Shown here one piece after another: positions 1 to 64,000 of a stretch of 64,000 bases of DNA. A program made the translations under genes and the position numbers. The number at the start of each line of letters is the position of its first letter. Positions within the stretch are counted from its first letter, which is position 1. Origin of the DNA: Alloactinosynnema sp. L-07 (GTDB lineage: Bacteria > Actinomycetota > Actinomycetes > Mycobacteriales > Pseudonocardiaceae); NCBI RefSeq assembly GCF_900070365.1, contig NZ_LN850107.1, forward strand, positions 434,001-498,000. Direction: 5' to 3'. A model generated the notes under the pieces. That model was not told the origin of the DNA. It did not search any database and saw only the letters and a program-made list of their open reading frames with translations.

Positions 1-242
1 TGTCCCGCGCGGTCGGTGCGTTCCTTGTCGCGGTCGGTGCGCCGTTGGTGACCGCGGCACCGGCCCTGGCCGACACCCCGGCCCCGAACATCGGTGGCGT
101 CCTCGACGCGGCCAACATCGGGAACTTCACCCCTGCCGCTACGGGCCTTCAGGAGATGGCCGTCGTGCCGGTCCTCGGCAAGTGGGTCGGTAACAACCTC
201 AACAATTTGAGCAACGGCAACGTCATCGACCACTCGCGCTGA
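1..242 (+). CDS. Small secreted protein, 5' truncated by window edge
   Basis: The frame is open from position 3 and stops at TGA 240-242; the true start lies outside the window. The visible N-terminus reads as the end of a signal peptide (hydrophobic AFLVAVGAPLVTAAPALA followed by DTPAP), with a likely signal peptidase I site after ALA. The mature part is about 56 residues, Asn/Gly-rich, without cysteines. I do not recognise the family. It converges on the tape-measure gene, with a short inverted repeat (250-255 / 264-269) between them. It may be a lysogeny-expressed prophage gene or a host gene flanking a truncated prophage; the window cannot decide. Confidence 0.6.
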   Translation, partial: SRAVGAFLVAVGAPLVTAAPALADTPAPNIGGVLDAANIGNFTPAATGLQEMAVVPVLGKWVGNNLNNLSNGNVIDHSR

Positions 243-282
243 GGCACCGCGACCGGCCTTGCTCGGTCGAATCGGTTATGGC

Positions 283-3180
283 TCAGCGGCGGGCGTTTTG
301 TGCGTTGGCGGTGTTGACCAGCCGCGCGACGCCGGCCCCGTCCACGTGCAGCCGCGCCCCGTCGAGTGCGGCGAGGACACCGGCGGCGACGGCCGCGGTG
401 ATCGCGGAGGTGTCGGCGCCCATCGGCGACGCCCCGCCCGGCGCGGCAGTGCGTCCGGTCGCGGTGAGGGTGGCGTCCATGTTCAGTGGCAGCGTGGTGG
501 TCAGCGAGTCCAGGTAGGACCGCACGGCCGGTGTCCCGGCTTGCAGGCCGGTGAGCAGACCGCGCATGATCAGGCGGCCGTTATCGACCAGGAGGACGCG
601 GTCGCGGGCGGGCGGTCCTTTCCAGTCGGGCAGCAGGTTGGTCAGCGACTTCAGCTTGTCCTTGATCCACTGCCACGCGGCTTCCAGACCACGGATGAGG
701 CCACGGATGATGTTCTTCCCGGCTTCCACGAGCAGCCCGCCGAGGTCGCCGAGCGCACCGAGGATGCGGCCGGGCAGGTCGATGAAGAACCGCACCAGCC
801 CGTCGAGCGCGCCGCCCACGGCGCCGCGGATCATGTCCCAGATGCCGCCGAAGGCGTTCTTCAGGCCGTTCCAGGCGCGGGACCAGTCGCCGGTGATCAG
901 GCCCATGACGGTGTCGATGATGCCTTGGATGTAGCGCATTGCGCCGCCGATGATCGACCCGATCGTGTCGAACACGCTGCGCACGACGCCGAGCAGCGTG
1001 TCCAGGATCGGCATCAGGACGCGGGCCAGGATGTCGATCAGCGGTGCGACCGCGCGAACGAGGGTGGCGAAGGTATCCGCGGCCTGCACGATCACCGGCA
1101 CCAGCGCGGTGACCAACCCGGTGAGCGGCGGGATGAGCGCCTGCACCAGTTCCAGCAGCGGCGGCACCAGCGGCAGTACCGCCTGCACCACCGTCAGGAA
1201 TGCTTTCGCGAGTGGCGGCAGGATCGGCGCCAACGCCGACACCGCGGTCACCATGACCTCGCCGAGGGTCTGTCCTATCTGGACCAACGTCGGGGCCGCG
1301 TCGGCGAGCGCCCCGGACACCATGGCGGCGACCTGTTCGATCAGCCCGACGATGACCGGCAGCACCGGCTGCACCGCGCGCAACCCGGCGAGCAGCACCT
1401 CGCCGAAGACCATCGCGACCTGGCCGAGCAGCGGCAGCACCGCCGCCAGAGCTTGCAGGAACGCGCCGCCGACTGCCGAGATGATCGGTGTGAGCTGGCG
1501 CAGCAGGGCCGCGAGCATCGGGGCGAGGGTGCGCAGTGACTCGGCGAGCAGCCCACCGAATTGGGTGATCAACGGGGCCAGGACGCGGGCGAGCTCCAGC
1601 AGGGCGGGGGTGATTGAGCGGATCGACTCGCCGACCGCGCCACCCATCAGTGTGGCGACCTCGGCCAGGGCGGGGGCGAGCGCGGCCACGATCGGCGCAA
1701 GGGCCTGGGCCGCGGGGACGAGCATGTCCGCGAACGCCTGCGCCGCCGCCCCCAGCACCGGGGCCAGCGCCGCGAACACTTGACCGAGCGGGCCGATCGC
1801 AGGCGCGATGGACGCCAGCGCAGTGCCGAGCTGCGGGCCGAGCGCGGCGATCACGGGGGCGATCGAGTCCACCAGCGTGTGGCCGAGAGCCACCAGGATC
1901 GGGTCCAGGCCCTTGGCGACGGCGGCGATCCCGCCGAACACCTGCGCCAGCGCGGTCTGCCCGTCAGCGGAACGCAGGAACGCCAGCACCGACCCGGTGA
2001 CCTGGGTGAGTGTGGTCAGGAACGAGGCGCCGGAGGTGTTCGCCGCGCGGAAGACCGCGGCGATGATCCCGCCGACGTTGCCCACCAGGGTGAACAGCTC
2101 GCCCAGCGCGGAGAGGCCCTGCGAGATCCAGGTCTTCAACTGCCCGGTCTCGCGGGCATGGCCGATGAATTCGGCGAACCGCTGCGCGCCCTCGGTGAAC
2201 CCGCCCGCCAGGGCTGGCAGGAACTGCGCGCCCACGGTTGCGATGTCGCGCAAACCGGCCAGCAGGAACGGCAGTCCTTGCCCCAGTCGACCCACGGTGA
2301 GCGCGGTGTCGGCGAAGATCGACCGGACATCGGCAACCGTGCGCGCCTGCCCCAGGAACGCCGCGACGCCGCGCGCGCCCTGGTTCAAGGCCCCGGCGAC
2401 CCCGGTCATCCCGGCGTCGAGGACCGGGAGATACCGGCCTCCCAGGGTGGTGACCTCGCGGGCGAGCCCGCCGAACAGTCGTTCCTGGACGTGGAGCTGG
2501 AGCGCGGTGAACTCCGGGCGCAGCCCGCGCACCGCTTCCGCGGTGGCACGCATCGCCGGGGGCATCTTGTTGATCGCTTCGGCGAACTTCGCCGGGTCCG
2601 ATTCGGACAGGGCGTCGGTGAAGCCCTCGACGCCGAGCTTGAGTGTCTGGATCACCGCGACCGCGCCGAGTGCGGCGGCCGGGATCAACAGGAGGGACTG
2701 CGCCGACGTCGCCGCAGCTCCACCGAGCCCACCGACCACGCCCATTGCGGTGCCCACGGCGGCGGCCATGGCGGCGTAGCGCAGCGTCGCCGCCCCGGTG
2801 ACCGCAGTCGCACGCACCATCGACCCCGTGGCCTGATCGCTGGCCCGGCCGAGCGCGAGCATGCCGCGCACAGCCGACCCCAACGACCGGTCCGCCACCG
2901 CCCGCACCGTGATCTCCCGACCCGACAACCGGCGCAGCAACGCCTGAAACCGGGTTTCGGCCGGGAGCGCGTCCAACTCGGCCAGCAGCCGGATCGCGGT
3001 CTGATCACCCTCGCGCGCAGCGACGCGCAGCTGCTCGCGCAGCAGCGCGGTCTGCACTTGCGCGGTCAGGGAGATCGCGGGCGCCCCGGCCTGAGCGGCG
3101 CGAACCTGGTCCCGCACGTGCTGCCCCAACCCCTGGAGGCTGGGCAGGATCTTCAGATAGCCGTGGCCGACCGTCGCCAT
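283..3180 (-). CDS. Phage tape measure protein
   Basis: The protein has 965 residues, the longest in the prophage, and is expected to set tail length and line the tail tube. The N-terminus (about 1-130) is charged and helical. A hydrophobic stretch at about 130-200 is followed by long Ala/Leu/Val/Pro repeats of the type AALAPVLGAAAQAFADML through about residue 720, typical of actinophage tape measures. The C-terminus has amphipathic segments (GDWSRAWNGLKNAFGGIWDMIRG). It lies directly after the frameshifted tail chaperones, as expected. It is the last recognisable phage gene on this side; no minor tail genes follow inside the window. ATG at 3180. Confidence 0.93.
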   Translation of the reverse strand: MATVGHGYLKILPSLQGLGQHVRDQVRAAQAGAPAISLTAQVQTALLREQLRVAAREGDQTAIRLLAELDALPAETRFQALLRRLSGREITVRAVADRSLGSAVRGMLALGRASDQATGSMVRATAVTGAATLRYAAMAAAVGTAMGVVGGLGGAAATSAQSLLLIPAAALGAVAVIQTLKLGVEGFTDALSESDPAKFAEAINKMPPAMRATAEAVRGLRPEFTALQLHVQERLFGGLAREVTTLGGRYLPVLDAGMTGVAGALNQGARGVAAFLGQARTVADVRSIFADTALTVGRLGQGLPFLLAGLRDIATVGAQFLPALAGGFTEGAQRFAEFIGHARETGQLKTWISQGLSALGELFTLVGNVGGIIAAVFRAANTSGASFLTTLTQVTGSVLAFLRSADGQTALAQVFGGIAAVAKGLDPILVALGHTLVDSIAPVIAALGPQLGTALASIAPAIGPLGQVFAALAPVLGAAAQAFADMLVPAAQALAPIVAALAPALAEVATLMGGAVGESIRSITPALLELARVLAPLITQFGGLLAESLRTLAPMLAALLRQLTPIISAVGGAFLQALAAVLPLLGQVAMVFGEVLLAGLRAVQPVLPVIVGLIEQVAAMVSGALADAAPTLVQIGQTLGEVMVTAVSALAPILPPLAKAFLTVVQAVLPLVPPLLELVQALIPPLTGLVTALVPVIVQAADTFATLVRAVAPLIDILARVLMPILDTLLGVVRSVFDTIGSIIGGAMRYIQGIIDTVMGLITGDWSRAWNGLKNAFGGIWDMIRGAVGGALDGLVRFFIDLPGRILGALGDLGGLLVEAGKNIIRGLIRGLEAAWQWIKDKLKSLTNLLPDWKGPPARDRVLLVDNGRLIMRGLLTGLQAGTPAVRSYLDSLTTTLPLNMDATLTATGRTAAPGGASPMGADTSAITAAVAAGVLAALDGARLHVDGAGVARLVNTANAQNARR

Positions 3181-3327
3181 GGGGCATCACGCCCCCGGGG
3201 TGATCGAACGGTCATCCACAATGCGCGGAGTTATCCACAGGCACCTGTGTAACGTTCGCGCTGTTCACAGCTATACTGTGAACGAACGGCTCCTCGGCGG
3301 ACCCCCAGCGCCTTGAGGGGCCGTTCG
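3181..3327 (-). promoter_or_regulatory. Palindrome-rich gap between tail chaperone and tape measure
   Basis: This 147-bp gap is long for a structural operon. It contains a perfect 8-bp inverted repeat GTTCACAG (3263-3270) / CTGTGAAC (3276-3283) around CTATA, a CACAGG/CCTGTG palindrome at about 3236-3249, two DnaA-box-like words (TCATCCACA 3212-3220 and TTATCCACA 3231-3239), and the large hairpin listed separately. The palindrome encloses TATAGC on the minus strand and TATACT on the plus strand, so a promoter with an overlapping operator is possible. Confidence 0.45.
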
Positions 3328-3329
3328 TT
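3281..3329 (-). terminator. Strong hairpin between tail chaperone and tape measure
   Basis: AACGAACGGC (3281-3290) pairs with GCCGTTCGTT (3320-3329), and the stem continues with a CCTC/GAGG block inside. It lies immediately after the stop of the frameshifted chaperone. It may attenuate transcription into the tape measure, or stabilise the upstream mRNA. No long U-tract follows on the minus strand. Confidence 0.5.
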
Positions 3330-3992
3330 ATGTGCGCATCCACTGTGCAATGTCGCGCAACGTCCGCGTCTCCGGTTCGGCCTCGCCATCGGCCGCCCTG
3401 GCAGCACGGGCGGTGTCGAGCGGACCGATGAGCTGGTCGTCGGGCACCTGGTGGCCGAGAGCCGCGGCGACCGTGGCCCACAGGACGGTGACGCGCCGCT
3501 CGACCGTCGCGAGCAGCACCTCGTGCCGGGTCATGTGGTCCGGGTCGAGTGCCCGCCACAGCGCGGCATCCGGGGGCAGGTGCTGCACAAGGGCGCAGAC
3601 GCGGCGGTAGGTGAGGCGGCCGCGGTAGAGGTCGAGCAAGTCGACCCCGCCGCGCAGGAGATCAGTTTCGAGTGCGGTTGCGGTGGTGTCGTCCGCGAGG
3701 AGGCGGGCGACGGTCAGGGGTTTCCCGCGCCCAGCTCCTTCATGACCGCGACGGAGAACTCCTCGGCGTCGGCCGCGGTGGTGGCCAGGGACCGCCAGGT
3801 CGTGTACTGGAGTTCGCCCAGGATCAGCCGCAGCGCTGTCAGGTGCTTGCCGTCCTCCTCGGCCTCCAGCGCCTCCAGCGGGAAGTCCTCGGTGCGAGGG
3901 AGTCGGAACCGGGTGGCGCGCCACGTGATCACCGGCCCGGCCTCGGTGGTCGTGGGCTTGCCGGTGGCCTCGGCGCGCTGCTTGGCGCTCAT
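3328..3992 (-). CDS. Tail assembly chaperone, -1 frameshift (G-T type) product
   Basis: Translation starting at 3992 runs in the frame of the short chaperone to the slippery heptamer GGGAAAC (3720-3726 on the minus strand), shifts by -1 and continues in the frame ending at 3328. The product is about 221 residues. The extension starts PLTVARLLADDTT and is a helical domain of about 130 residues rich in Leu/Ala/Arg. This arrangement matches the G/GT tail chaperones found before the tape measure in most siphoviruses. The extension frame has no start codon with a ribosome-binding site of its own, which supports frameshifting rather than independent translation. Confidence 0.85.
3714..3992 (-). CDS. 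Tail assembly chaperone, short (G-type) form
   Basis: The protein has 92 residues, starting MSAKQRAEATGKP and ending ELGAGNP. The ATG at 3992 lies just downstream of the tail-tube stop at 3995. It contains the acidic, helical sequence typical of the zero-frame chaperone (FPLEALEAEEDGKHLTALRLILGEL). It helps assemble the tail around the tape measure and is not expected in the virion. An open reading frame runs further upstream, but the residues before MSAKQ are out-of-frame shadow sequence of the tube gene. Confidence 0.85.
   Translation of the reverse strand: MSAKQRAEATGKPTTTEAGPVITWRATRFRLPRTEDFPLEALEAEEDGKHLTALRLILGELQYTTWRSLATTAADAEEFSVAVMKELGAGNP
3720..3726 (-). other. -1 programmed ribosomal frameshift site GGGAAAC
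   Basis: The minus-strand sequence GCG GGA AAC CCC TGA contains the canonical X-XXY-YYZ heptamer G-GGA-AAC three nucleotides before the zero-frame stop (CCC, then TGA). Slippage re-reads it as GGG AAA, followed by CCC CTG ACC in the long downstream frame. Confidence 0.88.
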
Positions 3993-3994
3993 GG

Positions 3995-4633
3995 TCAGTC
4001 TCCCTTGATGTCGGTGGTGGTGAGTGCGGCAAGTCCGGCGCCGCCTGCCGCGATGACGGCGGGGTCGTTGGTCAGCCAGACCGCGAGAACGGTGGAGGCT
4101 CCGGCGGGGGCCAGCGCGGCGAAGGTCATGCCCCAGCGGGCTTCCTGGGTGCGCGACCACTGGGCGTCATCGGTCTCGGACACCTCGGCGCGGGGGATGA
4201 ACAGGCGGTGGTGGTAGACCTCGGTGTCGCTGATGCGGTCGGTCCAGTCCACGCACAGCGCGCGGACGTCGCCCTTGGGGATGGTGGAGATCTCGGCGCG
4301 GTACTTCTTCGACCCGACGGGGGCGACCTCAACGAAGGTGAGCCCGCCGAAGTAGGCGGAGAGGACGTCGGCTTTGGTTTCCTGGAACGCCGACTTCACC
4401 GAGAGTTCCTGGGACTTGTAGATGTAGCGCGCCGGGGTGAGCTGCTGCCAGTGCTCGGTGCCTTCCTTCTCCACCTTCCGCGCCAACGTCACACCGTCCG
4501 GTGTGGACAGTCCGAGACCGCGCCACGCGGTGGCGAGCGGGGTGGTGGCGTCGGGGGGTTCGGCGGTGCCGGGCGGGGCGAGGGACAGTTCCCCGGTTCC
4601 GGGGACGCGCACGAGCGCTGAGTTGATCGTCAC
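3995..4633 (-). CDS. Major tail tube protein
   Basis: The protein has 212 residues. I chose GTG 4633 because AAGGAG lies 5 nt upstream and the sequence becomes protein-like there (VTINSALVRVPGTGELSLAP). The body is beta-rich (TPARYIYKSQELSVKSAFQETKA... and GSKKYRAEISTIPKGD), as in actinophage tube proteins. A C-terminal Ala/Gly/Thr-rich tail ends TTTDIKGD. It sits between the tail-terminator-like gene and the chaperones, the standard place for the tube gene. The identification rests on position and general character. Confidence 0.82.
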   Translation of the reverse strand: MTINSALVRVPGTGELSLAPPGTAEPPDATTPLATAWRGLGLSTPDGVTLARKVEKEGTEHWQQLTPARYIYKSQELSVKSAFQETKADVLSAYFGGLTFVEVAPVGSKKYRAEISTIPKGDVRALCVDWTDRISDTEVYHHRLFIPRAEVSETDDAQWSRTQEARWGMTFAALAPAGASTVLAVWLTNDPAVIAAGGAGLAALTTTDIKGD

Positions 4634-4647
4634 GAGGACTCCTTCAT

Positions 4648-5076
4648 TCAAGGGCGGGGGGTTCGGGCACGCACCGCGACAGCGGCGGTGGCCAGCGGCG
4701 CGGCGGTGTAGGGGTCGATCCCGGCGACCGGCGCCGCGACCGGTTCGACGGCGAGCAGCGCGCCGGGTGAGCGGGTCGCGCACAACAGCCCCACGACGAG
4801 CCCGCACAGGGCGGCCGCGGTGTGGGCGCTGGTGTGCCAGGTGGTGAGGCGGATGACGGCGCGCTGCACGGCGGGCCAACCCCAGGTGTGCCCGTCGACC
4901 GCGACGAGCACCCAGGGAAGCGACGGCGGCCCCGCGTCGTGGGCGGCCGAGGTGGACACGACGGTGGACACCTTCACCCCGGCCGCGACCGGTTCGAGGC
5001 GGGCGGCCAGCGCGGGCCGTAGCTCGCGCACCACCAGTTCCAGCACGTCGACCGGCACCGGGATGGCAGCGGTCAT
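4648..5076 (-). CDS. Probable tail terminator / head-tail connector
   Basis: The protein has 142 residues (MTAAIPVPVDVLELVVREL...). It has a helical N-terminus, then a mixed alpha/beta region including SLPWVLVAVDGHTWGWPAVQRAVIRLTTWH, a pattern seen in actinophage proteins encoded immediately before the tube gene. Its ATG at 5076 overlaps the TGA of the preceding gene (ATGA, 5073-5076), indicating translational coupling. It probably caps the tail at the head-proximal end. The family is assigned by position rather than by a diagnostic motif. Confidence 0.65.
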   Translation of the reverse strand: MTAAIPVPVDVLELVVRELRPALAARLEPVAAGVKVSTVVSTSAAHDAGPPSLPWVLVAVDGHTWGWPAVQRAVIRLTTWHTSAHTAAALCGLVVGLLCATRSPGALLAVEPVAAPVAGIDPYTAAPLATAAVAVRARTPRP

Positions 5077-5378
5077 TCGTGCAGGCCCTCCACATCGACG
5101 CCCACCGACGCGGCGGCTCGTTTGAGCAGCCCGTGGCGGGCCTCCATGCCGACCCCGGCCGGATGCCGGACCGCGACCGTGGCCGCGGTGCGGTCGCGGG
5201 CGGGATCGTCGAAGACCTCGACCGGCACCGGCTCACCACTGGTGACCCGATGCCCCTGGGCGCGGGCGGCGGCCCCGACCTGTTCAGCGACGGCGCGCAC
5301 GGCGGCGGCCATCTCCGTCGAGCGCAGGATCTCGGCGACCCCGGCATGGTCGATCTCAAACCCGTCGAACGCGGCCAT
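5073..5378 (-). CDS. HK97 gp10-like head-tail protein
   Basis: The protein has 101 residues starting MAAFDGFEIDHAGVAEILRS, followed by a helix with MAAAVRAVAEQVGAAARAQG and a strand-rich end with VAVRHPAGVGMEARHGLLKRAAA. This resembles the gp10-like neck proteins (short helix, then strands, HGLLKRAA-type tail). ATG 5378 is chosen over the in-frame TTG at 5396 because GAGGGG lies 10 nt upstream. It is coupled to the next gene by an ATGA overlap. Confidence 0.68.
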   Translation of the reverse strand: MAAFDGFEIDHAGVAEILRSTEMAAAVRAVAEQVGAAARAQGHRVTSGEPVPVEVFDDPARDRTAATVAVRHPAGVGMEARHGLLKRAAASVGVDVEGLHE

Positions 5379-5385
5379 CAGGGCA

Positions 5386-5715
5386 TCACCCCTCAACCCG
5401 GCGCAAGACGATCTCGAAGTGCGTGTGCCCGAACCGCGGCGTGAACACCAGCGGCTCCCCGTCGACCTCGAAGACCATGCCGCGCCACTCCACCCGCTCC
5501 TGAGGGCCGATCGGCTCGATCGCCCACACCCGCCACCGCGACACCACCGCGGCCCGGCCGGGCTCGGCGTGCTCGGTGGAGGCCAGCGGTTGCATGTGGG
5601 CGTAGACGGTGCGCAGCGACGCCGCCGACCCGTAGTGCAACTCCGGGACCGGGTTGCCGTAGGCGTCCATGACTTCGACCGGGTTGACCACGGTGAGCCG
5701 GTGCGGCAGTTGCAT
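5386..5715 (-). CDS. Head-tail joining / head closure protein
   Basis: The protein has 109 residues (MQLPHRLTVVNPVEVMDAYGNPVPELHYG...). A compact beta barrel is suggested by alternating strands (RAAVVSRWRVWAIEP, VEWRGMVFEVDGEPLVF). It carries the motif FTPRFGHTHFEIVLRRVEG near the end, characteristic of small actinophage head-tail stoppers. ATG 5715 is chosen because upstream in-frame codons encode low-complexity Arg/Pro sequence. Neighbours on both sides are connector genes with gaps of only 7-22 bp. Confidence 0.7.
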   Translation of the reverse strand: MQLPHRLTVVNPVEVMDAYGNPVPELHYGSAASLRTVYAHMQPLASTEHAEPGRAAVVSRWRVWAIEPIGPQERVEWRGMVFEVDGEPLVFTPRFGHTHFEIVLRRVEG

Positions 5716-5737
5716 CACGACACACCCCCGGCCGTGG

Positions 5738-6097
5738 TCAAGCGGTCCAGATCGAGAACGCCCCACCCGCGCTGGAAGCGGGCGGGCGCAGCAGATCCAG
5801 TTCGTCCTCGGTGAGATAGAGCCCGCCCCCGGCGTGCGCGGCCGTGCGCGTGTAGGCACCGATCGTCTCCGAGGCATTGCCGTCCGGCGGAGTCGCCAAC
5901 GCCCGCAGCACGGCCGTAGAGATCACCCCGACCGCCGTGGGCGGGGCGGGGGACGACAGGCCCGGCACTCGCGCGTGGACGAGGGCGGTGGCGTCGGCGA
6001 TCAGAACCGCGACCCGAGACTGTTGCTCCGGGGTAAACGCGACGTCGGTGCGAGCCTGGACATCGACCACTGTGGCCAAGGGAGGATGCGACGGCAT
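5738..6097 (-). CDS. Head-tail connector (gp6/gp15-like adaptor)
   Basis: The protein has 119 residues starting MPSHPPLATVVDVQARTDVAFTPEQQ. It has the all-helical layout of phage adaptor proteins: an early segment with EQQSRVAVLIADATALVHARVPG, then AVGVISTAVLRALATPPD, then the conserved-looking TRTAAHAGGGLYLTEDELDLLR. GGGAGT precedes ATG 6097 by 7 nt. It is the first connector gene after the capsid genes once the inserted plus-strand HEPN gene is skipped. The HEPN gene's promoter must lie in the 74 bp between the two divergent starts. Confidence 0.75.
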   Translation of the reverse strand: MPSHPPLATVVDVQARTDVAFTPEQQSRVAVLIADATALVHARVPGLSSPAPPTAVGVISTAVLRALATPPDGNASETIGAYTRTAAHAGGGLYLTEDELDLLRPPASSAGGAFSIWTA

Positions 6098-6123
6098 GCG
6101 ATCACTCCCGGACAACGAACGCT

Positions 6124-6129
6124 TAGACT
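6124..6129 (+). promoter_or_regulatory. Possible -10 element TAGACT for the HEPN gene
   Basis: TAGACT matches the actinobacterial -10 pattern TANNNT and lies 43 bp before the GTG at 6172. No convincing -35 box was found. It is the only good candidate in the 74-bp divergent gap. Confidence 0.35.
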
Positions 6130-6171
6130 CCGGATGCACGCAAGGGACTGCTTCGACCTCAGGAGGTGGGT

Positions 6172-7542
6172 GTGGCGTCCATCATCGGCGAGCTTAAATC
6201 CACCCTGTCAACGGTGTACGTGGATACGGCGAGGGCAGTTCTCCATCGTCTCGAACGCGCCGGTGTTCCGCAGACGATTGATGCCGAACGTGCTGTCTTC
6301 CAGCGGTTGAGTTCAACCCAGTCGGCCGCCAGATACGAGTCAAGTTCCGAAAATGTCCTCACGGCACCTCCATCGCTGATGCCGGAAGGACCCTGGCTCG
6401 GCGATCAGGAGATGGTCGCGGTGCGAGCGTGTTCGGCGAAGCTCGCCGAACACGCTGCTGCGTCCCTTCCGTACTGGGCACCGTTTCCCGCCCCGGTTGG
6501 ACCGCTGCTCGGTCCCGGTGTTGGCGTTCCACAGTACGCGGAGGACGCATCCGGATGGGTTGCACGGATGATTGTTGCGCCTGCCCTCTATCACCACCTG
6601 GCGCTACTTCCCCGTGTCGATCAAGCCGATGACGCAACCGCGCGAGCATTCGCTGAGGACGTCCTCGCGGTCGTGACCGCGACCGACCTCCGTTACCTTG
6701 TCACATTGCCGTTCAGTGGCATCTACATGGGCGAATCGGACCCGATCACCGTCGGGGACGTCACTGTCCGCTCCTTATCGTCCGTTGAGCAGGGCGCAAT
6801 CTTCCAGCAACGCGCCCGATTCACGTCACTGATGCTTGACTTTGGGGAAGTGCCATACTCCGCGCTGGAGTTGCGCGTCTCGGGACCCCGCACCGAGCAA
6901 CACCTGACCGTGTGCGATCGCATACCGGCGTTGACGACCGCATTCCAATTGCACGGCTACGAAATTTCAGGTCGGTTCGCGATCGAACGCTCCGATCCGC
7001 CGTGGGTACGCGACGGTCAGGGACATTTCCCGTCGGGCTTGCCACGACGGTCGTGGCCCGCAGACGCCGATGCGGAGTTCTCAGCGAATGATCTTGAGGC
7101 GATTGTCAAGACGGCCAAGTTGCTTGAGCGCCACCATGTGAGTGAGCCAGCGTCGGCCCAAGACTTGGCCCTGCATCGTTTCGCGGCAGGGCTGGCACGT
7201 GAGAGTCACGCCGACGGGGTGGTCGACTTCACGATCGCGTTGGAGGCGCTCCTACTTCCCTACGATGAGAACGCGCGGCATGGGGACCTTGGCTACCGGT
7301 TTCGGGTGCACGGTGCTCACTATCTGGCAGAGGACCCAGCCGAACGGCGAGACGTCTGGAAGCAGTTGAAGGGCATCTATGAGACGCGAAGCCGACTAGT
7401 GCACGGCGGCAAATACCCTGTCAAGGGCGAGATCGTGAAGATCCACGATCTCGCTCGTGACTTCGCCCGCCGGGGACTCTTGCGGGCGCTTGTGGAGGGC
7501 TTTCCGACCTCGCAGATGTTCACCGACATGGCATTGAGCTGA
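6172..7542 (+). CDS. ApeA-like HEPN-domain protein, candidate anti-phage moron
   Basis: The protein has 456 residues, starting at GTG 6172, which follows a perfect AGGAGG with 5-nt spacing. The N-terminal two thirds are not recognised. The C-terminal region (about 335-456) looks like an ApeA-type HEPN domain: FTIALEALLLP, then RFRVHGAHYLAEDPAERRDVW, then KGIYETRSRLVHGG, which supplies the R-x4-H ribonuclease motif (R406, H411). The gene is on the strand opposite to the structural genes, between capsid and connector genes, with its own start signals, so it should be expressed in the lysogen. ApeA is a known single-gene abortive-infection system; the role here is inferred. Its third-position GC is lower than its neighbours'. 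Confidence 0.72.
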   Translation: MASIIGELKSTLSTVYVDTARAVLHRLERAGVPQTIDAERAVFQRLSSTQSAARYESSSENVLTAPPSLMPEGPWLGDQEMVAVRACSAKLAEHAAASLPYWAPFPAPVGPLLGPGVGVPQYAEDASGWVARMIVAPALYHHLALLPRVDQADDATARAFAEDVLAVVTATDLRYLVTLPFSGIYMGESDPITVGDVTVRSLSSVEQGAIFQQRARFTSLMLDFGEVPYSALELRVSGPRTEQHLTVCDRIPALTTAFQLHGYEISGRFAIERSDPPWVRDGQGHFPSGLPRRSWPADADAEFSANDLEAIVKTAKLLERHHVSEPASAQDLALHRFAAGLARESHADGVVDFTIALEALLLPYDENARHGDLGYRFRVHGAHYLAEDPAERRDVWKQLKGIYETRSRLVHGGKYPVKGEIVKIHDLARDFARRGLLRALVEGFPTSQMFTDMALS

Positions 7543-7551
7543 GACCAGCAC

Positions 7552-7731
7552 TCACATGCCCGCAGCCTCCTTGGCAGGTCGTCCGCCGACCGCGCGCACC
7601 CCGAGTTCGGTGGGCAGGCCGCGCAGGGCTTCGGTGGTGTTCTTGTCGGTGACGTCGGCGAGTCCCTTGTGGAAGGTGACGTCGAGGTCGTGGACGACGA
7701 GTTCGGGGTAGGTGTCGCTGGTGAACTTCAC
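7552..7731 (-). CDS. Small protein encoded after the major capsid gene
   Basis: The protein has 59 residues from GTG 7731, with GGAG 7 nt upstream. The sequence starts VKFTSDTYPELVVHDLDVTFHKG and includes TTEALRGLPTELGVRAVGG. It sits 11 bp after the capsid gene, where many actinophages encode a small capsid accessory or decoration protein. I do not recognise a family. The N-terminal half could form a few strands. Its 3' end faces the HEPN gene across 9 bp. Confidence 0.62.
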   Translation of the reverse strand: MKFTSDTYPELVVHDLDVTFHKGLADVTDKNTTEALRGLPTELGVRAVGGRPAKEAAGM

Positions 7732-7742
7732 GGAGTTTCTCC

Positions 7743-8720
7743 TTAGCTGGTGGCGAGTCCGGTGATCTTGCCGTGGGCGATCTCGGGTCCGTACTCCAGG
7801 CCGATCTCGCCGTAGATCTGGGCGGTGTCCTTGGCGCCGGTCTTTGCCAGTGGTTCGGAGAACAGGAAGCCCTTGCCGGGCGTTTCCAGGAAGATCGGGG
7901 CGCACTGGTCCAGGGACACGGCTGAGACGGTGTCGGAGGGCATGTGCCGGTTGAGCATCACCGCGAGCCGCCCGAAGTCGGTTTCGATGGTGGTGACGGC
8001 GACGCCTGCGACGTTGCGGGTTTCCTCGCGGTAGTTCTTCTTGGTGATGAACTCGTCGGTGAGCTTGCGTTTCTGCCAGGCGTTGCACATGAGCGCGGCG
8101 GTCTCGGAGACCTGGATGCCGCCGTTCTCCCACACCTTCTGCAAGAGGTCGAGGACCATCTTCTCGGTCAGCGCGGTGGGGGCGGCGTTGGTGATGACGT
8201 TGGTGACGGTGGCGGCGAGGATGCCGCGGGTCTTGCGGGCGGTGCTGTTGGTCGAGGGTTCCTGGAAGGTGCCGGTGACGAAGCTGGCTTCGACGTCGCG
8301 GGCGATCTGGACCAGGGCGATGCGGGTCTGCCAGTCCATCTCGGTCGACACGGCGTTGGTGCCGCCGATCGCGGCGGCGTTGGGGTGGGCGGAGCCGGTG
8401 GCGGCGAACATGTTCTGCGTGGCCTGCCGGGTGTAGGTGACGCCGACGGTTTCCTGGTGGATCTCCAGGACGTTGCGGTCCTGCCCGCGCACCCTGGTCT
8501 CGGCGGCCGGGGCGTCGGCGCCTTCCACCCGCTGCCGGTTGGGGTCCGGCGGGCGCAGGTCGTACACGGACCAGGTGTGGACGATCCCGTTGGCGCGCTT
8601 GCCACCGGTCAGGCCGCCGATGGCGGACAGGAATGGGGTGTCGGCGGGGGTCAGGGCGAACAGTTCGCCCACGAAGTTGGGGGCGTTGAAGGTGTTGGCG
8701 ATAGCGGCCACACCAGGCAT
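7743..8720 (-). CDS. Major capsid protein, SU10-like
   Basis: The protein has 325 residues starting MPGVAAIANTFNAPNFVGELFALTPADTPFLSAIGG, which is the typical opening of the SU10/DUF5309 capsid family (an early strand followed by TPADTPFL). The middle carries VGVTYTRQATQNMFAATG and ARDVEASFVTG. The C-terminal part has METDFGRLAVMLNRH-like beta structure (TTIETDFGRLAVML). It forms the HK97-fold shell. It follows the scaffold gene by about 40 bp and has a ribosome-binding site (AAGGAGAAAC) before ATG 8720. Confidence 0.9.
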   Translation of the reverse strand: MPGVAAIANTFNAPNFVGELFALTPADTPFLSAIGGLTGGKRANGIVHTWSVYDLRPPDPNRQRVEGADAPAAETRVRGQDRNVLEIHQETVGVTYTRQATQNMFAATGSAHPNAAAIGGTNAVSTEMDWQTRIALVQIARDVEASFVTGTFQEPSTNSTARKTRGILAATVTNVITNAAPTALTEKMVLDLLQKVWENGGIQVSETAALMCNAWQKRKLTDEFITKKNYREETRNVAGVAVTTIETDFGRLAVMLNRHMPSDTVSAVSLDQCAPIFLETPGKGFLFSEPLAKTGAKDTAQIYGEIGLEYGPEIAHGKITGLATS

Positions 8721-8759
8721 GGTTTCTCCTTACGTGGTAACGGAACCGGGCGTGGCCGG

Positions 8760-9356
8760 TCAGGGCTGCTTGCGGGCCATCTCGGCCAAACGCTGGTTCT
8801 TCAAGGTGATCGCGGTCGCCCAGTCCCCGGCCTGCTCGGCGGCCGTGATCTGCGCGTCCACCCCGCCGGCCGGGCCACCGGGGCGAGGCCCCTGCGATAG
8901 GTCCGGGGCGGGACGGCGCGGCCCCTCGGCGCGGGTCAGGTGCGGGCGGGCGGTGAGCACCGCGGCCAGGTCGGTGCCGATCGCGGCGGTGTCGATCTCC
9001 CCGTCGGCGCTGACGTAGCGGTCGCGGTCATCGAGGTAGCGGGGCGCGTCGGACGGGTCGGCCCACCCGGTGGCGGCGGCGCGGATCTCCGCGTCCACCG
9101 CCCGCCGCCGCAACGCGACGGCGGCGGCCTCGGCCTGCTCGGCGCGCGCGGTCGCCTTCTCCGCCTCGGTCTGCTGCGCGGCCTCTAGCTCATCCAGGCG
9201 GTTTGCCTTCGCGCTGTGGTCGCGCGCGGTCTGCTCGGCACGGGTCAGCTTGGCCTGCGCCTGCTCATAAAGGGACTTGAAGTCCGGTCCGTCGGCGGGC
9301 GGAGTGGGCACGAGGTCAGTCGCGGTCGTGCCGATGTCGTTGGGCTGGTTGTCCAC
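8760..9356 (-). CDS. Capsid scaffold protein
   Basis: The protein has 198 residues from GTG 9356 (AAGGAG 4 nt upstream; a TTG at 9371 is the alternative). A central coiled coil of about 70 residues is rich in Ala, Glu, Arg and Gln (AKLTRAEQTARDHSAKANRLDELEAAQQTEAEKATARAEQAEAAAVALRR in part), followed by a Pro/Gly-rich linker and a basic C-terminus (LAEMARKQP). This is the usual build of a scaffold encoded just before the capsid. The first 8 bp of its leader overlap the promoter of the divergent XRE gene. Confidence 0.82.
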   Translation of the reverse strand: MDNQPNDIGTTATDLVPTPPADGPDFKSLYEQAQAKLTRAEQTARDHSAKANRLDELEAAQQTEAEKATARAEQAEAAAVALRRRAVDAEIRAAATGWADPSDAPRYLDDRDRYVSADGEIDTAAIGTDLAAVLTARPHLTRAEGPRRPAPDLSQGPRPGGPAGGVDAQITAAEQAGDWATAITLKNQRLAEMARKQP

Positions 9357-9364
9357 ATGTCTCC

Positions 9365-9394
9365 TTGACAAGACGTGCCAGTACTGCTGATACT
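9365..9394 (+). promoter_or_regulatory. Promoter of the leaderless XRE gene
   Basis: A perfect -35 box TTGACA (9365-9370) is followed after 18 bp by GATACT (9389-9394). The expected transcription start falls at about 9400-9402, on the ATG at 9401, so the message would be leaderless. The -35 box overlaps the ribosome-binding site of the divergent scaffold gene. Confidence 0.65.
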
Positions 9395-9400
9395 GGCGAT

Positions 9401-9730
9401 ATGACTAAGAACCTGGTTTCGTTTGGACAGTTCATCCGCAGGCAGCGTGAGAAGTTGGGGCTTACGCAGGCCCAACTCGCTGCACGGGTTGGCCGTGCGC
9501 AGGTGACGGTCTCGGAGTGGGAGCGCGGAGTTGCGCAACCGTCCGACCTGCGGGCACTTGCTGATGCGTTGGAGATGGAGCTTGACGCCTTGGGCCACGC
9601 GCTAAAGGCTGCCTTCATCGCAAACGACGACGTCGAGGAGGCACTTCAACGTCAAACCCTGCTAACCCAGAAGGAGATCGACGCGCTGATCTTGATCTAT
9701 CGGGGTCTTCTCGCCGGAAAGGTCAACTAG
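9401..9730 (+). CDS. XRE-family HTH regulator (moron)
   Basis: The protein has 109 residues starting MTKNLVSFGQFIRRQREKLG. The HTH spans about residues 9-62: LGLTQAQLAARVGRAQVTVSEWERGVAQPSDLRALADALEM, a typical Cro/C1 fold. The helical C-terminus ends IYRGLLAGKVN. ATG 9401 has no Shine-Dalgarno and coincides with the predicted transcription start, as for leaderless phage repressors. It is on the opposite strand within the head module. Its last 8 bp overlap the 3' end of the MuF-like gene. It may be an accessory repressor giving superinfection immunity, or may regulate a neighbouring moron. Confidence 0.85.
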   Translation: MTKNLVSFGQFIRRQREKLGLTQAQLAARVGRAQVTVSEWERGVAQPSDLRALADALEMELDALGHALKAAFIANDDVEEALQRQTLLTQKEIDALILIYRGLLAGKVN

Positions 9731-10685
9731 TGATGTACCCGTATCGGCGAAGCCTGATCAGCAGATGCTCACGGTCACCACCATCGGCGAATATTTGAGC
9801 GGCGGTTGGGCGGGCTATGTCGCGGCGGCGGTACTGCCCGCCGCTGCCGCTGGTGTTGCCGAGCCCGTCGGCAGCGCCGCGCGTGGTGGAGTACTTGCGG
9901 TGTCCGGCGACGTAGACGGCCCCGGCGCGGCGGGCATTGACCACCCCGGCGATGTCGGCCCCGGCCCGGATCGCTTCGGCGTCCTTGACGCCGAACGCCT
10001 TGTCCTGCTCGGCGCGGGTCATCGCGGCGAACAGCGCGGTCGGGGTGTTGCCGGGGTCGTTGGTCTGCCACTGGTCGCGGGTGACGGGGCGCATCTGGCA
10101 GTCGCAGCGTGGGTGCCGGGCGAATCCGTCGCTGAGTGGGTAGAGGCGTCCGGCGAGGATGAGGCACCGCCCGCACGCGGGGAGCCGCACGACCCGCTCG
10201 TATCCCGCGACCGCGGGTTCGGTGAGCATCGCGGTGTGGACGGCGACGCGGCTGGTGTCGGTGATCTCTGTGGCGGTGTAGGTGAGCAGCCGTTGCAGGC
10301 TGATCTCGCGGACGTGGCTGGGGGCCATGCCCATGCCGAGTGCGCGACGCAGGTAGCCGATGACGTGGTCAAGCAGCCTTGTGAGGGTGAGTCCGTTCGC
10401 TGCGCACCCGGCGAACGCCCCCGCGACCAGCTTCCCGACCGGGGCGGAGACGGCGTTGGCGGCCAGGAGGGCGGCGGCGACGTAGGCTGCGGCGGGGGCG
10501 GCGGTCTGGACTTGGGCTTCCTCGATTGCGATCACCGCGCGCGGCCGGACGTCGGTCTCCCACGAACCGATGAGATCGTCGGGGCGCAGCCGTTGCCAGG
10601 CGTCCTGAACGGTGTCGACCGCGTCGCGCACCACCCGTTGCTGGTCCTCGTAGAGCTGATCGTCGGGGATGGTCGGGGCGGTCAC
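9723..10685 (-). CDS. MuF-like minor head protein
   Basis: The protein has 320 residues. The start is GTG 10685 with GGGAGG 8 nt upstream; a GTG at 10694 overlapping the portal stop is possible. The N-terminus is helical. The C-terminal part holds LPACGRCLILAGRLYPLSDGF followed by RHPRCDCQMRPV, the Cys/His signature of the phage head morphogenesis (MuF) domain that sits on the portal. A Gly-rich tail follows. It is encoded directly after the portal gene, the usual arrangement. Confidence 0.82.
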   Translation of the reverse strand: MTAPTIPDDQLYEDQQRVVRDAVDTVQDAWQRLRPDDLIGSWETDVRPRAVIAIEEAQVQTAAPAAAYVAAALLAANAVSAPVGKLVAGAFAGCAANGLTLTRLLDHVIGYLRRALGMGMAPSHVREISLQRLLTYTATEITDTSRVAVHTAMLTEPAVAGYERVVRLPACGRCLILAGRLYPLSDGFARHPRCDCQMRPVTRDQWQTNDPGNTPTALFAAMTRAEQDKAFGVKDAEAIRAGADIAGVVNARRAGAVYVAGHRKYSTTRGAADGLGNTSGSGGQYRRRDIARPTAAQIFADGGDREHLLIRLRRYGYITS

Positions 10686-10690
10686 GGTTG

Positions 10691-12187
10691 TCACCTCCCA
10701 AGCGGTGCCTGGAACGTCGGCGGGCTCGGCCGCGCCGAGACGTCGACCGGGTCGGCGGGCGCGTCGGGGTCGGTGTCGCGGGTGGGTTTGGGGCCGAACT
10801 CGGCGGCCTGGTCGCCGCCGACGACGCGGGTGTAGGCGTCGCGGTCCTCGGCTTCCATGTCGAGGATCTGCGCGTCCGAGTAGCCCAGGGCGCGGCGGGA
10901 GGCGCGGCGCGGGAGCAGCTTGTCGGCGGCGTAGAGCTTGGTGACCGCGTCGGCTTGGGCGGCGAAGGTCGGGGTGGCGGCGTCGACCCACATGGTCTCC
11001 ATCCGCAACGCCTCCGGCGGCACCACACCGTCGCGGACGAGCAGGACCAGGCGCATGACCTGCTCCCACCCGTCGCCGAACGAGCGTTGCCGCCGCTCCG
11101 CGCGCTTGATGTGTCGTCCTTCCGAGGAGCGGATGCCGTCGGCGGAGGCGGGGTTCTCGGTGGCGTAGCCGAGGAAGTGCGGCGGCAACCCCGATAGCGA
11201 CGCCACGAGCCGCGCCAGTGCGTTCAACGTGTTGTGGAAGTTGGATAAATCGGCCTCGGGGAACTGGCCGACCGCGACCCCGTCTTCCTTGGGGCTCTTG
11301 GGCGAGGCCCACAGCACCCCGGCCACCGCCTGCCACGGCGTGAGCGGATTGCCTTGTGCGTCAACGAAATCGTCTTGATCGAACCCGAGCGCGTACCGGC
11401 GTGGCATCGCGTGGAATTCCGCGGACACCATCATGTCGGTGGCGATCTTGCACGCGGCGTCCGACAGCGGGATCACGCTGGCCAGCTCCGACCGGCCGAG
11501 TGTGACCGGCTTGCCTCGGCGGCGGCTGGTGCGCGGCCGGTTCACCAACGGCACCACAGGGACGACGCCGAGGTTGTGGTCGTCGCGGTCGGTCTCGGTC
11601 CACGCCTTGCCGCCATCGGCGGAGGTGAACCAGATCGTGGTGTCCGGCAGGTACAGGGTGGCGTGCGAGGCGACCTGGGAGGAGGTGCCCGGGGCGGCCT
11701 CGTCGTCGGACCAGCGTTTCAACGCCGCGCGGACGCGGCGGGTGCGCGGGTCGAGTTCGGCGTGCACCTCCAACGGCGACTCCACCGTCACCAATGGCGT
11801 CTGCTCGTCGTCCTCGTTGGTGCCGACGATCGCGAACGCCCGCCCGGTCACCAACGCGTCGATGTGCGCCTGTTGGGCGTGCAGGTCCAGCCGGTTGGCC
11901 TGCCAGATCCGCCACAGATCCCGGTCGGCGGCGTCGCGGCCGCCGAGCCGGAACCCGGTCACGTCCAACCGCTCATCCAACGAGTCCACGACCAACTCGG
12001 GCCAGTTCACCACCACTTGGCGGACGCGGCCGTCGAGGCGGCGCAGCAACTCCGGGTGCATGTACGACAGCGACTGCTCGCCCTCGTAGTAGGCGTCGTG
12101 CCGTTCCAGGTCGGGTATCTGCCCGTTGTGCTGGGTGGCCAGCCGGGTGATCCACGTGCCGGCGGGGAGGTCGAGGTCGGTCGCCAC
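10691..12187 (-). CDS. Portal protein (SPP1 gp6-like)
   Basis: The protein has 498 residues from GTG 12187. It starts MATDLDLPAGTWITRLATQHNGQIPDLERHDAYYEGEQSL and continues with RQVVVNWPELVVDSLDERLDVTGF, a strongly conserved opening in actinophage portals. The middle has GRSELASVIPLSDAACKIATDMM, and a later region SNFHNTLNALARLVASLSGLPPHFLGY typical of the crown/stem part. It forms the dodecameric DNA entry channel and binds the terminase. The length is normal for the family. It follows the beta-helix gene. Confidence 0.94.
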   Translation of the reverse strand: MATDLDLPAGTWITRLATQHNGQIPDLERHDAYYEGEQSLSYMHPELLRRLDGRVRQVVVNWPELVVDSLDERLDVTGFRLGGRDAADRDLWRIWQANRLDLHAQQAHIDALVTGRAFAIVGTNEDDEQTPLVTVESPLEVHAELDPRTRRVRAALKRWSDDEAAPGTSSQVASHATLYLPDTTIWFTSADGGKAWTETDRDDHNLGVVPVVPLVNRPRTSRRRGKPVTLGRSELASVIPLSDAACKIATDMMVSAEFHAMPRRYALGFDQDDFVDAQGNPLTPWQAVAGVLWASPKSPKEDGVAVGQFPEADLSNFHNTLNALARLVASLSGLPPHFLGYATENPASADGIRSSEGRHIKRAERRQRSFGDGWEQVMRLVLLVRDGVVPPEALRMETMWVDAATPTFAAQADAVTKLYAADKLLPRRASRRALGYSDAQILDMEAEDRDAYTRVVGGDQAAEFGPKPTRDTDPDAPADPVDVSARPSPPTFQAPLGR

Positions 12188-12205
12188 AGGCCCACCCCCT
12201 CGTGG

Positions 12206-13321
12206 TCAGTGCACGTCGAGGAACCCGATGCGGTGGACGAGGGTTTCGATGCCGTTGCTGGCTTTGCACCAGATCGCGCGTGGCCCGGCCGGGAGTTCCA
12301 GTGCCCCGGAGCCGACGAGGATCAAGGCGGCGGGGGCTTCCCAGACGCCCGGCCGCCAGTCGGTGGTGGTGGGGGTGTGGGCGGCGGCGGGGGTGGTGGC
12401 GAACCACACGTCGAGCGCGGGCAGCGGGCCGGGCCGGGTGTTGGTGATGGTGACGGCGAGGAAGAAGCGCTCGCCCGCGCTTTGGTGCAGTCGCACGGGA
12501 ACCTCCGCGGCGATCAGTGTCCACGCGACGCCCATCGGTCCCCAGTGCAGCGTCAGGTCACGGGCGCCGGGGGTGTCGGCGATCACCGCGCCCCCGGTGA
12601 GGCGGGTGTTGTCCAGGGCCAGCGTCGGTGTGGTGGCGAGGTTGACGGGGGCGTAGTGGTCGTCGGAGCCCCATCGGTTGCCGGTGAGGACGAACCCGCC
12701 GGTCACGGCCCCGGCGACGATCGTGGTGCCGCCGCCGTTGAGCAGGCAGTCCCGCACGACGATGTCGCGGTTGCCGCCCTGGGTGTTCTCCAGGAACAGG
12801 GCGGCGTGCAGGACATCGGTCCCGTTGACCTGTGCCCACGGGCCGAGATCGACCGTGCAGCGGCGCAGCGTGAGTCCGTCGATCCCGCGTACCTGGATGC
12901 CGTCGGCGTGCGCGTCGGCCCTCGGCACGGGGTTGCGCAGTGTCGAGTCCACGATGGTGATGCGGCGGCATGGGCCGGTGTCGGAGGTGATGTGCAGCAG
13001 GTCCGACGCCGAGGTGTGCAGGTCGACGTGATCGAGCACGGCATTGTCCACACCCGACAGGGACAGCCCGCCCGCGACCCTGGTGTGGGTCATCGTCAGC
13101 CGGTCGCCGCCGAGCACGGTCCCGGACCCGAACTCGCAGTCCACGAGGGCGAGGTCGTCGGCGCCGGACTGGTAGAAAACCGGGAGCGTCACCGCGGGGA
13201 ACAGGACGCGTTCGTAGCGGCCGGGCGGGATCTGCGGCAGCCCCGTATACGGGGTGAGCGGCGCACCCGGTCGTGGCCCGGTGGCCGCGGTGCTCGCCCA
13301 CGGCCCGGTGGGGGCGGTCAT
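12206..13321 (-). CDS. Right-handed beta-helix protein between terminase and portal
   Basis: The protein has 371 residues starting MTAPTGPWASTAATGPRPG. ATG 13321 overlaps the terminase TGA (ATGA), so it is coupled to terminase translation. Residues of about 30-260 form a chain of short strands with recurrent Asp/Asn/Gly turns (LALVDCEFGSGTVLGG, LTLRRCTVDLG, IVVRDCLLNGGGTTIVAG), as in parallel beta-helix pectate-lyase-like folds. The last 100 residues are a beta-sandwich-like region with Trp residues. Such proteins usually bind or cleave surface polysaccharide, so placing it here rather than with tail fibres is odd. No catalytic residues can be assigned. Confidence 0.72.
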   Translation of the reverse strand: MTAPTGPWASTAATGPRPGAPLTPYTGLPQIPPGRYERVLFPAVTLPVFYQSGADDLALVDCEFGSGTVLGGDRLTMTHTRVAGGLSLSGVDNAVLDHVDLHTSASDLLHITSDTGPCRRITIVDSTLRNPVPRADAHADGIQVRGIDGLTLRRCTVDLGPWAQVNGTDVLHAALFLENTQGGNRDIVVRDCLLNGGGTTIVAGAVTGGFVLTGNRWGSDDHYAPVNLATTPTLALDNTRLTGGAVIADTPGARDLTLHWGPMGVAWTLIAAEVPVRLHQSAGERFFLAVTITNTRPGPLPALDVWFATTPAAAHTPTTTDWRPGVWEAPAALILVGSGALELPAGPRAIWCKASNGIETLVHRIGFLDVH

Positions 13322-15105
13322 CCCATCACCACCATCCGCGACGACTTGCGGACCTTCTGCCCGCGCAGCCGCCACCCCGACACCGCCATCGCGGCCGTGG
13401 GGACGGCGTCGATGCGTTTGCCGGTCTTGCCGCGCTCGGGCTTGTCCGGCCGGATCAGGTCTGGCTCCCCGGCCGGGTGGCGGACCTCGACGGAGTCGAA
13501 GCAGAACGCCGCGACCGGGTTGCCGTGGTGCGACCAGCCACGCGACTTGGTCAGGGCCATCAGTTCGGTCATCCCGTGGGTCATGCCCTTGTAGGTCTGC
13601 GGCACCGGGTACATCGGCACACCCGTGCGCCGTTCCAACCGCTGGCGGACGGGTTCGCCTGACCACTCGTCGTAGGAGATGTCCGCGACGCGGAGCAGGC
13701 CGGTGTCGCCGACGATGTCGGCCTCGATGACGTCGTAGTCGATGACTTCGCCCTCGGTCGTGGTGATCCACCCGGCGTCGACCCACTGGGACACGCGCCG
13801 GTCGGTGCGCTCATCGAGGAAGGTCACCGCAGCTTCGGGCAGCCAGAACCGCCACAATGCGGACGGGTGCCCGTCGATGCCGTCTGGGACGATCAGACAC
13901 CACGCGGTCAGGTCGAGCTTGGACGCGAGGTCGAGCCCGCCCCATGCCGGGCGCTTCGCCAACTGGTCGCGCAGCCGCTCCGGGTCGGACGCGGGTGTGC
14001 CGACGCACGCGGTGTAGAGGTGCATCGGCATCCAGCGGGACGCCTGGGCGACCCACTGATTGAGCCGGAACTGCCGGAACGCGTTCTCCCGCGCCGGGTC
14101 GTTGCGTGCCTCCAGGGCCTCTTCGCGGAGGGCGGCGAGGGAGAGGAAGTCGCCGAGGGCGGGGTTGGCGTAGTGCCAGTTCGTCTCGTCCCACGGGTCG
14201 GCGTCCTCGGGCAGGTTCCGTAGGTACACGAACCGGTGCGGCGCCCTTGCTGGGGCGTCGGCGATCTTGACGCACTCGTCGTGCTCGGCTTTCGCGAAGG
14301 ATGTCGGGTCGTTGCCCGCGGTGGTGGCGGCGATGAGCAGTGGTTCGAGGCGGGTGCCCATGCCGGTGCGCATCGCGGTCCAGAAGTCGCCGTTGGGCTG
14401 GGTCAGGACCTCGTCGAAGATCACGCACGAGGGGTTGGAGCCGAGGTTGCCAAGTGCGTCGGCGGGGACGACGACGTAGACGCTGTTGGTCTTCTCGTCC
14501 ACGATCCGCGCCGAGTGCTCGATCACCCGCAGGCGGCGGGACAGGACTGGGGAGAGGGCGACCATGCGGGCGGCGACGTTGAACACGAGCTTCGCTTGGT
14601 CGGTGTCGCGTGCGCAGCCGTAGACCTCGGCGGACTCGACGCCGTCCCCGCACAGCATGTAGAGGGCGACGAAGGCGAGAAGTTCGGACTTGCCGTTCTT
14701 GCGGGCGATCTCGACCCACGCGATGCGGAACCGCCGCACGTAGCAGGAGGCTTCCTCGTCCCAGCGGACCTCGCCGAACAGCGGGCGCACGATGTCCTCG
14801 CGCTGCCACTCCGCGAGGATGAACGGGGTGCGCGCCCACCGGTCCTTGGTGTGGACGCAGATCTCCTCGGCGAACGCCTGCGCGTGATCGGCCCGCGGCT
14901 TGCAGAAATGGTCGCCGCGCTTGCGGCAGGTGCGGCCGTCGAAGGTCCGGCCGCACACCGGCAACCGCGCCCCACGGTTGGTCGTCGTGTGTGGTTGGGG
15001 CGTAGCGGTGCCAGTGCGCGGCCGGGCCTTCGCGGTGGTGCCGCCCCGGGCGGGGCGGCGGGGGTTAGCTGAGGAGGCGGTTGGCGCCTTGGCCGGTGGC
15101 GTCAT
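13318..15105 (-). CDS. terL: Terminase large subunit
   Basis: The protein has 595 residues. The N-terminus is basic and has a Cys cluster (CGRTFDGRTCRKRGDHFC). The ATPase domain shows VEIARKNGKSELLAFVALYML as the atypical Walker A and SCVIFDEVL as Walker B, followed by LIAATTAGN. The nuclease domain has GGLDLASKLDLTAW and a later ADISYDEWSG. This is the Terminase_1 / HK97-type family that cuts and pumps phage DNA. ATG 15105 overlaps the small subunit by 41 bp and has GAGGTGG just upstream. Confidence 0.95.
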   Translation of the reverse strand: MTPPAKAPTASSANPRRPARGGTTAKARPRTGTATPQPHTTTNRGARLPVCGRTFDGRTCRKRGDHFCKPRADHAQAFAEEICVHTKDRWARTPFILAEWQREDIVRPLFGEVRWDEEASCYVRRFRIAWVEIARKNGKSELLAFVALYMLCGDGVESAEVYGCARDTDQAKLVFNVAARMVALSPVLSRRLRVIEHSARIVDEKTNSVYVVVPADALGNLGSNPSCVIFDEVLTQPNGDFWTAMRTGMGTRLEPLLIAATTAGNDPTSFAKAEHDECVKIADAPARAPHRFVYLRNLPEDADPWDETNWHYANPALGDFLSLAALREEALEARNDPARENAFRQFRLNQWVAQASRWMPMHLYTACVGTPASDPERLRDQLAKRPAWGGLDLASKLDLTAWCLIVPDGIDGHPSALWRFWLPEAAVTFLDERTDRRVSQWVDAGWITTTEGEVIDYDVIEADIVGDTGLLRVADISYDEWSGEPVRQRLERRTGVPMYPVPQTYKGMTHGMTELMALTKSRGWSHHGNPVAAFCFDSVEVRHPAGEPDLIRPDKPERGKTGKRIDAVPTAAMAVSGWRLRGQKVRKSSRMVVMG

Positions 15106-15523
15106 GGGCCACCTCGACCTTGATCGCCTGCCGATCAGACGGGGTGAGGCCGAAGCGGGCGGCGAACTGGAGGAACACGCGCTCGGCGTCTGCCTGGACC
15201 TGCAGCGCCGGGTTCTTCATCAACCCCGCCCCACCCTGCACCAGCAACGCCGACCCATTCACGAGCTGCGTCGCCGACCGGTAGCGGGCCAGCGCCTCAC
15301 ACAGCACCAGGAACGCGTCGGTGTCCCACACGGTCAGGACGCCGCGGTCGGTCAGACCTGGGGCTAGCCGCTCCCAGATGGCGCGGGCGGCGTCGGATGC
15401 CCAGTCCGGGCAGATGATCTCCAGCTCAGGAGGAGTCGGTTCCGCAGCGTTGATGCGGTCCTTGCGGTCGCCGTGAAGCACTCGCAGTGGCGTCGGCTTC
15501 GCCGGAGGGCCTCTTTTGCCCAT
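15065..15523 (-). CDS. terS: Terminase small subunit, P27 family
   Basis: The protein has 152 residues starting MGKRGPPAKPTPLRVLHGDRKDRIN, the hallmark opening of P27-type small terminases. The helical body (AARAIWERLAPGLTDRGVLTVWDTDAFLVLCEALARYR) and the C-terminal LQFAARFGLTPSDRQ also fit. It binds the packaging site and recruits the large subunit. ATG 15523 is chosen over upstream alternatives because the family motif starts there. It is the first gene of the packaging/structural operon, with an operator-like palindrome about 35 bp upstream. Confidence 0.92.
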   Translation of the reverse strand: MGKRGPPAKPTPLRVLHGDRKDRINAAEPTPPELEIICPDWASDAARAIWERLAPGLTDRGVLTVWDTDAFLVLCEALARYRSATQLVNGSALLVQGGAGLMKNPALQVQADAERVFLQFAARFGLTPSDRQAIKVEVAHDATGQGANRLLS

Positions 15524-15555
15524 GGGTGACTCCAAAAGGTGAGAATGCATCAGTT

Positions 15556-15580
15556 GCACGATAAGCGGTATGTATCGTGC
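15556..15580. promoter_or_regulatory. Operator-like palindrome before terminase operon
   Basis: Perfect 8-bp arms GCACGATA and TATCGTGC are separated by 9 bp, 33 bp upstream of terS, where a regulator could block or activate late transcription. Confidence 0.45.
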
Positions 15581-15839
15581 GGTAAGCGGCAGCGTTTATA
15601 ACGGAACGATATACCTAGCAAGGCTCAGCTTTTGTTGCCCACACAGAGGTTGACACGATGAGCACGTTTTCGTGCCAATTTGCTGCCGTAGCGTTCGCTG
15701 GCAGGGGGATGACCCAAACCCTTTGCGCCCAAGGGGAGCGCTGGGCGGTGACGAGCCGCGCGGGTTCGGTCGAGGTGTAGGCCGATTTGCCGCTGAAAGA
15801 TCTTGCTCGCGACGAACGGGTTTCCACGCGGTGAAATAG

Positions 15840-15870
15840 GAACGGCTCCCCCAGAATGGGAGAGCCGTTC
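15840..15870. terminator. Hairpin terminator candidate upstream of terS
   Basis: GAACGGCTC (15840-15848) pairs with GAGCCGTTC (15862-15870), and an inner CCC/GGG extends the stem around GAAT. The outer sequence resembles the hairpin at 3281-3329. There is no clear U-tract on either strand. Confidence 0.5.
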
Positions 15871-16040
15871 GGGCTCCTCTGCCCGGGTCCTGATGTCGCG
15901 ACGGCCTTGCCAAGCAGATTCGCGTCATCTGGTCGAGAGTTGACAAAGGAGATATTGCGCTGACAAAGATACGACGAACAACCCGACTTGCGCCAGCCCG
16001 ATCCAGGGTTGGCTTGTCACGTCGGTTCTCGGTTGGATCA

Positions 16041-16193
16041 ATGACAGTCCTACTCGGCCACAGTTGGCGAGCCACTGCGCGTGCCGCATCGGTGCTCGTC
16101 GTGCTCATCGTGGTCACGGCCGCCTGCGCGCGGCTGTTTGACGTGCAGGTGGCAATCGGACCGATTGTGATCAAGTCCGGCAGCGCGCAATGA
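16041..16193 (+). CDS. 50-residue hydrophobic protein, possible lipoprotein
   Basis: This ORF is opposite to its neighbours: ATG 16041, TGA 16191-16193. After a basic start (MTVLLGHSWRATARAA) there is one hydrophobic segment SVLVVLIVVTAAC (17-29), followed by ARLFDVQVAIGPIVIKSGSAQ. VTAAC resembles a lipobox, so Cys29 could be lipidated; otherwise it is a single-pass membrane protein. The ORF ends 4 bp before a 15-bp perfect hairpin, which supports real transcription from this strand. No strong Shine-Dalgarno is present. Small membrane proteins of this kind in prophages often act in superinfection exclusion, which would be an inference here. Confidence 0.5.
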   Translation: MTVLLGHSWRATARAASVLVVLIVVTAACARLFDVQVAIGPIVIKSGSAQ

Positions 16194-16197
16194 GTGC

Positions 16198-16236
16198 GGG
16201 CGGGTCACCACGGGATCAGCTCGTGGTGACCCGCCC
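16198..16236. terminator. Bidirectional terminator, 15-bp perfect stem
   Basis: GGGCGGGTCACCACG (16198-16212) pairs perfectly with CGTGGTGACCCGCCC (16222-16236) around a 9-nt loop. It lies between the plus-strand 50-residue gene and the minus-strand 31-residue ORF and would stop transcription from both sides. Confidence 0.78.
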
Positions 16237-16245
16237 GGTCGGGAG

Positions 16246-16341
16246 TCACGTACCGGAGCTGCGACCGCCGCTGGGGCTGGCGGCGCGGCGGGAGAAGACG
16301 CGGCGGACGCCCGCTGCGGCGCGGGCGAAGGCTCGACGCAT
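16246..16341 (-). CDS. Possible 31-residue arginine-rich peptide
   Basis: ATG 16341 has AAGGAG 9 nt upstream and follows the preceding stop by 6 bp; TGA is at 16246-16248. The peptide MRRAFARAAAGVRRVFSRRA is followed by a Ser/Gly-rich end. It has 8 arginines and could form an amphipathic helix. The placement and ribosome-binding site support translation. The function is unknown. Confidence 0.42.
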   Translation of the reverse strand: MRRAFARAAAGVRRVFSRRAASPSGGRSSGT

Positions 16342-16347
16342 GATCGG

Positions 16348-16776
16348 TTACTCCTTCCTGTCGGTGTCGGGTTCATCGGTGGGCATCTCGATGGCGAGGG
16401 TGCGGGCGACGGCGTAGCCGTCGAGGTATTTGTCTCCGACCGCCATCAGGCGCGCGGCGCGGAGGAACGCTTCCTTGTCCTCGCGGGTCTTGAAGCACAC
16501 GGCGAACCAGTACTCGGAGTCGGTGGCCAGGCGGAACCGGTCGTCCTCGCGTTTGGTGCGCTCGCGGAATCCTTTGGCCAAAGCGTCCAGTTCGGCCGTG
16601 GAGTCGGTCTCCAGGTCGCCGGTGTAGTCGACGTCGGCGAGTGGGTCGGGTTCGGGTTCGGCGTTGAGCTGGGCGAGAAGGTCTTCTTGGGAGGTGGGTC
16701 CGCCGATGGCTGCGCTGGCCTGGAGTTGGGCGAGTAGGTCGCCGTTCGGGTCGGCAGGCTCAGCGGGTGAGGTCAC
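16348..16776 (-). CDS. Unknown phage protein
   Basis: The protein has 142 residues from GTG 16776, overlapping the end of the PAPS-reductase-like gene by 17 bp, so probably coupled to it. The N-terminal half is acidic and low-complexity, with DLLAQLQASAAIG and DLLAQLNAEPEPDP as an internal near-repeat. The C-terminal half is a compact domain (EYWFAVCFKTREDKEAFLRAARLMAVGDKYLDGYAVARTL in part) that looks conserved. No family is recognised. Confidence 0.75.
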   Translation of the reverse strand: MTSPAEPADPNGDLLAQLQASAAIGGPTSQEDLLAQLNAEPEPDPLADVDYTGDLETDSTAELDALAKGFRERTKREDDRFRLATDSEYWFAVCFKTREDKEAFLRAARLMAVGDKYLDGYAVARTLAIEMPTDEPDTDRKE

Positions 16777-17464
16777 GGCGGAACACCTCCAGGTCGGCGA
16801 GCGGGAACCACTCCAGGACTCGGGCGTAGTCGCGTGGCGCGTTGTCCATGATCGGTTTGAGGAACCGGTAGTCGAGGCCGTCGAAGCTGCGGCCGAACCA
16901 CTCGTACTCCGGGGGCAGCGGGCAATGGTGGCGGGCGAGGGTGGCGCGGACGTCGGCGATGCGCCAGTCCCACACGATCTTGACCTTGCGGTTCGTCGTG
17001 TGGAGTGGGCCGTGGGTGACCAGGGCCATCCGCCGGTTCGGCGAGTCAGCGGCGCGCACCCCGTCGGCGTTCCACGCCCCGGGCAGGTCGAGCACGTCGC
17101 GGAGCATGTCGGCCAGTTCCTCGTAGGCGAATTCGGGGAACTGTGCGGCTTCGATGACCGCGCACCGTTCCGGGGGTTGGAATACGAATCGGTTGAGCCA
17201 GCGGATCAGCGACGGGTGTGGCAGGTTGATGATCCGCTGGCCGAAGAAGTCCTCGTAGAACTTCAGTGAGTCGGCCACGAAGCGCAGTCCCGGCACCAGG
17301 TACAGGTGATACGGCACGACGGTGATCCCGGCCTCGCGCATCGCCAGCCACGCGGCCAGGGAGTCCTTGCCGCGGGAGAAGCCGAGCAGAACCGGTTTCC
17401 CCTCGGCGGCGATGTCGGCGCGGATCTGCTCCGAGGGTGTGATCCCGTCAATGACGATCGGCAT
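16760..17464 (-). CDS. PAPS reductase-like PP-loop protein
   Basis: The protein has 234 residues from ATG 17464 (MPIVIDGITPSEQIRADI). The PP-loop SRGKDSLAAWLAM, preceded by KPVLLGF, marks the adenine-nucleotide alpha-hydrolase / PAPS reductase fold. Later conserved-looking segments are FVFQPPERCAVIEAAQF and HHCPLPPEYEWFGRSFDGLDYRFLKPI. Phages often carry such genes; possible roles are nucleic-acid thiolation or another adenylation-dependent modification, not sulfate assimilation. Cysteines occur in PPERC and HHC, but no clear four-Cys DndC cluster is seen. It lies among HNH, HTH and ParB-like genes. Confidence 0.82.
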   Translation of the reverse strand: MPIVIDGITPSEQIRADIAAEGKPVLLGFSRGKDSLAAWLAMREAGITVVPYHLYLVPGLRFVADSLKFYEDFFGQRIINLPHPSLIRWLNRFVFQPPERCAVIEAAQFPEFAYEELADMLRDVLDLPGAWNADGVRAADSPNRRMALVTHGPLHTTNRKVKIVWDWRIADVRATLARHHCPLPPEYEWFGRSFDGLDYRFLKPIMDNAPRDYARVLEWFPLADLEVFRRDLTR

Positions 17465-17512
17465 AGGCGCCTCCCGTAGAAGTGGACACCCGGGCACCGG
17501 ATGGTGCGCGAG

Positions 17513-17803
17513 TCACCGTGTGGTCGCGGTGGGCGCTGACGGGTCGGTGCGGCGGATAAGCCGCCCGACCCCGGTGTGAGACAGCGACGTGTGGTCGGCG
17601 ATGCGGCGATGTGAGGCGCCGAGCGCTTTCGCTTGCCGTATCAGGGATTCCCGCTCGCCGCGCCACGCCAGGTACTGGTCGTCGGCCTGGTCCAGGTCGG
17701 CCAGGACCGCGTGCAGGTCGTGGTCCCGGGCGGTGATCGGATCGGTCACCGGGGCCTCCCGGGGCGGCGTGGGATCGGGCGGGTCGGAAACTTGGCGGGA
17801 CAC
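17513..17803 (-). CDS. Small HTH protein
   Basis: The protein has up to 96 residues from GTG 17803; GTG 17749 (VTDPITARDHDLHAV) is the alternative. The centre (DDQYLAWRGERESLIRQAKALG) is helical. ASHRRIADHTSLSHTGVGRLIRR forms a good helix-turn-helix. Such small HTH proteins are common next to HNH and terminase genes in actinophages. The target is unknown. Confidence 0.7.
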   Translation of the reverse strand: MSRQVSDPPDPTPPREAPVTDPITARDHDLHAVLADLDQADDQYLAWRGERESLIRQAKALGASHRRIADHTSLSHTGVGRLIRRTDPSAPTATTR

Positions 17804-17887
17804 ATCCGGCCCTCAGTGGCTTGTGCACTCCTGGGCGGCTGAGGGGTGACCCCCCTGGGGTCGGCTGAGTGGTCCTCTGCGGATCGG

Positions 17888-17905
17888 TCACCCCGGGCGG
17901 GGTGA
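17888..17905. terminator. Short GC hairpin between HNH and HTH genes
   Basis: TCACCCC / GGGGTGA form a 7-bp perfect stem with a 4-nt loop in the 165-bp gap. No U-tract, so it is a weak call. Confidence 0.35.
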
Positions 17906-17968
17906 GGGCTCCGGGGGCAGGCTCACGGGTGGCCATGGCGGTGGACAGCGGCACGGCACGGGCAGGGG

Positions 17969-18382
17969 TCACGGGTGGTTCCATCCTCCCCGGGTGCGGC
18001 GGTCGGTGGCGGTGACCCGGGAATGGCAGCGGCCACACAGCCCGCGACCGCGCGCCGGGTGATCGGGGTCAAGCCCTTGGGCCACCAGTTCACGGCGGGT
18101 GAGCGGCCAGTGATCGGCCACAGTGGACGGATCGGTACACGGGTTGTCCGGGTGGTGGGGGCAGTCGGTGAGGTCACAGCGGCACCCCGGGTCACGGTCC
18201 AGCACAGCGGGACGGAAGCGGGATCGGTGATGGCCGGTGTAGCCCCGGTCTGCGGAGGTGCCCCCGGCGCGGCGGGCGCGGCCACGGCAGGCCGGACACC
18301 GGCCGGTGCGGGTCAGGTTCGGGCACCCCGGGCGCGAGCACGGACGGGCGGCACGGGCAGGCACAGCGGACCACCTCGGCAT
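17969..18382 (-). CDS. HNH endonuclease
   Basis: The protein has 137 residues from ATG 18382 (MPRWSAVPARAARPCSRPGC); ATG 18403 is an alternative. A Cys pair (CPNLTRTGRCPAC) precedes the nuclease part, with DRDPGCRCDLTDCPHH, STVADHWPL (the HNH His region), LDPDHPARGRGLCGRCHSRVTATDRRTR. This matches the HNH family of HK97-type phages, in which an HNH protein assists terminase cleavage at cos. Here it is separated from the terminase by the PAPS-reductase block. A strong hairpin lies directly upstream. Confidence 0.88.
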   Translation of the reverse strand: MPRWSAVPARAARPCSRPGCPNLTRTGRCPACRGRARRAGGTSADRGYTGHHRSRFRPAVLDRDPGCRCDLTDCPHHPDNPCTDPSTVADHWPLTRRELVAQGLDPDHPARGRGLCGRCHSRVTATDRRTRGGWNHP

Positions 18383-18405
18383 CCTCGGCAGGCATCCGGG
18401 CATGG

Positions 18406-18441
18406 GCACAGCCCCCACACCGGTCGGTGCGGGGGCTGTGC
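18406..18441 (-). terminator. Strong hairpin upstream of HNH gene
   Basis: GCACAGCCCCC (18406-18416) pairs with GGGGGCTGTGC (18431-18441), and CACCG/CGGTG extends the stem inside to a 2-nt loop. It lies 12 bp after the 51-residue gene and overlaps the possible upstream HNH start, so it may act as an attenuator. Confidence 0.6.
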
Positions 18442-18453
18442 GGCGGTCGGTGT

Positions 18454-18609
18454 TCAGCGGGTCCACGGTTCGGGCAGGAATCCACCGGAGGACAGCCACC
18501 GGTCAAGGCCGGTGATCAGCTCTTTGAGCATGTCGAATTCGTGGAAGTCCTCGTCCGGGTTGTCTTTGCACAGGTCCCGGATCTGGGTGAGTGCGGCGTT
18601 CGGGTCCAT
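18454..18609 (-). CDS. 51-residue phage protein coupled to DUF932
   Basis: ATG 18609 overlaps the DUF932 stop (ATGA 18606-18609 region), and TGA is at 18454-18456. The sequence opens MDPNAALTQIRDLCKDNPDE and ends LSSGGFLPEPWTR; the helix in between is acidic (DFHEFDMLKELITGLDRW). The coupling and codon pattern support a real gene. The family is unknown, but similar short acidic proteins follow DUF932 genes in actinophages, as far as I recall. Confidence 0.68.
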   Translation of the reverse strand: MDPNAALTQIRDLCKDNPDEDFHEFDMLKELITGLDRWLSSGGFLPEPWTR

Positions 18610-19736
18610 CAGCCGGCCACCTGAAAGAGCTTGAACGCCTGGTGCTTGACGTCTCGGCCCCGGCCCAGCATGGCCCGTTCGGCGCGGATGCGGGCGGCAT
18701 CGGGGGCCTCTCCCCGGACCGGGGCGAAGTGGTCGACGTACTCGGCGATGGTCTGGAATCCGGTCCAGTGGTTTCCCCGGTTGCCCTTGCGGATGTTGGA
18801 GTTGGTGTCCCCCTTGAAGATGGACAGCAGCTCCGTGGTCAACTGGTCGTCGCGGTCTTTGACGTCACCGCGCGCGTCGTCGGCGGGTTTGGGCCAGATC
18901 TCTCGGCACAGTGCCTCGAACTTTTTGATCGCCAGCGTCTCTTTGATCATCTTCTCGGCTTCGGCGTGGAACGCGTCGGCGTAGTCGAAGGTGATCTTGA
19001 GGGCTTCCCGGGCCTCGGCCACCCGGGCCGGGGCGGACGGGGAGTGGCGGAATGCCCACCGGGACTGGTGGTGTCCCAGTGCGGCGGCTTGGGTGTTGGC
19101 ACACACCACCCGGACCGGTGTCACCAGGAACTCACTGGACCGGCCCGGTTGGAAGTAGTTCAGCCCCGCCAGGTTCAGCTCGATCTGATCGACCCCACCG
19201 ACGAGGATGCCCTTGGGCAGGCGGGCGGTGATGAAGGTGTCCAGCCCGCCCCGCAACGATCCGGCGGTGTCGATGATCGCCCCGGACTGGTCGAGGATGG
19301 CGGCCAGGGTCTCACCCATCAGCTCATTGCTGATCGGGGTGTAGTCGAGCCCCCCGGCGGAGAGGACTTCCGGCTTCCCGGTGAAGGGGGAGGTGCGGAC
19401 CACGGCCCGGTGGTGCGGCACCCCGAGCGGGATCTCGGTGTCGAACGCGTCGACCACGCGGCCCGCGTCGGTGGTCTCCCCATCCTCCATGCCGGTCGGG
19501 CACAGGTCATCATGCGGCTTGCCCAGGTCCACGGCACAGTCACGGCACTGGGTACCGGGAACGGCGGCCATGAGCGGCACCATGCGGACATCCCAGTTGT
19601 CCAGCTTGGCCATGGACAGGGCATCGGCTACGGACATCGGCCCATCGGCCACGGTGCCCAACCGGTGCCAGGCGGGGGTATTGGCGGACACAAAGGCGGC
19701 AGTCCCATCCTGCCCAATCTCAAGTTCATGAGCCAT
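18609..19736 (-). CDS. DUF932 phage/plasmid-like protein
   Basis: The protein has 375 residues from ATG 19736 (MAHELEIGQDGTAAFVSANTPAWHRLG). The opening with AWHRLGTVADGPMSVADAL is diagnostic of the DUF932 / TIGR03299 family of phage and plasmid proteins. A CRDC...DLC pair occurs at about residues 68-83. Later blocks include VVCANTQAAALGHHQSRWAFRHS and WTGFQTIAEYVDHFAPVRG. The biochemical role is unknown, and such genes tend to lie near replication or modification genes. It is the first gene of its operon, with a promoter and palindrome just upstream. Confidence 0.9.
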   Translation of the reverse strand: MAHELEIGQDGTAAFVSANTPAWHRLGTVADGPMSVADALSMAKLDNWDVRMVPLMAAVPGTQCRDCAVDLGKPHDDLCPTGMEDGETTDAGRVVDAFDTEIPLGVPHHRAVVRTSPFTGKPEVLSAGGLDYTPISNELMGETLAAILDQSGAIIDTAGSLRGGLDTFITARLPKGILVGGVDQIELNLAGLNYFQPGRSSEFLVTPVRVVCANTQAAALGHHQSRWAFRHSPSAPARVAEAREALKITFDYADAFHAEAEKMIKETLAIKKFEALCREIWPKPADDARGDVKDRDDQLTTELLSIFKGDTNSNIRKGNRGNHWTGFQTIAEYVDHFAPVRGEAPDAARIRAERAMLGRGRDVKHQAFKLFQVAG

Positions 19737-19792
19737 GACGGTAGAAACCCTTCCAATCGGGGGTGCCCATCCGGTGATTCCGGGGGCTGTGA

Positions 19793-19811
19793 GTGTTGCG
19801 GTTGGCAACAC
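19793..19811. promoter_or_regulatory. Operator-like palindrome at the DUF932 start site
   Basis: GTGTTGC (19793-19799) and GCAACAC (19805-19811) are perfect 7-bp arms around GGTTG. They cover the predicted transcription start of the promoter listed next, a classical repressor position. Confidence 0.55.
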
Positions 19812-19813
19812 CC

Positions 19814-19841
19814 AATCTACCGGTCTGACTGCCCTTGTCCA
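19814..19841 (-). promoter_or_regulatory. Promoter of the DUF932 operon
   Basis: On the minus strand TGGACA (19841-19836) is followed after 16 bp by TAGATT (19819-19814), close to the -35/-10 consensus. The predicted start is near 19807, giving a leader of about 70 nt with GGAAGGG before ATG 19736. Confidence 0.6.
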
Positions 19842-19948
19842 CCATTTTTGGAAGGCAATTCGGCGGTTCACACGAATAGTCTATCGATTCACTATTGATC
19901 AGCCGCGTGTATTTCGCTGACCCGAATTCGGGGTGTCGTGGAAATGCA

Positions 19949-19978
19949 AAGCGGGCTCGGCTGTCGCCGAGCCCGCTT
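19949..19978 (-). terminator. Intrinsic terminator ending the upstream early operon
   Basis: AAGCGGGCTCGGC and GCCGAGCCCGCTT form a perfect 13-bp stem with a 4-nt loop (19949-19978). On the minus strand it is followed by TGCATTTCC. It separates the 20,026-22,515 gene block from the DUF932 operon. Confidence 0.75.
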
Positions 19979-20025
19979 GCTGATCCATTCGATTTCAGCG
20001 CCAACCGCAACCGAAAGGGTCGTCC

Positions 20026-20238
20026 TCAGTGTGCCGGGTCGGTCCCGATGGTGTCGAGGTCGTCGTCGGGGTCGAGTTCGGCGGTGAGGCGGGTGATCGC
20101 CGTGAGGCGCTGGCGACCGAGTTCGCTCTCGGCGTCGGTGCTGCCCAGTGCGATCACGTGGCGGGTGGCGACGGCGGCTGCGGTGGTGAGTACCCATTGG
20201 ATGGCGGGGACGTCGGCGTCGGGGATCTCGATGAGCAT
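20026..20238 (-). CDS. Small unknown phage protein
   Basis: The protein has 70 residues (MLIEIPDADVPAIQWVLTTAAAVATRH...), with GGGAGG 8 nt before ATG 20238. It is acidic at the C-terminus (AELDPDDDLDTIGTDPAH), probably with two helices. It is the last gene before the 13-bp terminator. No family is recognised. Confidence 0.68.
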   Translation of the reverse strand: MLIEIPDADVPAIQWVLTTAAAVATRHVIALGSTDAESELGRQRLTAITRLTAELDPDDDLDTIGTDPAH

Positions 20239-20254
20239 GGCGTGGTCCTCCCGG

Positions 20255-20662
20255 TCAGGGGTAGGGGATCCGGGCGGCGCGTTCGGTGTCGGCGCGCAGC
20301 ACCAGGGCGGGTAGGTGGGTGCGGCCTTCGCGTAGGGCGCGGTAGACCCGGTGCCAGCCGTCGATGACTACGGCGCCGAGCTGGTCGCCGTGGTGTTCCA
20401 GGGAGGCGACCAGCACGGGTCGGGACAGGTCGGTGGTCATGGCGTACTCGGTGTCGACCAGGACCCGGATGAGGCGGATTGTGTCGGGCGGGTCGGGCGT
20501 GAGCGGCAGGAACTGCTCCAGGCCGACGATTCCGGCCGCCGGGGTGAAGTCGGCGGCCGAGGGGTCGGCGGCGATCAGCTCGGCTGCCCGGGTGATGCAC
20601 CAGCGGAACGCGGCGAAGTGGAACACCTGACAGTCCCGGTGGGTGGGCGGGTGCGTGGTCAT
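20255..20662 (-). CDS. ParB-like N-terminal domain protein
   Basis: The protein has 135 residues from ATG 20662, coupled to the upstream gene by ATGA. The C-terminal half contains LGAVVIDGWHRVYRALREGRTHLPALVLRADT, matching the ParB/Srx-type motif (V-DG-HR with a following helix and strand). The N-terminal half (CQVFHFAAFRWCITRAAELIAADPS) is not recognised. Small ParB-like proteins in phages act as nucleases, CTP-switch proteins or modification partners. The pairing with a PAPS-reductase-like gene in the same prophage may be meaningful. Confidence 0.65.
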   Translation of the reverse strand: MTTHPPTHRDCQVFHFAAFRWCITRAAELIAADPSAADFTPAAGIVGLEQFLPLTPDPPDTIRLIRVLVDTEYAMTTDLSRPVLVASLEHHGDQLGAVVIDGWHRVYRALREGRTHLPALVLRADTERAARIPYP

Positions 20663-21342
20663 GAGTCCCACCGGAGTTGTTCGGCGATCTCCAGCGCGGT
20701 CGCGACCGCATCGGGGTCGGCGGCGAACTCCTCGGGCGGCATGGCGGCCAGGCGCAGGCAGTCACGCTCCAGCCGTTGCGCGCCCAGCTCGGAGCCGGGT
20801 TCGCGGTAGGGCGGCGGCTCTGTGCCGTAGAGGCGTTGGTGGACCACGATTCTGGCCTGCTCGAACCTCATCGCGGGCTCGTCGGGCGGGATGGGCGCGG
20901 GTGGGATGGGGCGGATGGGGCCGTTGATGGCGGCGCGGAGCGTGCGGTGCACGGCGCGCAGGTTGTGTTCCTGCTTGGCGGTGGCGGTGGTGCCGTGGAG
21001 GTGTTCGTGGGCGCTCAGGGAGCGGCGCAGCAGGATGTTCCACCTGTTGGCGCCGATCATCAGCGCGCAGGTTGGGCAGGCGGCCCAGTCGCCGAGGCTG
21101 TGGGCTGCGGGTGTGTTGGGGGCGGTGAAGTCGCTTGCGGGCACGATGAACTGGGCGGTCGCGGTGGTGCAGAAGTCGCAGCGGCCCCGCCAGTGCGGCG
21201 GTGCCTCGACTGGGGCCACCGGGTGGTCGTCGGGGTCGATGGGGCTGTGGGCGAAGGAGACCCCGGATGCGGTGGCCATCCGGTGCAGCGACCGGTCGCA
21301 CACCTGGCAGATGATCACGGGCAGAGGCGTGGGCTCGGTCAT
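20659..21342 (-). CDS. Cys-rich (zinc-binding) phage protein, unknown
   Basis: The protein has 227 residues starting MTEPTPLPVIICQVCDRSLHRM. Three CxxC pairs (CQVC, CDFC, CPTC) suggest zinc ribbons in the first 100 residues. The C-terminal part is helical (MRFEQARIVVHQRLYG, LRLAAMPPEEFAADPDAVATALEIAEQLRW). It is linked by 4-bp ATGA overlaps to both neighbours. The family is unknown; a nucleic-acid-binding role is possible. Confidence 0.75.
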   Translation of the reverse strand: MTEPTPLPVIICQVCDRSLHRMATASGVSFAHSPIDPDDHPVAPVEAPPHWRGRCDFCTTATAQFIVPASDFTAPNTPAAHSLGDWAACPTCALMIGANRWNILLRRSLSAHEHLHGTTATAKQEHNLRAVHRTLRAAINGPIRPIPPAPIPPDEPAMRFEQARIVVHQRLYGTEPPPYREPGSELGAQRLERDCLRLAAMPPEEFAADPDAVATALEIAEQLRWDS

Positions 21343-21629
21343 CGTTGGCCGCCGTGTTCGGCGATCAGGTCGCGGGCACGGTTGGAGTCGATCGGCACGA
21401 TGTCGGGGCCGCGGACACCCTCCCCGCCGGAGTACAGCTCGGCGTGCCGGTCACACCAGGGCTCCTGGTACTCGGCGTCGAGGATCGTGCCGATCTCCCC
21501 GCACGCGGTGTCGGTGCAGGAGGCGCAGGACTCGCAGATCCCGTCCCCGACCGTCTCGACCTGGCCCAGGTGGACCAGGACCGCCACGGCCGGCGTGTCG
21601 TCGTTGCTACAGGTGATCTGCGCGTTCAC
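21339..21629 (-). CDS. Small Cys-rich phage protein
   Basis: The protein has 96 residues from GTG 21629, which overlaps the upstream TGA (GTGA). The middle holds GICESCASCTDTACGEIGTILDAEYQEPWCDRHAELY, with six cysteines and one His, consistent with a small zinc- or metal-binding fold. The remaining sequence is not recognised. It lies inside a run of six overlapping genes, so it is co-translated with them. Confidence 0.72.
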   Translation of the reverse strand: MNAQITCSNDDTPAVAVLVHLGQVETVGDGICESCASCTDTACGEIGTILDAEYQEPWCDRHAELYSGGEGVRGPDIVPIDSNRARDLIAEHGGQR

Positions 21630-22009
21630 TGGCCTGCCTTCGCTCGGAGCGGGTGATGGATGACGCCCTCGGGAGGGCAGTACGGGGCACGCCAGACGTC
21701 CTCGGGGAGAAGGACCACCCGGTACCGGTGCCACAGCTCGCCCGAGTCCTTGCGCGGCATGTGTCGACGCATCAGCGCGCTCACGGTGTCGCGGAACCGG
21801 ATCGACTCCGGGCTCTCATCGGTGCCGCCACCGGGGCCGAAGAGGTGCTCGTCGGTGAGACCACCGATCGACACGGTCACCGTGTCGGGCTCGATCGCGC
21901 ACGTGATCACCACGATGTCCTCGGGCATGTGCCCGTCCGTGCGGGCGGCCAGCAGCGCCTCGTGGGCCGCGGTGGCGGTCTCCAACACGCTCGGCGTCGT
22001 CTCGGCCAT
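21626..22009 (-). CDS. Unknown phage protein
   Basis: The protein has 127 residues from ATG 22009 (MAETTPSVLETATAAHEALLAARTDG). The ATG shares its A with the preceding TGA (TGATG). A beta-rich middle (DIVVITCAIEPDTVTVSIGGL) is followed by FRDTVSALMRRHMPRKDSGELWHRYRVVLLPEDVWRAPYCPPEG. No family is recognised. Codon usage is the same as in the neighbours. Confidence 0.72.
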   Translation of the reverse strand: MAETTPSVLETATAAHEALLAARTDGHMPEDIVVITCAIEPDTVTVSIGGLTDEHLFGPGGGTDESPESIRFRDTVSALMRRHMPRKDSGELWHRYRVVLLPEDVWRAPYCPPEGVIHHPLRAKAGQ

Positions 22010-22515
22010 CACAGCACCACCCGGGCGAACAGGCCGTTCAGCTTCTCGCCGAGGCGGCGCAGGCGGCGGGTGATCGGGTGGCGCAGGTGGTAGCGGCGGA
22101 CGCTGACTTTGCCGGGGGTGTGGGTGTTGCGCTCGAACTCTCGCAGGATGATCACGTTCGGGCCGACGAACCGGGAGACGCAGGGCCGGTGCAGGTTGTA
22201 CCGGTCGATCCAGTCGGTGACGTAGGCGATCAGCTCGTTGGTGCTCTCGGCGCTTTCCAGGTCCGCCGGCGGGAGTCCGTGGACGTTGACGTCGATGATC
22301 CACGGCGCGGCGATCTCGTAGCGGTACACCGTCGCGGAGAACAGCAACCCGAACTGCTCGGGCAGCTCGTCCATCAGCAGCCGCGCCAGCCCCGGCACAC
22401 TCAGGTGCTCGGTCTCGGCGTAGTTCGCGCCGACCGTCGTGTTCGCGTCCGATTCCGCCAACCGCGGCGGCATGTGAGGCGGAATGCCCCGGTGTCTTCT
22501 CCAGATGCCCAGCAT
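22009..22515 (-). CDS. Unknown phage protein, first gene of the 22.5-20.0 kb operon
   Basis: The protein has 168 residues from ATG 22515, with GGGAGG 10 nt upstream. N-terminal residues are basic. The middle (LSVPGLARLLMDELPEQFGLLFSATVYRYEIAAPWIIDVNVHGLPPAD in part) alternates helix and strand. The C-terminus is very basic (KVSVRRYHLRHPITRRLRRLGEKLNGLF), suggesting nucleic-acid contact. It is followed by coupled genes down to 20,026. No family is recognised. Confidence 0.72.
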   Translation of the reverse strand: MLGIWRRHRGIPPHMPPRLAESDANTTVGANYAETEHLSVPGLARLLMDELPEQFGLLFSATVYRYEIAAPWIIDVNVHGLPPADLESAESTNELIAYVTDWIDRYNLHRPCVSRFVGPNVIILREFERNTHTPGKVSVRRYHLRHPITRRLRRLGEKLNGLFARVVL

Positions 22516-22961
22516 GAGGGAATTTCCTCCCAGTGAGAGACGGGTCCCCTACGGCCCATTCAAGAGCCATTCGGTAGGGGAATTTGCCTCTCCATGCTGT
22601 GTCAGGAATTCGGAAATGGGCAAGCATTATTAATGCAATACACATCACCGTTCGACGAATGAAATCCGCGGCATTCCTCTATTTGGCAATTCTTGGCGTG
22701 ACGCCATTTCTTGATGCCGGATTTTGGGCGACGTTTCGCATGGTGTGCGGGCGACTCGGCGGCGGCGAGTCGTAGCCGGTGAGTTGGGGAGGGTGGCGGC
22801 TCGCTCGGCAGCGCGCGCCGGGCCGCCCGCACGACGAAGCCTCGCCGCGGTCGCGACGAGGGCTCCTGGGGGTTGTTGGTCTCGACGGGCGATAGGCACA
22901 GCTCCGCCGAGCCCGACCAGTATGCGGTGGCGGCGATCATCCTGTCAACACATCACCGGAT
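22516..22961. other. Intergenic region between two early operons
   Basis: This 446-bp stretch has higher AT content around 22,600-22,720. It carries an inverted repeat CCCCTAC (22546-22552) / GTAGGGG (22574-22580) in the leader of the 22,515 gene. On the minus strand a 112-codon open frame exists (22602-22940), but it has weak coding character and no clear ribosome-binding site. I expect the promoter of the downstream operon to be here but could not identify it with confidence. Confidence 0.5.
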
Positions 22962-23729
22962 CTATTCGCAGTCGATCGCCAGGACCTCTTTCTGCTGTTG
23001 GGCGATGAGGGCGCCGAGGTGGGTCCAGGTGTCGAGTCCCCAGCGGGTGTCGCAGGCGGCGCACACGGCCTCGGCGCGGTCGGGGTCGATGAACAGTGCG
23101 GCCTGCCGGACCCAGTCGGCTTCCTCGGTCGACCACACCAGCACGGTGGTCTCCCGGCAGACGGGGCAGGCGTTGCCGCGCAGCCGGTAGCGCGGGGGCG
23201 GGTCGAGCACGGCGCGGGCGGCGTCGGCCCAGTGCTGGGCGCGGGTGGCGGCGTAGGCGAGGTAGTCCACGTCGTGGAGTTGCCAGTGTTCGGCGTGCGA
23301 CGCCCAGGTGTGGACCTGTGTGGACAGTCGGGTGCGCGGGCCGGGGCCGAACACGTTGTGCCCCAACGCCGCGAGCGCGGAGCGCATCTCGGTGCCAATG
23401 TCGGCGACGACCGCCAGGGCGTTGAGCGCGGCAGGGGGCCTGGACCCCGTCGTGCCCCCGCCCGCGCCGCCGCGGTCCCCGCCGGGGCGAGTCGCCTCCA
23501 CCAGCTGGTCCAGCAGACACGGGGCCACCGCCCGTTCGACCGCGCCGGACTCACGGGTGATGGTGCCGACCCCGGGCGAGGTGAGCTGGTCGACAGCGGC
23601 GTCGAACGCCAACCGCGCCGCCACAGGGTCGACCGGCGGCATGGTCGCGGGGACGGCCTGGTCCTCGACGAGCCGGTCGTGCACCCCGTACCCGTCGTCC
23701 AGGTCGAGCCTGTGCAGGGTGCGGGTCAT
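22962..23729 (-). CDS. Zinc-ribbon phage protein, unknown
   Basis: The protein has 255 residues from ATG 23729 (MTRTLHRLDLDDGYGVHDRL), coupled to the upstream gene by ATGA. The N-terminal two thirds are helical and Ala-rich (NALAVVADIGTEMRSALAALGHNVFGPG). The C-terminal third has CPVCRETTVLVWSTEE and CAACDTRWGLDTW, a classic zinc ribbon with two CxxC pairs. Homologous-looking proteins accompany replication initiators in many actinophages. The role is unknown, possibly nucleic-acid binding. Last gene of the replication operon. Confidence 0.78.
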   Translation of the reverse strand: MTRTLHRLDLDDGYGVHDRLVEDQAVPATMPPVDPVAARLAFDAAVDQLTSPGVGTITRESGAVERAVAPCLLDQLVEATRPGGDRGGAGGGTTGSRPPAALNALAVVADIGTEMRSALAALGHNVFGPGPRTRLSTQVHTWASHAEHWQLHDVDYLAYAATRAQHWADAARAVLDPPPRYRLRGNACPVCRETTVLVWSTEEADWVRQAALFIDPDRAEAVCAACDTRWGLDTWTHLGALIAQQQKEVLAIDCE

Positions 23730-24271
23730 CGGGCCACCGCCGAGTCCTGGGCGGCGCGGGCGTCGGCGACGCGGCTGGGGTGCATGCCGCTGGCAGGGTC
23801 GCGTTCCTCGCGCAGTCCGGCGCGGTTGCGCACTAGCGGCGCGCACACCTGCCTTCGTCGGGCACCGCAGAACCGGCACGCGACTTCCAGCGCCAGGTCG
23901 CGGTCCGGGTGCCGCTTCCAGCCCATCGCCGCGTAGACGAGGCGGATGCCGCGGGCACCGGCCCGAGCCGCCTGGTTGTTTTCGGCGGCCCGGTCCCGGC
24001 GCGGTCGGGGCACGGGCGTGTCCTGCGGGCGGCGGACCGGGTTGGTTCGGGCGGCGTCGATGCGCCCGGTGATCTCGACCGCGGTCGGTGCCGCCCCATG
24101 CCCGGCCATGGCGGCCAGGGCGGCGTGGCATTCCCCGGCGCTGTAGCCGCGCAGCTCCCGCAGCCACCGGGTGATGTGCACGTCGGTGACCGGGGTGGGG
24201 ACGAGCCGGTAGTGGGTGAGCAGCGCGTTGACCTCGGCGCGGGTCAGCGGCGGCTGGTGCTCGCGGCTCAC
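23726..24271 (-). CDS. Replication-module helper protein
   Basis: The protein has 181 residues from GTG 24271, overlapping the replication-initiator TGA (GTGA). The N-terminus (VSREHQPPLTRAEVNALLTHYRL) leads to a helical domain (ITRWLRELRGYSAGECHAALAAMAGHGAAPTAVEITGRI). The C-terminus has CRFCGARRRQVCAPLV, a zinc-binding pair followed by basic residues. This layout resembles loader/helper proteins next to phage initiators, but no Walker motif is present, so it is not a DnaC-type ATPase. The function is inferred from position. Confidence 0.68.
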   Translation of the reverse strand: MSREHQPPLTRAEVNALLTHYRLVPTPVTDVHITRWLRELRGYSAGECHAALAAMAGHGAAPTAVEITGRIDAARTNPVRRPQDTPVPRPRRDRAAENNQAARAGARGIRLVYAAMGWKRHPDRDLALEVACRFCGARRRQVCAPLVRNRAGLREERDPASGMHPSRVADARAAQDSAVAR

Positions 24272-25494
24272 GCGCCCACCCCCACCAGCTCGCCCTGGGC
24301 GGCTTGGTCGAGGGCGGCGACGAGCAGCGCGTCCAGGTCGGCCGGGGTGGCATGTGTGGGCAGCTCGCCGCGCACCGCGAGCCCGACCGGTGACCGGTCG
24401 TCGTCGGCGACCGCGTCGGCGCGCAGCCGCTCGAACCCCTCGGCCGCGACCACGGCACGGCGGCGTTCGGCGGCCGGGGCCGTGGTGAGCGCGGCGCGCT
24501 GGTGCTCTCCGACCAGCTCGGGCAGCCAGGTCACCGGCAGCCGCTTGCCCGACCACTCCCGCAGCCCCGCCGCGACGGCCGCGGCCGGGACCTGCTCGGC
24601 GAGCAGCCCGATCACCTCACCGCGCAACCGGGCCAGCACCCGACCGGGCAGGGCCGGGACGTGCACCGCGACCAGCCGATCCGCCTCAACCCGCCGAACT
24701 GCGCGCCGGGAGCCGGGCGCCTCGCACGCGTGCGTGCCCTCGCGGGCGGGCGGGCTCGCGGGCGCGGGAACACCCACTTTTCGATCAACAGGAACAGGAC
24801 CACGAGAAGTACCCCGCTCCCTACTCCCTTCTCCCAGGTCCATCGCCGAAGGGATCGGCGAAGGGTTCCCGGAAGGGGTCGGTGGGGGCTCCGACCAGGG
24901 CGAACGCTCGGCCTCGACCGTCTCGGAGGTCAGGGCATCGGCGGGCCCGGTGGCGAGCGGCGGCGTCGGCGGGGCCGGGTGGTCGACCACGGCGCGGGCG
25001 CTGCCCCGCACGGTGAACGCGGCCTTCACCGACGGCGGCAGCTCGCGGGCACCCGCTTCGAGTTCGTCGGCGGCGACAGTCGGGGCAGGGCCGGTCACCT
25101 CGACCGGCAGGCGGCGCAGCTCGGCGGCGAGGGCGCGGCGCAGCATCGTCGACTCGATGTCGAACGCGACCCGCAGCGCCGCGCGCAGCACGTTGGGCTG
25201 CTTCCACAGCTCGTCGTTGCGGACGAATGAGCGAACGAGCAGTTCCTCGTGGTCGTGGTCGATCACGACGAACTCGGCGGCGTCCAGCTCGCCGAGCGCC
25301 GCGCGCACCCCGTCGAACCCGAGGTCGGGGTGGGCGCGTGCCCACCGCTTCACCGCGAGGTCGAGGACCCCGGCGTAGGACAGCTTGGGTTGCGAGACCA
25401 GGAACAGGTAGAGCAGCTTCGCGGGCGTCGAGAGCGGCTGGAAGTCGGTGTCGGTCCAGATGTGCAGACTCAGGCGGGCGTGATCACGCGCCAT
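24268..25494 (-). CDS. Phage replication initiator / replisome organiser
   Basis: The protein has 408 residues from ATG 25494 (MARDHARLSLHIWTDTDFQPLS). The first about 110 residues form a winged-helix region (STPAKLLYLFLVSQPKLSYAGVLDLAVKRWA, then VRAALGELDAAEFVVIDHDHEELLVRSFVRND) that is the standard N-terminus of actinophage initiators. A Pro-rich disordered linker (about 190-270) is followed by a helical C-terminal domain. It likely binds the phage origin and recruits host replication proteins. It overlaps both neighbours by 4-11 bp. Confidence 0.82.
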   Translation of the reverse strand: MARDHARLSLHIWTDTDFQPLSTPAKLLYLFLVSQPKLSYAGVLDLAVKRWARAHPDLGFDGVRAALGELDAAEFVVIDHDHEELLVRSFVRNDELWKQPNVLRAALRVAFDIESTMLRRALAAELRRLPVEVTGPAPTVAADELEAGARELPPSVKAAFTVRGSARAVVDHPAPPTPPLATGPADALTSETVEAERSPWSEPPPTPSGNPSPIPSAMDLGEGSRERGTSRGPVPVDRKVGVPAPASPPAREGTHACEAPGSRRAVRRVEADRLVAVHVPALPGRVLARLRGEVIGLLAEQVPAAAVAAGLREWSGKRLPVTWLPELVGEHQRAALTTAPAAERRRAVVAAEGFERLRADAVADDDRSPVGLAVRGELPTHATPADLDALLVAALDQAAQGELVGVGA

Positions 25495-25744
25495 GGTGTT
25501 CCTCCCCAGAACGATGAAGAGCACGCCCACGGCGCGCTGGAAGACGAAGTCGCGCCCGGATGCGGGCAGCGGTGTAGGTGGACAGCCGCAACACGGCGGC
25601 CGTCTCGGCATCGGTGCAGCCACGTCGGTGCATCCATGTGACGGCGAGTTCGCGGGCGCGCGGGGACAGCTCCTCGGCGACGAGATCGCCGTCCAGGCAG
25701 CGCCGGGCGGCCTCGGCGTCGGCGTGTTGGTCGACCGCGGTCAC
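25484..25744 (-). CDS. Small HTH protein (sigma-70 region 4-like)
   Basis: The protein has 86 residues from GTG 25744, overlapping the upstream stop (GTGA). LSPRARELAVTWMHRRGCTDAETAAVLRLSTYTAARIRARLRL forms a helix-turn-helix of the region-4/LuxR type. The tail is basic and ends HRSGEEHHGA. It could bind DNA to assist replication or control early transcription. It is short and has no other domain. Confidence 0.7.
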   Translation of the reverse strand: MTAVDQHADAEAARRCLDGDLVAEELSPRARELAVTWMHRRGCTDAETAAVLRLSTYTAARIRARLRLPARRGRALHRSGEEHHGA

Positions 25745-26196
25745 GACCGGGACGGGGTGATCGGCCCCAGGTCGTCCAGCCGGGCCAGCGGCAACGGTGG
25801 GTCGCCGGACGCGACGTCGAGGCTGTAGACCGGCTGCGGCTTGCCGCGGTTGCGGCCCGTGCGGTCGGTGCAGCGCACGTAGCGGCCGGTCGGGACCAGC
25901 ACCCCGGCCGCGAGCAGCCGCTGCACGGTCGCCCCGACCACGGGCGGGCGAACCCAGGGCGGCAGCAGCGGCCGCCACCGGTTCGCGGTCGTCTCCCGGA
26001 ACGGGTCTGCCAACGCGTCGCACACGATCACCGTGGCCACCGCCTGGACGTGGTCGGCGTTGCGCGGGTCGACCGCGAGCAGGGCGGCCACCCCGGCCAC
26101 GGGGTCGCCCCCGGCCGGGGCGGCCGCGACCGCGCGGCGCGCGATCTTGGTGACTAGCTCCCGCACCCCGCCGTCGTTCGTGGCGGGCACGCTCAT
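25741..26196 (-). CDS. Winged-helix phage protein
   Basis: The protein has 151 residues from ATG 26196 (MSVPATNDGGVRELVTKIARRAV), coupled by ATGA to the preceding gene. The C-terminal half (PWVRPPVVGATVQRLLAAGVLVPTGRYVRCTDRTGRNRGKPQPVYSLD) has the helix plus beta-wing pattern of winged-helix domains. It is found in the early operon directly before the replication genes. The precise function is unknown. Confidence 0.7.
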   Translation of the reverse strand: MSVPATNDGGVRELVTKIARRAVAAAPAGGDPVAGVAALLAVDPRNADHVQAVATVIVCDALADPFRETTANRWRPLLPPWVRPPVVGATVQRLLAAGVLVPTGRYVRCTDRTGRNRGKPQPVYSLDVASGDPPLPLARLDDLGPITPSRS

Positions 26197-26531
26197 TGGT
26201 CCAACACCTTGAACGTGCGGACCTCGGTGATGTCGGAGACCTCCCCGACGAGGTCGGGGTAGCGCTCCTTGAGGATCTTCTGCGACACCGCGACCCGCAG
26301 CGTCGTCTTCCACGTCACCACCGGCCGACCGTCGATCGTGCCGACCTCCACCGCCCCCAGGCGTGCCTTCACCGCGCGCTGGAGCTCGGACTGGATCTTG
26401 GTGAACTTCGCGATCTTCTCGCCGGTCTTGCGCAGCAGCGCGATCTGCTCGGCGATGGCATCCAACGCCACAGCGTCCGAAGTGGACGTGGCATCGGTCG
26501 GGACGTGTGTGCTCAGAACGTTTTCGGGCAC
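26193..26531 (-). CDS. Early-operon first gene, Gp157-like helical protein
   Basis: The protein has 112 residues from GTG 26531, with GGAGG upstream. A long helix (LDAIAEQIALLRKTGEKIAKFTKIQSELQRAVKARLG) is followed by strands (GTIDGRPVVTWKTTLRVAVSQKILKERYPDLV) and ends VRTFKVLDQ. The layout resembles phage recombination-accessory (Gp157-like) proteins. It is the first gene of a fully overlapping seven-gene operon and divergent from the HTH regulator at 27,043, so it marks the lytic-side transcript. Confidence 0.66.
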   Translation of the reverse strand: MPENVLSTHVPTDATSTSDAVALDAIAEQIALLRKTGEKIAKFTKIQSELQRAVKARLGAVEVGTIDGRPVVTWKTTLRVAVSQKILKERYPDLVGEVSDITEVRTFKVLDQ

Positions 26532-27042
26532 GGCGAAGCCGCCTCCCTGACGGCGTCAAGATCTGGTGAGTACATGCGACAGATGCGGCGCGCGCCAGGC
26601 AGGACGGTCAAAGCCGTTGCGGCGCAAGCCTTCTCAGTGACAGATAGACGGCCAACAGCGCGGCAACCACGCTGGCCGAGGACGCACGTCTTCGCCGGAA
26701 TGAACGCACAGCACCCCCAGTGCTCGGCCAGGCCCGACGATCGAGCCCGGCGCCGCCCCCGCAAGGCGGCCCGAACCCAGGTTGTCCAAGATCCGCCAGT
26801 CTGTCAAGAACACACACCACGTGTGTCGGACGTAGAATTTGGACGGAAACGGTGTTACCTGGAATCTGACGTGCTGGACGGAATCCGCAGGGCTGGCAGG
26901 ACGGGGGCGAGCTTGACGGCGAGGGTTCGCTGGTCGGGCAGGCTCGCATCGGTGCGGCATGGCTCCGCTAACGTGCGGGAGTGTCGCGAATCGGGGTCGT
27001 GACACCCCAGGCCGTCATGGCCGGGAGCGGAAGGGGGACGCC
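26532..27042. promoter_or_regulatory. Divergent control region between early operon and repressor
   Basis: This 511-bp gap has no convincing gene. It holds a perfect palindrome ACACAC-CAC-GTGTGT (26812-26826), with TTGACA on the minus strand next to it (26807-26802), TAGAAT on the plus strand (26833-26838) and TTGGAC (26840-26845). This is the expected place for the operators of the lysis/lysogeny switch. Promoter spacing could not be fixed with confidence. Confidence 0.5.
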
Positions 27043-27417
27043 ATGGGCGACATCGAACCAACACATGTCGACCTGCTCATCAGCAAGTACGCCAACGGGC
27101 GGTCCATCGCCGAGATCGAGCGCGAGAACGGGCTGACCGCAGGTGCGCTCGGCCACCACCTCAAACCCTCGCAGCGCGGCGGCGCACCCAAGTTCGAGGT
27201 GCTGATGAGATTCGTCGCCGCACTCGACGCGCCGCTTCGGGAAGTCTCCTCGGCCTTCTTCGCAGACGCCGGGGCCGCCATGGACGGAGGCGAACCCCTG
27301 CCGCCGCGCGCGGTCAGGCTCACCGAGCAATACCTCGGCCTCGACCCGACCCGACGACGCATCGCCGACCGCATGATCCAGGCCCTCGTCGACGACCAGA
27401 CGGCCGAGACGAGGTAG
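27043..27417 (+). CDS. HTH regulator, candidate prophage repressor
   Basis: The protein has 124 residues from ATG 27043, preceded by GGAAGGGGGA. The start (MGDIEPTHVDLLISKYANGRSIAEIERENGLTAGALGHHLKPSQRG in part) forms a helix-turn-helix with SIAEIERENGLTAGALGHHL. The middle has KFEVLMRFVAALDAPLREVSSAFFADAG, the C1-like helix pattern, and the C-terminus is helical (RRRIADRMIQALVDDQTAE). It is divergent from the early operon across a 511-bp region with a palindrome, the usual place of an immunity repressor. It lacks a peptidase (LexA-like) domain. Confidence 0.72.
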   Translation: MGDIEPTHVDLLISKYANGRSIAEIERENGLTAGALGHHLKPSQRGGAPKFEVLMRFVAALDAPLREVSSAFFADAGAAMDGGEPLPPRAVRLTEQYLGLDPTRRRIADRMIQALVDDQTAETR

Positions 27418-27634
27418 ACCGCACTCCTGCCTGCTGAGACGATCATCACGTTTCATCGGGCAAAACATGCGGCAGACGCCCGCCGATCATGGCACTGTTG
27501 AGTGGCCATGCGCGCCAGCGGTGACGCCATGGATCGGACAACGACGTTCACCAGGGCCTGGGGAGGTGCCTGGACATCACCGACGAACGACAACGCCCGC
27601 GGTGAGACGGGGGCGGACTGGGGAGTTGACGCTC

Positions 27635-27958
27635 GTGTCGCAACGTCCGTTGATCGACATACGGGAAGAACTCGGGTGCAAGGCCACTATCACCCCGGAC
27701 GGTAGCGGCCACTACATGCTCATGTCCGGGCCCCACGTGAAGATCGGGGCCGTCGCCGAGACGCTGAACAGCCTCTCCGAAGACCGAGTCGAGCCTGCAC
27801 GCGGAAGGGCTTGCCCGTCCAACGGCTCGGTGCTCGCAGCCCTCAGCCGAGCCGGGCTTCTCGTCAATACCAAGGGGCTACCGCGGTCCTGCGGCAACCC
27901 GGCGTGCGGGTGCACATGCCACGCGACCGGGAAGATTACCCCAGAGAGCGCTGGTTAA
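27635..27958 (+). CDS. Unknown small protein with Cys-rich tail
   Basis: The protein has 107 residues from GTG 27635, with GGGGAG 9 nt upstream; the frame is open further back but without good starts. The N-terminal part (SQRPLIDIREELGCKATITPDGSGHYMLM) looks structured. The C-terminal tail CGNPACGCTCHATGK has four cysteines and one His within 13 residues, suggesting metal binding. It lies between the prophage repressor and the cluster regulator and belongs to neither with certainty. No family is recognised. Confidence 0.5.
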   Translation: MSQRPLIDIREELGCKATITPDGSGHYMLMSGPHVKIGAVAETLNSLSEDRVEPARGRACPSNGSVLAALSRAGLLVNTKGLPRSCGNPACGCTCHATGKITPESAG

Positions 27959-28050
27959 GTTCGCTCCAACCGGTATTAGGGCACTCGGCACTGGTGGCTC
28001 GTCTGGTTAGTCTGAGGTACGGACGTCGCCGAGACAGGGCAGGTACCGGC

Positions 28051-29262
28051 ATGGACGAGAACGAGATCGGTCGGCGGATTCGCGAGGTGCGCTCGTGGCG
28101 TGGGATGGCGCTGCGCACGGCCGCGGATCTCGCTGGATTCTCGTATGGCTACTTGGCGCAGATCGAGCGCGGCGAGAAGCCGGTGAACAGCCGCAACGTC
28201 CTCGAAGCGATTGCATTCGCGCTGAGGGTCGATCCGTCGCAGTTGACCGGCCAGCCATGGGCGCCGGTTGACACGAAAGGGAAGGCCGCGCTCGCGACCG
28301 TTGCCGACGTCGAGACGGCCTTGGAGGTGTACGAGCGCGGACATGATCCCGGTGTCGAGCTGAGGCCGTGGCCGGAGCTTGCCTCCGACATCGCTCAGCT
28401 CATGGACCTGACTCACGTTCATGCGGACTATGCGGCGCAAGGTGCGCTCGTTCCGCGCCTGCTCGCTGAGCTGCACGCGGCCTACGTGCGTCTCCCCGAA
28501 CGCCGCGCCGATGTGCTTCTCGCGCTCATCCACTGCTACAGCTCGGCATGTTGGACAACAAAACGCTTGGGCGGCCGTGGACTTCCGACTATCGCGGCGC
28601 GATTGGCACAAGAGTGCGCCGAAGAACTTGGCCTGCCAGCGTGGATCGGCTACGCGACGTGGCTCCGCGGCGATGCCACCGGGCAGCTAAGCCGCGACAT
28701 GCAGTATCGGCGCTGTGTCAGCATGGCCGACCAACTCTCGGGAGCATTGGACGACGCAGACGTGGCGCAGGCATACGGGATGTTGCAGCTCAGCGCCGCG
28801 CTCGCCGCGGCGGCCCGTGCAGACCGCGACACGGCCGAGTTGCATCTCACCGAGGCGGCGGGAATCGCTGCCAGGTTGGAAGCCGAGGTGGGTTCGTTCG
28901 CTCATCTCTGGTTCGGGCGAACCAACGTCGGAATCTGGCGTGTCGGATTGGCAACCGAGTTCGGTGACGGGCCGAAGGTTGCGGAGATCGCGCGGGACGT
29001 TCACCCCGAACTGATTCCGTCTCCAAGCCGGCAGGCGGAGTTCTGGGCCGACCTTGGCCGGGCGATGTTCCAAGACGCGAAGTCGCGCGATCAGGGGCTT
29101 ACGGCGTTGCTGCGAGCGGAAGAGTTGGCGCCGCAACGGATCCGCAATGACGTCTTCGTTCGGGAGGCGGTCTCCGACCAGCTTCGCCGTGCACGGCGAG
29201 AGTCGGGTGGGCGTGAACTTCGGGGCTTGGCCTATCGCATGGGCGTAGCGCCAAACGGGTGA
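28051..29262 (+). CDS. XRE-family regulator with TPR-like C-terminus
   Basis: The protein has 403 residues from ATG 28051 (MDENEIGRRIREVRSWRGM). Residues about 5-65 form a Cro/C1 HTH (LRTAADLAGFSYGYLAQIERGEKPVNSRNVLEAIAFAL). The rest is all helical with repeated Ala/Leu/Glu-rich pairs (LGRAMFQDAKSRDQGLTALLRAEELAPQRIRND), a TPR-like array typical of large actinobacterial XRE regulators that control RiPP or antibiotic clusters and bind peptides or partner proteins. No Shine-Dalgarno is clear; TAGTCT lies upstream. It is the first gene of the plus-strand cluster ending at the JmjC oxygenase. GC3 is lower than in the core genes. Confidence 0.85.
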   Translation: MDENEIGRRIREVRSWRGMALRTAADLAGFSYGYLAQIERGEKPVNSRNVLEAIAFALRVDPSQLTGQPWAPVDTKGKAALATVADVETALEVYERGHDPGVELRPWPELASDIAQLMDLTHVHADYAAQGALVPRLLAELHAAYVRLPERRADVLLALIHCYSSACWTTKRLGGRGLPTIAARLAQECAEELGLPAWIGYATWLRGDATGQLSRDMQYRRCVSMADQLSGALDDADVAQAYGMLQLSAALAAAARADRDTAELHLTEAAGIAARLEAEVGSFAHLWFGRTNVGIWRVGLATEFGDGPKVAEIARDVHPELIPSPSRQAEFWADLGRAMFQDAKSRDQGLTALLRAEELAPQRIRNDVFVREAVSDQLRRARRESGGRELRGLAYRMGVAPNG

Positions 29263-29341
29263 ACTCGACCCGTGTGTACTTCTGGTGCACAAACTGATCT
29301 AGGTCACTCATAACGTCGTCTCCGATACAGGAGGTGACGAC

Positions 29342-29839
29342 ATGGTGATCGTGTTCGCGGTCGCAGGTACCCACTTCGCTGCACTCTTGTTGGTGGCGGT
29401 GGTGGGCCTGTGCCTGAATGGCTTGGCCGTGCTGTTGGAGCGCCGTCGAGACGCTCGCCGTAGGGCGACTGAGTTGGCTGTTGCCGTGGCGATCGTTCGT
29501 GGCCGAGCGAGTGCACTTTCCACGCCTGACGTGTCCACGCCTGCCTATGTCAGCCCGACGGGTGGGAGTGGACTCCTGACTCGCATCTGCCCGTCGGGTG
29601 TTCCACCGCTGCTGGATGCGCTCACCGCGCATACCCCCGCCAGCAGCCGCACGGCGAAGAGGCGGCGCCCCTCTGCCGGGTCGCGTTTCCGGCCACCGTG
29701 CGATTCCGGCGAGGCGCAGGAAATGCGTGGCGAGACCGCTGACTCGCTGTCGACCGTGCCTCGCAGGCCGACCGGCACGGCGGCGTGGGCGACGCCGTGC
29801 GGGTCCGCCGGAACGCTCGGTGGGCGAGTCTCCAGATGA
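29342..29839 (+). CDS. Single-pass membrane protein, unknown
   Basis: The protein has 165 residues from ATG 29342, preceded by a perfect AGGAGG with 7-nt spacing. The N-terminal hydrophobic segment (VIVFAVAGTHFAALLLVAVVGLCLNGLAVLL in part) is one membrane helix, followed by a positively charged stop (ERRRDARRRATE). The remaining about 110 residues are Pro/Ser/Arg-rich and probably cytoplasmic and disordered. The next gene starts inside its stop codon (ATGA 29836-29839), which supports the whole length being translated. No family is recognised. Confidence 0.62.
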   Translation: MVIVFAVAGTHFAALLLVAVVGLCLNGLAVLLERRRDARRRATELAVAVAIVRGRASALSTPDVSTPAYVSPTGGSGLLTRICPSGVPPLLDALTAHTPASSRTAKRRRPSAGSRFRPPCDSGEAQEMRGETADSLSTVPRRPTGTAAWATPCGSAGTLGGRVSR

Positions 29840-30078
29840 GGGTCATCGCAACCGAACCGATCTGGGTCCGTGGAGTCCATGAGCCGCAGCCGGTGCACAT
29901 GTTGGGTACCAGCGATGGTCGCCCTAGAAGGGTGGATGGGGGCGAGCGGTACGGGTACGTTGCGGTCGCGGTTTGCCGCACATGGGTCAGGGCTGGGGAA
30001 ATCGCGATGCCAAACACCGCGGCGGAAATCTGTGCGGTCTGCCGTTCGGTCGCGGAGCGCATGGGCGGGGTTGTCTGA
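29836..30078 (+). CDS. 80-residue unknown protein, second of a coupled trio
   Basis: ATG 29836 overlaps the preceding TGA, and TGA 30076-30078 overlaps the next ATG (TGATG). The sequence MRVIATEPIWVRGVHEPQPV leads to strands (ERYGYVAVAVCRTWVRAG), and the end EICAVCRSVAERMGG has a CxxC pair. It could be a small beta domain with a metal-binding tail. The strict coupling on both sides indicates a fixed stoichiometry with its neighbours. No family is recognised. Confidence 0.62.
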   Translation: MRVIATEPIWVRGVHEPQPVHMLGTSDGRPRRVDGGERYGYVAVAVCRTWVRAGEIAMPNTAAEICAVCRSVAERMGGVV

Positions 30079-30497
30079 TGAAGCGCGTCGCAAGTTCGAC
30101 ACATCAGCCGTCCGCATATCGGGTGTCAGCGAGGAATCATCTGGATGCGGCGGCAGCGCAGGTACTTAGGGACCAGGTTGCGCGCCTATGCCGCAACGGA
30201 TTTCGGGCGCTTCCGCTACCGAACCTGTTCGCCAAGGTCGACGGGCTCTACCTGTATCGCCCAAGCGCCAACGGGTACATCGACACGATCGTGATCCGAT
30301 CGGCGGATTGCGCTGTGGCAGCACGAGTGCGTGACCGGTTCGATCCCGCGGATCCGCTGCCCGAAGACGCGGCTCTGTGGTCGACCAGCGGTGAGCTGGA
30401 TTCGGTCGTGGACAAGGTGTTCGGAGATCTTCGAGACGAGCGCGACCGACGTGGCGCCATGCGCCATTCGGGCCATCTCGGCATCCAACAATCCTGA
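30078..30497 (+). CDS. 139-residue unknown protein, third of a coupled trio
   Basis: Start at ATG 30078 (TGATG overlap). The sequence includes YRVSARNHLDAAAAQVLRDQVARLCRNGF, then FAKVDGLYLYRPSANGYIDTIVIRSADCAVAARVRDRFD, then a helical acidic end (ELDSVVDKVFGDLRDERDRRG). The middle resembles a small alpha/beta domain; no catalytic motif is visible. It is followed after 115 bp by the candidate precursor peptide. It could be a leader-peptide recognition or immunity protein, but this is speculation. Confidence 0.62.
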   Translation: MKRVASSTHQPSAYRVSARNHLDAAAAQVLRDQVARLCRNGFRALPLPNLFAKVDGLYLYRPSANGYIDTIVIRSADCAVAARVRDRFDPADPLPEDAALWSTSGELDSVVDKVFGDLRDERDRRGAMRHSGHLGIQQS

Positions 30498-30612
30498 GCG
30501 TCGGCCTGTGTCGCCTTCTGTCGCGCGGGTGAGCGGATCACCCGATAAGTGGTAGGCGCCGACGCCTGATCCGCACCAGCCTGAACAACGAGGAACGAAG
30601 GGAGGGAATGAA

Positions 30613-30771
30613 ATGACCGATGAATCCGGCCTGGTTGTTGGTGTCCAGCACCTGTCCGTCGTGCGCGACCGCTTCGACGTGGCCAAGGGCGACCCGTCGA
30701 AGGATGGCGGTGGGGATGGTCACGGCGACGCTGGCGGCGATGGCCTGAACATCCCGGAATCCATGGAGTAA
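30613..30771 (+). CDS. 52-residue Gly/Asp-rich peptide, candidate RiPP precursor
   Basis: ATG 30613 follows GGAGGG by 6 nt; TAA is at 30769-30771. The N-terminal half (MTDESGLVVGVQHLSVVRDR then FDVAKGDPSKD) reads as an ordered leader. The C-terminal half is GGGDGHGDAGGDG followed by LNIPESME, a low-complexity core rich in Gly, Asp and one His, without Cys. A terminator-like hairpin follows within 10 bp, and then a JmjC-type oxygenase, an arrangement typical of a precursor expressed above its modifying enzyme. Asp or His in the core would be plausible hydroxylation targets. No known RiPP class matches. Confidence 0.6.
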   Translation: MTDESGLVVGVQHLSVVRDRFDVAKGDPSKDGGGDGHGDAGGDGLNIPESME

Positions 30772-30780
30772 CCGACCACG

Positions 30781-30829
30781 GCGGCGGATCGGCTCAGCGT
30801 TGCGCCGGTCCGCCGCTGTCTTGTCTTCG
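30781..30829 (+). terminator. Attenuator-like hairpin after the precursor gene
   Basis: GCGGCGGATCGG (30781-30792) pairs with CCGGTCCGCCGC (30805-30816) over 12 bp, with one wobble and a 12-nt loop, followed by TGTCTTGTCTTCG. Partial termination here would give more precursor than enzyme mRNA. Confidence 0.65.
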
Positions 30830-30844
30830 CTAAGGAGCACACAC

Positions 30845-32059
30845 GTGGATCACTACCTGATCGAGGCCGTCGAGAAAGCGTTGGGCTGGAACGGATCTCA
30901 GATGTTAGGGCAACGGTTCGCCAAGGGGACCATGGAGGATGCCGCACTCTGCACTCGGCTTCTCACGCCGACTCGATTGCTCGATGCGATCATGCGCCGC
31001 TCGCTGACTTCGCCCCAATTGCGCTGCTTCCAAGGCGGTGCGGAGTTGCACCCGGATGCCTACCTGGCCAACGCCGTGACACGGCGTGGCCAGACCACAC
31101 CGATGGCTCGCATGGACAAGCTGGGCGACCTCATCCGATCCGGCTGTACCGTCGTTCTCGACTCGTTCGACACCTTCGACCCGACGATGGAGGTCGCGTG
31201 CCGCGCGTTGCAGTGGTGGTCTCGGGAGCTGGTGCAGGTCAACACATACTTGACCACGAACGAGGCTTCGGGATTCGACCTTCACTGGGATGACCATGAC
31301 GTGCTGATCGTTCAGCTCGGCGGGGAGAAGACCTGGGAAGTCAGGGGTGCGTCCCGCGCAGCGCCCATGTACCGCGACGCTGAACCCAACCGGGTGTCCA
31401 GCGACGAAGTGGTCTGGGCTGGCACCATGCGCGCGGGCGACGTCATGCACATCCCGCGCGGGTATTGGCACCAAGCCACCCGCACTGACTGCGGCGACGG
31501 CTACAGCCTGCACGTCACGTTCGGGTTCGTGAAGCGAACCGGCGTTGACTGGCTGGCCTGGATCGCAGATCGGTCACGTGAGGAAGAAGTCTTCCGCACC
31601 GACCTCAAACGGTGGGCACTTCCTGCCGAGCAGCGGGCACAAGACCTCACGCTCAGCGCGCTCGTGCCCGGCCTGCTGGCGAAGTACCCACCCCTGGAGT
31701 ACCTCACTACCCGAGAACTGGAGCGCCCGGCTCATCGAGCGGTTCGCACGCACGGCACCTTCGGCCCGCCGATGGACATAGTGTGCGTGACCGAGTTTCC
31801 ACCGCACATCAAGTCCAATGACGACACCATCGACGTGCTCGCGGCAGGCAAGGCGATCCGATTCGCCGCTGCCGCCGAACCCGCTGTTCGGCTGTTGCTG
31901 TCGGGCAATCCCGCCAACGTCGCTGCTGTCGCAACCGCGACCAGCATTGATGCACGCGTCATCGCAGAAGCTCTCACCAACGAGGGGCTCTGCGTCGAAC
32001 TGACCGATGAACTCGCCACCGGCTATGTCGGCGTGGTGGGCCAGCGCGCGTCAAACTGA
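30845..32059 (+). CDS. JmjC / Cupin_4-type 2-oxoglutarate oxygenase
   Basis: The protein has 404 residues from GTG 30845, with GGAG 7 nt upstream. The cupin core shows FDLHWDDHDVLIVQLGGEKTWEV and AGDVMHIPRGYWHQA. The Fe(II) facial triad is H147, D149 and H209. This places it near the ribosomal-oxygenase group (RoxA/MINA-like), which hydroxylates Arg or His side chains of proteins. A C-terminal winged-helix-like part (EPAVRLLLSGNPANVAAVATATSIDARVIAEAL in part) also fits that family. Directly after the Gly/Asp-rich peptide, it is the likely modifying enzyme. It ends 9 bp inside the convergent kinase gene. Confidence 0.85.
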   Translation: MDHYLIEAVEKALGWNGSQMLGQRFAKGTMEDAALCTRLLTPTRLLDAIMRRSLTSPQLRCFQGGAELHPDAYLANAVTRRGQTTPMARMDKLGDLIRSGCTVVLDSFDTFDPTMEVACRALQWWSRELVQVNTYLTTNEASGFDLHWDDHDVLIVQLGGEKTWEVRGASRAAPMYRDAEPNRVSSDEVVWAGTMRAGDVMHIPRGYWHQATRTDCGDGYSLHVTFGFVKRTGVDWLAWIADRSREEEVFRTDLKRWALPAEQRAQDLTLSALVPGLLAKYPPLEYLTTRELERPAHRAVRTHGTFGPPMDIVCVTEFPPHIKSNDDTIDVLAAGKAIRFAAAAEPAVRLLLSGNPANVAAVATATSIDARVIAEALTNEGLCVELTDELATGYVGVVGQRASN

Positions 32060-32902
32060 ACGCAGCTCCACCAGCAGCACGTCCGCCGCCGCCTGCGCGG
32101 CCACCGACAGCGGTGTTGACTCCCCGCGCCGGGCGGCGATGCGGACAGCATTTGCACACTGCAATAGCTGAGCGAGCTTTCCCGAGCGTGATGTCATGTC
32201 CGCCGAGAACTCGTGCTGAACACGAGCGGCCAGTTCGGGATCGTGCAACGACGCCTGCCACAGGCACGCCGCGTCGAGTCCACGCGGCCCCGCGCCCCAG
32301 TCTTCCCAGTCGAGAAGGTAGCCGTCGACGGTGAGGTTGCCCCAGTGCACGTCCGTGTGTGCGGTCGCCCACTCGTCCACGGATGTGTCCAGATCGCCGA
32401 ACACCTCGGTTATCCGCTTGGTCAGATGAGCCTGACTCATCCCGACCCGCTCAGTTGAGTGCGATCCAAGCGCGGCGAGCGAGTCCCGAAGTTCCGTCCA
32501 CCATGAGCCCGGCAGCGTGACGGCGGAAGCAGGGGTATCCACGATCGGGGCGTTGACTAGTTCGACCTCGTCCGCGCGCCAGACAACATCGCGCTCGGGG
32601 TCGACCCAAGTTGCCCCTTGGAACCACTCCGGTTTGCGCACGCCGCGGATGGTCGCTGCGGCCTCCAGACCGACCCACACCGCGCTGTTGATCCGCCAAC
32701 GCTGGCGGCGCTCGACCCGCACCCACGTTCCCGCGGCAGTGCGGAAGCCCTCGGTGGCACCGTAGATGCCGAACACGACTGATGATCGTTCAAGCGTGAC
32801 CCCTAGGGTGCGCTCGACCCTGTCGAGGACGTCGTCGTGCGGTTGTTCCCGCACATCGAAGACGGGGTTTGGGACGACGCTGGACGGCTGAGCGACGCTC
32901 AC
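32051..32902 (-). CDS. APH-family (aminoglycoside phosphotransferase-like) kinase
   Basis: The protein has 283 residues from GTG 32902 (GAAGGG 8 nt upstream). The catalytic loop HTDVHWGN (182-189) and metal-binding DWED (198-201) define the APH/choline-kinase fold. The N-terminal lobe (ERSSVVFGIYGATEGFRTAAGTWVRVERR) is short. The substrate is unknown; members phosphorylate antibiotics, sugars or small molecules. It converges with the oxygenase gene, overlapping by 9 bp. It could be self-resistance or tailoring for the cluster, or an independent gene. Confidence 0.8.
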   Translation of the reverse strand: MSVAQPSSVVPNPVFDVREQPHDDVLDRVERTLGVTLERSSVVFGIYGATEGFRTAAGTWVRVERRQRWRINSAVWVGLEAAATIRGVRKPEWFQGATWVDPERDVVWRADEVELVNAPIVDTPASAVTLPGSWWTELRDSLAALGSHSTERVGMSQAHLTKRITEVFGDLDTSVDEWATAHTDVHWGNLTVDGYLLDWEDWGAGPRGLDAACLWQASLHDPELAARVQHEFSADMTSRSGKLAQLLQCANAVRIAARRGESTPLSVAAQAAADVLLVELRSV

Positions 32903-33032
32903 AAGGACGCCCTTCGATTGGACAAGACGGGGGCAGTACATGATGCACCCTCCGTGCTTGCCTTGTCACAGCAGGGGGCGACGACTGCTGGATAGTTACA
33001 CGTAGACTCACGAATGATCTGCGAGGTGATCG

Positions 33033-34055
33033 GTGGCTGCGGCCACCTTGTGTAACGTCGCAGGCTGGGAGCGGCGATGTCTGTCACAGTTGCCGCGTCC
33101 GACTGAGTCAGATGCGGAGTCCGTGACGTTGGACGGGGTGACCTTGCCGCCGGATATTGCAGAGTTGAGTCACAGCTTGTTGGAGTGGTTGTACGACCAC
33201 TATGACGACGGGGCTGATACTCCGGGCGTGGGCGAGTTCTTCGAGAGTCGTGCCGCGGCGAGGGCCGAGCTCGGTTATCTTCTCGTTCAGTATCTTGCGA
33301 GCCGCGACTTGGTGAAAGACTGGTCAACGCTGGGTGGGCCTGATGCCCGCATCACCGCTCGCGGCCTGGATCTTGTCCAACAGATTCGTGCGCAGCGCGC
33401 GGGCGATCCAGGTGAGCGAACACGTGCGTTGCGACGCATAATGCTTCGCTGGCTGGACGATCACGAGCGGAGAGCCGAGACGGTCACGAACTGGGACGAC
33501 TTCCTTGTCAGTCCGTCGGCCCGCCACAACGGCGTGACCTTCGGGCTCATCGACGTTGCTCGTGAGGCGGATTACCTCGTTCGGGTCGGTCTAATAAGTG
33601 GTGGCTCTCACCAGTCCGGGCCTGGAATGTTGCGGCCAAGGCTCACACATAATGGTCGAGACTGTGTAACGGATTTTGGGGGAGCTGTGGCTGAGTATCT
33701 GCGAGCAGTAAATGCTGGCGGCACGGTAAATGTGGCAGTGAATGGCGACCGTCCTCAGGTTGCTGTCGGTCAGAACATTGCGCAGAATCGGAATGATTCC
33801 GTCGTGATGCCGCAGTATGAGCCACTCGCAAATGCGCTCCGCGAGATCCTCGGCAAGGTTTCAGGCTGGGAGCTCGATGATGACGACAAGAGCGACGTCA
33901 AAGCTATCGCTGGCGAGTTGCTCGACGAGGTAGCGCGCGACGAGCCTGACGAGGGGGCAATCCGACGTAACGTCCGGGCCATCGGACGAATCCTGAACAG
34001 CATCGCCATGAACCCTGACGTGCAAACCGCGCTTGCGGGCCTCGTTGTCGCCTAG
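33033..34055 (+). CDS. Unknown two-module protein, winged-helix-like, possible defence gene
   Basis: The protein has 340 residues from GTG 33033 (GAGGTG upstream); a GTG near 33123 (VTLDGVTLPPD) is an alternative. Two helical modules (about 40-110 and 125-205) each look like winged helices (ARAELGYLLVQYLASRDLVKDW; HNGVTFGLIDVAREADYLVRVGLIS). Then comes a Val/Asn-rich linker (GGTVNVAVNGDRPQVAVGQNIAQNRND) and a helical C-terminus (DDDDKSDVKAIAGELLDEVARDEPDEGAIRRNVRAIGRILNS in part). The linker plus C-terminal helix resembles ends of several actinobacterial defence-like proteins. No catalytic motif. TAGACT (33003-33008) is a possible -10. Confidence 0.6.
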   Translation: MAAATLCNVAGWERRCLSQLPRPTESDAESVTLDGVTLPPDIAELSHSLLEWLYDHYDDGADTPGVGEFFESRAAARAELGYLLVQYLASRDLVKDWSTLGGPDARITARGLDLVQQIRAQRAGDPGERTRALRRIMLRWLDDHERRAETVTNWDDFLVSPSARHNGVTFGLIDVAREADYLVRVGLISGGSHQSGPGMLRPRLTHNGRDCVTDFGGAVAEYLRAVNAGGTVNVAVNGDRPQVAVGQNIAQNRNDSVVMPQYEPLANALREILGKVSGWELDDDDKSDVKAIAGELLDEVARDEPDEGAIRRNVRAIGRILNSIAMNPDVQTALAGLVVA

Positions 34056-34269
34056 GTGACTGTCGGTTGTTGCGATGTTGATCCACTTTGCTGTCGTTCG
34101 ACACCTGGGTCCTTCGACTGCACTCTGTGCGGGAGCCTGCTGTCGCCCGCAGGTGCCCAATGCCATCCCACGCTCCCGTGTGAGTTCGGGGCGAGGCCGG
34201 TAGCTACGCTGACCGCGTCCTCGTCGATCCCGAGGCAACAACCAATTCTGATCTGTATGAGGAGCTAGC

Positions 34270-34680
34270 GTGAGCGAGCGCAGCCTGGTCCTGGTTAAGC
34301 CGGACGGTGTGAGCCGTGGTCTCGTCGGCGAGGTCATCTCGCGTATCGAGCGGAAGGGGCTGACGATCGTCGCGCTTGAGTTGCGCAACGTCGACCGCTC
34401 GCTGGCCGAGCAGCATTACGCGGAGCACGCTGAGCGCCCGTTCTTCGGTGACCTCCTGGAGTTCATCACCTCTGGTCCGGTCGTGGCGCTCGTGGTCGAA
34501 GGCCCGCGTGCGGCGGCGGCGTTCCGCCAGCTCGCGGGCGGTACCGACCCGGTCGAGAAGGCAGCTCCCGGAAGCATCCGCGCAGACTTCGGCCTAGAGG
34601 TCCAGTACAACCTCGTGCACGGCTCCGACTCGCCCGAGTCCGCCGAGCGTGAGGTCAAGCTCTGGTTCCCTGACCTCTGA
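34270..34680 (+). CDS. ndk: Nucleoside diphosphate kinase
   Basis: The protein has 136 residues from GTG 34270 (GAGGAG 6 nt upstream). It transfers the gamma-phosphate from ATP to NDPs through a phosphohistidine. The sequence opens [20 protein letters not shown], has [26 protein letters not shown], and NLVHGSDS with the catalytic His117; it ends KLWFPDL. It is complete and of normal length. Its third-position GC is lower than in downstream core genes and more like the accessory cluster. Next to it lies a truncated second ndk, suggesting this copy arrived with the mobile DNA. Confidence 0.96.
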
Positions 34681-34714
34681 TCGGACGTTGGCGGGCCTCT
34701 GAACTGCGGATATG

Positions 34715-34753
34715 TAGTCAAGTGCCCACTAGTCCCTAGTGGGCACTTGACTA
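34715..34753. repeat. Perfect 18-bp inverted repeat at accessory/core junction
   Basis: The left arm at 34715-34732 (TAGTCAAGTGCCCACTAG) and the right arm at 34736-34753 are exact complements, separated by TCC. It lies between the complete ndk and the truncated ndk. It may be a terminator of the first copy or the remains of an attachment or recombination site. There is no U-tract. Confidence 0.8.
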
Positions 34754-34998
34754 AGCCGTTCTTCGAGTCCCTGCTCGAATTCATCACCTCCGGTCCGGTC
34801 GTGGCGCTCGTCGTCGAGGGCCCCCGCGCCGTCTCGGCGTTCCGCCAGCTCGCGGGCGGCACCGACCCGGTCGACAAGGCCACCCCGGGCACCATCCGCG
34901 GCGACTTCGGCCTCGAGGTGCAGTACAACCTGGTGCACGGCTCCGACTCGGCCGAGTCCGCCGAGCGCGAGATCAAGCTCTGGTTCCCGAACCTCTGA
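34753..34998 (+). pseudogene. ndk: 5'-truncated second copy of ndk
   Basis: The reading frame [27 protein letters not shown] through [23 protein letters not shown] aligns with residues about 57-136 of the complete copy, with roughly 85% nucleotide identity by eye. The first about 56 codons, including the nucleotide-binding KPDGV loop, are missing. The catalytic His is present, but without the N-terminus the protein would not fold. Third positions are almost all G/C, as in core genes, and a strong terminator follows. I infer this is the remnant of the native gene. Confidence 0.88.
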
Positions 34999-35013
34999 GC
35001 TCTGCCCCGACCG

Positions 35014-35046
35014 CGCCGCCGCTCCGAGAACCTCGGGGCGGCGGCG
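35014..35046 (+). terminator. Terminator hairpin after the ndk remnant
   Basis: CGCCGCCGCTCCGAG (35014-35028) pairs with CTCGGGGCGGCGGCG (35032-35046), 15 bp with one wobble and a 3-nt loop. It is probably the original ndk terminator. Confidence 0.75.
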
Positions 35047-35103
35047 TCGCGTTCAGGCCGAAATCCACTCGGAACTGTCGGTGCCCTTGTCTAGGGTGGC
35101 CGA

Positions 35104-36030
35104 GTGGGTGGCAACGGCGCGCTGGTGCGCGCGGAGGGGCTGACGAAGCGCTTCGGCGACTTCACCGCGGTCGACGGCATCGATCTTGAGGTGCGGCCGG
35201 GGGAGGCGTTCGGGTTCCTCGGGCCCAACGGCGCGGGCAAGTCCTCGACGATGCGCATGATCGCCTGCGTGTCGCCGCGCACCGGCGGCGAGTTGAGTGT
35301 GCTCGGGATGGATCCGCTCCGGCAGGGGCCCAGCATCCGGGCCCGGCTCGGGGTGGTGCCGCAGGCGGACAACCTCGACACCGAACTCTCGGTTCGGCAG
35401 AACCTGCACATCTACGGCCGCTTCTTCGGCATGCCCAAGGCGCAGGTTCGCGCGAAGGCGGTCGAGTTGCTCGACTTCGCCCAGCTCACAGAGCGTGCCG
35501 ACGACCCGGTCGAGCCCCTCTCCGGCGGCATGAAGCGGCGGCTGACCATCGCGCGCTCGCTGATCAACGACCCTGAGCTGCTGCTGCTCGACGAGCCGAC
35601 CACGGGCCTGGACCCGCAGGCCCGTCACCTGCTGTGGGACCGGCTGTTCCGGCTCAAGCAGCAGGGCGTCACGCTGATCATCACCACGCACTACATGGAT
35701 GAGGCCGAGCAGCTCTGCGATCGTCTCGTCGTCATGGACGGCGGCCGGATCGCCGCCGAAGGCAGTCCCACCGAGCTGATCGCCCGCTACTCCACCCGCG
35801 AGGTGCTCGAACTGCGGTTCCCGCCGGGCGAGCAGAAGGCCGACGGCGTGGCCGACCTCGCCGACCGCGTCGAGGTGCTGCCCGACCGGCTCCTGCTCTA
35901 CACCGCCGACGGCGAGGCCGCGCTGGCCGCCGCGCACGAGCGCGGGATCCGGCCGGTGTCGAGCCTGGTGCGCCGCAGTTCGCTGGAGGACGTCTTCCTC
36001 CGGCTCACCGGCCGAACACTGGTCGACTGA
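35104..36030 (+). CDS. ABC transporter ATP-binding protein (DrrA/NodI-type)
   Basis: The protein has 308 residues from GTG 35104. Walker A GPNGAGKS (40-47), signature LSGGM (138-142), Walker B LLLLDEP (158-164) and an H-loop in TTHYMDEAEQ. The C-terminal about 80 residues match the DrrA-type regulatory tail. It powers export by the two ABC-2 membrane proteins encoded next (TGATG overlap with the first). No Shine-Dalgarno precedes the start; TAGGGT at 35092-35097 suggests a leaderless message. The substrate is unknown: drug, lipid or polysaccharide. Confidence 0.93.
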   Translation: MGGNGALVRAEGLTKRFGDFTAVDGIDLEVRPGEAFGFLGPNGAGKSSTMRMIACVSPRTGGELSVLGMDPLRQGPSIRARLGVVPQADNLDTELSVRQNLHIYGRFFGMPKAQVRAKAVELLDFAQLTERADDPVEPLSGGMKRRLTIARSLINDPELLLLDEPTTGLDPQARHLLWDRLFRLKQQGVTLIITTHYMDEAEQLCDRLVVMDGGRIAAEGSPTELIARYSTREVLELRFPPGEQKADGVADLADRVEVLPDRLLLYTADGEAALAAAHERGIRPVSSLVRRSSLEDVFLRLTGRTLVD

Positions 36031-36836
36031 TGACGACCGTCCAGCCGACCGGCCGCGTGCTGTCCCCGGTGCGCGCCTCGTTCCTCGTGTTCGACAGCCT
36101 CTGGATCTGGTACCGCAAGAACTGGCGCGCGTCGGTCACGTCGGGCTTCCTGCAGCCCGTGCTGTACCTGGTCGCGCTCGGGTTCGGGTTCGGCTCGCAG
36201 GTGCGGCCCGGCGAGGTCACCCTCGGTCTGCCGTACGTGCAGTACCTGGCGCCCGCGCTGCTCGTGGCGTCGATGATGCAGATCGCGGCGTTCGAGTCGA
36301 CCTACCCGGTGCTGTCGGCTTTCCGCTGGCAGCAGACCTACCTGGCGATCACCGCCACCCCGATCACGCCAGCCCAGGTCCTCGGCGGCCAACTCGCCTG
36401 GATCGCCGCCCGCCTGGGCTTCTCCGCCGTCGCGTTCGCCCTGATCGCGGCAGTCCTGGGGGCGGTGACGAGCCCCGCGATCGTGCTCGCGGTCGTCGTC
36501 GCGGTGCTGACCGGCACCGCCGTCGCCGCGCCGATCGTGGCCTACTCGGCGACGCTGGAGTCCGAGGGGCAGGGCTTCAACGTGCTGTTCCGGTTCATCA
36601 TCATCCCGATGACGCTGTTCGCGGGCACGTTCTTCCCGGTCGACCAACTGCCCGGCTGGGTCCGCCCGCTGGTGTGGATCACCCCACTGTGGCACGGCAC
36701 GGAACTGTCGCGCGACCTGACTTTCGGCACCGTCGAGCTGTGGTCGGCACTGGGTCACACGGCTTATCTGGTGGCCCTGCTCGCCCTCGGCGCCTACCTG
36801 GGGAAACGCGTCTTCGAGCGAAAGCTGGCGGTCTAG
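36030..36836 (+). CDS. ABC-2 type permease
   Basis: The protein has 268 residues from ATG 36030, overlapping the ATPase stop. About six hydrophobic segments; the N-terminal part has FLVFDSLWIWYRKNWRASVTSGFLQPVLYLVALGFGFG, typical of NodJ/DrrB permeases. A conserved-looking loop FAGTFFPVDQLPGWVRPLVWITPLWH precedes the last helices. It forms a heteromeric channel with the second permease. The next gene follows immediately after the TAG. Confidence 0.92.
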   Translation: MTTVQPTGRVLSPVRASFLVFDSLWIWYRKNWRASVTSGFLQPVLYLVALGFGFGSQVRPGEVTLGLPYVQYLAPALLVASMMQIAAFESTYPVLSAFRWQQTYLAITATPITPAQVLGGQLAWIAARLGFSAVAFALIAAVLGAVTSPAIVLAVVVAVLTGTAVAAPIVAYSATLESEGQGFNVLFRFIIIPMTLFAGTFFPVDQLPGWVRPLVWITPLWHGTELSRDLTFGTVELWSALGHTAYLVALLALGAYLGKRVFERKLAV

Positions 36837-37676
36837 ATGACAGTCCTGGACCGGCCACCCGCCCCGCCCGAACCGGTGGGCCTGCTCCTGCGCGTGCTGC
36901 CCACCGGCATGTACGCGGGCCGCGCGAGCGTCCTGATCGAACGCGCCGCCATCGTCAACCGCCGCACGTGGCTACTGATATTCACGGGGTTCTTCGAGCC
37001 GCTGTTCTTCCTGTTCGGCCTGGGCTTCGGCTTCGGCAAACTCGTTGGCGACGTCGTCGGCCCGACCGGCCAACCGATGACCTACGTCGCGTTCGTCGCC
37101 CCAGCTTTGTTGGCCGCCTCCGCGATGAACGGCTCGGTTTACGACGCGACTTTCAATTTCTTCTTCAAGTTCAAATACCGAAAGCTCTACGACGCGGTTC
37201 TCGCCACCCCACTGGGACCCCTCGACATCGCCATCGGCGAAATCACCTGGGCCCTGATCCGCGGTGCCCTGTATGCCGGGGGATTCCTCGCGGTGATGCT
37301 CGGAATGGGCCTGCTGACGTCGTGGTGGGCCTTGCTGGCACTGCCCGCCGCGATCCTGATCTCGTTCGGTTTCGCCGCGGTGGCGATGGCGTGCACGACG
37401 TACATGCGGTCGTGGCAGGACTTCGACTACGTGCAGCTCGCGCTGTTGCCGATGTTCCTGTTCTCGACCACGTTCTTCCCGATCACGGTCTACCCGGAGG
37501 CGATCGCCTTCGCCGTGAAATGCTTCCCCCTCTACCACGCCATAGAACTCATGCGCGGCCTCTGCACGGGTTTCGTGGACGCTTCGATGCTCGGCCACCT
37601 CGCGTACTTCGCGGTCATGGTGGCGGTGGGAGTTGTCGTCTCGGCCCGAAGACTGGGCAAACTCCTGCTTTCCTAG
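36837..37676 (+). CDS. ABC-2 type permease, second subunit
   Basis: The protein has 279 residues from ATG 36837, directly after the preceding stop. Same fold as its neighbour: WLLIFTGFFEPLFFLFGLGFGFGKLVG, then LLAASAMNGSVYDATFNFFFKFKYRKLYDAVLATPLGPLDI, and SFGFAAVAMACTTYMRSW. About six helices. The STTFFPITVYPEAIAFAVKCFPLYHAIELMRG loop matches the permease family. It completes a three-gene exporter operon. Confidence 0.92.
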   Translation: MTVLDRPPAPPEPVGLLLRVLPTGMYAGRASVLIERAAIVNRRTWLLIFTGFFEPLFFLFGLGFGFGKLVGDVVGPTGQPMTYVAFVAPALLAASAMNGSVYDATFNFFFKFKYRKLYDAVLATPLGPLDIAIGEITWALIRGALYAGGFLAVMLGMGLLTSWWALLALPAAILISFGFAAVAMACTTYMRSWQDFDYVQLALLPMFLFSTTFFPITVYPEAIAFAVKCFPLYHAIELMRGLCTGFVDASMLGHLAYFAVMVAVGVVVSARRLGKLLLS

Positions 37677-37685
37677 ACATCGCTC

Positions 37686-37859
37686 TTAATCCAGTGAATC
37701 TGGATCCTGACGGCGAATGGGAACCACCTCGGCGATCGGGACTCCATCGCGCGTGATGACAAGGTGCTCGCCCTGCTCGATCGCGCTGAAGATGGCCTCG
37801 CTGTTGGTTACGAATTCTCGCATCGTCACGTGTCTGGGCACACGTTCCACGTTATCCAC
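37686..37859 (-). CDS. Orphan Phd/YefM-family antitoxin
   Basis: TAA is at 37686-37688. GTG codons at 37859, 37850, 37841 and 37829 and ATG 37823 are possible starts; the longest form has 57 residues. VPRHVTMREFVTNSEAIFSAIEQGEHLVITRDGVPIAEVVPI is a textbook Phd/YefM DNA-binding domain (first strand, two helices, then LVITRDGVPIAEVVP). Only the DNA-binding part plus a short tail is present. No toxin gene follows on this strand, since the plus-strand permease occupies that place. Probably a remnant or a stand-alone regulator. Confidence 0.78.
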   Translation of the reverse strand: MDNVERVPRHVTMREFVTNSEAIFSAIEQGEHLVITRDGVPIAEVVPIRRQDPDSLD

Positions 37860-37918
37860 GGGCGTGACCGCCCGCTCCGCTCAATCGGGCGAACTCGGAC
37901 GGGCTACTCTGGTTCGCT

Positions 37919-39886
37919 GTGAGCGTCAAGTCAGTCTTCCCTCAGCTTGAGCCCCTGCTCCCCAGGGTCTCCAAGCCCGTCCAGTACGTCGGCGGGGAGC
38001 TGAACGCGACCGTCAAGGACTGGGACAGCGCCAATGTCCGCTGGGCCCTGATGTACCCCGACGCGTATGAGGTCGGGTTGCCCAACCAGGGCGTCATGAT
38101 CCTCTACGAGGTGCTCAACGAGCAGCCCGACGTCCTGGCCGAGCGCACCTACGCGGTCTGGCCGGACCTCGAGAAGCTCATGCGCGAGCACGACGTCCCC
38201 CAGTTCACCGTCGACGGCCACCGTCCGCTCGGCGCGTTCGATGTGCTCGGGGTCAGTTTCTCCACCGAGCTGGGCTACACGAACATGCTCACCGCGCTCG
38301 ATCTCGCCAAGATCCCGCTGCACGCCAAGGACCGGACCGAGGAGCACCCCGTCGTGCTCGCGGGCGGGCACGCGTCGTTCAACCCGGAGCCGATCGCGGA
38401 CTTCATCGACGCCGCCGTGCTGGGCGACGGCGAAGAGGCTGTCCTCGAAATCTCCAACATCGTCCGGCAGTGGAAGGCCGAGGGCCGCCCCGGCGGCCGC
38501 GACGAGCTGCTGACCCGCATGGCCGAGACCGGCGGCGTCTACATCCCGCGCTTCTACGACGTCACCTACACCGCCGACGGCGCGCTCGGGCCTGCCGTGC
38601 CCAACCGCGACCGCGTCCCCGAGACCGTCGCCAAGCGCACCACCATGGACCTCGACGCGTGGCCCTACCCCAAGCAGCCGCTGGTCCCGCTGGCCGAGAG
38701 CGTGCACGAGCGGATGAGCGTCGAGATCTTCCGCGGCTGCACCCGCGGCTGCCGCTTCTGCCAGGCGGGCATGATCACCCGCCCGGTGCGCGAGCGCTCC
38801 ATCGAGGGCATCGGCGCGATGATCCAGACCGGACTCGCGGCCAGCGGGTTCGAGGAAGTCGGCCTGCTGTCGCTCTCCAGCGCCGACCACTCCGAGATCG
38901 GCGAGATCACCAAGCAGCTCGCCGATCGCTACGAGGGCACCAACACCGGCCTGTCGCTGCCCAGCACCCGGGTCGACGCGTTCAACATCGACCTGGCCAA
39001 CGAGCTGTCGCGCAACGGCCGTCGCTCCGGGCTGACCTTCGCCCCCGAGGGCGGCAGCGAGCGCATCCGGCGCGTCATCAACAAGATGGTGTCCGAAGAG
39101 GACCTCATCAAGACCGTCAGCGCCGCGTACGCCAACGGCTGGCGGCAGGTGAAGCTGTACTTCATGTGCGGGCTGCCCACCGAGACCGACGAGGACGTCC
39201 TGCAGATCGCCGAGATGGCGAAGAACGTCATCCGCGCGGGCCGGGAAGCCAGTGGCCGCAAGGACATCCGCTGCACGATCTCCATCGGCGGGTTCGTCCC
39301 CAAGCCGCACACCCCGTTCCAGTGGGCCGCCCAGTGCGATCCGGACACAGTGGACAGTCGGCTGCGCAAGCTGCGTGAGGCGGTCAACTCCGACCGCGAC
39401 CGCAGCCTCGGCCGCAACATCGGCATGCGCTACCACGACGGCAAGCCCAGCCTCATCGAAGGCCTGCTCTCCCGCGGCGACCGCCGCGTCGGCCGGGTCA
39501 TCGAGCGCGTCTGGCGTGAGGGTGGCCGGTTCGACGGCTGGAGCGAGCACTTCTCCTACGAGCGCTGGACTTCCGCCGCCGCGGCCGAGCTGGCGCCGCT
39601 GGGGATCGATCTGGCCTGGTTCACCACGCGCGAGCGCGTCGAGGACGAGGTCCTGCCGTGGGACCACCTCGACTCCGGCCTCGACAAGCAGTGGCTGTGG
39701 GACGACTGGATGGACGCGCTCGACGCCCGCGAGCAGGACGACTGCCGCTGGACGCCGTGCTTCGACTGCGGCGTGTGCCCGGCCATGGGCACCGACATCG
39801 AGATCGGCCCGACCGGCCGCAAGCTGCTGCCGATCAGCCCGGTCGGCATCGGCTCCCCGGTGCGCAACCCCGCGCTGACCAACTAA
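37919..39886 (+). CDS. TIGR03960-family B12-binding radical SAM protein
   Basis: The protein has 655 residues from GTG 37919. The N-terminal about 230 residues form a cobalamin-binding-like domain. The radical SAM cluster is RGCTRGCRFCQAG with Cys274, 278 and 281 (CX3CX2C). Later comes GGFVPKPHTPFQWAAQCDPDTVDSRLRKL and a C-terminal Cys group (CRWTPCFDCGVCP). The family is almost always encoded beside a TIGR03936 protein, as here (41,451), and is suspected to modify RNA or a protein. TACTCT at 37905-37910 suggests a leaderless start. Confidence 0.93.
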   Translation: MSVKSVFPQLEPLLPRVSKPVQYVGGELNATVKDWDSANVRWALMYPDAYEVGLPNQGVMILYEVLNEQPDVLAERTYAVWPDLEKLMREHDVPQFTVDGHRPLGAFDVLGVSFSTELGYTNMLTALDLAKIPLHAKDRTEEHPVVLAGGHASFNPEPIADFIDAAVLGDGEEAVLEISNIVRQWKAEGRPGGRDELLTRMAETGGVYIPRFYDVTYTADGALGPAVPNRDRVPETVAKRTTMDLDAWPYPKQPLVPLAESVHERMSVEIFRGCTRGCRFCQAGMITRPVRERSIEGIGAMIQTGLAASGFEEVGLLSLSSADHSEIGEITKQLADRYEGTNTGLSLPSTRVDAFNIDLANELSRNGRRSGLTFAPEGGSERIRRVINKMVSEEDLIKTVSAAYANGWRQVKLYFMCGLPTETDEDVLQIAEMAKNVIRAGREASGRKDIRCTISIGGFVPKPHTPFQWAAQCDPDTVDSRLRKLREAVNSDRDRSLGRNIGMRYHDGKPSLIEGLLSRGDRRVGRVIERVWREGGRFDGWSEHFSYERWTSAAAAELAPLGIDLAWFTTRERVEDEVLPWDHLDSGLDKQWLWDDWMDALDAREQDDCRWTPCFDCGVCPAMGTDIEIGPTGRKLLPISPVGIGSPVRNPALTN

Positions 39887-41283
39887 CTGGTGACGGCGGC
39901 CAAGGCGTCGACGAGGCCGTGGCCGTAGAAGCTGTTGTAGGGCGCGTACCCGGAGCAGTACGCGTCCTGCCCGCCCGCGTCGTCCAGGTCGTAGTCGCCG
40001 GGGCAGGCCACGGCGACGGCCTGCGTGGTCAGCCGCCGGGTCAGTGACTGCGGCGACGCGCCGGGGTGGCGGCCTGCCAGCAGCGCGACGACCCCGGTCA
40101 CGTGCGGCGCGGCCATCGACGTGCCGCACAAGCGGCCGTAGCCGCCGGGAACGGTCGACAGCACGCACTCGTCGCCCGCGCCGCCGGGGGCGGTCACGTC
40201 GATGACGCCGAGGCCGTAGGCGCTGTACCCGGTCTTGAGTTGGTCGGGGCCCACCGCCGACACCGCGACCACCCCGCGCAGACCCGCGGGCAGGACCTTG
40301 CAACTCGCGTCCAGGGTCCGGCGCTCGCCGTTCGCGCCGACAGCCTGGCCGCGGGGACGGGCCAGGTCGATGTTCTCGTTCGACGCCGCCGCCACCGACA
40401 GCACGCCGCGGCGGGTGGCGTAGTCGACCGCGCGGCGGACGGACTCGGCGACGACGCGTTCGCCGTCGCGGTCACAGGTCTGCAGCCACGGATCGACGAA
40501 ATAGCTGTGGTTGGCCACCGCGAACTGGTTGGCCGCAGCCCACATCAGCCCGCACACGACGGCCTCGGGGAAGACGAACCCGGCGTCGTCGACCACCTTC
40601 ACCGACGCCAGCCGCACGCCCGGCGCCACGCCGGTGACACCGTGGCCGTCGTCGGCGGCCGCGATGACGCCCGCGACGTGGGTCCCGTGTGCCGAGGTCG
40701 TCGGCCGCCAGGCCGCAGGCGCCGGGTCGGCCTTGCCGGTCAGGCAGCCCGCCGACCGCGCCGGGTCGACCGCGGCGGAAAGTTCCGGATGGGTGGCGTC
40801 GATCCCCGAGTCGAGGACACCGACGACGACCGAGTCGCTACCCAGAGTCACCGCGTGCGCCTGGTCGGCGCGGATCATCGCCATGTCCGACTGCTCGGCG
40901 GTCCGGTCGGTTCGGGAGCGGTCGGACACCGCGGGGGGCTCGCTGAGCCGCTTGGACTTGCCGACCGCGGCCTTGGCGCTGAACACCCGGTCGCGGCCCA
41001 TCAGGTTGGGGAAACGGCGGTCGCTGGACAGCACGACACCGACGCCGATCTGGGGGTGGTATGCCACCGTGGTCCCGCACTTGGACGAGGTCTCCGCCGT
41101 GGCGTCCACGGCCGGGGTCCAGGGCTCGAAAAGAACGACGAACCGCACGTCAGGGCCATGTTCACCGCAGTTGATGACGCCCGGCTCCAGCGGTACGGCG
41201 GCGGCCTGCCCGGCCCAGCCGAGCATGGTCGCGGCTACCGCGACACCAACCACTGTCGCCCTCGATCGGCGCGGCAGAGGCAC
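39883..41283 (-). CDS. Secreted subtilisin-like serine protease (S8)
   Basis: The protein has 466 residues from ATG 41283. A signal peptide (MPLPRRSRATVVGVAVAATM then LGWAGQAAA) precedes a prodomain-like region. The catalytic triad is D158 (VVGVLDSGID), H199 (SAHGTHVAG) and S389 (CGTSMAAPH). Several cysteines suggest extracellular disulfides. It is convergent with the radical SAM gene (4-bp overlap) and divergent from the TIGR03936 gene, so it is an insertion into an otherwise conserved pair. Confidence 0.93.
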   Translation of the reverse strand: MPLPRRSRATVVGVAVAATMLGWAGQAAAVPLEPGVINCGEHGPDVRFVVLFEPWTPAVDATAETSSKCGTTVAYHPQIGVGVVLSSDRRFPNLMGRDRVFSAKAAVGKSKRLSEPPAVSDRSRTDRTAEQSDMAMIRADQAHAVTLGSDSVVVGVLDSGIDATHPELSAAVDPARSAGCLTGKADPAPAAWRPTTSAHGTHVAGVIAAADDGHGVTGVAPGVRLASVKVVDDAGFVFPEAVVCGLMWAAANQFAVANHSYFVDPWLQTCDRDGERVVAESVRRAVDYATRRGVLSVAAASNENIDLARPRGQAVGANGERRTLDASCKVLPAGLRGVVAVSAVGPDQLKTGYSAYGLGVIDVTAPGGAGDECVLSTVPGGYGRLCGTSMAAPHVTGVVALLAGRHPGASPQSLTRRLTTQAVAVACPGDYDLDDAGGQDAYCSGYAPYNSFYGHGLVDALAAVTS

Positions 41284-41450
41284 TGGTTACCTCCGTTACG
41301 GCCCTCGGCTGCACAGGCCATTCGATGCGGACGGTAGCCACGACGGGTCCGCGAAACAACCTCGACGCTCGAATTGGCGCTGACGGTACGGTTCCATTCT
41401 GCCGGTTGAACCACCACCGGAAGAGAAAGCAGCCACCAGAAGGAGTAGTC

Positions 41451-42245
41451 CTGAGTCGCCAGGATCAGCCAAACCCCTCGGCCGCGGCGGTGCAGAAGCT
41501 GCGCCTGCGCTACGCCAAGCGGGGCAGGCTCCGTTTCACCTCGCACCGCGACGTGGCCCGCCAGTTCGAGCGTGCGCTGCGCCGGGCGGGCGTGCCGATG
41601 GCCTACTCCCAGGGGTTCAGCCCGCACCCGAAGATCTCGTGGATCGGCGCGGCGCCCACCGGCGTGGCCAGCGAGGCCGAGTACGTCGAGATCTCCGTGG
41701 TCGAGCGGGTCGACCCGGCCAAGCTGGCCGCCGCGCTCGACGCGGCCCTGCCGCCGGGCCTGGACGTGCTGGAGTCGGTCACGGCCGGACCGGGCGGGCT
41801 CGCCGAGCGGATGGAGGCCAGCCGCTGGCGGATCGAACTGGTCGGCGTCGCGACCGCGGACCTGCGCGCCGCGGTGACCAGTCTCATGGCCGCCGAGCAC
41901 GTCGAGGTCGAGCGGCTCACCAAGGACGGGCGCAAGCTGATCGACGCCCGACCTGCGGTTATCGCCCTCGACGTGCTCGATTCCGCCGACGTTGATCGCG
42001 ACTCGCCAGTAGGTGTGGGTATCGACATGTCAGCCGACACCCCGGCGTATGGGATACTGGTCGCGGTCGTCCGGCAGACAACACCAGCCGTGCGACCCGA
42101 CGACGTACTGAGCGCGTTGCGCGTCGTCGCCGCCCTGGAACCGCCCGTGCCCGCGAAGGCGACGCGGATGGCCCAGGGACGGCTTGACGATGATGGCGTT
42201 CTGTCCGACCCGCTGGCCCTCGACAGGGCGGCGACAGCCGGATAG
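41451..42245 (+). CDS. TIGR03936 family radical SAM-associated protein, CTG start
   Basis: The protein has 264 residues. KLRLRYAKRGRLRFTSHRDVARQFERALRRAGVPMAYSQGFSPHPKISWI (in part) is the family signature (DUF2344). The start is set at CTG 41451 because AAGGAG lies 5 nt upstream and no ATG, GTG or TTG has a ribosome-binding site near it; the upstream open frame encodes non-conserved sequence. It works with the B12 radical SAM protein, probably in RNA-related modification, and is usually followed by RNase E/G as here. Confidence 0.85.
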   Translation: MSRQDQPNPSAAAVQKLRLRYAKRGRLRFTSHRDVARQFERALRRAGVPMAYSQGFSPHPKISWIGAAPTGVASEAEYVEISVVERVDPAKLAAALDAALPPGLDVLESVTAGPGGLAERMEASRWRIELVGVATADLRAAVTSLMAAEHVEVERLTKDGRKLIDARPAVIALDVLDSADVDRDSPVGVGIDMSADTPAYGILVAVVRQTTPAVRPDDVLSALRVVAALEPPVPAKATRMAQGRLDDDGVLSDPLALDRAATAG

Positions 42246-42424
42246 TCCGCCGGGAGCCGCAGTGCCTCACCGTGGTCGAACGACCTGCCGTCAACCGGCG
42301 CCGGTCCACGACCGGTCCGGCCGACGGCTTAAGGCGAGGATTCCCGCCGCTTCGCGCGGTGGAACACAACTAGGCCCCTGAGCGGCCGCGTCTGCAGGGA
42401 CGCGCCCGGGGGCGGAGGAGCTAC

Positions 42425-45322
42425 ATGTCGGATACGTCGAACCCTGCCGGAAGCACCGGCGGGGCTGCCACCACACCTACCCACGCCGCGCTGGCTGATC
42501 TGCCCGCCAAGGTCAGGGTGCACGCCCTGGCCAAGCTGCTCGACCTGAGCAGCAAGGACATCATCAGTGCGCTGTCCGACCTGGGCGAGGAGGTCCGCGG
42601 CGCGCAGTCCAGCGTCAGCCGCGACGTCGCGCTCAAGGTCGCCGATGCCCTTATCGGCACGCCCGAGGCCGCCGCCTCCACGCCAGAGGCGCCTGAGGTC
42701 GCGGTGCCCGAGGTCTCCGTGCCCGAGGTCGAGGCGGAGCCCGAACCCGAGCCGGAGCCCGTCCGGGTGCGGCGAACCCCGCCGACGCCGGTGTTCGCCT
42801 CGGCGTCGCCGCTGTTCCTGCCGCCGGAGCCGGTCGCGGCCCCGGTCAAGGCCGCCCCGGTCAAGCCGGTGCACCGCGAGGAGCCCGAGGACCTGGTCGA
42901 GGACGAGGTCGAGGAGCCCCAGTCGGCTCAGGAGACCCCGGCCGACGATGACGACGACAGCGGCAGCCGCCGCCGCCGTCGCGGCCGCCGCGGCCGTGGC
43001 CGCGGCAAGGGCGCAGCCGAGGACGGCGACACCGAGCCCAAGGCCGACGACGAGTCCACCGAGGCCGAGGAGGCCGAGGCGGAGGAGTCCGACGACGAGC
43101 CGTCCGACGCCGCCAGCCGCCGCCGTCGCCGCCGTCGCCGCCGCAAGGGCGGGGACGAGGACGGCGACGCCGCCGCCACCGACGACCCGCCCAACACGGT
43201 CGTGCACGTCCGCGAGGCGCGCGACGAGAAGACCGAGGCCGCCGACGCCCGCAACGAGGTGCGCAGCGTGCGCGGCTCGACCCGGCTCGAGGCCAAGCGC
43301 CAGCGCCGCCGCGACGGCCGCGAGGCGGGCCGCAGGCGCGCGCCGATCCTCACCGAGTCCGAGTTCCTCGCCCGCCGCGAGGCCGTCGACCGCGCGATGA
43401 TCGTGCGCGAGAACCCCGACCGCACCCAGATCGCCGTGCTTGAGGACGGCGTGCTCGTCGAGCACTTCGTCACCTCGGCCGGGACCGGGTCGCTCGTCGG
43501 CAACGTCTACCTGGGCCGCGTGCAGAACGTGCTGCCCAGCATGGAAGCCGCCTTCGTCGACATCGGCCGCGGTCGCAACGCCGTGCTCTACGCCGGTGAG
43601 GTCGACTGGGACGCCGCCGGTCTGGAGGGCAAGGCCCGCAAGATCGAGCAGGCCCTGTCCACCGGCGACAGCGTGCTGGTGCAGGTCACCAAGGACCCGG
43701 TCGGGCACAAGGGCGCCCGGCTGACCACGCAGATCTCGCTGCCCGGCCGCTTCCTGGTCTACGTGCCCGGTGGCGGCGCCACGGGCATCTCCCGCAAGCT
43801 GCCGGAGAACGAGCGGCGCAGGCTCAAGGACGTCCTCAAGCGGATCGTCCCCGAGGACGCCGGTGTGATCATCCGCACCGCCTCCGAGGGCATCAGCGAG
43901 GAGGAACTGGGCCGCGACGTGCGTCGTCTGCAGGCGCAGTGGCAGGTCATCAAGGACAAGTCCGATGGCACCAACGGCGTGAAGAAGTCCGGCGCGCCGT
44001 CGCTGCTCTACGAGGAGCCCGACCTGCTGGTCAAGGTCGTGCGCGACCTGTTCACCGAGGACTTCTCCGCGCTGGCCGTCCAGGGCGACACCGCCTGGGA
44101 GACCATCGACTCCTACGTCCGCCACGTGGCCCCCGAGCTGCTGGAGCGGGTGCGCAAGCACGTCGGCCTGAAGGACGTGTTCAACGAGCACCGGGTCGAC
44201 GAGCAGCTGCTCAAGGCGCTCGACCGCAAGGTCTGGCTGCCCTCCGGCGGCTACCTGATCATCGACCGCACCGAGGCGATGACGGTCATCGACGTCAACA
44301 CGGGCAAGTTCACCGGATCGGGTGGCAACCTCGAGGAGACGGTCACCCGCAACAACCTGGAGTCGGCCGAGGAGATCGTCCGCCAGCTGCGGCTGCGCGA
44401 CATCGGCGGCATCATCGTGATCGACTTCATCGACATGGTGCTCGAATCCAACCGGGACCTGGTCCTGCGGCGGCTCACCGAGTGCCTCGGTCGCGACCGC
44501 ACCCGCCACCAGGTCGCCGAGGTCACCTCGCTCGGCCTGGTGCAGATGACCCGCAAGCGGGTCGGCACCGGTCTGCTGGAGGCGTTCAGCACCACCTGTG
44601 AGCACTGCAAGGGCCGCGGCGTCGTGGTCGCCGCGGAGCCCGCGACCAAGTCGCCGCCCGCTCCGCAGCAGCAGCCCGCCGCGCCGAAGGAGCACGAGCA
44701 GGGCGGCGGCCGCAGGCGCAACCGCGACCGCGGCAAGGAGCAGCCCGCCCCGGCCGAGGAGGCACCGCGCGACGACTTCGCCCGCAGCGCCGTGCAGAAC
44801 ATCGCCAAGGCCACGGTGAAGGTCGCCGAGCACGACGGCCACGAGCACGACGGCCAGGTCGTCGCGGCAGGCAGCGAGGCCGCGCAGTTCGAGAGCGCTC
44901 GGCCCGCCGAGTCGACCGACGGACAGTCCGCCGACTCGATCGCGCCCGCCGAAGCCGCGGCCGTCTCCACCCCGGTCGAGGTCGACGACAGCGACCGGTT
45001 CGAGGAGTTCGGGACGGAACGGACCGCGCCCGCCAAGCCCGCTCGGTCCGGACGTTCCCGGCGGGCGGCGGGCAGGCCCGCGGGCCCCGCGTCCGACCGG
45101 CCTGCCGAGGCCATCGTCGTGGCCCCAGCGCAGCCCGCTGAGGTCGCTGCGGAAGCCCCCAGCGGGCCTGTCGCGCGCCGCGAGACCGACAGCCAGGTGA
45201 ACGCCATGGCCAACGGTCATTCCGCCGAGCCCACCCCGGTCGCGGCGGCGCCGCGCCGCCGGGCCCGTCGGGCGGCGTCGCGACCAGCGGGGCCGCCGGT
45301 CAACCCTGATCAGGAGGGCTGA
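42425..45322 (+). CDS. rne: Ribonuclease E/G
   Basis: The protein has 965 residues from ATG 42425 (GGAGGAG upstream). It cleaves single-stranded RNA in mRNA decay and rRNA processing. The N-terminal about 300 residues are acidic/basic and disordered (Arg-rich blocks such as RRRRRGRRGRGRG), followed by an S1-like domain (GSLVGNVYLGRVQNVLPSMEAAFVDIG). The catalytic site has VIDVNTGKFTGSG near residue 621 and VIDFIDM near 669. The Zn-link CEHCKGRG is near 726, and a long disordered tail follows. The charged flanks are typical of actinobacterial RNase E. Confidence 0.95.
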   Translation: MSDTSNPAGSTGGAATTPTHAALADLPAKVRVHALAKLLDLSSKDIISALSDLGEEVRGAQSSVSRDVALKVADALIGTPEAAASTPEAPEVAVPEVSVPEVEAEPEPEPEPVRVRRTPPTPVFASASPLFLPPEPVAAPVKAAPVKPVHREEPEDLVEDEVEEPQSAQETPADDDDDSGSRRRRRGRRGRGRGKGAAEDGDTEPKADDESTEAEEAEAEESDDEPSDAASRRRRRRRRRKGGDEDGDAAATDDPPNTVVHVREARDEKTEAADARNEVRSVRGSTRLEAKRQRRRDGREAGRRRAPILTESEFLARREAVDRAMIVRENPDRTQIAVLEDGVLVEHFVTSAGTGSLVGNVYLGRVQNVLPSMEAAFVDIGRGRNAVLYAGEVDWDAAGLEGKARKIEQALSTGDSVLVQVTKDPVGHKGARLTTQISLPGRFLVYVPGGGATGISRKLPENERRRLKDVLKRIVPEDAGVIIRTASEGISEEELGRDVRRLQAQWQVIKDKSDGTNGVKKSGAPSLLYEEPDLLVKVVRDLFTEDFSALAVQGDTAWETIDSYVRHVAPELLERVRKHVGLKDVFNEHRVDEQLLKALDRKVWLPSGGYLIIDRTEAMTVIDVNTGKFTGSGGNLEETVTRNNLESAEEIVRQLRLRDIGGIIVIDFIDMVLESNRDLVLRRLTECLGRDRTRHQVAEVTSLGLVQMTRKRVGTGLLEAFSTTCEHCKGRGVVVAAEPATKSPPAPQQQPAAPKEHEQGGGRRRNRDRGKEQPAPAEEAPRDDFARSAVQNIAKATVKVAEHDGHEHDGQVVAAGSEAAQFESARPAESTDGQSADSIAPAEAAAVSTPVEVDDSDRFEEFGTERTAPAKPARSGRSRRAAGRPAGPASDRPAEAIVVAPAQPAEVAAEAPSGPVARRETDSQVNAMANGHSAEPTPVAAAPRRRARRAASRPAGPPVNPDQEG

Positions 45323-45357
45323 TGGCCGGAATCACGGCACCGTTAGGCCACCCCGGT

Positions 45358-45387
45358 TTGACCTCGATTCCACCGGCCACGTAACCT
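45358..45387 (+). promoter_or_regulatory. Promoter of rplU-rpmA
   Basis: TTGACC (45358-45363), an 18-bp spacer, then TAACCT (45382-45387). It gives a leader of about 105 nt before rplU. Confidence 0.55.
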
Positions 45388-45499
45388 GTGACATGGCCCG
45401 CCGCTCGGTGGGCTGTGTCGTGCGAAGCCCGCCTCTGGTGATTCTCGAGGACCAGGGCACCCATGACCCCCATCGTCTAGCACTGCAGGAGTCTTCCCG

Positions 45500-45811
45500 A
45501 TGTACGCGATCGTCAAGACCGGCGGCAAGCAGTACAAGGTGGCTGTCGGCGACGTCGTCGAGGTCGAGAAGCTCGAGGGCGCGCCGGGCACCGAGCTGAG
45601 CCTCGCGGCCGTGCTCGTCGTCGACGGCACCGACGTCACCACCGACTCGGACGCCCTGGCGAAGGTCTCGGTGACCGGCAAGGTCGTCGAGCAGACCAAG
45701 GGCCCGAAGATCCGTATCCACAAGTTCAAGAACAAGACCGGCTACCACAAGCGTCAGGGTCACCGTCAGAAGCTGACCCGCGTCGAGGTCACCGGCATCA
45801 AGGTTAAGTGA
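45500..45811 (+). CDS. rplU: 50S ribosomal protein L21
   Basis: The protein has 103 residues ([27 protein letters not shown]), the complete L21 sequence with the usual end [16 protein letters not shown] 45500 has CAGGAG nearby. It binds 23S rRNA in the large subunit and pairs with rpmA 14 bp downstream; the two are co-transcribed in almost all bacteria. Confidence 0.98.
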
Positions 45812-45825
45812 GGACCTGAGCAGCC

Positions 45826-46089
45826 ATGGCACACAAAAAAGGTGCATCCAGCTCGCGTAACGGGCGTGACTCCAACGCTCAGTACCTTGGCGTGAAGCGC
45901 TACGGCGGCCAGGTCGTCAAGTCCGGCGAGATCCTGATCCGCCAGCGCGGCACCAAGTTCCACCCCGGTGTGAACGTCGGCCGCGGCAAGGACGACACGC
46001 TGTTCGCTCTGGCCGCCGGTGCGGTCCAGTTCGGCGAGAAGCGCGGCCGCAAGACCGTGAACATCGTCCCCGTCGTGACGGCCGCCTAA
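45826..46089 (+). CDS. rpmA: 50S ribosomal protein L27
   Basis: The protein has 87 residues ([20 protein letters not shown]). The N-terminal tail reaches the peptidyl-transferase centre. The sequence has [36 protein letters not shown], fully typical. A strong intrinsic terminator follows the stop within 25 bp, so most rplU-rpmA transcripts end before obgE. Confidence 0.98.
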
Positions 46090-46111
46090 GTCGTCCCGAC
46101 CGCAAGACTCC

Positions 46112-46156
46112 GACGAGGGGTGGGCTGGATCGCATCCGGCTCACCCCTCGTCTTTT
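46112..46156 (+). terminator. Intrinsic terminator after rpmA
   Basis: GACGAGGGGTG (46112-46122) pairs with CACCCCTCGTC (46142-46152), followed by TTTTG. A clear hairpin plus U-tract, rare in such a GC-rich genome. Confidence 0.85.
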
Positions 46157-46180
46157 GTTCGTTGTTGAGAGGAAATTCTG

Positions 46181-47626
46181 GTGTCCCGATTCGTTGACCG
46201 AGTAGTCATCCACGTCGCTGCGGGCAGCGGCGGCAACGGCTGCTCGTCGGTGCACAAGGAGAAGTTCAAACCTCTCGGCGGCCCGGACGGCGGCAACGGC
46301 GGCAACGGCGGCGACGTCGTCCTCGTCGTCGACGGCAACGTCCACACCCTGCTCGACTTCCACTTCCGCCCGCACGCCGACGCGGGCAGCGGCAAGCAAG
46401 GCCAGGGCTCCAACCGCGACGGCGCGACCGGCGAGACCGTCGAGTGGAAGGTGCCCGACGGCACCGTCGTGCTCAACCCGGACGGCGAGATCGTCGCCGA
46501 CCTGACCGGGCACGGCACCCGCTTCGTGGCCGCCCAGGGCGGCCGTGGCGGCCTCGGCAACGCCTCGCTGGCCTCCAAGGCCCGCCGCGCGCCCGGCTTC
46601 GCCCTGCTCGGCGAGCCGGGGGAGACCCGCGACCTGGTCCTGGAGCTGCGCTCGGTCGCAGACGCCGGACTGCTCGGCTTCCCGTCGGCGGGCAAGTCGT
46701 CGCTGATCTCGGTCATGTCCTCGGCCAAGCCGAAGATCGCCGACTACCCGTTCACCACCCTCGTGCCCAACCTCGGCGTCGTCACCGCGGGGGAGTCGAT
46801 CTACACGATCGCCGACGTCCCCGGCCTGATCCCCGGCGCCAGCCAGGGCAAGGGCCTCGGCCTGGACTTCCTGCGCCACATCGAGCGCTGCTCGGTGCTC
46901 GTCCACGTGATCGACTGCGCCACCTACGAGCCCGACCGAGACCCGCTCTCCGACATCGATGCCCTTGAGCAGGAACTCGCCCTCTACACCCCGGCCCTGG
47001 GCGGCAACCTGGCCGACCGTCCCCGCGTGGTCGTGCTCAACAAGATCGACGTGCCGGAGGCCCGCGAACTCGCCGAGCTGGTCCGCCCGGACATCGAGGC
47101 CCGCGGCCTGCCGGTGTTCCAGGTGTCGACCGCCTCCCGCGAGGGCCTGCGCGAGCTGAGCTTCGCGCTGGCCAAGGTCATCGAGGAGGACCGCGCCAGC
47201 AAGCCCGCCCCCGAGGCGACCCGGGTCGTGCTGCGGCCCACCGCCGTCGACGACGCGGGCTTCACCATCGAGGCCGACCCGGACGAGGAAGGCGGGTTCA
47301 TCGTGCACGGCGAGCGCCCGGGGCGCTGGGTCCGGCAGACCGACTTCTCCAACACCGAGGCCATCGGCTACCTGGGCGACCGCCTCGCCCGCCTGGGCGT
47401 CGAGGAGGCCCTGGCCAAGGCGGGCGCCCGCCCCGGCTGCCCGGTGACCATCGGGACGATCACCTTCGACTGGGAGCCGTCGACCCCGGCGGGCGTCGCG
47501 ATGATGATGCACGGCCGCGGCAGCGATCCCCGCCTCGACCAGGCCGACCGCATCGGCGCCACTGAGCGCAAGGCGGCCAAGCTCGCCCGGCGAGACGGCT
47601 CCGATTCCTCCGAGGACGACGAGTGA
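46181..47626 (+). CDS. obgE: GTPase Obg
   Basis: The protein has 481 residues from GTG 46181. The Gly-rich Obg fold (1-158) with [19 protein letters not shown] and [17 protein letters not shown] is followed by the G domain (GFPSAGKSS 166-174, DVPGLI, NKID) and a C-terminal OCT domain with [22 protein letters not shown]. Essential in ribosome maturation and stress signalling. Its TGA overlaps the proB GTG (GTGA). Confidence 0.97.
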
Positions 47627-48795
47627 CCGTCCAGCCGCGGCCTCTCGGTGGCGGCACGAACTCCGCGGCGGGCGGCGCGCTGCGCTCACCCACACGCGAC
47701 GCGGTCACCTCGGCGCGACTGGTCGTGGTCAAGGTCGGGTCCTCGTCCCTGACGACAGCCGAGGGTGGGCTCGACCCGGCCCGCCTCGACGCGCTCGTCG
47801 ACGCCGTCGCCGCCCGCCGAGCGGCGGGCAGCCAGGTGGTCCTGGTCTCGTCAGGCGCCATCGCCGCGGGCCTGGCCCCGCTGGGCATCCCGCGCCGCCC
47901 ACGCGACCTGGCCACCCAACAGGCGTCGGCCAGCGTCGGTCAGCTCGTGCTCGGCCACGCCTACGTCGCGTCGTTCGCCCGATACTCGCTGACCGTCGGC
48001 CAGGTCCTGCTCACCGCCGACGACGTCGTCCGCCGATCCCACTACCGCAACGCCCAGCGGACTTTGTCGCGCCTGCTCGCCCTCGGCGTCGTCCCGGTCG
48101 TCAACGAGAACGACACGGTGGCCACCGAAGAGATCCGCTTCGGCGACAACGACCGCCTAGCCGCCCTCGTCGCCCACCTCATCGGCGCCGACGCGCTGGT
48201 CCTATTGTCCGATGTGGACGCCCTCTACGACGGCGACCCCCGCCGCGGCGCCGCCCGTCGCATCGATGAGGTCACCGGCAAGTCCGATATGGACGGTGTC
48301 GACGCGGGCTCGGTCGGTGCCTCCGGCCTCGGAACCGGTGGCATGGCGTCGAAACTCGCCGCCGCCCGCCTCGCCTCAGCCGCGGGCGTGCCTGTACTGC
48401 TGGCGTCGTCGGCCCAGGCGCCCCAGGCCCTGACGTCAGCCACGGTGGGTACGGCGTTCGCCTCAGCGGGCCGCCGCTTGTCCGCCCGCCGCTTCTGGCT
48501 CGCCTACGCCGCCGAGGCAGCGGGCAGACTCACCCTCGACGACGGCGCGGTCGCCGCCGTCGTCGTCCGCCGCCGCTCCCTGCTGGCCGCGGGCATCACC
48601 TCCACAACCGGCGAATTCGACGCAGGCGACGTGGTCGAACTCGCCGATCCCACCGGCAAAGTCGTCGCACGCGGCGTAGTCGGCTTCGACGCCGCCGAAC
48701 TCCCCAGCCTCATCGGCCGCTCCAGCCACCACCTCCCCGATGACCAACGCCGCGAAGTCGTCCACGCTGACGACCTCGTCCCCCTCCACCACTGA
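47623..48795 (+). CDS. proB: Glutamate 5-kinase
   Basis: The protein has 390 residues from GTG 47623, coupled to obgE. It phosphorylates glutamate in the first step of proline synthesis. [32 protein letters not shown] and [12 protein letters not shown] belong to the amino-acid kinase domain. The C-terminal about 110 residues ([27 protein letters not shown]...) form a PUA domain. A N-terminal extension of about 30 residues precedes the kinase. A 49-bp tandem repeat begins 46 bp after the stop. Confidence 0.97.
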
Positions 48796-48841
48796 CCCGC
48801 GCCCGCGTACCTGCGGTCCACCGAGCCGCCCCGCGCACGCC

Positions 48842-49229
48842 GCCGACCGGTGCCTCGCTGCCCGCCCGCCGAGCCGCTCCGCGCGCGCCCGCCGACCGGT
48901 GCCTCGCTGCCCGCCCGCCGAGCCGCTCCGCGCGCGCCCGCCGACCGGTGCCTCGCTGCCCGCCCGCCGAGCCGCTCCGCGCGCGCCCGCCGACCGGTGC
49001 CTCGCTGCCCGCCCGCCGAGCCGCTCCGCGCGCGCCCGCCGACCGGTGCCTCGCTGCCCGCCCGCCGAGCCGCTCCGCGCGCGCCCGCCGACCGGTGCCT
49101 CGCTGCCCGCCCGCCGAGCCGCTCCGCGCGCGCCCGCCGACCGGTGCCTCGCTGCCCGCCCGCCGAGCCGCTCCGCGCGCGCCCGCCGACCGGCGCCTCG
49201 CTGCCCGGCTGGCGAGTCGCCCGCACGTC
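48842..49229. repeat. 49-bp tandem repeat, seven exact copies plus a partial one
   Basis: Units start at 48842, 48891, 48940, 48989, 49038, 49087 and 49136 and appear identical. An eighth starts at 49185, with a T-to-C change and divergence after about 30 bp. Each unit contains GCCGACCGGTGCCTCGCTGC. The unit is not a multiple of three, so the open frames read through it on both strands are artefacts. It lies between proB and the convergent methyltransferase. Confidence 0.95.
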
Positions 49230-49286
49230 CCGCTGATCCGCGCCCGCCGAGCCCGATCCTCTCCCAGCCTGCCGCCTGGGTGTTCG

Positions 49287-50021
49287 CTACGGGCGGGTGC
49301 CCACCGCGAACACAAGCGGCCACGCGACCAGGAAACGATCCCGCCTGCCCCGGTCCGCCAGCTCGGCCAGCCACTCGTCGGCCTCCGCCTGGGTGCACGC
49401 GTCCGCGGCCACCGCGGCGCGGGCCATGTTTCCCAGTGACGTCAGCATCTCCGCGTGGTCGGTCAGGACCTCCGTGTGGATCCGCACCGTCACGTCGTCG
49501 AAGCCCCCGTCGAGCAGCAGCGCCCGGTACCGCCGTCCCGCGCTGGCCGGGTATGTCTCCGCCTCCCGGATGATGCGCTCGGACTGCGGGAGATCGCTGT
49601 CGACCACCGCCATACCGTGGTCGTGGCCCACGAGCACCGCACGGCTGCCTGACGCCAGCACCCGGTGTGCTTCCCGGACGGCCGCCGCCGCGTCGGCCAG
49701 GTAGTGCAGCACCCGGACCGCTCGATACCCCTGCGCGGTGCCGTCCGCCAACGGCAGGGCGTCGGCGGTGGTCTGGTGGAAGTCGTGCCCGGGCAACCGT
49801 TTCCGGGCGAGTGTCAGCGCGTCCTGGGCCACATCCACCCCGACCACCTGGTATCCGAGTTCAGCCAGTTCCGCCGCGGCGTGTCCGGCGCCGCAGCCGA
49901 CGTCCACGATCGTGGCTCCGGGTGGGGCGTCGAGCAGGGCGTACGACCGCTGCCGAGTCTCGCGCATGCCGGTGCGCGCTTCGAGGCGGTCGTAGTACGC
50001 GGCGAGTTCGGTGATCGTCAC
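49287..50021 (-). CDS. Class I SAM-dependent methyltransferase
   Basis: The protein has 244 residues from GTG 50021. Motif I VDVGCGAGHAAAELAELG, the acidic residue in VVGVDVAQDALTLAR, motif II in TADALPLADG and motif III in LASGSRAVLVGHDHG fit the Methyltransf_11/25 group. The substrate is unknown. It lies 19 bp downstream of recQ on the same strand, so the two may be co-transcribed. Confidence 0.87.
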   Translation of the reverse strand: MTITELAAYYDRLEARTGMRETRQRSYALLDAPPGATIVDVGCGAGHAAAELAELGYQVVGVDVAQDALTLARKRLPGHDFHQTTADALPLADGTAQGYRAVRVLHYLADAAAAVREAHRVLASGSRAVLVGHDHGMAVVDSDLPQSERIIREAETYPASAGRRYRALLLDGGFDDVTVRIHTEVLTDHAEMLTSLGNMARAAVAADACTQAEADEWLAELADRGRRDRFLVAWPLVFAVGTRP

Positions 50022-50040
50022 GGCTCCACCATGGCACCGC

Positions 50041-52131
50041 TCAACTCGTCGTCGCCAGTGCGAAGGGCATCACCCCTTCCGCGCCCGCGTCGCGCAGCAT
50101 CGCCGCCGCGACCGTCATGGTCCAGCCCGTGTCGACCCGATCGTCGATCACCAGGACTGGACCCTCCACTTCGGACACTCGGGCGGCCAGGTCGTCCGGC
50201 ACCCGGACCGAACCCCACAGCTGCGCCAGCCGATGCGCGCTGTTGGCTCGCGGCGCGCGTTCGCCGGTCCGCACCTCGCCAAGGAGCGGAAGGCGTCCGA
50301 TGGCGGCGATGCGGGACCCGAAGCTCGACACCAGTTGCGGCCTGCTGCCCGACGCGATCGTCACGACGCCCACCGGCCGCCGCTCCCAGTCCCAGGCCGA
50401 GAGCACCTTCACACAGGCGTCGAACACGTCGTCCGGGATCGGGGCGTCCGGGGCGGCGAACACCTCGCGCAAGCGGTTGCCCCAGCCGATGTCGGTGAGC
50501 CTGCCCAGGGCTCGGCCGGTCTCCGAGACCTGGCCCGGCTTGATCTTCCCAGAGAGCTTCACCCCTAAGGTGGACATCCCGGTGGGCCATTGCTTCTTCG
50601 GCGGCAAGTCGACTCCCGGCCTGCGCAGCCGCTCCCGGGCCGCCTCGACGCCCGCCCCCGACACCGCGTCGCTCCACCGCTCGCCTGTGCAGTTGTCGCA
50701 CCGGCCACAGGCCGCCGCGTGCGGGTCGTCCAGCTGGCGCAGGAGGAACTCCATCCGGCAGCCCTCGGTCTCTTGGTATGCCTCGATGGCGCGCTGTTCG
50801 GAGTCGCGGGCCGTGGCGATCCGCTCGTAGCGTTCGGCGTCGTACTCCCACGGCTGTCCAGTGGACTCCCACCCGCCGCGCACCCGCCGAACCGCGCCGT
50901 CGACGTCGAGGACCTTGAGCACCATCTCCAGCCTGCCCCTGGCCAGGTCGACCAGCGGTTCGAGCCGCTGGGTCGACAGAGCCTGGCCCGCCGAGTCGAG
51001 CGCCGCCAACACCTCGCGCACGACGCGTTCGGCCGGGAACGCCAGCGAGGCGAAGTACGACCAGATGTCGCGGTCCTCGCGGCCCGGCAGCAGCACCACG
51101 TCGGCCCGGTTGACGCCACGCCCCGCGCGGCCGATCTGCTGATAGTACGAGATCGGCGACTGCGGCGCCCCGACGTGAACGACGAAACCCAGGTCGGGCT
51201 TGTCGAACCCCATGCCCAGCGCTGACGTCGCGACCAGCGCCTTCACTCGATTGTTGAGCAGGTCTTCCTCGGCTTGCAGCCGGTCGGCCTGCTCCGTCTT
51301 GCCGGTGTACGCCGCCACCTCGAACCCGCGGTCGCGCAGGAACGCGGCGAGTTCCTCCGCGGCGGCGACGGTCAAGGTGTAGATGATCCCGGAGCCGGTG
51401 AACCGGTCGAGGTTCTCCGCGATCCACGCCAGCCGGGCCTGGGCTGTCGGCAGCCGCAGCACACCCAACCGCAGGCTCTCCCGGTCGAGGGCGCCGCGCA
51501 GCACCATCGACTCGTCGGACAGCCCGAGTTGCTGTGCCACGTCCCGCACGACGCGGTCGTTGGCCGTCGCCGTCGTCGCGAGCACCGGGACGCCTTCGGG
51601 CAACTCGGCGATGAGCGTGCGCAAACGCCGGTAGTCGGGTCGGAAGTCGTGTCCCCAGTCCGAGATGCAGTGCGCCTCGTCGACCACCAGCAGCCCCGCC
51701 GAGGCGGTGAGCTTCGGGAGCACGGTGTCGCGGAAGTCCGGGTTGTTGAGCCGTTCCGGGCTCACCAGCAGCACATCCACCGTGCCGTCGGCCACGGCCT
51801 CATGGACCTCGTCCCACTCCTGCAGGTTGGCCGAGTTGATCGTCGCCGCGTGCACGCCCGCCCTGGCCGCCGCGTCGACCTGGTTGCGCATCAGCGCCAG
51901 CAGCGGCGAGACGATCACCGTCGGCCCTTCGCCCAGCTCACGCAGCAGCGCGGTCGCGACGAAGTACACCGCCGACTTGCCCCACCCGGTTCTCTGCACG
52001 ACCAGCGCCCGGCCGCGGTCGGCGACCAAGCCGCGGATCGCGGTCCACTGGTCGTCGCGCAGTCTGGCTTCCGGTCCCGCGAGTGCGCGCAGGCGCTCTT
52101 CGGCCGTAGTTCGCAGTGCTTGTTCGTCCAC
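50041..52131 (-). CDS. recQ: RecQ helicase fused to a phosphoribosyltransferase-like domain
   Basis: The protein has 696 residues from GTG 52131. Helicase motifs: QRTGWGKSAVYF (I), VVDEAHCISDWGHD (II), ATTATAND (III) and QQIGRAGRGVNRAD (VI). The zinc domain ends CGRCDNC. In place of HRDC, the last about 190 residues are a second module ending with VLVIDDRVDTGWTMTVAAAML, the PRPP-binding loop of type I phosphoribosyltransferases (about 659-671). Such fusions occur in actinobacteria; the role of the second domain is unknown. A DnaA-box word TTGTCCACA lies at 52172-52180, just upstream. Confidence 0.92.
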   Translation of the reverse strand: MDEQALRTTAEERLRALAGPEARLRDDQWTAIRGLVADRGRALVVQRTGWGKSAVYFVATALLRELGEGPTVIVSPLLALMRNQVDAAARAGVHAATINSANLQEWDEVHEAVADGTVDVLLVSPERLNNPDFRDTVLPKLTASAGLLVVDEAHCISDWGHDFRPDYRRLRTLIAELPEGVPVLATTATANDRVVRDVAQQLGLSDESMVLRGALDRESLRLGVLRLPTAQARLAWIAENLDRFTGSGIIYTLTVAAAEELAAFLRDRGFEVAAYTGKTEQADRLQAEEDLLNNRVKALVATSALGMGFDKPDLGFVVHVGAPQSPISYYQQIGRAGRGVNRADVVLLPGREDRDIWSYFASLAFPAERVVREVLAALDSAGQALSTQRLEPLVDLARGRLEMVLKVLDVDGAVRRVRGGWESTGQPWEYDAERYERIATARDSEQRAIEAYQETEGCRMEFLLRQLDDPHAAACGRCDNCTGERWSDAVSGAGVEAARERLRRPGVDLPPKKQWPTGMSTLGVKLSGKIKPGQVSETGRALGRLTDIGWGNRLREVFAAPDAPIPDDVFDACVKVLSAWDWERRPVGVVTIASGSRPQLVSSFGSRIAAIGRLPLLGEVRTGERAPRANSAHRLAQLWGSVRVPDDLAARVSEVEGPVLVIDDRVDTGWTMTVAAAMLRDAGAEGVMPFALATTS

Positions 52132-52183
52132 ACTGTCTTGCTTACCCCATTGGCCCGTCTGGAGCACAAAGTTGTCCACAGGC

Positions 52184-52918
52184 TCAGCGGGTGAGTTTGG
52201 CCTGCAGGTCGTCGTAGTCGATCGCCGTGGCGGTCGGCGGTAGGCCGTCACGCGCGCGTTCGGCCACCGTGAGCGCGGTGCGCAGCGCGTGTCGGTAGAG
52301 GGCTGATCCCGTGCTCACCCGAGCCACCCCCGCGGGGATGACGGGCTGCCACAGGATGTTCAGCGGAAGGCGAACGGCGTCGACCACCAAGGCGATGTCG
52401 TCGGCGTCGGCGAGCCTGGGCACGAACACCCCGGACGCCCCCGCGTCCCGATACGCGGTCAACCGGCGCACTGTCTCATCAACGCCGCCATTGCCAAGCC
52501 AGTACGTGTCAGTCCGCGCGTTGATGAACAGATCTGGAGCCGCGGCCGCGACCGCCTCGATGATCGACGCGTGTTCGGCGGCCGTGCGGTGTCCGTCCTC
52601 GAGATTGACCCCCGCGACGCCCAGATCGGCCAGTTCCACGGCCAGTGCGGCCACCTCAGCCGGGTTGTCCGAGTACCCGCCCTCAAGGTCGACGGTCAGC
52701 GGGACCGGCAGCCTGCCCGCGAGGGCGCGGACGAGGGCCATGGTCGGCTCCAGCGCGTCGTTCGCGCCATCGGCGACCCCGGCCGCGGCGCTCACCCCGA
52801 GACTGGTCGTGGCGACCGCCGGGAAACCCGCGTCGGCCAGCAGGAGCGCGGAGGCGACGTCCCAGGCGTTGGGGAGCACGAACGGAGTCGGGCCGTGATG
52901 CAGTTCGGCGAAGGTCAT
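52184..52918 (-). CDS. PEP mutase / isocitrate lyase family protein
   Basis: The protein has 244 residues from ATG 52918, coupled by ATGA to the mini-P450 gene. The barrel shows FVLPNAWDVASALLLADAGFPAVATTSLGVSAAAGVADG, VDLEGGYSD, GVNLEDGHR and INARTDTYW, the metal- and substrate-binding motifs of the PEP-mutase-like superfamily. It probably acts on a 2-methylcitrate- or oxaloacetate-like acid, but the exact reaction is unknown. Neighbours are recQ (downstream) and P450. Confidence 0.88.
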   Translation of the reverse strand: MTFAELHHGPTPFVLPNAWDVASALLLADAGFPAVATTSLGVSAAAGVADGANDALEPTMALVRALAGRLPVPLTVDLEGGYSDNPAEVAALAVELADLGVAGVNLEDGHRTAAEHASIIEAVAAAAPDLFINARTDTYWLGNGGVDETVRRLTAYRDAGASGVFVPRLADADDIALVVDAVRLPLNILWQPVIPAGVARVSTGSALYRHALRTALTVAERARDGLPPTATAIDYDDLQAKLTR

Positions 52919-53583
52919 CGGGTCACCATCAGTCGGATCGGCAGGCGGAGATTGGGACGGGCCTCGTAGTGCACTGGACCTGCTAGCCGCACGCCGGTTA
53001 ACGCGTCCAGCACGCCCCGTGTCAGCGCTATCGCCAGTTCGGCCCCAGGGCATGCGTGGCGCCCGGCACCGAACGCCCCCACGTCCGCCAGCGATACCCA
53101 GTTCCCATTGCGCTGTGTCGAGCGGACCGGCAGGTCCAGAACGCCCTTGTCGATGTCGCCCGCGACTATCGATGCGGCGATGAGCGCGGCGGTCGCGTCC
53201 CGCGCTTGGAACAGGACACTGGCGGCCGGGAGCCCGCCGACGAGCGCCGACAGAGCCTGGGCGGGGTCATCGCCGCGCGTCGCGCACAGGTCGTCGGTCA
53301 ACCGGACCGCCAGGTCCAGGTCCGCAACCCCCAAGGCCGCCGCCAGCACAGCGACCGGAACGGCCGTCGCGATAGGCATGACGTCGAACGTCGGGCCGCC
53401 CACCATCGCGGCGGCTCGCTGGGCAGCCGCGGCCCGTAGACCATCGACGGGTGGCAGCACGGCTTCGACCTGGGCGCGGCGACCGGCGTGCTCGGGCCCA
53501 TCGGTGAACCGCGCCATCCGGCCGACCAGGCCCGAGGGACCAGCGACGCTCTCGGTGTCCAGGATCGTCAAGGTGTCTCGCAT
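52915..53583 (-). CDS. Miniature cytochrome P450-like protein
   Basis: The protein has 222 residues, about half of a normal P450. The heme motif FGAGRHACPGAELAIALT (Cys178) and the N-terminal FTDGPEHAGRRAQVEAVL (B-C helix region, as in HxxxR) are clear. A shortened I-helix-like stretch (SVLFQARDATAALIAASIV) is followed almost directly by LPVRSTQRNG, so the K-helix ExxR region is missing. ATG 53583 and the ATGA link to the PEP-mutase gene suggest an intact expressed gene rather than decay. Whether it binds heme productively is unknown. Confidence 0.78.
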   Translation of the reverse strand: MRDTLTILDTESVAGPSGLVGRMARFTDGPEHAGRRAQVEAVLPPVDGLRAAAAQRAAAMVGGPTFDVMPIATAVPVAVLAAALGVADLDLAVRLTDDLCATRGDDPAQALSALVGGLPAASVLFQARDATAALIAASIVAGDIDKGVLDLPVRSTQRNGNWVSLADVGAFGAGRHACPGAELAIALTRGVLDALTGVRLAGPVHYEARPNLRLPIRLMVTR

Positions 53584-53626
53584 ACCCCGACGCTAAGGGT
53601 GAATCCGTTCGGTCGGCGCCGAACAG

Positions 53627-54310
53627 TCAGACCCGGACGATCACCTGATCGAGGTCCTTGCGCACCAAGTCGGGGACCATCGCGTCCGCCGCCGGGTACC
53701 CCACCGGGATGACCGCGAACGCCTTCTCGTTGCGCGGCCTGCCCAACACGTCCGACAAGAACCGCATCGGACTCGGGGTGTGCGTCAACGCGGCGAGCCC
53801 GGCCAGGTGCAGCGCGGTGAGCAGCATGCCGACCGCGATCCCGACCGACTCATCGACGTAGTAGTGCTTGTGGTGCTCTTCGCCGTCCAGATAGAACCGC
53901 TGCTCGAACACCACGATCAAGTAAGGCGCGTCAGTCAGGTGCGGTTTGTGCATATCGGTGCCCAGAGGGCGCAACGCCGACAGCCACTGGTCGCCCAGCC
54001 TGCCCTCGTAGGAGACGCGCTCTTCGTCTTCGGCCGCCTCCCGAATTCGCGCGCGAACCTCGGGATCGGTGACCAGGACGAAGGTCCAAGGCTGCTGATG
54101 AGCGCCGGACGGGGCGGTCGCGGCCACCGCGATCGCGTCGACCACGACCTGTTCGGGGACAGGATCGGAGGAGAACGCCCGCACGGTTCGCCGCTGGTCC
54201 ATCTTCTCCCGCAGCGCGGCGGCGGTGCGAAGTGAATCGTCGGCACTGACCCGCACCGGCCGGTAGGGGACCGGGTGGTACGGCTGATCGTGTATCGGAG
54301 CCCAAGCCAT
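53627..54310 (-). CDS. Nitroreductase-family flavoprotein
   Basis: The protein has 227 residues from ATG 54310. QRRTVRAFSSDPVPEQVV, ATAPSGAHQQPWTFVLV and GLAALTHTPSPMRFLSDVLGRPRNEKAFAVIPVGYPA are FMN-binding segments of the nitroreductase fold (IYD/BluB-like branch). It probably reduces or dehalogenates a small aromatic, or works in flavin chemistry, using NAD(P)H. The gene is single and divergent from nadD across about 250 bp. Confidence 0.9.
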   Translation of the reverse strand: MAWAPIHDQPYHPVPYRPVRVSADDSLRTAAALREKMDQRRTVRAFSSDPVPEQVVVDAIAVAATAPSGAHQQPWTFVLVTDPEVRARIREAAEDEERVSYEGRLGDQWLSALRPLGTDMHKPHLTDAPYLIVVFEQRFYLDGEEHHKHYYVDESVGIAVGMLLTALHLAGLAALTHTPSPMRFLSDVLGRPRNEKAFAVIPVGYPAADAMVPDLVRKDLDQVIVRV

Positions 54311-54561
54311 GGCCCGAGTCTCGCCGACACCCAGTGCTCCAGGTCATACCTGATATCCATCTATTCCGCGTCATGACCCGATCGGCACAGCGTCCCCCCT
54401 CCGCACGGCCGCCGTAGGGGAGCGGGTCGTGCCCGGTTGGGTAACCCCCCCATACCTGCCGGTCCCCGCAGGAGTGTGTGGGCGGTGTCCCCCCATCCCC
54501 CCAGGGAGACGCCGCCCACACATCCACCCCCTACCGGCACCCCCACGTACCCTGATCAGCT

Positions 54562-55152
54562 ATGTCACGTCGTATCGGGATCATGGGCGGCACATTCGAC
54601 CCGGTCCACCACGGACACCTGGTCGCCGCCAGCGAGGTGCAGTCGCGGTTCGCGCTCGACGAAGTGATCTTCGTCCCAACCGGGCAGCCTTGGCAGAAGA
54701 GCGAACGCGAGGTCAGCGCCGCCGAGGACCGCTACCTGATGACGGTCGTGGCCACGGCGTCCAATCCCAGGTTCTCGGTCAGCCGGGTCGACATCGATCG
54801 CCAAGGCGCCACGTTCACCGTCGACACCCTGCGTGACCTGCGCGCGAGGTACCCGCGGGACGAGTTGTTCTTCATCACCGGCGCCGACGCGATGCAGCAG
54901 ATCCTGTCCTGGCGGCAGGCCGACGAGCTGTTCAAACTTGCCCACTTCGTCGGCGTCACCCGACCGGGCTACCACCTCGCGGACACTCACCTGCCAGAAG
55001 GCTCGGTGAGCCTCATCGAGGTGCCCGCGATGGCCATCTCGTCGACCGACTGCCGCGTGCGTGTGGCCGCGGGCGAGCCGGTCTGGTACCTCGTTCCCGA
55101 CGGTGTCGTGCAGTACATCTCGAAACGCAGGCTCTATGTGGCGGAAGGCTGA
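54562..55152 (+). CDS. nadD: Nicotinate-nucleotide adenylyltransferase
   Basis: The protein has 196 residues from ATG 54562. It makes deamido-NAD from nicotinate mononucleotide and [14 protein letters not shown] (9-19) and the later ISSTDCR (SSTxxR) are the nucleotidyltransferase motifs. No Shine-Dalgarno; TACCCT at 54548-54553 places the transcription start on the ATG, so it is likely leaderless. It leads a cluster conserved with mycobacteria (nadD-rsfS-gpgP-octT-degV). Confidence 0.96.
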
Positions 55153-55209
55153 CCGGACACCCAGGTACCCTCGACGGGTTGCATTAGGTGTTCGACCCTG
55201 AGGAGAGAC

Positions 55210-55596
55210 GTGGCAGCCACGCCGAGCGCACGCGAATTGGCACTGGTCGCGGCCAGCGCGGCCGCGGACAAGAAGGCCAGTGACGTGATCGTGCTGGACG
55301 TCTCCGCCCAACTGGTGATCACCGACTGCTTCGTGATCGCCTCGGCGGCCAACGAGCGGCAGGTCGGCGCGATCGTGGAGAACGTCGAAGAGAAGATGCG
55401 CGAGGCGGGCACCAAGCCGGTCCGCCGCGAAGGCGCCCGGGAGGGCCGCTGGGTGCTGCTCGACTTCGTCGACGTCGTCGTGCACATCCAGCACACCGAG
55501 GAGCGCGTGTTCTACGGTCTCGAGCGGCTGTGGAAGGACTGCCCCCGGATCGAGTTCGACGCGGCCCCACCGGTCAACGAGGACGTCGTCACGTGA
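55210..55596 (+). CDS. rsfS: Ribosome silencing factor RsfS
   Basis: The protein has 128 residues from GTG 55210 (GAGGAG upstream). It blocks subunit joining under starvation by binding L14. ASDVIVLDVSAQLVITDCFVIASAANERQVGAIVENVEEKMRE and WVLLDFVDVVVHIQHTEERVFYGLERLWKDCP are typical. Its TGA overlaps the next GTG (GTGA). Confidence 0.96.
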   Translation: MAATPSARELALVAASAAADKKASDVIVLDVSAQLVITDCFVIASAANERQVGAIVENVEEKMREAGTKPVRREGAREGRWVLLDFVDVVVHIQHTEERVFYGLERLWKDCPRIEFDAAPPVNEDVVT

Positions 55597-56207
55597 GTCT
55601 GCGGACTCTCGTGCTGTGGCGGCACGGAGAGACCGACTACAACGCGTCAGGCCGGATGCAGGGACACCTCGACTCGTACCTGACCGACGTGGGGTGGAAC
55701 CAGGCGCGGTTCGCCGTCCCCGCGCTGGCCCGGTTCTCCCCGGACTTGATCGTCGCCTCCGACCTGCGTCGCGCGACCGACACCGCGACGGTGTTCAGCG
55801 AGGCAATGGGCGTCCCTCTGCGCATCGATAAGCGTCTGCGTGAGACGAACCTGGGGGCATGGCAGGGCAAGACGAGCGCCGAGGTCGACGAAGGCTGGCC
55901 GGGTATGCGCGCCCAGTGGCAGGTCGACGCGACACTCGCCCCACCCGCGGGGGAGACCCGGGTCGAAGTGGCCGCGCGGGCGGCCGAGGTGGTCGCCGAC
56001 CTCGACACCGGCACCGAGGAGACCGCCGTCCTCTGTGCTCACGGCGGGTTGATCACCGCGCTCACCGGCAGACTGTTAGACCTGCCAGTGACGAACTGGT
56101 CGCAGCTCGGAGGAATCTCCAACTGCCACTGGACGGTGCTGGCACGCCGTCAGTCCAGTGGTCTCAACTGGCGCCTGATCGCCTATAACGCGGGCATCAC
56201 CGGTTAA
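55593..56207 (+). CDS. gpgP: Histidine phosphatase, probable glucosyl-3-phosphoglycerate phosphatase
   Basis: The protein has 204 residues from GTG 55593, coupled to rsfS. LVLWRHGETDYNASGRMQGHLD contains the catalytic His11 (RHG), and CAHGGLITALTGRLL the second His. The position between rsfS and the SGNH gene matches mycobacterial Rv2419c (GpgP), which dephosphorylates glucosyl-3-phosphoglycerate on the way to methylglucose lipopolysaccharides. The specific substrate is inferred from synteny. Confidence 0.85.
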   Translation: MSLRTLVLWRHGETDYNASGRMQGHLDSYLTDVGWNQARFAVPALARFSPDLIVASDLRRATDTATVFSEAMGVPLRIDKRLRETNLGAWQGKTSAEVDEGWPGMRAQWQVDATLAPPAGETRVEVAARAAEVVADLDTGTEETAVLCAHGGLITALTGRLLDLPVTNWSQLGGISNCHWTVLARRQSSGLNWRLIAYNAGITG

Positions 56208-56210
56208 CCC

Positions 56211-56927
56211 ATGCCCACCGTGTTGATGTTCGGCGACTCGCTGTGCTTCCACGGACCGGACGGTCCGCATCCGGCCGACGACCCACGGCTGTGGCCGAAC
56301 ATCGCCGCCGAGGTGGTCGGCGGGCACACCGAATTGTTCGCCGGGTTCGGCTGGACCGCCCGCGACGCCTATTGGTCCCTGACCGGTGACCCTCGGGTGT
56401 GGACGCAGCTGCCGCACGCCGACGTCCTCGTGCTCGGGGTCGGCGGGATGGACACGCTGCCGTCGCCCCTGCCCACCTATCTGCGCCAAGGCATCCGCTA
56501 CCTGCGACCGGACAGTCTCAGGCGGCACGTGCGCAAGGGTTACCTCGCGGCGCAACCCTGGCTGGCCCGGCTCACCCAGGGCAGGCCGGTGGCGCTGCCC
56601 GCGGCGCTGACGGTCAGGTATCTGGACGCGACCGTAGTGGCCATCCGCGCTTTGCGTCCGGACATCCCGGTGATCGCGACCCTGCCCGCTGTGCACCGGT
56701 CGCGCGCCTACGGGCTTGTGCACACCGCGCGCGCGGGGGCGGAACGGGCCATTCGGGACTGGGCCGCGCGGTCCGAGGTCACCCTGCTCGACCTGCGGGA
56801 GGTCGTGGAGCGGCACGTGCTCGACGGGCACGGCAACCCCGACGGGATCCACTGGGGATGGGACGGGCACGACGACGCGGGCAAGGCGTTGGGCGCGCTC
56901 ATCAAGTCGCTGAAAGTCGAGTCCTGA
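56211..56927 (+). CDS. octT: SGNH hydrolase, probable diglucosylglycerate octanoyltransferase
   Basis: The protein has 238 residues from ATG 56211, 3 bp after gpgP. The opening MPTVLMFGDSLCFHGPDGPH gives the catalytic Ser block (GDSL), and GNPDGIHWGWDGH the Asp/His block. Synteny with mycobacterial Rv2418c (OctT) suggests it acylates diglucosylglycerate in methylglucose lipopolysaccharide biosynthesis, together with GpgP. Confidence 0.85.
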   Translation: MPTVLMFGDSLCFHGPDGPHPADDPRLWPNIAAEVVGGHTELFAGFGWTARDAYWSLTGDPRVWTQLPHADVLVLGVGGMDTLPSPLPTYLRQGIRYLRPDSLRRHVRKGYLAAQPWLARLTQGRPVALPAALTVRYLDATVVAIRALRPDIPVIATLPAVHRSRAYGLVHTARAGAERAIRDWAARSEVTLLDLREVVERHVLDGHGNPDGIHWGWDGHDDAGKALGALIKSLKVES

Positions 56928-56978
56928 CTCCGGCGTGGTCGTAGGTTCGCGGCGTTCGTCCGGATAGGCTCCGGTGTC

Positions 56979-57827
56979 GTGCCGTTCGCCGTAGTCACCG
57001 ACTCGACCGCGTATCTGCCGGAGGGCTTCGCCGACCGGCACGCGGTCCGGATCGTGCCGCTGTTCGTGCATATCGACGACCGCGAGGGCCGCGACGGAAT
57101 CGACATCGGGCCCGCTGAACTCGCCGTGGCGCTCAAAGAACGGCGCACTGTCACCACCTCGCGGCCCAGCCCGGCGGAGTTCGCGGCGATCTATCGCGAG
57201 CTGTTGGCCGAGGGCGCCTCTGGCGTGCTGTCGGTCCACCTTTCGAGCGAACTCTCCGGGACGTGGGAGTCCGCCCGACTCGCCGCCGAGGAGGTCGGAC
57301 CGGACCGGGTGCGGGTGGTCGACTCCCGAACCACGGCGATGGGGCTCGGGTTCGCCGCCCTGCGCGCGGCGGCGGTCGCGGCCGAGGGCGGCGACGGGGC
57401 GCAGGTCGAGGCCGCGGCCGTCGAGGCCGCGGGGGCGACGAAGAGCTTCCTGATCGTGGAGACGCTGGAGTATCTGCGTCGAGGCGGGCGGATCGGGGCC
57501 GCCGCGGCACTGTTGGGGACGGCGCTGGCGGTCAAGCCGATCTTGCACGTCGTCGACGGTCAGATCGTGCCGTTGGAGAAGGTCCGCACGACGAGCCGGG
57601 CGCTTTCGCGGCTGGTCGACCTCGCTGTCGAGGCGGCGGGGGACCAGCCGGTGGAACTGGCGGTGCACCACCTCGCGGCGCCGGACCGAGCCGCGGAACT
57701 GGCCAACCGGCTCGATGAGCGGATCCCTAGGTCGTCCGGGTGTGTCGTGTCGGAGCTGGGCGCGGTGATCGGTGCGCACACGGGTCCGGGCGTGCTCAGT
57801 GTCGTGGTGTGTCCGGGCAAGCTGTAA
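56979..57827 (+). CDS. DegV family fatty-acid-binding protein
   Basis: The protein has 282 residues from GTG 56979. VVTDSTAYLPEGFADRHAVRIVPLFVHID, TSRPSPAEFAAIYRELLAEGASGVLSVHLSSELSGTWESARL and VVDSRTTAMGLGFAALRAA are DegV hallmarks. It binds fatty acids, probably as a FakB-like subunit or lipid carrier. TAGGCT at 56965-56970 suggests a leaderless start. Confidence 0.94.
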   Translation: MPFAVVTDSTAYLPEGFADRHAVRIVPLFVHIDDREGRDGIDIGPAELAVALKERRTVTTSRPSPAEFAAIYRELLAEGASGVLSVHLSSELSGTWESARLAAEEVGPDRVRVVDSRTTAMGLGFAALRAAAVAAEGGDGAQVEAAAVEAAGATKSFLIVETLEYLRRGGRIGAAAALLGTALAVKPILHVVDGQIVPLEKVRTTSRALSRLVDLAVEAAGDQPVELAVHHLAAPDRAAELANRLDERIPRSSGCVVSELGAVIGAHTGPGVLSVVVCPGKL

Positions 57828-57878
57828 ACCTTCGAGAATCCCACATCTCCCCGACATTTCCAGCGTTTCCCGGCCACT

Positions 57879-57916
57879 GTGGATGAATCTGTCCACATAG
57901 CCCGAATTGATCCACA
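57879..57916. promoter_or_regulatory. Cluster of three DnaA-box-like words
   Basis: TGTGGATGA (57879-57887, reverse), CTGTCCACA (57889-57897) and TGATCCACA (57908-57916) each differ from a DnaA box by about one base and lie within 38 bp upstream of comEA. Confidence 0.4.
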
Positions 57917-57946
57917 GATCGCGCGGACGCCTCGCCACCGCCGGTC

Positions 57947-58717
57947 ATGCTGCCTAGCGTCGAAGCCATGACAACCACACGCGCAGCACAGATCGACGAC
58001 GCTCTCGCCCGACTCGCGTCGGCCACGAAACGCCCGTGGGACAGCGAAGACGCGCCCAAGCACCGCCTGGACACGCCGCCGTCCGAACGAAACTTCCTCC
58101 ATCGCTGGATCAGATCCGGCGACGACCAGGAGGCCGCACCGGGGTGGCGACGCCGGATCCTGGACCGGCCCGCGCTCCTCGTCGCCGCGGTGCTCGTCGC
58201 CGGGCTGGTCGCGGTCTGGCTCCTGACCGCGGGCAGGCCCCCGGTACCCGAGATCCCGCCGGACATCCCGGTAGCCGCCACGACCCAACGCTCCGCTGCG
58301 GCTCCCGGGGTCGTGGTGGAGGTGGTGGGGAAGGTGGCCGCGCCGGGACTGTTCACCTTGCCCGAGGGTGCTCGGGTGGCCGACGCCCTGCGCGCGGGCG
58401 GCGGCGCGCTCCCCGGAACGGACTTGTCGACGCTGAACCTGGCCCGCCGGGTGGCCGACGGTGAACAGATCCACGTCGGCGTTCCGATACCTGCCGCAGC
58501 GGTCGCCCAGACCGCTCTGCCGGGCCCGATGGACCTGAACACGGCCTCGTTGATCCAACTCGACACGCTGCCGGGCGTGGGATCCGTTACCGCGCAACGG
58601 ATCGTCGAGTGGCGGTCGAAACACGGCCGGTTCACCAAGATCGACCAGTTGAGGGAGGTGGAAGGTATTGGCCAATCGAGATTCGAGACCCTGCGTGAGC
58701 TGGTGACCGTCAGATAG
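57947..58717 (+). CDS. comEA: ComEA-like helix-hairpin-helix DNA-binding protein
   Basis: The protein has 256 residues from ATG 57947; ATG 57968 is an alternative. A cytoplasmic N-terminus, one membrane helix at about 76-94 (ALLVAAVLVAGLVAVWLLTAG), an SLBB-like domain (GKVAAPGLFTLPEGARVADALRAGG...) and two HhH motifs (MDLNTASLIQLDTLPGVGSVTAQRIVEWR; FTKIDQLREVEGIGQSRFE). It binds DNA outside the membrane for ComEC uptake. Confidence 0.93.
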   Translation: MLPSVEAMTTTRAAQIDDALARLASATKRPWDSEDAPKHRLDTPPSERNFLHRWIRSGDDQEAAPGWRRRILDRPALLVAAVLVAGLVAVWLLTAGRPPVPEIPPDIPVAATTQRSAAAPGVVVEVVGKVAAPGLFTLPEGARVADALRAGGGALPGTDLSTLNLARRVADGEQIHVGVPIPAAAVAQTALPGPMDLNTASLIQLDTLPGVGSVTAQRIVEWRSKHGRFTKIDQLREVEGIGQSRFETLRELVTVR

Positions 58718-58737
58718 CCCGCTGCCCGACGATCACC

Positions 58738-61074
58738 GTGCACGCGGCCACGTTCACCCACTCGTTCGCCAGGCACGATTGGAGGTTGATAACCGGAGCT
58801 CTTGTCCTCTGGCTGGCCGCGCTCCTGGGCCTGCTCGTCCACTGGGGACTGACAGTCGCGATCGGTGCCGCCGCGGTCGGTATCGCGCTCGTGACGCTGG
58901 TCCGGGACGGGCCCGCCCGAAGGCCGCCGGGAGCGCGGGTGGCCTGGCCGGTGCTGGTCTGCGGCCTGTTGGCGCTCTGGCCGGTCGCACCCCGGATCCA
59001 CGACGCGGCCACCGACCCGCTGCGGGAAGCCGCCGCCCGCGGCGAGGTTGTGGAACTGCGAGCGGAGATCCGGGAGCGGCCGAGGCCGGTGCGTACCGCC
59101 GGATTCGGTGCCATGCCCGCCGGGGTCGGCTCGGTGGTCGTCCCCGCCACCGTCGGCGACGGGTCCGCCGTGCTGTTGATCGCACCGGTCGATCAGTGGT
59201 CACGGCTGCTGCCCGGGCAGTCCGTCACGATGCGAGGGAAGCTCGCGCCCGCGACGTCGGATGAGCTGATCGTCGCCGTCGTCCGGGTCCGGGACCCGCC
59301 ACTGGACGTCGGTCCGGCGCCGGTCTGGGAGTCGGTCGCCGACTCGCTGCGGAAAGGGCTTCGACGGGCGTCGGGTGTCCTGGACCCGGAGCCCGCCGGG
59401 CTCCTGCCCGCGGTGGTCGTCGGCGACAAGGACGCCCTGTCGCCGACGGTGGTGGACGAGTTCCGGGTAGCGGGCCTGTCGCACTTGCTGGCGGTGAGCG
59501 GGGCGAACCTCGCCGTGGTGTGCGTGGCGATCTTGATGCTGCTGCGGGCACTGCGAGTGGGTCCGCGCGGGGCGGCGGCCGGTGCGCTCGCCGGGCTGGT
59601 CGGATTCGTGGTGCTGGCCGGTCCGGAACCCAGCGTCCTGCGCGCCGGGGTGATGGGCGCGGTCGGGCTGGTCGCGCTGGCGGTCGGTCGGGAGCGGTCG
59701 GCGTTACCCGCGCTCGGTACGGCGGTGGTCGTCCTGGTGGCGGTCGACCCAGGGATGGCCACGGCGCTCGGGTTCGTCCTGTCGGTGCTGGCGACCGGTG
59801 CTCTGGTGCTCCTGGCTCCGCGGTGGGCGGACGCGCTTGCCCGGCGCGGGGTGCCCAGGGGCGTGGCCGAGGCACTGGCAGTGCCCGCCGCGGCGCACTT
59901 GGTCACGGCGCCGGTCGTGGCGGGTGTGCACGGACAGGTGAGCCTGGTCGCGGTCCTGGCGAACCTGGTCGCCGCGCCGGTGGTCGCACCGGCCACGGTC
60001 CTGGGTGTGTTGGCGGCGGTCGTGATGCCGGTCTGGCCGTGGTTGGCCGAGCTGCTGGTCCGGCTGGCCGGTCCGGAGCTGAGCTGGGTGATCGCGGTGG
60101 GCCGTCACGCCGCGGACGTCCCAGGCGCGGCCATCGGTTGGCCCAGCGGGTGGTGGGGTGGGCTCCTGCTGGCGGTCGCGGTGATCGGGGCGACGTTGGC
60201 CTGGAGGTTCCGGCGCGGTCGGGCGGCGGTCGCGCTGGCGCTGGTCGCGGTGCTGGTCGTGGTGATCCCGGTCCGGGTCCTGGCACCGGGCTGGCCGCCG
60301 CCCGGGTGGGCAGCCGTGGCCTGCGATGTCGGACAGGGCGACGCCACCGTCCTGGCGACAGCGGAGCCCGGGCGTGCCGTGCTGGTCGACACCGGGCCCG
60401 AGTCCGGTCCGGTGGACGACTGCCTCGACCGGCTTGGGGTGGACCGGATCCCGGTGGTGATCCTGAGCCACCTCCACGCCGACCACGTCGGTGGTCTTGC
60501 CGGTGTCCTCGCGGGCCGCTCGGTCGGTGCCGTGGCGGTCGGCGCGGGGCGGGCACCGGAATGGGCCTGGCGACAGGTCCGCAAGGAGGCCGCCGGGGTC
60601 GGGGTCCCGCTGACCGAGTTGAGCGTGGGCACCCGCTTGAGCTGGCCCGGCCTGGACATCGAAGTCTTGGCCGCCAACGGAAAGGAGGTAACTGACGACG
60701 ACAGCGGAACCGCGATCAACAACACCTCGCTAGTGCTGCGCGCTTCGACCAGCGCGGGGCGGGTGCTGCTGACCGGCGACATCGAACTGGCGGCCCAGGC
60801 CGATCTGCTCGCGTCCGGTGTGGACGTCTCGGCGGACGTGGTGAAGGTGCCACACCACGGCTCGCGGACCACGTCCCCAGAGTTTCTGGACGCGGTGGGA
60901 GCCCGGATCGCGCTGGTGAGTGTGGGTGCGAGGAACCGCTATGGCCACCCGAGCCCACGGACGATGACTACGTTGCGGGACAACGGAACCCAGGTGGTCC
61001 GCACCGACACCGACGGCGACAGCGCGGTCCTGCCCGGCCCGACGGCTCGCTCACGAGGTTCGCCATCGGATTGA
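58738..61074 (+). CDS. comEC: ComEC/Rec2 DNA uptake channel
   Basis: The protein has 778 residues from GTG 58738. Many membrane helices; the competence domain has AGLSHLLAVSGANLAVVCVAILMLLRALR and VLRAGVMGAVGLVALAVGRE. The C-terminal metallo-beta-lactamase domain has VILSHLHADHVGGLAGVLAG near residue 580 and LLTGDIELAAQADLLA, then VKVPHHGSRTTSPEFLDAV. It moves one DNA strand across the membrane. It is followed by a bidirectional terminator. Confidence 0.94.
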   Translation: MHAATFTHSFARHDWRLITGALVLWLAALLGLLVHWGLTVAIGAAAVGIALVTLVRDGPARRPPGARVAWPVLVCGLLALWPVAPRIHDAATDPLREAAARGEVVELRAEIRERPRPVRTAGFGAMPAGVGSVVVPATVGDGSAVLLIAPVDQWSRLLPGQSVTMRGKLAPATSDELIVAVVRVRDPPLDVGPAPVWESVADSLRKGLRRASGVLDPEPAGLLPAVVVGDKDALSPTVVDEFRVAGLSHLLAVSGANLAVVCVAILMLLRALRVGPRGAAAGALAGLVGFVVLAGPEPSVLRAGVMGAVGLVALAVGRERSALPALGTAVVVLVAVDPGMATALGFVLSVLATGALVLLAPRWADALARRGVPRGVAEALAVPAAAHLVTAPVVAGVHGQVSLVAVLANLVAAPVVAPATVLGVLAAVVMPVWPWLAELLVRLAGPELSWVIAVGRHAADVPGAAIGWPSGWWGGLLLAVAVIGATLAWRFRRGRAAVALALVAVLVVVIPVRVLAPGWPPPGWAAVACDVGQGDATVLATAEPGRAVLVDTGPESGPVDDCLDRLGVDRIPVVILSHLHADHVGGLAGVLAGRSVGAVAVGAGRAPEWAWRQVRKEAAGVGVPLTELSVGTRLSWPGLDIEVLAANGKEVTDDDSGTAINNTSLVLRASTSAGRVLLTGDIELAAQADLLASGVDVSADVVKVPHHGSRTTSPEFLDAVGARIALVSVGARNRYGHPSPRTMTTLRDNGTQVVRTDTDGDSAVLPGPTARSRGSPSD

Positions 61075-61098
61075 GGGCGAGGCTTGCCGGCGGGCGGG

Positions 61099-61132
61099 CT
61101 CTGGGGGATCGGATGCGGTCGATCCCCCAGAG
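61099..61132. terminator. Bidirectional terminator between comEC and thrC
   Basis: CTCTGGGGGATCG (61099-61111) pairs perfectly with CGATCCCCCAGAG (61120-61132) around an 8-nt loop, between two convergent genes. Confidence 0.82.
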
Positions 61133-61138
61133 AGCGCG

Positions 61139-62407
61139 CTACTTCTTGCGGGACAGGGCCTCGTGGACGGCGGCGGCCGTCGGGGGGACCGTGGCGAGGG
61201 GGCCGACGTGGTCTTGGACGGCGTCGAGGGTCTTGAGGCCGTCGCCAGTGATGAGGAGGACGGTTTCGGCGTCGCGGTCGAGTTGGCCGGATTCGAAGAG
61301 CTTCTTCGCGGTGGCGACGGTGACGCCGCCCGCGGTCTCGGCGAAGATGCCCTCGGTGCGGGCCAGCAGGCGGATGCCTTCGACGACCTCGGCGTCGGTG
61401 ACGTCCTCGACCGCGCCGCCGGTGCGGCGGACGGCGTCGAGGACGTAGGGGCCGTCGGCGGGGGCGCCGATGGCCAGGCTGCGGGCGATCGTGTCGGGCT
61501 TGACCGGGGCGATCACGTCGCTGCCCGCCTTGAAGGCGGCGGAGACGGGGGAGCAGCCGGTGGCCTGGGCGCCGAAGATCCGGTACGGGGTGGCCTCGAC
61601 CAGGCCCAGCTCACCGAACTCGCGGAAGGCCTTGTCCACCTTGGTCAGCTGCGAGCCGGAGGCGACCGGGATGACGACCTGCTCCGGTAGGCGCCAGCCG
61701 AGCTGTTCGGCGACCTCGTAGCCCAGGGTCTTGGAGCCCTCGGCGTAGTACGGGCGGACGTTGACGTTGACGAACGCCCAGTCCTCGTGCTCGGCGGCGA
61801 GCTCGGTGGCCAGGCGGTTGACGTCGTCGTAGTTGCCGTCGATCGCGATCAGGGAGCCGTCGTAGACGGCCGAGGTGAGGATCTTGGCCTTTTCGAGAGA
61901 GGAGGGGACCAGCACAACTGAATCCCAGCCCGCGCGGGCGGCCGCGGCGGCAACGGCGTTGGCCAAGTTGCCGGTGGAGGGGCAGGCCAGCACCTTGAAG
62001 CCGAGCTCGCGGGCGGCGGCGAGTGCCACGGCGACGACGCGGTCCTTGAAGGAGTGTGTCGGGTTGCCGGTGTCGTCCTTGACCCACAGCGAGCGCACGC
62101 CGAGCGCGGCGGCGAGGCGGTCGGCCTTGACCAGGCGGGTCAGGCCGGGGTCGGTGTTGGGGTGGGCGTCGACGTGGGCCGGGACGGGCAGCAGGCCGCG
62201 GTAGCGCCAGATGGAGCGGGGACCCGCTTCGATGTCGGCCCGAGTGATGTTGCCGAACTCGTAGGCGACTTCGAGCGGGCCGAAACACTCGGCGCAGGCG
62301 AATTCCGGGGCGAGAGGCGTCTGGTGGCCGCATTCCCGACAGGACAGGGCGCGAGCCGGTCCGAGGTCGAGCGCGGTCGAACGCTGGGCGTCAACTGTCG
62401 ATGTCAT
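61139..62407 (-). CDS. thrC: Threonine synthase
   Basis: The protein has 422 residues from ATG 62407. It converts O-phosphohomoserine to threonine with PLP. An N-terminal zinc ribbon (Cys23, 26, 38, 41) precedes the fold-type II core: DDTGNPTHSFKDRVV with the PLP Lys121, CPSTGNLANAVAAAAARAGW and VIPVASGSQLTKVDKAF. The last part is LITGDGLKTLDAVQ. The gene lies behind a SAM-I riboswitch whose closing stem overlaps its ribosome-binding site. Confidence 0.95.
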   Translation of the reverse strand: MTSTVDAQRSTALDLGPARALSCRECGHQTPLAPEFACAECFGPLEVAYEFGNITRADIEAGPRSIWRYRGLLPVPAHVDAHPNTDPGLTRLVKADRLAAALGVRSLWVKDDTGNPTHSFKDRVVAVALAAARELGFKVLACPSTGNLANAVAAAAARAGWDSVVLVPSSLEKAKILTSAVYDGSLIAIDGNYDDVNRLATELAAEHEDWAFVNVNVRPYYAEGSKTLGYEVAEQLGWRLPEQVVIPVASGSQLTKVDKAFREFGELGLVEATPYRIFGAQATGCSPVSAAFKAGSDVIAPVKPDTIARSLAIGAPADGPYVLDAVRRTGGAVEDVTDAEVVEGIRLLARTEGIFAETAGGVTVATAKKLFESGQLDRDAETVLLITGDGLKTLDAVQDHVGPLATVPPTAAAVHEALSRKK

Positions 62408-62420
62408 CGCGAGGTATCTC

Positions 62421-62547
62421 CTCATCTGTCCCGCGAGCGGGTCGGAATTGGCACCGTGATCGCGCACATGCGCCTCGCGAAGAGGACATGCGCTCACGCC
62501 GGTTGCCGGGGCTTCGTCGGGCCGTTCCCTCTGCCCCTCTGGATGAG
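62421..62547 (-). ncRNA. SAM-I (S-box) riboswitch upstream of thrC
   Basis: On the minus strand the aptamer starts CTCATCCAGAGGGGCAGAGG at 62547, contains CCCCGGCAACC (62511-62501) and GGTGCCAATTCC (62455-62444), and closes with GATGAG (62426-62421), which pairs with the opening CTCATC as stem P1. GATGAG overlaps the thrC Shine-Dalgarno GAGGAG (62423-62418) by 3 nt, so bound SAM would hide the ribosome-binding site. No terminator stem is seen, which fits translational control. Confidence 0.9.
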
Positions 62548-62657
62548 CGGTATTAAGTTGTGGCACCGACGCTACGGCACGGTGTCCGGCGCATGCCACC
62601 GCGTGTCCAGCATCCGAGAGGGCTTGCGCGCCCAAGGACGTGGCAGGATCTCTGGAC

Positions 62658-63635
62658 GTGAACTCGCCCGCGGTCACCCCACCCCCGTTGCAACTCGTCC
62701 TGGGGGAGGAGGAACTGCTGGTCGAGCGCGCCGTCCGGGCCGCGCTCGACACCGCGCGGCTCGCCGACGCCAGTGCGGACCTGACGCGGGTGCGCGTGGC
62801 TGAGCTCACAGGCCCTGAGCTGGCCGAACTGGTCTCGCCGTCGCTGTTCGCGGAGGCGCGGGTGATCGTTCTGGACGCCGCGCACGACGCCACGCAGGAC
62901 ATCGTCGCCCCGGTGGTCGCCTACGCCAAGTCGCCGTCAGAAGGCATCGTGCTTGTTGTGGTGCACAACGGCGGCGGGCGCAAGGCGGGCAAGGACATCG
63001 TCGCCGCGCTGCGCAAGGGTGGAGCGGCCGTCACCGAGTGCGCGAAGATCACCAAGCCCGCGGAGCGCGAGGCGTTCGTGCGCAACGAGATCCGGCGCGC
63101 GGGTGGCAAGACCGATCCGGCTGCCGTGGCCGCGCTCATCGACTCGGTCGGCTCGGACCTGCGCGAGCTGGCGGCGGCGTCGGCGCAGCTGGTCGCCGAC
63201 GCGGCGGGCGCGGTGACCGAGGAAGCGGTCCGGCGCTACCACCGGGGGCGGGCCGACGTGACCGGGTTCGCCGTCGCGGAGAAGGCCGTCACCGGCGACG
63301 TGGCCGGGGCGCTCGAGGCGCTGCGCTGGGCGATGCAGCTCGGGGTCGCCCACGTGCTGGTCGCCGACGCTCTCGCGGACGCGGTGCGGACGGTGGCGCG
63401 GGTCGCGGGCGCGGGCCGGGCCGACCCGTTCCGGCTGGCGGGCGAGTTGGGCATGCCCGCGTGGAAGGTCAAGAAGGCGCTGGCGCAGAGCCGCGGCTGG
63501 AAACCCGCTGGTCTCGCTGAGGCCATGAAGGTGGTCGCCGACGTCAACGCCGACGTCAAGGGCGTGGCCGCCGATCCCGACTACGCGCTGGAGCGGGCGG
63601 TGTTGAAGATCGCGCGGGCCCACCGCAGGGAGTGA
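62658..63635 (+). CDS. holA: DNA polymerase III delta subunit
   Basis: The protein has 325 residues from GTG 62658; GTG 62640 is the alternative. PPLQLVLGEEELLVERAVRAALD is the actinobacterial HolA opening. Middle: SPSLFAEARVIVLDAAHDATQDIVAPVVAY; C-terminal: FRLAGELGMPAWKVKKALAQSRGW. Clamp-loader subunit that opens the beta sliding clamp. It is encoded after comEA-comEC, as in mycobacteria, but here thrC lies between. Confidence 0.94.
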   Translation: MNSPAVTPPPLQLVLGEEELLVERAVRAALDTARLADASADLTRVRVAELTGPELAELVSPSLFAEARVIVLDAAHDATQDIVAPVVAYAKSPSEGIVLVVVHNGGGRKAGKDIVAALRKGGAAVTECAKITKPAEREAFVRNEIRRAGGKTDPAAVAALIDSVGSDLRELAAASAQLVADAAGAVTEEAVRRYHRGRADVTGFAVAEKAVTGDVAGALEALRWAMQLGVAHVLVADALADAVRTVARVAGAGRADPFRLAGELGMPAWKVKKALAQSRGWKPAGLAEAMKVVADVNADVKGVAADPDYALERAVLKIARAHRRE

Positions 63636-63699
63636 TTGACCGCGTTCTCGCGCCGGCGCTAACTTACTCTCAAGTAGGCAAGCGTGAGGGGTAGGCCGC

Positions 63700-64000
63700 A
63701 TGTCCGTCGAAGGTCAGCGCATGGCGAAGGTCGAACACCGGGGCGGCAAGAACCTGCGCAGTCGGCTGATCTACGTTCTGACCCGCCTGTTCGCCTACCC
63801 CACGCTGCGACTGTGGCCGTTGAAGGGGCCGTTGGCGCTCGCGGTCCCGCTGGTGGACGTGTTCTGCAGGCTGATCCCGCGCCCCCGGTACGTCACGATC
63901 GAGCGGATCGCGACCCCGGCCGTGCGCGGGGAACTGATGCGCGCCAAGGCAAGCGAGCCGGGCAAAGGCGCTCTGATGTACCTGCACGGCGGCGCGTTCC
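63700..64000 (+). CDS. Alpha/beta hydrolase (HSL-like), 3' truncated by window edge
   Basis: ATG 63700; 100 codons are visible. The sequence MSVEGQRMAKVEHRGGKNLR leads to RYVTIERIATPAVRGELMRAKASEPGKGALMYLHGGAF, ending with the HGG oxyanion-hole motif of hormone-sensitive-lipase-type esterases. The catalytic Ser would lie outside the window. Upstream CTTACTCTCAAGTAGG (63664-63679 region) resembles a TetR-type operator with its own promoter. Confidence 0.82.
   Translation, partial: MSVEGQRMAKVEHRGGKNLRSRLIYVLTRLFAYPTLRLWPLKGPLALAVPLVDVFCRLIPRPRYVTIERIATPAVRGELMRAKASEPGKGALMYLHGGAF

Follow-up and report, generated by a model that had tools for sequence, protein, structure and literature searches.

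The hydroxylase of the cinnamycin pathway is one of the enzymes that carry out beta-hydroxylation of Asp in a RiPP. Another example is provided by the nitrilobacillins, in which Asp beta-hydroxylation is attributed to the MNIO enzymes PesH/PesI in the relevant part of the report (PMC13060819). JmjC or cupin-like 2OG oxygenases, named BipG, BpmG and PbsQ, are described in the sections on biphenomycin-type RiPPs of two other reports, where the oxygenase is an ornithine hydroxylase and BipG causes a +16 Da shift on a precursor residue (PMC12707348, PMC12257519). Finally, the section on JmjC-RRE proteins in the RRE-Finder 2025 study presents JmjC (PF08007) proteins with RRE-like folds, of which bacterial homologs (~30% identity) are located in RiPP-like contexts (PMC12710340).

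We analyzed a 64,000-nucleotide stretch of the Alloactinosynnema sp. L-07 genome, here called the window, in which the genes and the gene layout named in the original prediction are present. We estimate a probability of roughly 0.7 that these genes include a small RiPP-type unit with a peptide encoded at 30613-30771 as the putative substrate of a JmjC_2 oxygenase, based on gene linkage, the conserved frame, leader and core of the peptide, the intact metal triad of the enzyme and the predicted fold.

The locus starts with a gene for a 403-aa XRE-type HTH regulator (28051..29262, plus strand; PF13560 HTH_31 in Pfam, E 2.5e-9). Pfam identified no TPR in this regulator; the regulator 5' of one related locus has sub-threshold TPR matches only. 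Similar regulators were found near seven others among the 61 loci compared, and a 43% identical protein is encoded in locus L001. Three genes for proteins of unknown function and without a Pfam family follow on the plus strand, coding for 165 aa (29342..29839), 80 aa (29836..30078) and 139 aa (30078..30497). These overlap successively by 4 and 1 nt, and the translational coupling claimed for them is therefore possible. No homolog to the 165-aa protein was identified by tblastn in the JmjC loci compared at that stage, and pieces with 30-36% identity to the 139-aa protein were detected in two loci from the same genus (L049, L052). Next are the genes for the 52-aa putative precursor peptide (30613..30771, plus strand) and the 404-aa JmjC_2 oxygenase, which has a GTG start (30845..32059, plus strand), each preceded by a purine-rich, ribosome-binding-site-like sequence, GGGAGGG (30600-30606) and AAGGAG (30832-30837), respectively. 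The gene for a 296-aa APH-like kinase (32051..32941, minus strand) is convergent with the JmjC gene and overlaps it by 9 nt. At 0.63-0.66, the G+C content of the locus lies below the value of about 0.70 that prevails over most of the window; further drops occur near 6-8 kb and 36-39 kb. No RNA elements reached the Rfam gathering scores at 26.5-34.5 kb, and the promoter and terminator scan gave results no better than shuffles.

The leader of the peptide begins with MTDESGLVVGVQHLSVVRDRFD, the core is GGGDGHGDAGGDG and the tail is GDPSKDGGGDGHGDAGGDGLNIPESME. In total, 38 homologs were identified at E <= 0.1, and the core shows a pN/pS of 0.23 in the peptide frame and 1.5 in the other two frames, indicative of purifying selection in the peptide frame only. 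The reading frame, which the original prediction had named among the features whose lack of conservation would speak against it, is thus conserved. Because of these homologs, the selection in frame and the conserved linkage to the JmjC gene, the 52-aa peptide is, as judged from sequence comparisons, a real gene and more than a chance reading frame. The leader is recognizable and the tails differ across clades, as expected for RiPP precursors with a conserved leader and a more variable core, whereas the reverse is seen within each of the two peptide types tested, where the core half is more conserved than the leader half (core pN/pS of 0.23 and 0.13). The window peptide has no match to NCBIfam or Pfam at E <= 0.1. 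Of eight other precursors, a single one matched NCBIfam models at E <= 1 (only SdrC/SdrD/ClfB, E >= 0.17), and seven of the eight were compared to Pfam with no match at E <= 1.

The original prediction suggested a search for a Gly/Asp-rich reading frame upstream of JmjC homologs, and the linkage holds irrespective of which gene is searched first. All six peptide matches in 397 genomes are located immediately upstream of a JmjC gene, and the peptide is present in 9/9 genomes of the order with the JmjC gene at E <= 1e-60. In the two most divergent of the nine, L054 (= L098) and L056 (= L100), the peptide was also recovered by profile (E 9.3e-4 and 2.4e-5). Within the order, the distribution of the JmjC gene is sparse (9/397 genomes). 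One scan of actinobacterial loci, several of which are near-identical, identified a peptide before the JmjC gene in 26/26 cases, with a leader that is hydrophobic and a tail rich in Asp and Gly, and the same was true of the three plasmid loci examined, taken from six plasmid records that cover the greater part of the enzyme. Among more distant loci, the leader pattern identified a peptide before the JmjC gene in 12/17, all acidobacterial, and a profile built from 18 actinobacterial peptides found one in a Planctomycetota locus (E 6.4e-7). On the two strands of 1.06 Mb, the leader pattern has 26 matches, each of them upstream of a JmjC gene, or 21 matches in 20 loci if duplicate loci are removed; it was written after the peptides were known and therefore measures specificity rather than discovery.

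Still more distant JmjC_2 loci were intended as peptide-free controls, but 12 of the 17, including a second locus in this genome, carry other Asp/Gly-rich peptides, ten with starts like MSLNDDDI and two like LRDEDMETV. The peptide-free label contrast in the JmjC_2 tree and the control rows of the profile search are void for this reason, and the control for JmjC loci is instead the comparison with other genes by a composition-only rule. This rule, set after the peptides were already known, holds for 68/93 JmjC loci (57/75 after removal of duplicate loci by hand) as compared to 3/301 other genes. The peptides of L039 and L057, the latter a short and weak candidate, were picked by eye; neither was found by the profile and only the one in L039 meets the composition rule. 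The same pairing of peptide and oxygenase thus recurs in several bacterial phyla, and it looks like an apparently undescribed modified-peptide pathway in which a short ribosomal precursor gene lies beside the gene for its modifying enzyme.

The oxygenase was predicted to be of the JmjC/Cupin_4 type with the metal ligands H147, D149 and H209, which agrees with the match to JmjC_2 (PF08007, E 6.6e-22) and with the conservation of all three residues in 33/33 aligned sequences, the window included. With its HxD...H triad and JmjC fold, the protein has the ribosomal-oxygenase (ROX-type) architecture and is a structural relative of the ribosomal oxygenases, as judged from the similarity of fold. The C-terminal domain (residues 303-404; 31751..32056, plus strand) was folded alone with a pLDDT of 84.8, and its predicted model contains three strands (19-22, 26-31, 34-39) followed by three helices (40-49, 57-64, 68-77), as do known RREs; the same arrangement is also found in the winged helices of ROX proteins. 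Foldseek retrieved McbBCD chain 2 (E 0.010, probability 1.00) and TbiB1 (E 0.019, probability 0.99), with no RRE fold match at E <= 0.001, and the VIA Z scores were 7.1 for MccB, 6.8 for McbBCD, 6.5 for TbiB1, 6.2 for PbtF and 5.6 for PqqD. The predicted domain thus resembles both the leader-binding RREs and the winged helix of NO66/MINA. No sequence-profile match to PqqD/RRE was obtained for the window domain; among family members, at E <= 1, PqqD matched 2/31 (best E 0.0021) and TIGR04353 matched 4/31 (best E 0.0012). A JmjC_2 relative, L073, is encoded next to a gene for a SagB-family peptide dehydrogenase (104.6 bits, cut-off 78.4).

Hydroxylation at C3 of protein residues is known from JmjC enzymes such as FIH. 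Since, in addition, no residue other than Asp and Gly occurs in each of the 26 sampled tails, which were partly picked on composition, we favor beta-hydroxylation of Asp by a slight margin of confidence. Alternatively, the enzyme might modify Gly, Asn, His or Ser, or bring about a crosslink or backbone cleavage in place of hydroxylation, which we regard as possible albeit doubtful. Besides Gly, the sampled tails frequently contain Ser (24), Asn (20) and His (11), macrocyclization by a 2OG dioxygenase has been reported in RiPPs, and the NO66 target GGGNHQH in a Gly-rich loop of human RPL8, in which the modified site is presumably H216, resembles GGGDGHG in the window. However, Asn is missing from 6/26 and His from 15/26 of the tails that all contain Asp. 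The Streptomyces-type tails have PWP where the window has GHG, although most keep one His near the end (LNHAA/LNHAE/LNHVE), and the suggestion that His is hydroxylated as a general target is rejected.

We consider it improbable that the peptide is no substrate at all and instead regulates or inhibits the JmjC enzyme or buffers its metal, with the enzyme acting on something else, such as a ribosomal protein. The structural relationship to ribosomal oxygenases, the potential of an Asp-rich peptide to bind metal and the nearby XRE regulator are consistent with such a role, but the tails vary widely between clades and some are expanded to long repeats while the leader is kept, as expected of substrate cores, and a pathway accounts better for the RRE-like domain and for the partners, whether kinase, reductase or ferredoxin-like. 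Even less credence is given to an accessory module of the defense or toxin-antitoxin type with the peptide as a small component. The sparse distribution of the JmjC gene and weak PADLOC matches of the XRE regulator to control proteins point in this direction, yet PADLOC at E <= 0.01 gave no match for the JmjC, APH and three small proteins scanned, and the partners belong to metabolic enzyme families. In favor of a dedicated peptide substrate, as originally proposed, are the linkage, the conserved frame, the layout of leader and tail and the RRE-like domain fused to the enzyme.

The genes located 3' of the JmjC gene code for the APH-like kinase, often together with an aldo/keto reductase, or for a sucrase/ferredoxin-like protein instead. 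The kinase had been noted at the locus and is borne out as a predicted kinase by the match to APH (Pfam, E 3.1e-5) and by the residues H195, D197, N202 and D211, conserved in 35/35, which we take to be the HxDxxxxN catalytic motif and downstream Asp of APH-type kinases. The aldo/keto reductase was identified by clustering in just 22/61 loci, to which tblastn added L002 and the truncated L016, and this genome lacks a close homolog (best E 7.6e-4 over 76 aa), so that the reductase was rejected as an essential partner. The APH-like and Suc_Fer-like proteins have no sequence match to solved structures at E <= 0.1, and a limited literature search retrieved nothing on Suc_Fer with precursor peptides or on Asp-rich small ORFs with JmjC.

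In the pathway that we propose, the peptide would serve as precursor, its hydrophobic leader being conserved and its core rich in Asp and Gly. The fused RRE-like winged-helix domain may, as its fold suggests, bind the leader, and the JmjC_2 enzyme would oxidize core residues using Fe(II)/2-oxoglutarate, most likely by beta-hydroxylation of Asp. The APH-like protein might then phosphorylate the product, and in sister loci an aldo/keto reductase may be added or a sucrase/ferredoxin-like protein may replace the kinase. For the suggested role of the peptide in secretion or signaling, nothing was seen by Pfam on selected genes.

Such a pathway would define a RiPP type in actinomycetes and Acidobacteriota, with tested precursors that match no NCBIfam or Pfam model, and link ribosomal oxygenases with RiPP leader-binding domains. 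It also provides bacterial JmjC_2 proteins with a concrete candidate substrate adjoining in the genome, so that the chemistry is approachable with two genes. More tentatively, the loci may form a RiPP superfamily over several phyla, in which the substrates of ROX-type JmjC-RRE fusions range from Asp-Gly peptides with one short motif to those with long DGTD or HDGGADGG repeats and are converted into poly-beta-hydroxyaspartate peptides, perhaps metal-binding, with the kinase or ferredoxin-like protein as the second step, and in which the winged helix of human NO66/MINA shares its origin with the leader-binding RRE. Eukaryotic ribosomal oxygenases would in that case be descendants of RiPP enzymes or have an ancestor in common with them.

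Our best reading is an undescribed RiPP-type family with a JmjC-RRE oxygenase and probable Asp beta-hydroxylation; work by Xia et al. 2025 (JACS) may overlap with these findings. The earlier statement that the locus fits no known RiPP class agrees with the peptide matching no NCBIfam or Pfam model, but must be qualified by the JmjC hydroxylases of the biphenomycin type and, according to the section on JmjC-RRE proteins, by such fusions in RiPP-like contexts (PMC12710340). The latter share the fusion of PF08007 to an RRE-like domain, but that section gives no precursor, partner gene or taxon, which are worked out here. The biphenomycin-type clusters likewise encode a JmjC or cupin-like 2OG oxygenase, which in the sections concerned is one of several enzymes, with genes for an MNIO, a B12-radical SAM, an arginase-like protein and a protease (PMC12707348, PMC12257519). 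None of these four was identified by Pfam and NCBIfam in the ten proteins encoded at 27.0-34.1 kb, where the JmjC protein is the sole recognizable modifying oxygenase and the precursor is Asp/Gly-rich. As far as the sources on them go, PesH/PesI and the cinnamycin hydroxylase share with the proposed window product a hydroxy-Asp in a ribosomal peptide, but belong to enzyme families other than JmjC_2. Likewise, NO66, MINA and YcfD are described as modifying ribosomal proteins in trans, whereas the window enzyme has a dedicated peptide gene directly upstream.

The original prediction had named a regulator, three small open reading frames (ORFs), a short peptide, an oxygenase and an APH-like protein in this locus, and all of these genes were found where it placed them. 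The regulator (28051-29262, forward strand), which had been described as a TPR-type XRE protein, matched HTH_31 in Pfam, confirming its regulator part, while the same search found no TPR. The oxygenase (30845-32059, forward strand) matched JmjC_2 (PF08007), and the protein encoded at 32051-32941 on the reverse strand matched APH. Neither the peptide (30613-30771, forward strand) nor the three small ORFs (29342-30497, forward strand) matched any Pfam family, and NCBIfam gave nothing meaningful, with one stray match at an E-value of 0.022. An RBS-like stretch precedes both the peptide and the JmjC frames. The G+C content is 0.63-0.66 around the locus, and dips likewise at two other sites in the window. 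Adjoining the locus is a 340-aa protein (33033-34055, forward strand), the C-terminal third of which has a weak PADLOC match to PDC-M14B (E 8.4e-5). Further downstream, an ORF at 34270-34680, presumably a nucleoside diphosphate kinase-like gene, is followed by a shorter and very similar ORF at 34747-34998 (both forward strand), an apparent tandem partial duplication.

The peptide is a real gene that is linked to the JmjC gene. A protein search identified 38 homologs, 44-86 residues long. Where the source gave a name, it was “hypothetical” or “uncharacterized” protein, and every organism named was actinobacterial, except for one “uncultured bacterium”. Scanning genome contigs with the JmjC protein yielded 43 loci, of which 26 were actinobacterial by title, and in all 26, several of them near-identical, the JmjC gene was preceded by a small ORF whose leader is related and whose tail is rich in Asp and Gly. 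The pair was also present on plasmids from Nocardia, Streptomyces and Pseudonocardia, which were the three examined among six plasmid records carrying most of the enzyme. Across 40 codons, pN/pS was 0.56 in the leader half and 0.23 in the core half of eight GGGDGHG-type peptides, as compared to 1.50 and 1.53 in the other two frames of the same set; for six Streptomyces-type peptides the values were 0.21 and 0.13, respectively. The suggestion of a dedicated peptide next to the oxygenase was supported by the linkage and by the conserved frame. Among 397 genomes of the order to which the window belongs, the JmjC protein was present in 9 (E ≤ 1e-60) and the peptide in 6 (E ≤ 1e-4). Since the distance between the end of the peptide match and the JmjC match was 20-118 bases in all six cases, there was no orphan peptide at this threshold in the 397 genomes. 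The other three JmjC genomes contain more divergent peptides, two of which were recovered with a sequence profile, while the third was part of its training set.

More distant relatives were represented by the other 17 loci of the scan (L027-L043). In twelve of these, all acidobacterial, an ORF whose leader reads [SG]GL[LIVF]... lies upstream; the tails include DTDGSDAADTDGSD. In L032, only the tail is visible because the contig begins inside the peptide gene. The profile, which was trained on 18 actinobacterial peptides, recovered the peptide of L030 (Planctomycetota; E 6.4e-7) but none of those at the twelve acidobacterial loci at E ≤ 0.01 (best L038, 0.016), and the kinship of these peptides therefore rests on leader pattern and position. 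A candidate in L039 (Paceibacterota) was chosen by eye, and the upstream DNA of L040 and L042 was too short to judge. The leader pattern, drawn up after the peptides had been seen, had 26 matches in 1,059,498 bases on both strands, all upstream of a JmjC gene; once the five duplicates from loci retrieved twice are discounted, 21 matches in 20 loci remain. The pattern misses most actinobacterial peptides closest to that of the window. Clade B, a second actinobacterial branch (L059-L061, L071, L072, L084) with only DNDGND as tail, also fits, and its member L085 narrowly fails. The locus L029 has a tandem pair of Asp-rich precursor ORFs upstream of a single JmjC gene.

We also applied a rule based on composition only, which was fixed after the peptides had been seen and requires the last 30 residues to include no fewer than 4 Asp and no more than 5 R/K/P/C, with D/G/N/S/T/A making up 55% or more. 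Such ORFs were found upstream of 68 of 93 JmjC loci, as compared to 3 out of 301 further long genes taken from these regions, two of the three being overlapping frames within the window; three additional JmjC loci with too short upstream DNA were left out. With twice-fetched loci removed by hand, the count was 57 of 75 (Fisher 1.6e-47, kinship ignored). Several of the misses were loci with a peptide known from its leader. In a fresh sample of 396 genomes from the phylum, with a similar filter, an Asp-rich upstream ORF was present in six of ten further JmjC loci outside the genome of the window and absent from four.

The 17 remaining loci from the JmjC_2 family search had been taken as peptide-less controls, and a tree was drawn on that label, which was abandoned because 12 of them carry peptides upstream. 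Ten have peptides with acidic starts (MSLNDDDI, for example) and repeats like GQHDGGADGGADSG; the other two have peptides of the type LRDEDMETV...DTQDADGTDQ. L057 has a short, weak candidate, and no upstream peptide was seen on rereading the upstream DNA of L073, L074, L075 and L078. In L073 (39-2373, forward strand), where no Asp/Gly-rich peptide was seen, the JmjC_2 gene lies directly downstream of a SagB-family peptide dehydrogenase (TIGR03605) and is followed by an ORF that we take to be MFS-like. One of the ten acidic-start loci is the second JmjC system of the window's own genome (L120; G000:C1, about 4.7215-4.7235 Mb, the JmjC gene near 4.72 Mb), where a peptide of the form MSLEDDDIRSGG... 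with HDGGADGG repeats is followed by JmjC_2, a sucrase/ferredoxin-like (Suc_Fer-like, PF06999) gene and one further gene, presumably CutA-like.

Partner genes were surveyed by clustering, with Pfam on representatives, in 61 loci (L101 being a second copy of L026) with 6.5 kb on either side where present, some contigs being shorter. APH-like genes were found in 35 loci, and aldo/keto reductase and Suc_Fer-like genes in 22 loci each, with APH and Suc_Fer together in none of the 61. By tblastn, the reductase was also found in L002 and in L016, where the contig end cuts the gene. APH adjoins JmjC in all nine loci of the window's order, and the window carries only the APH-like gene of these partners; no close homolog of the reductase was found in its genome. 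Residues that we take to be catalytic are intact in all 35 APH-like proteins (H195, D197, N202, D211) and in 21 of 21 reductases (D103, Y108, K133, H173; L005 numbering). In L018 and L020 from Pseudofrankia, which have the peptide, JmjC and the reductase, a Suc_Fer-like gene occupies the slot of the APH-like gene in most other clade-A loci; the two partners look exchangeable. In L023 from Actinocorallia, the reductase downstream of JmjC matches across 57-81 residues only and may be broken, and a search for an APH-like match in this locus found none.

The most economical reading is that the locus is a RiPP-type unit, in which the predicted RRE-like domain of the oxygenase would hold the leader and the JmjC center would receive the Asp/Gly tail. 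That the peptide is the substrate of the JmjC enzyme we consider probable (roughly 0.8). The JmjC enzyme FIH has Asn and His among its targets. In 26 sampled tails, hand-picked in part on composition, Asp and Gly were present in all 26, Ser in 24, Asn in 20 and His in 11. Because every sampled tail contains Asp, and FIH is described in the excerpt retrieved as hydroxylating C3 of protein residues, L-Asp included (PMC9814778), beta-hydroxylation of Asp would, by analogy, be our first choice for the JmjC step, if by a modest preference. A predicted kinase beside a predicted hydroxylase suggests that the newly made hydroxyl would be phosphorylated. The observation behind the original prediction was correct, and the core of its interpretation survives its own refutation tests.

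The proposed hydroxylation of a precursor peptide has counterparts in known systems. In the excerpts retrieved, BipG of the biphenomycin pathway hydroxylates an ornithine in the precursor, and PbsQ gave ornithine hydroxylation in the precursor upon coexpression (PMC12707348, PMC12257519). RRE-like folds fused to PF08007 are described from fish and algae, with bacterial homologs in RiPP-like contexts (PMC12710340, in part). Among the literature matches listed, the excerpts connected JmjC with RiPPs in the biosynthetic sense only in the biphenomycin papers and one paragraph of PMC12710340, and none of the listed matches on JmjC and RiPPs contained the precursor families described here. Set beside these systems, we file the present one as a new variant of RiPP, belonging to no named class.
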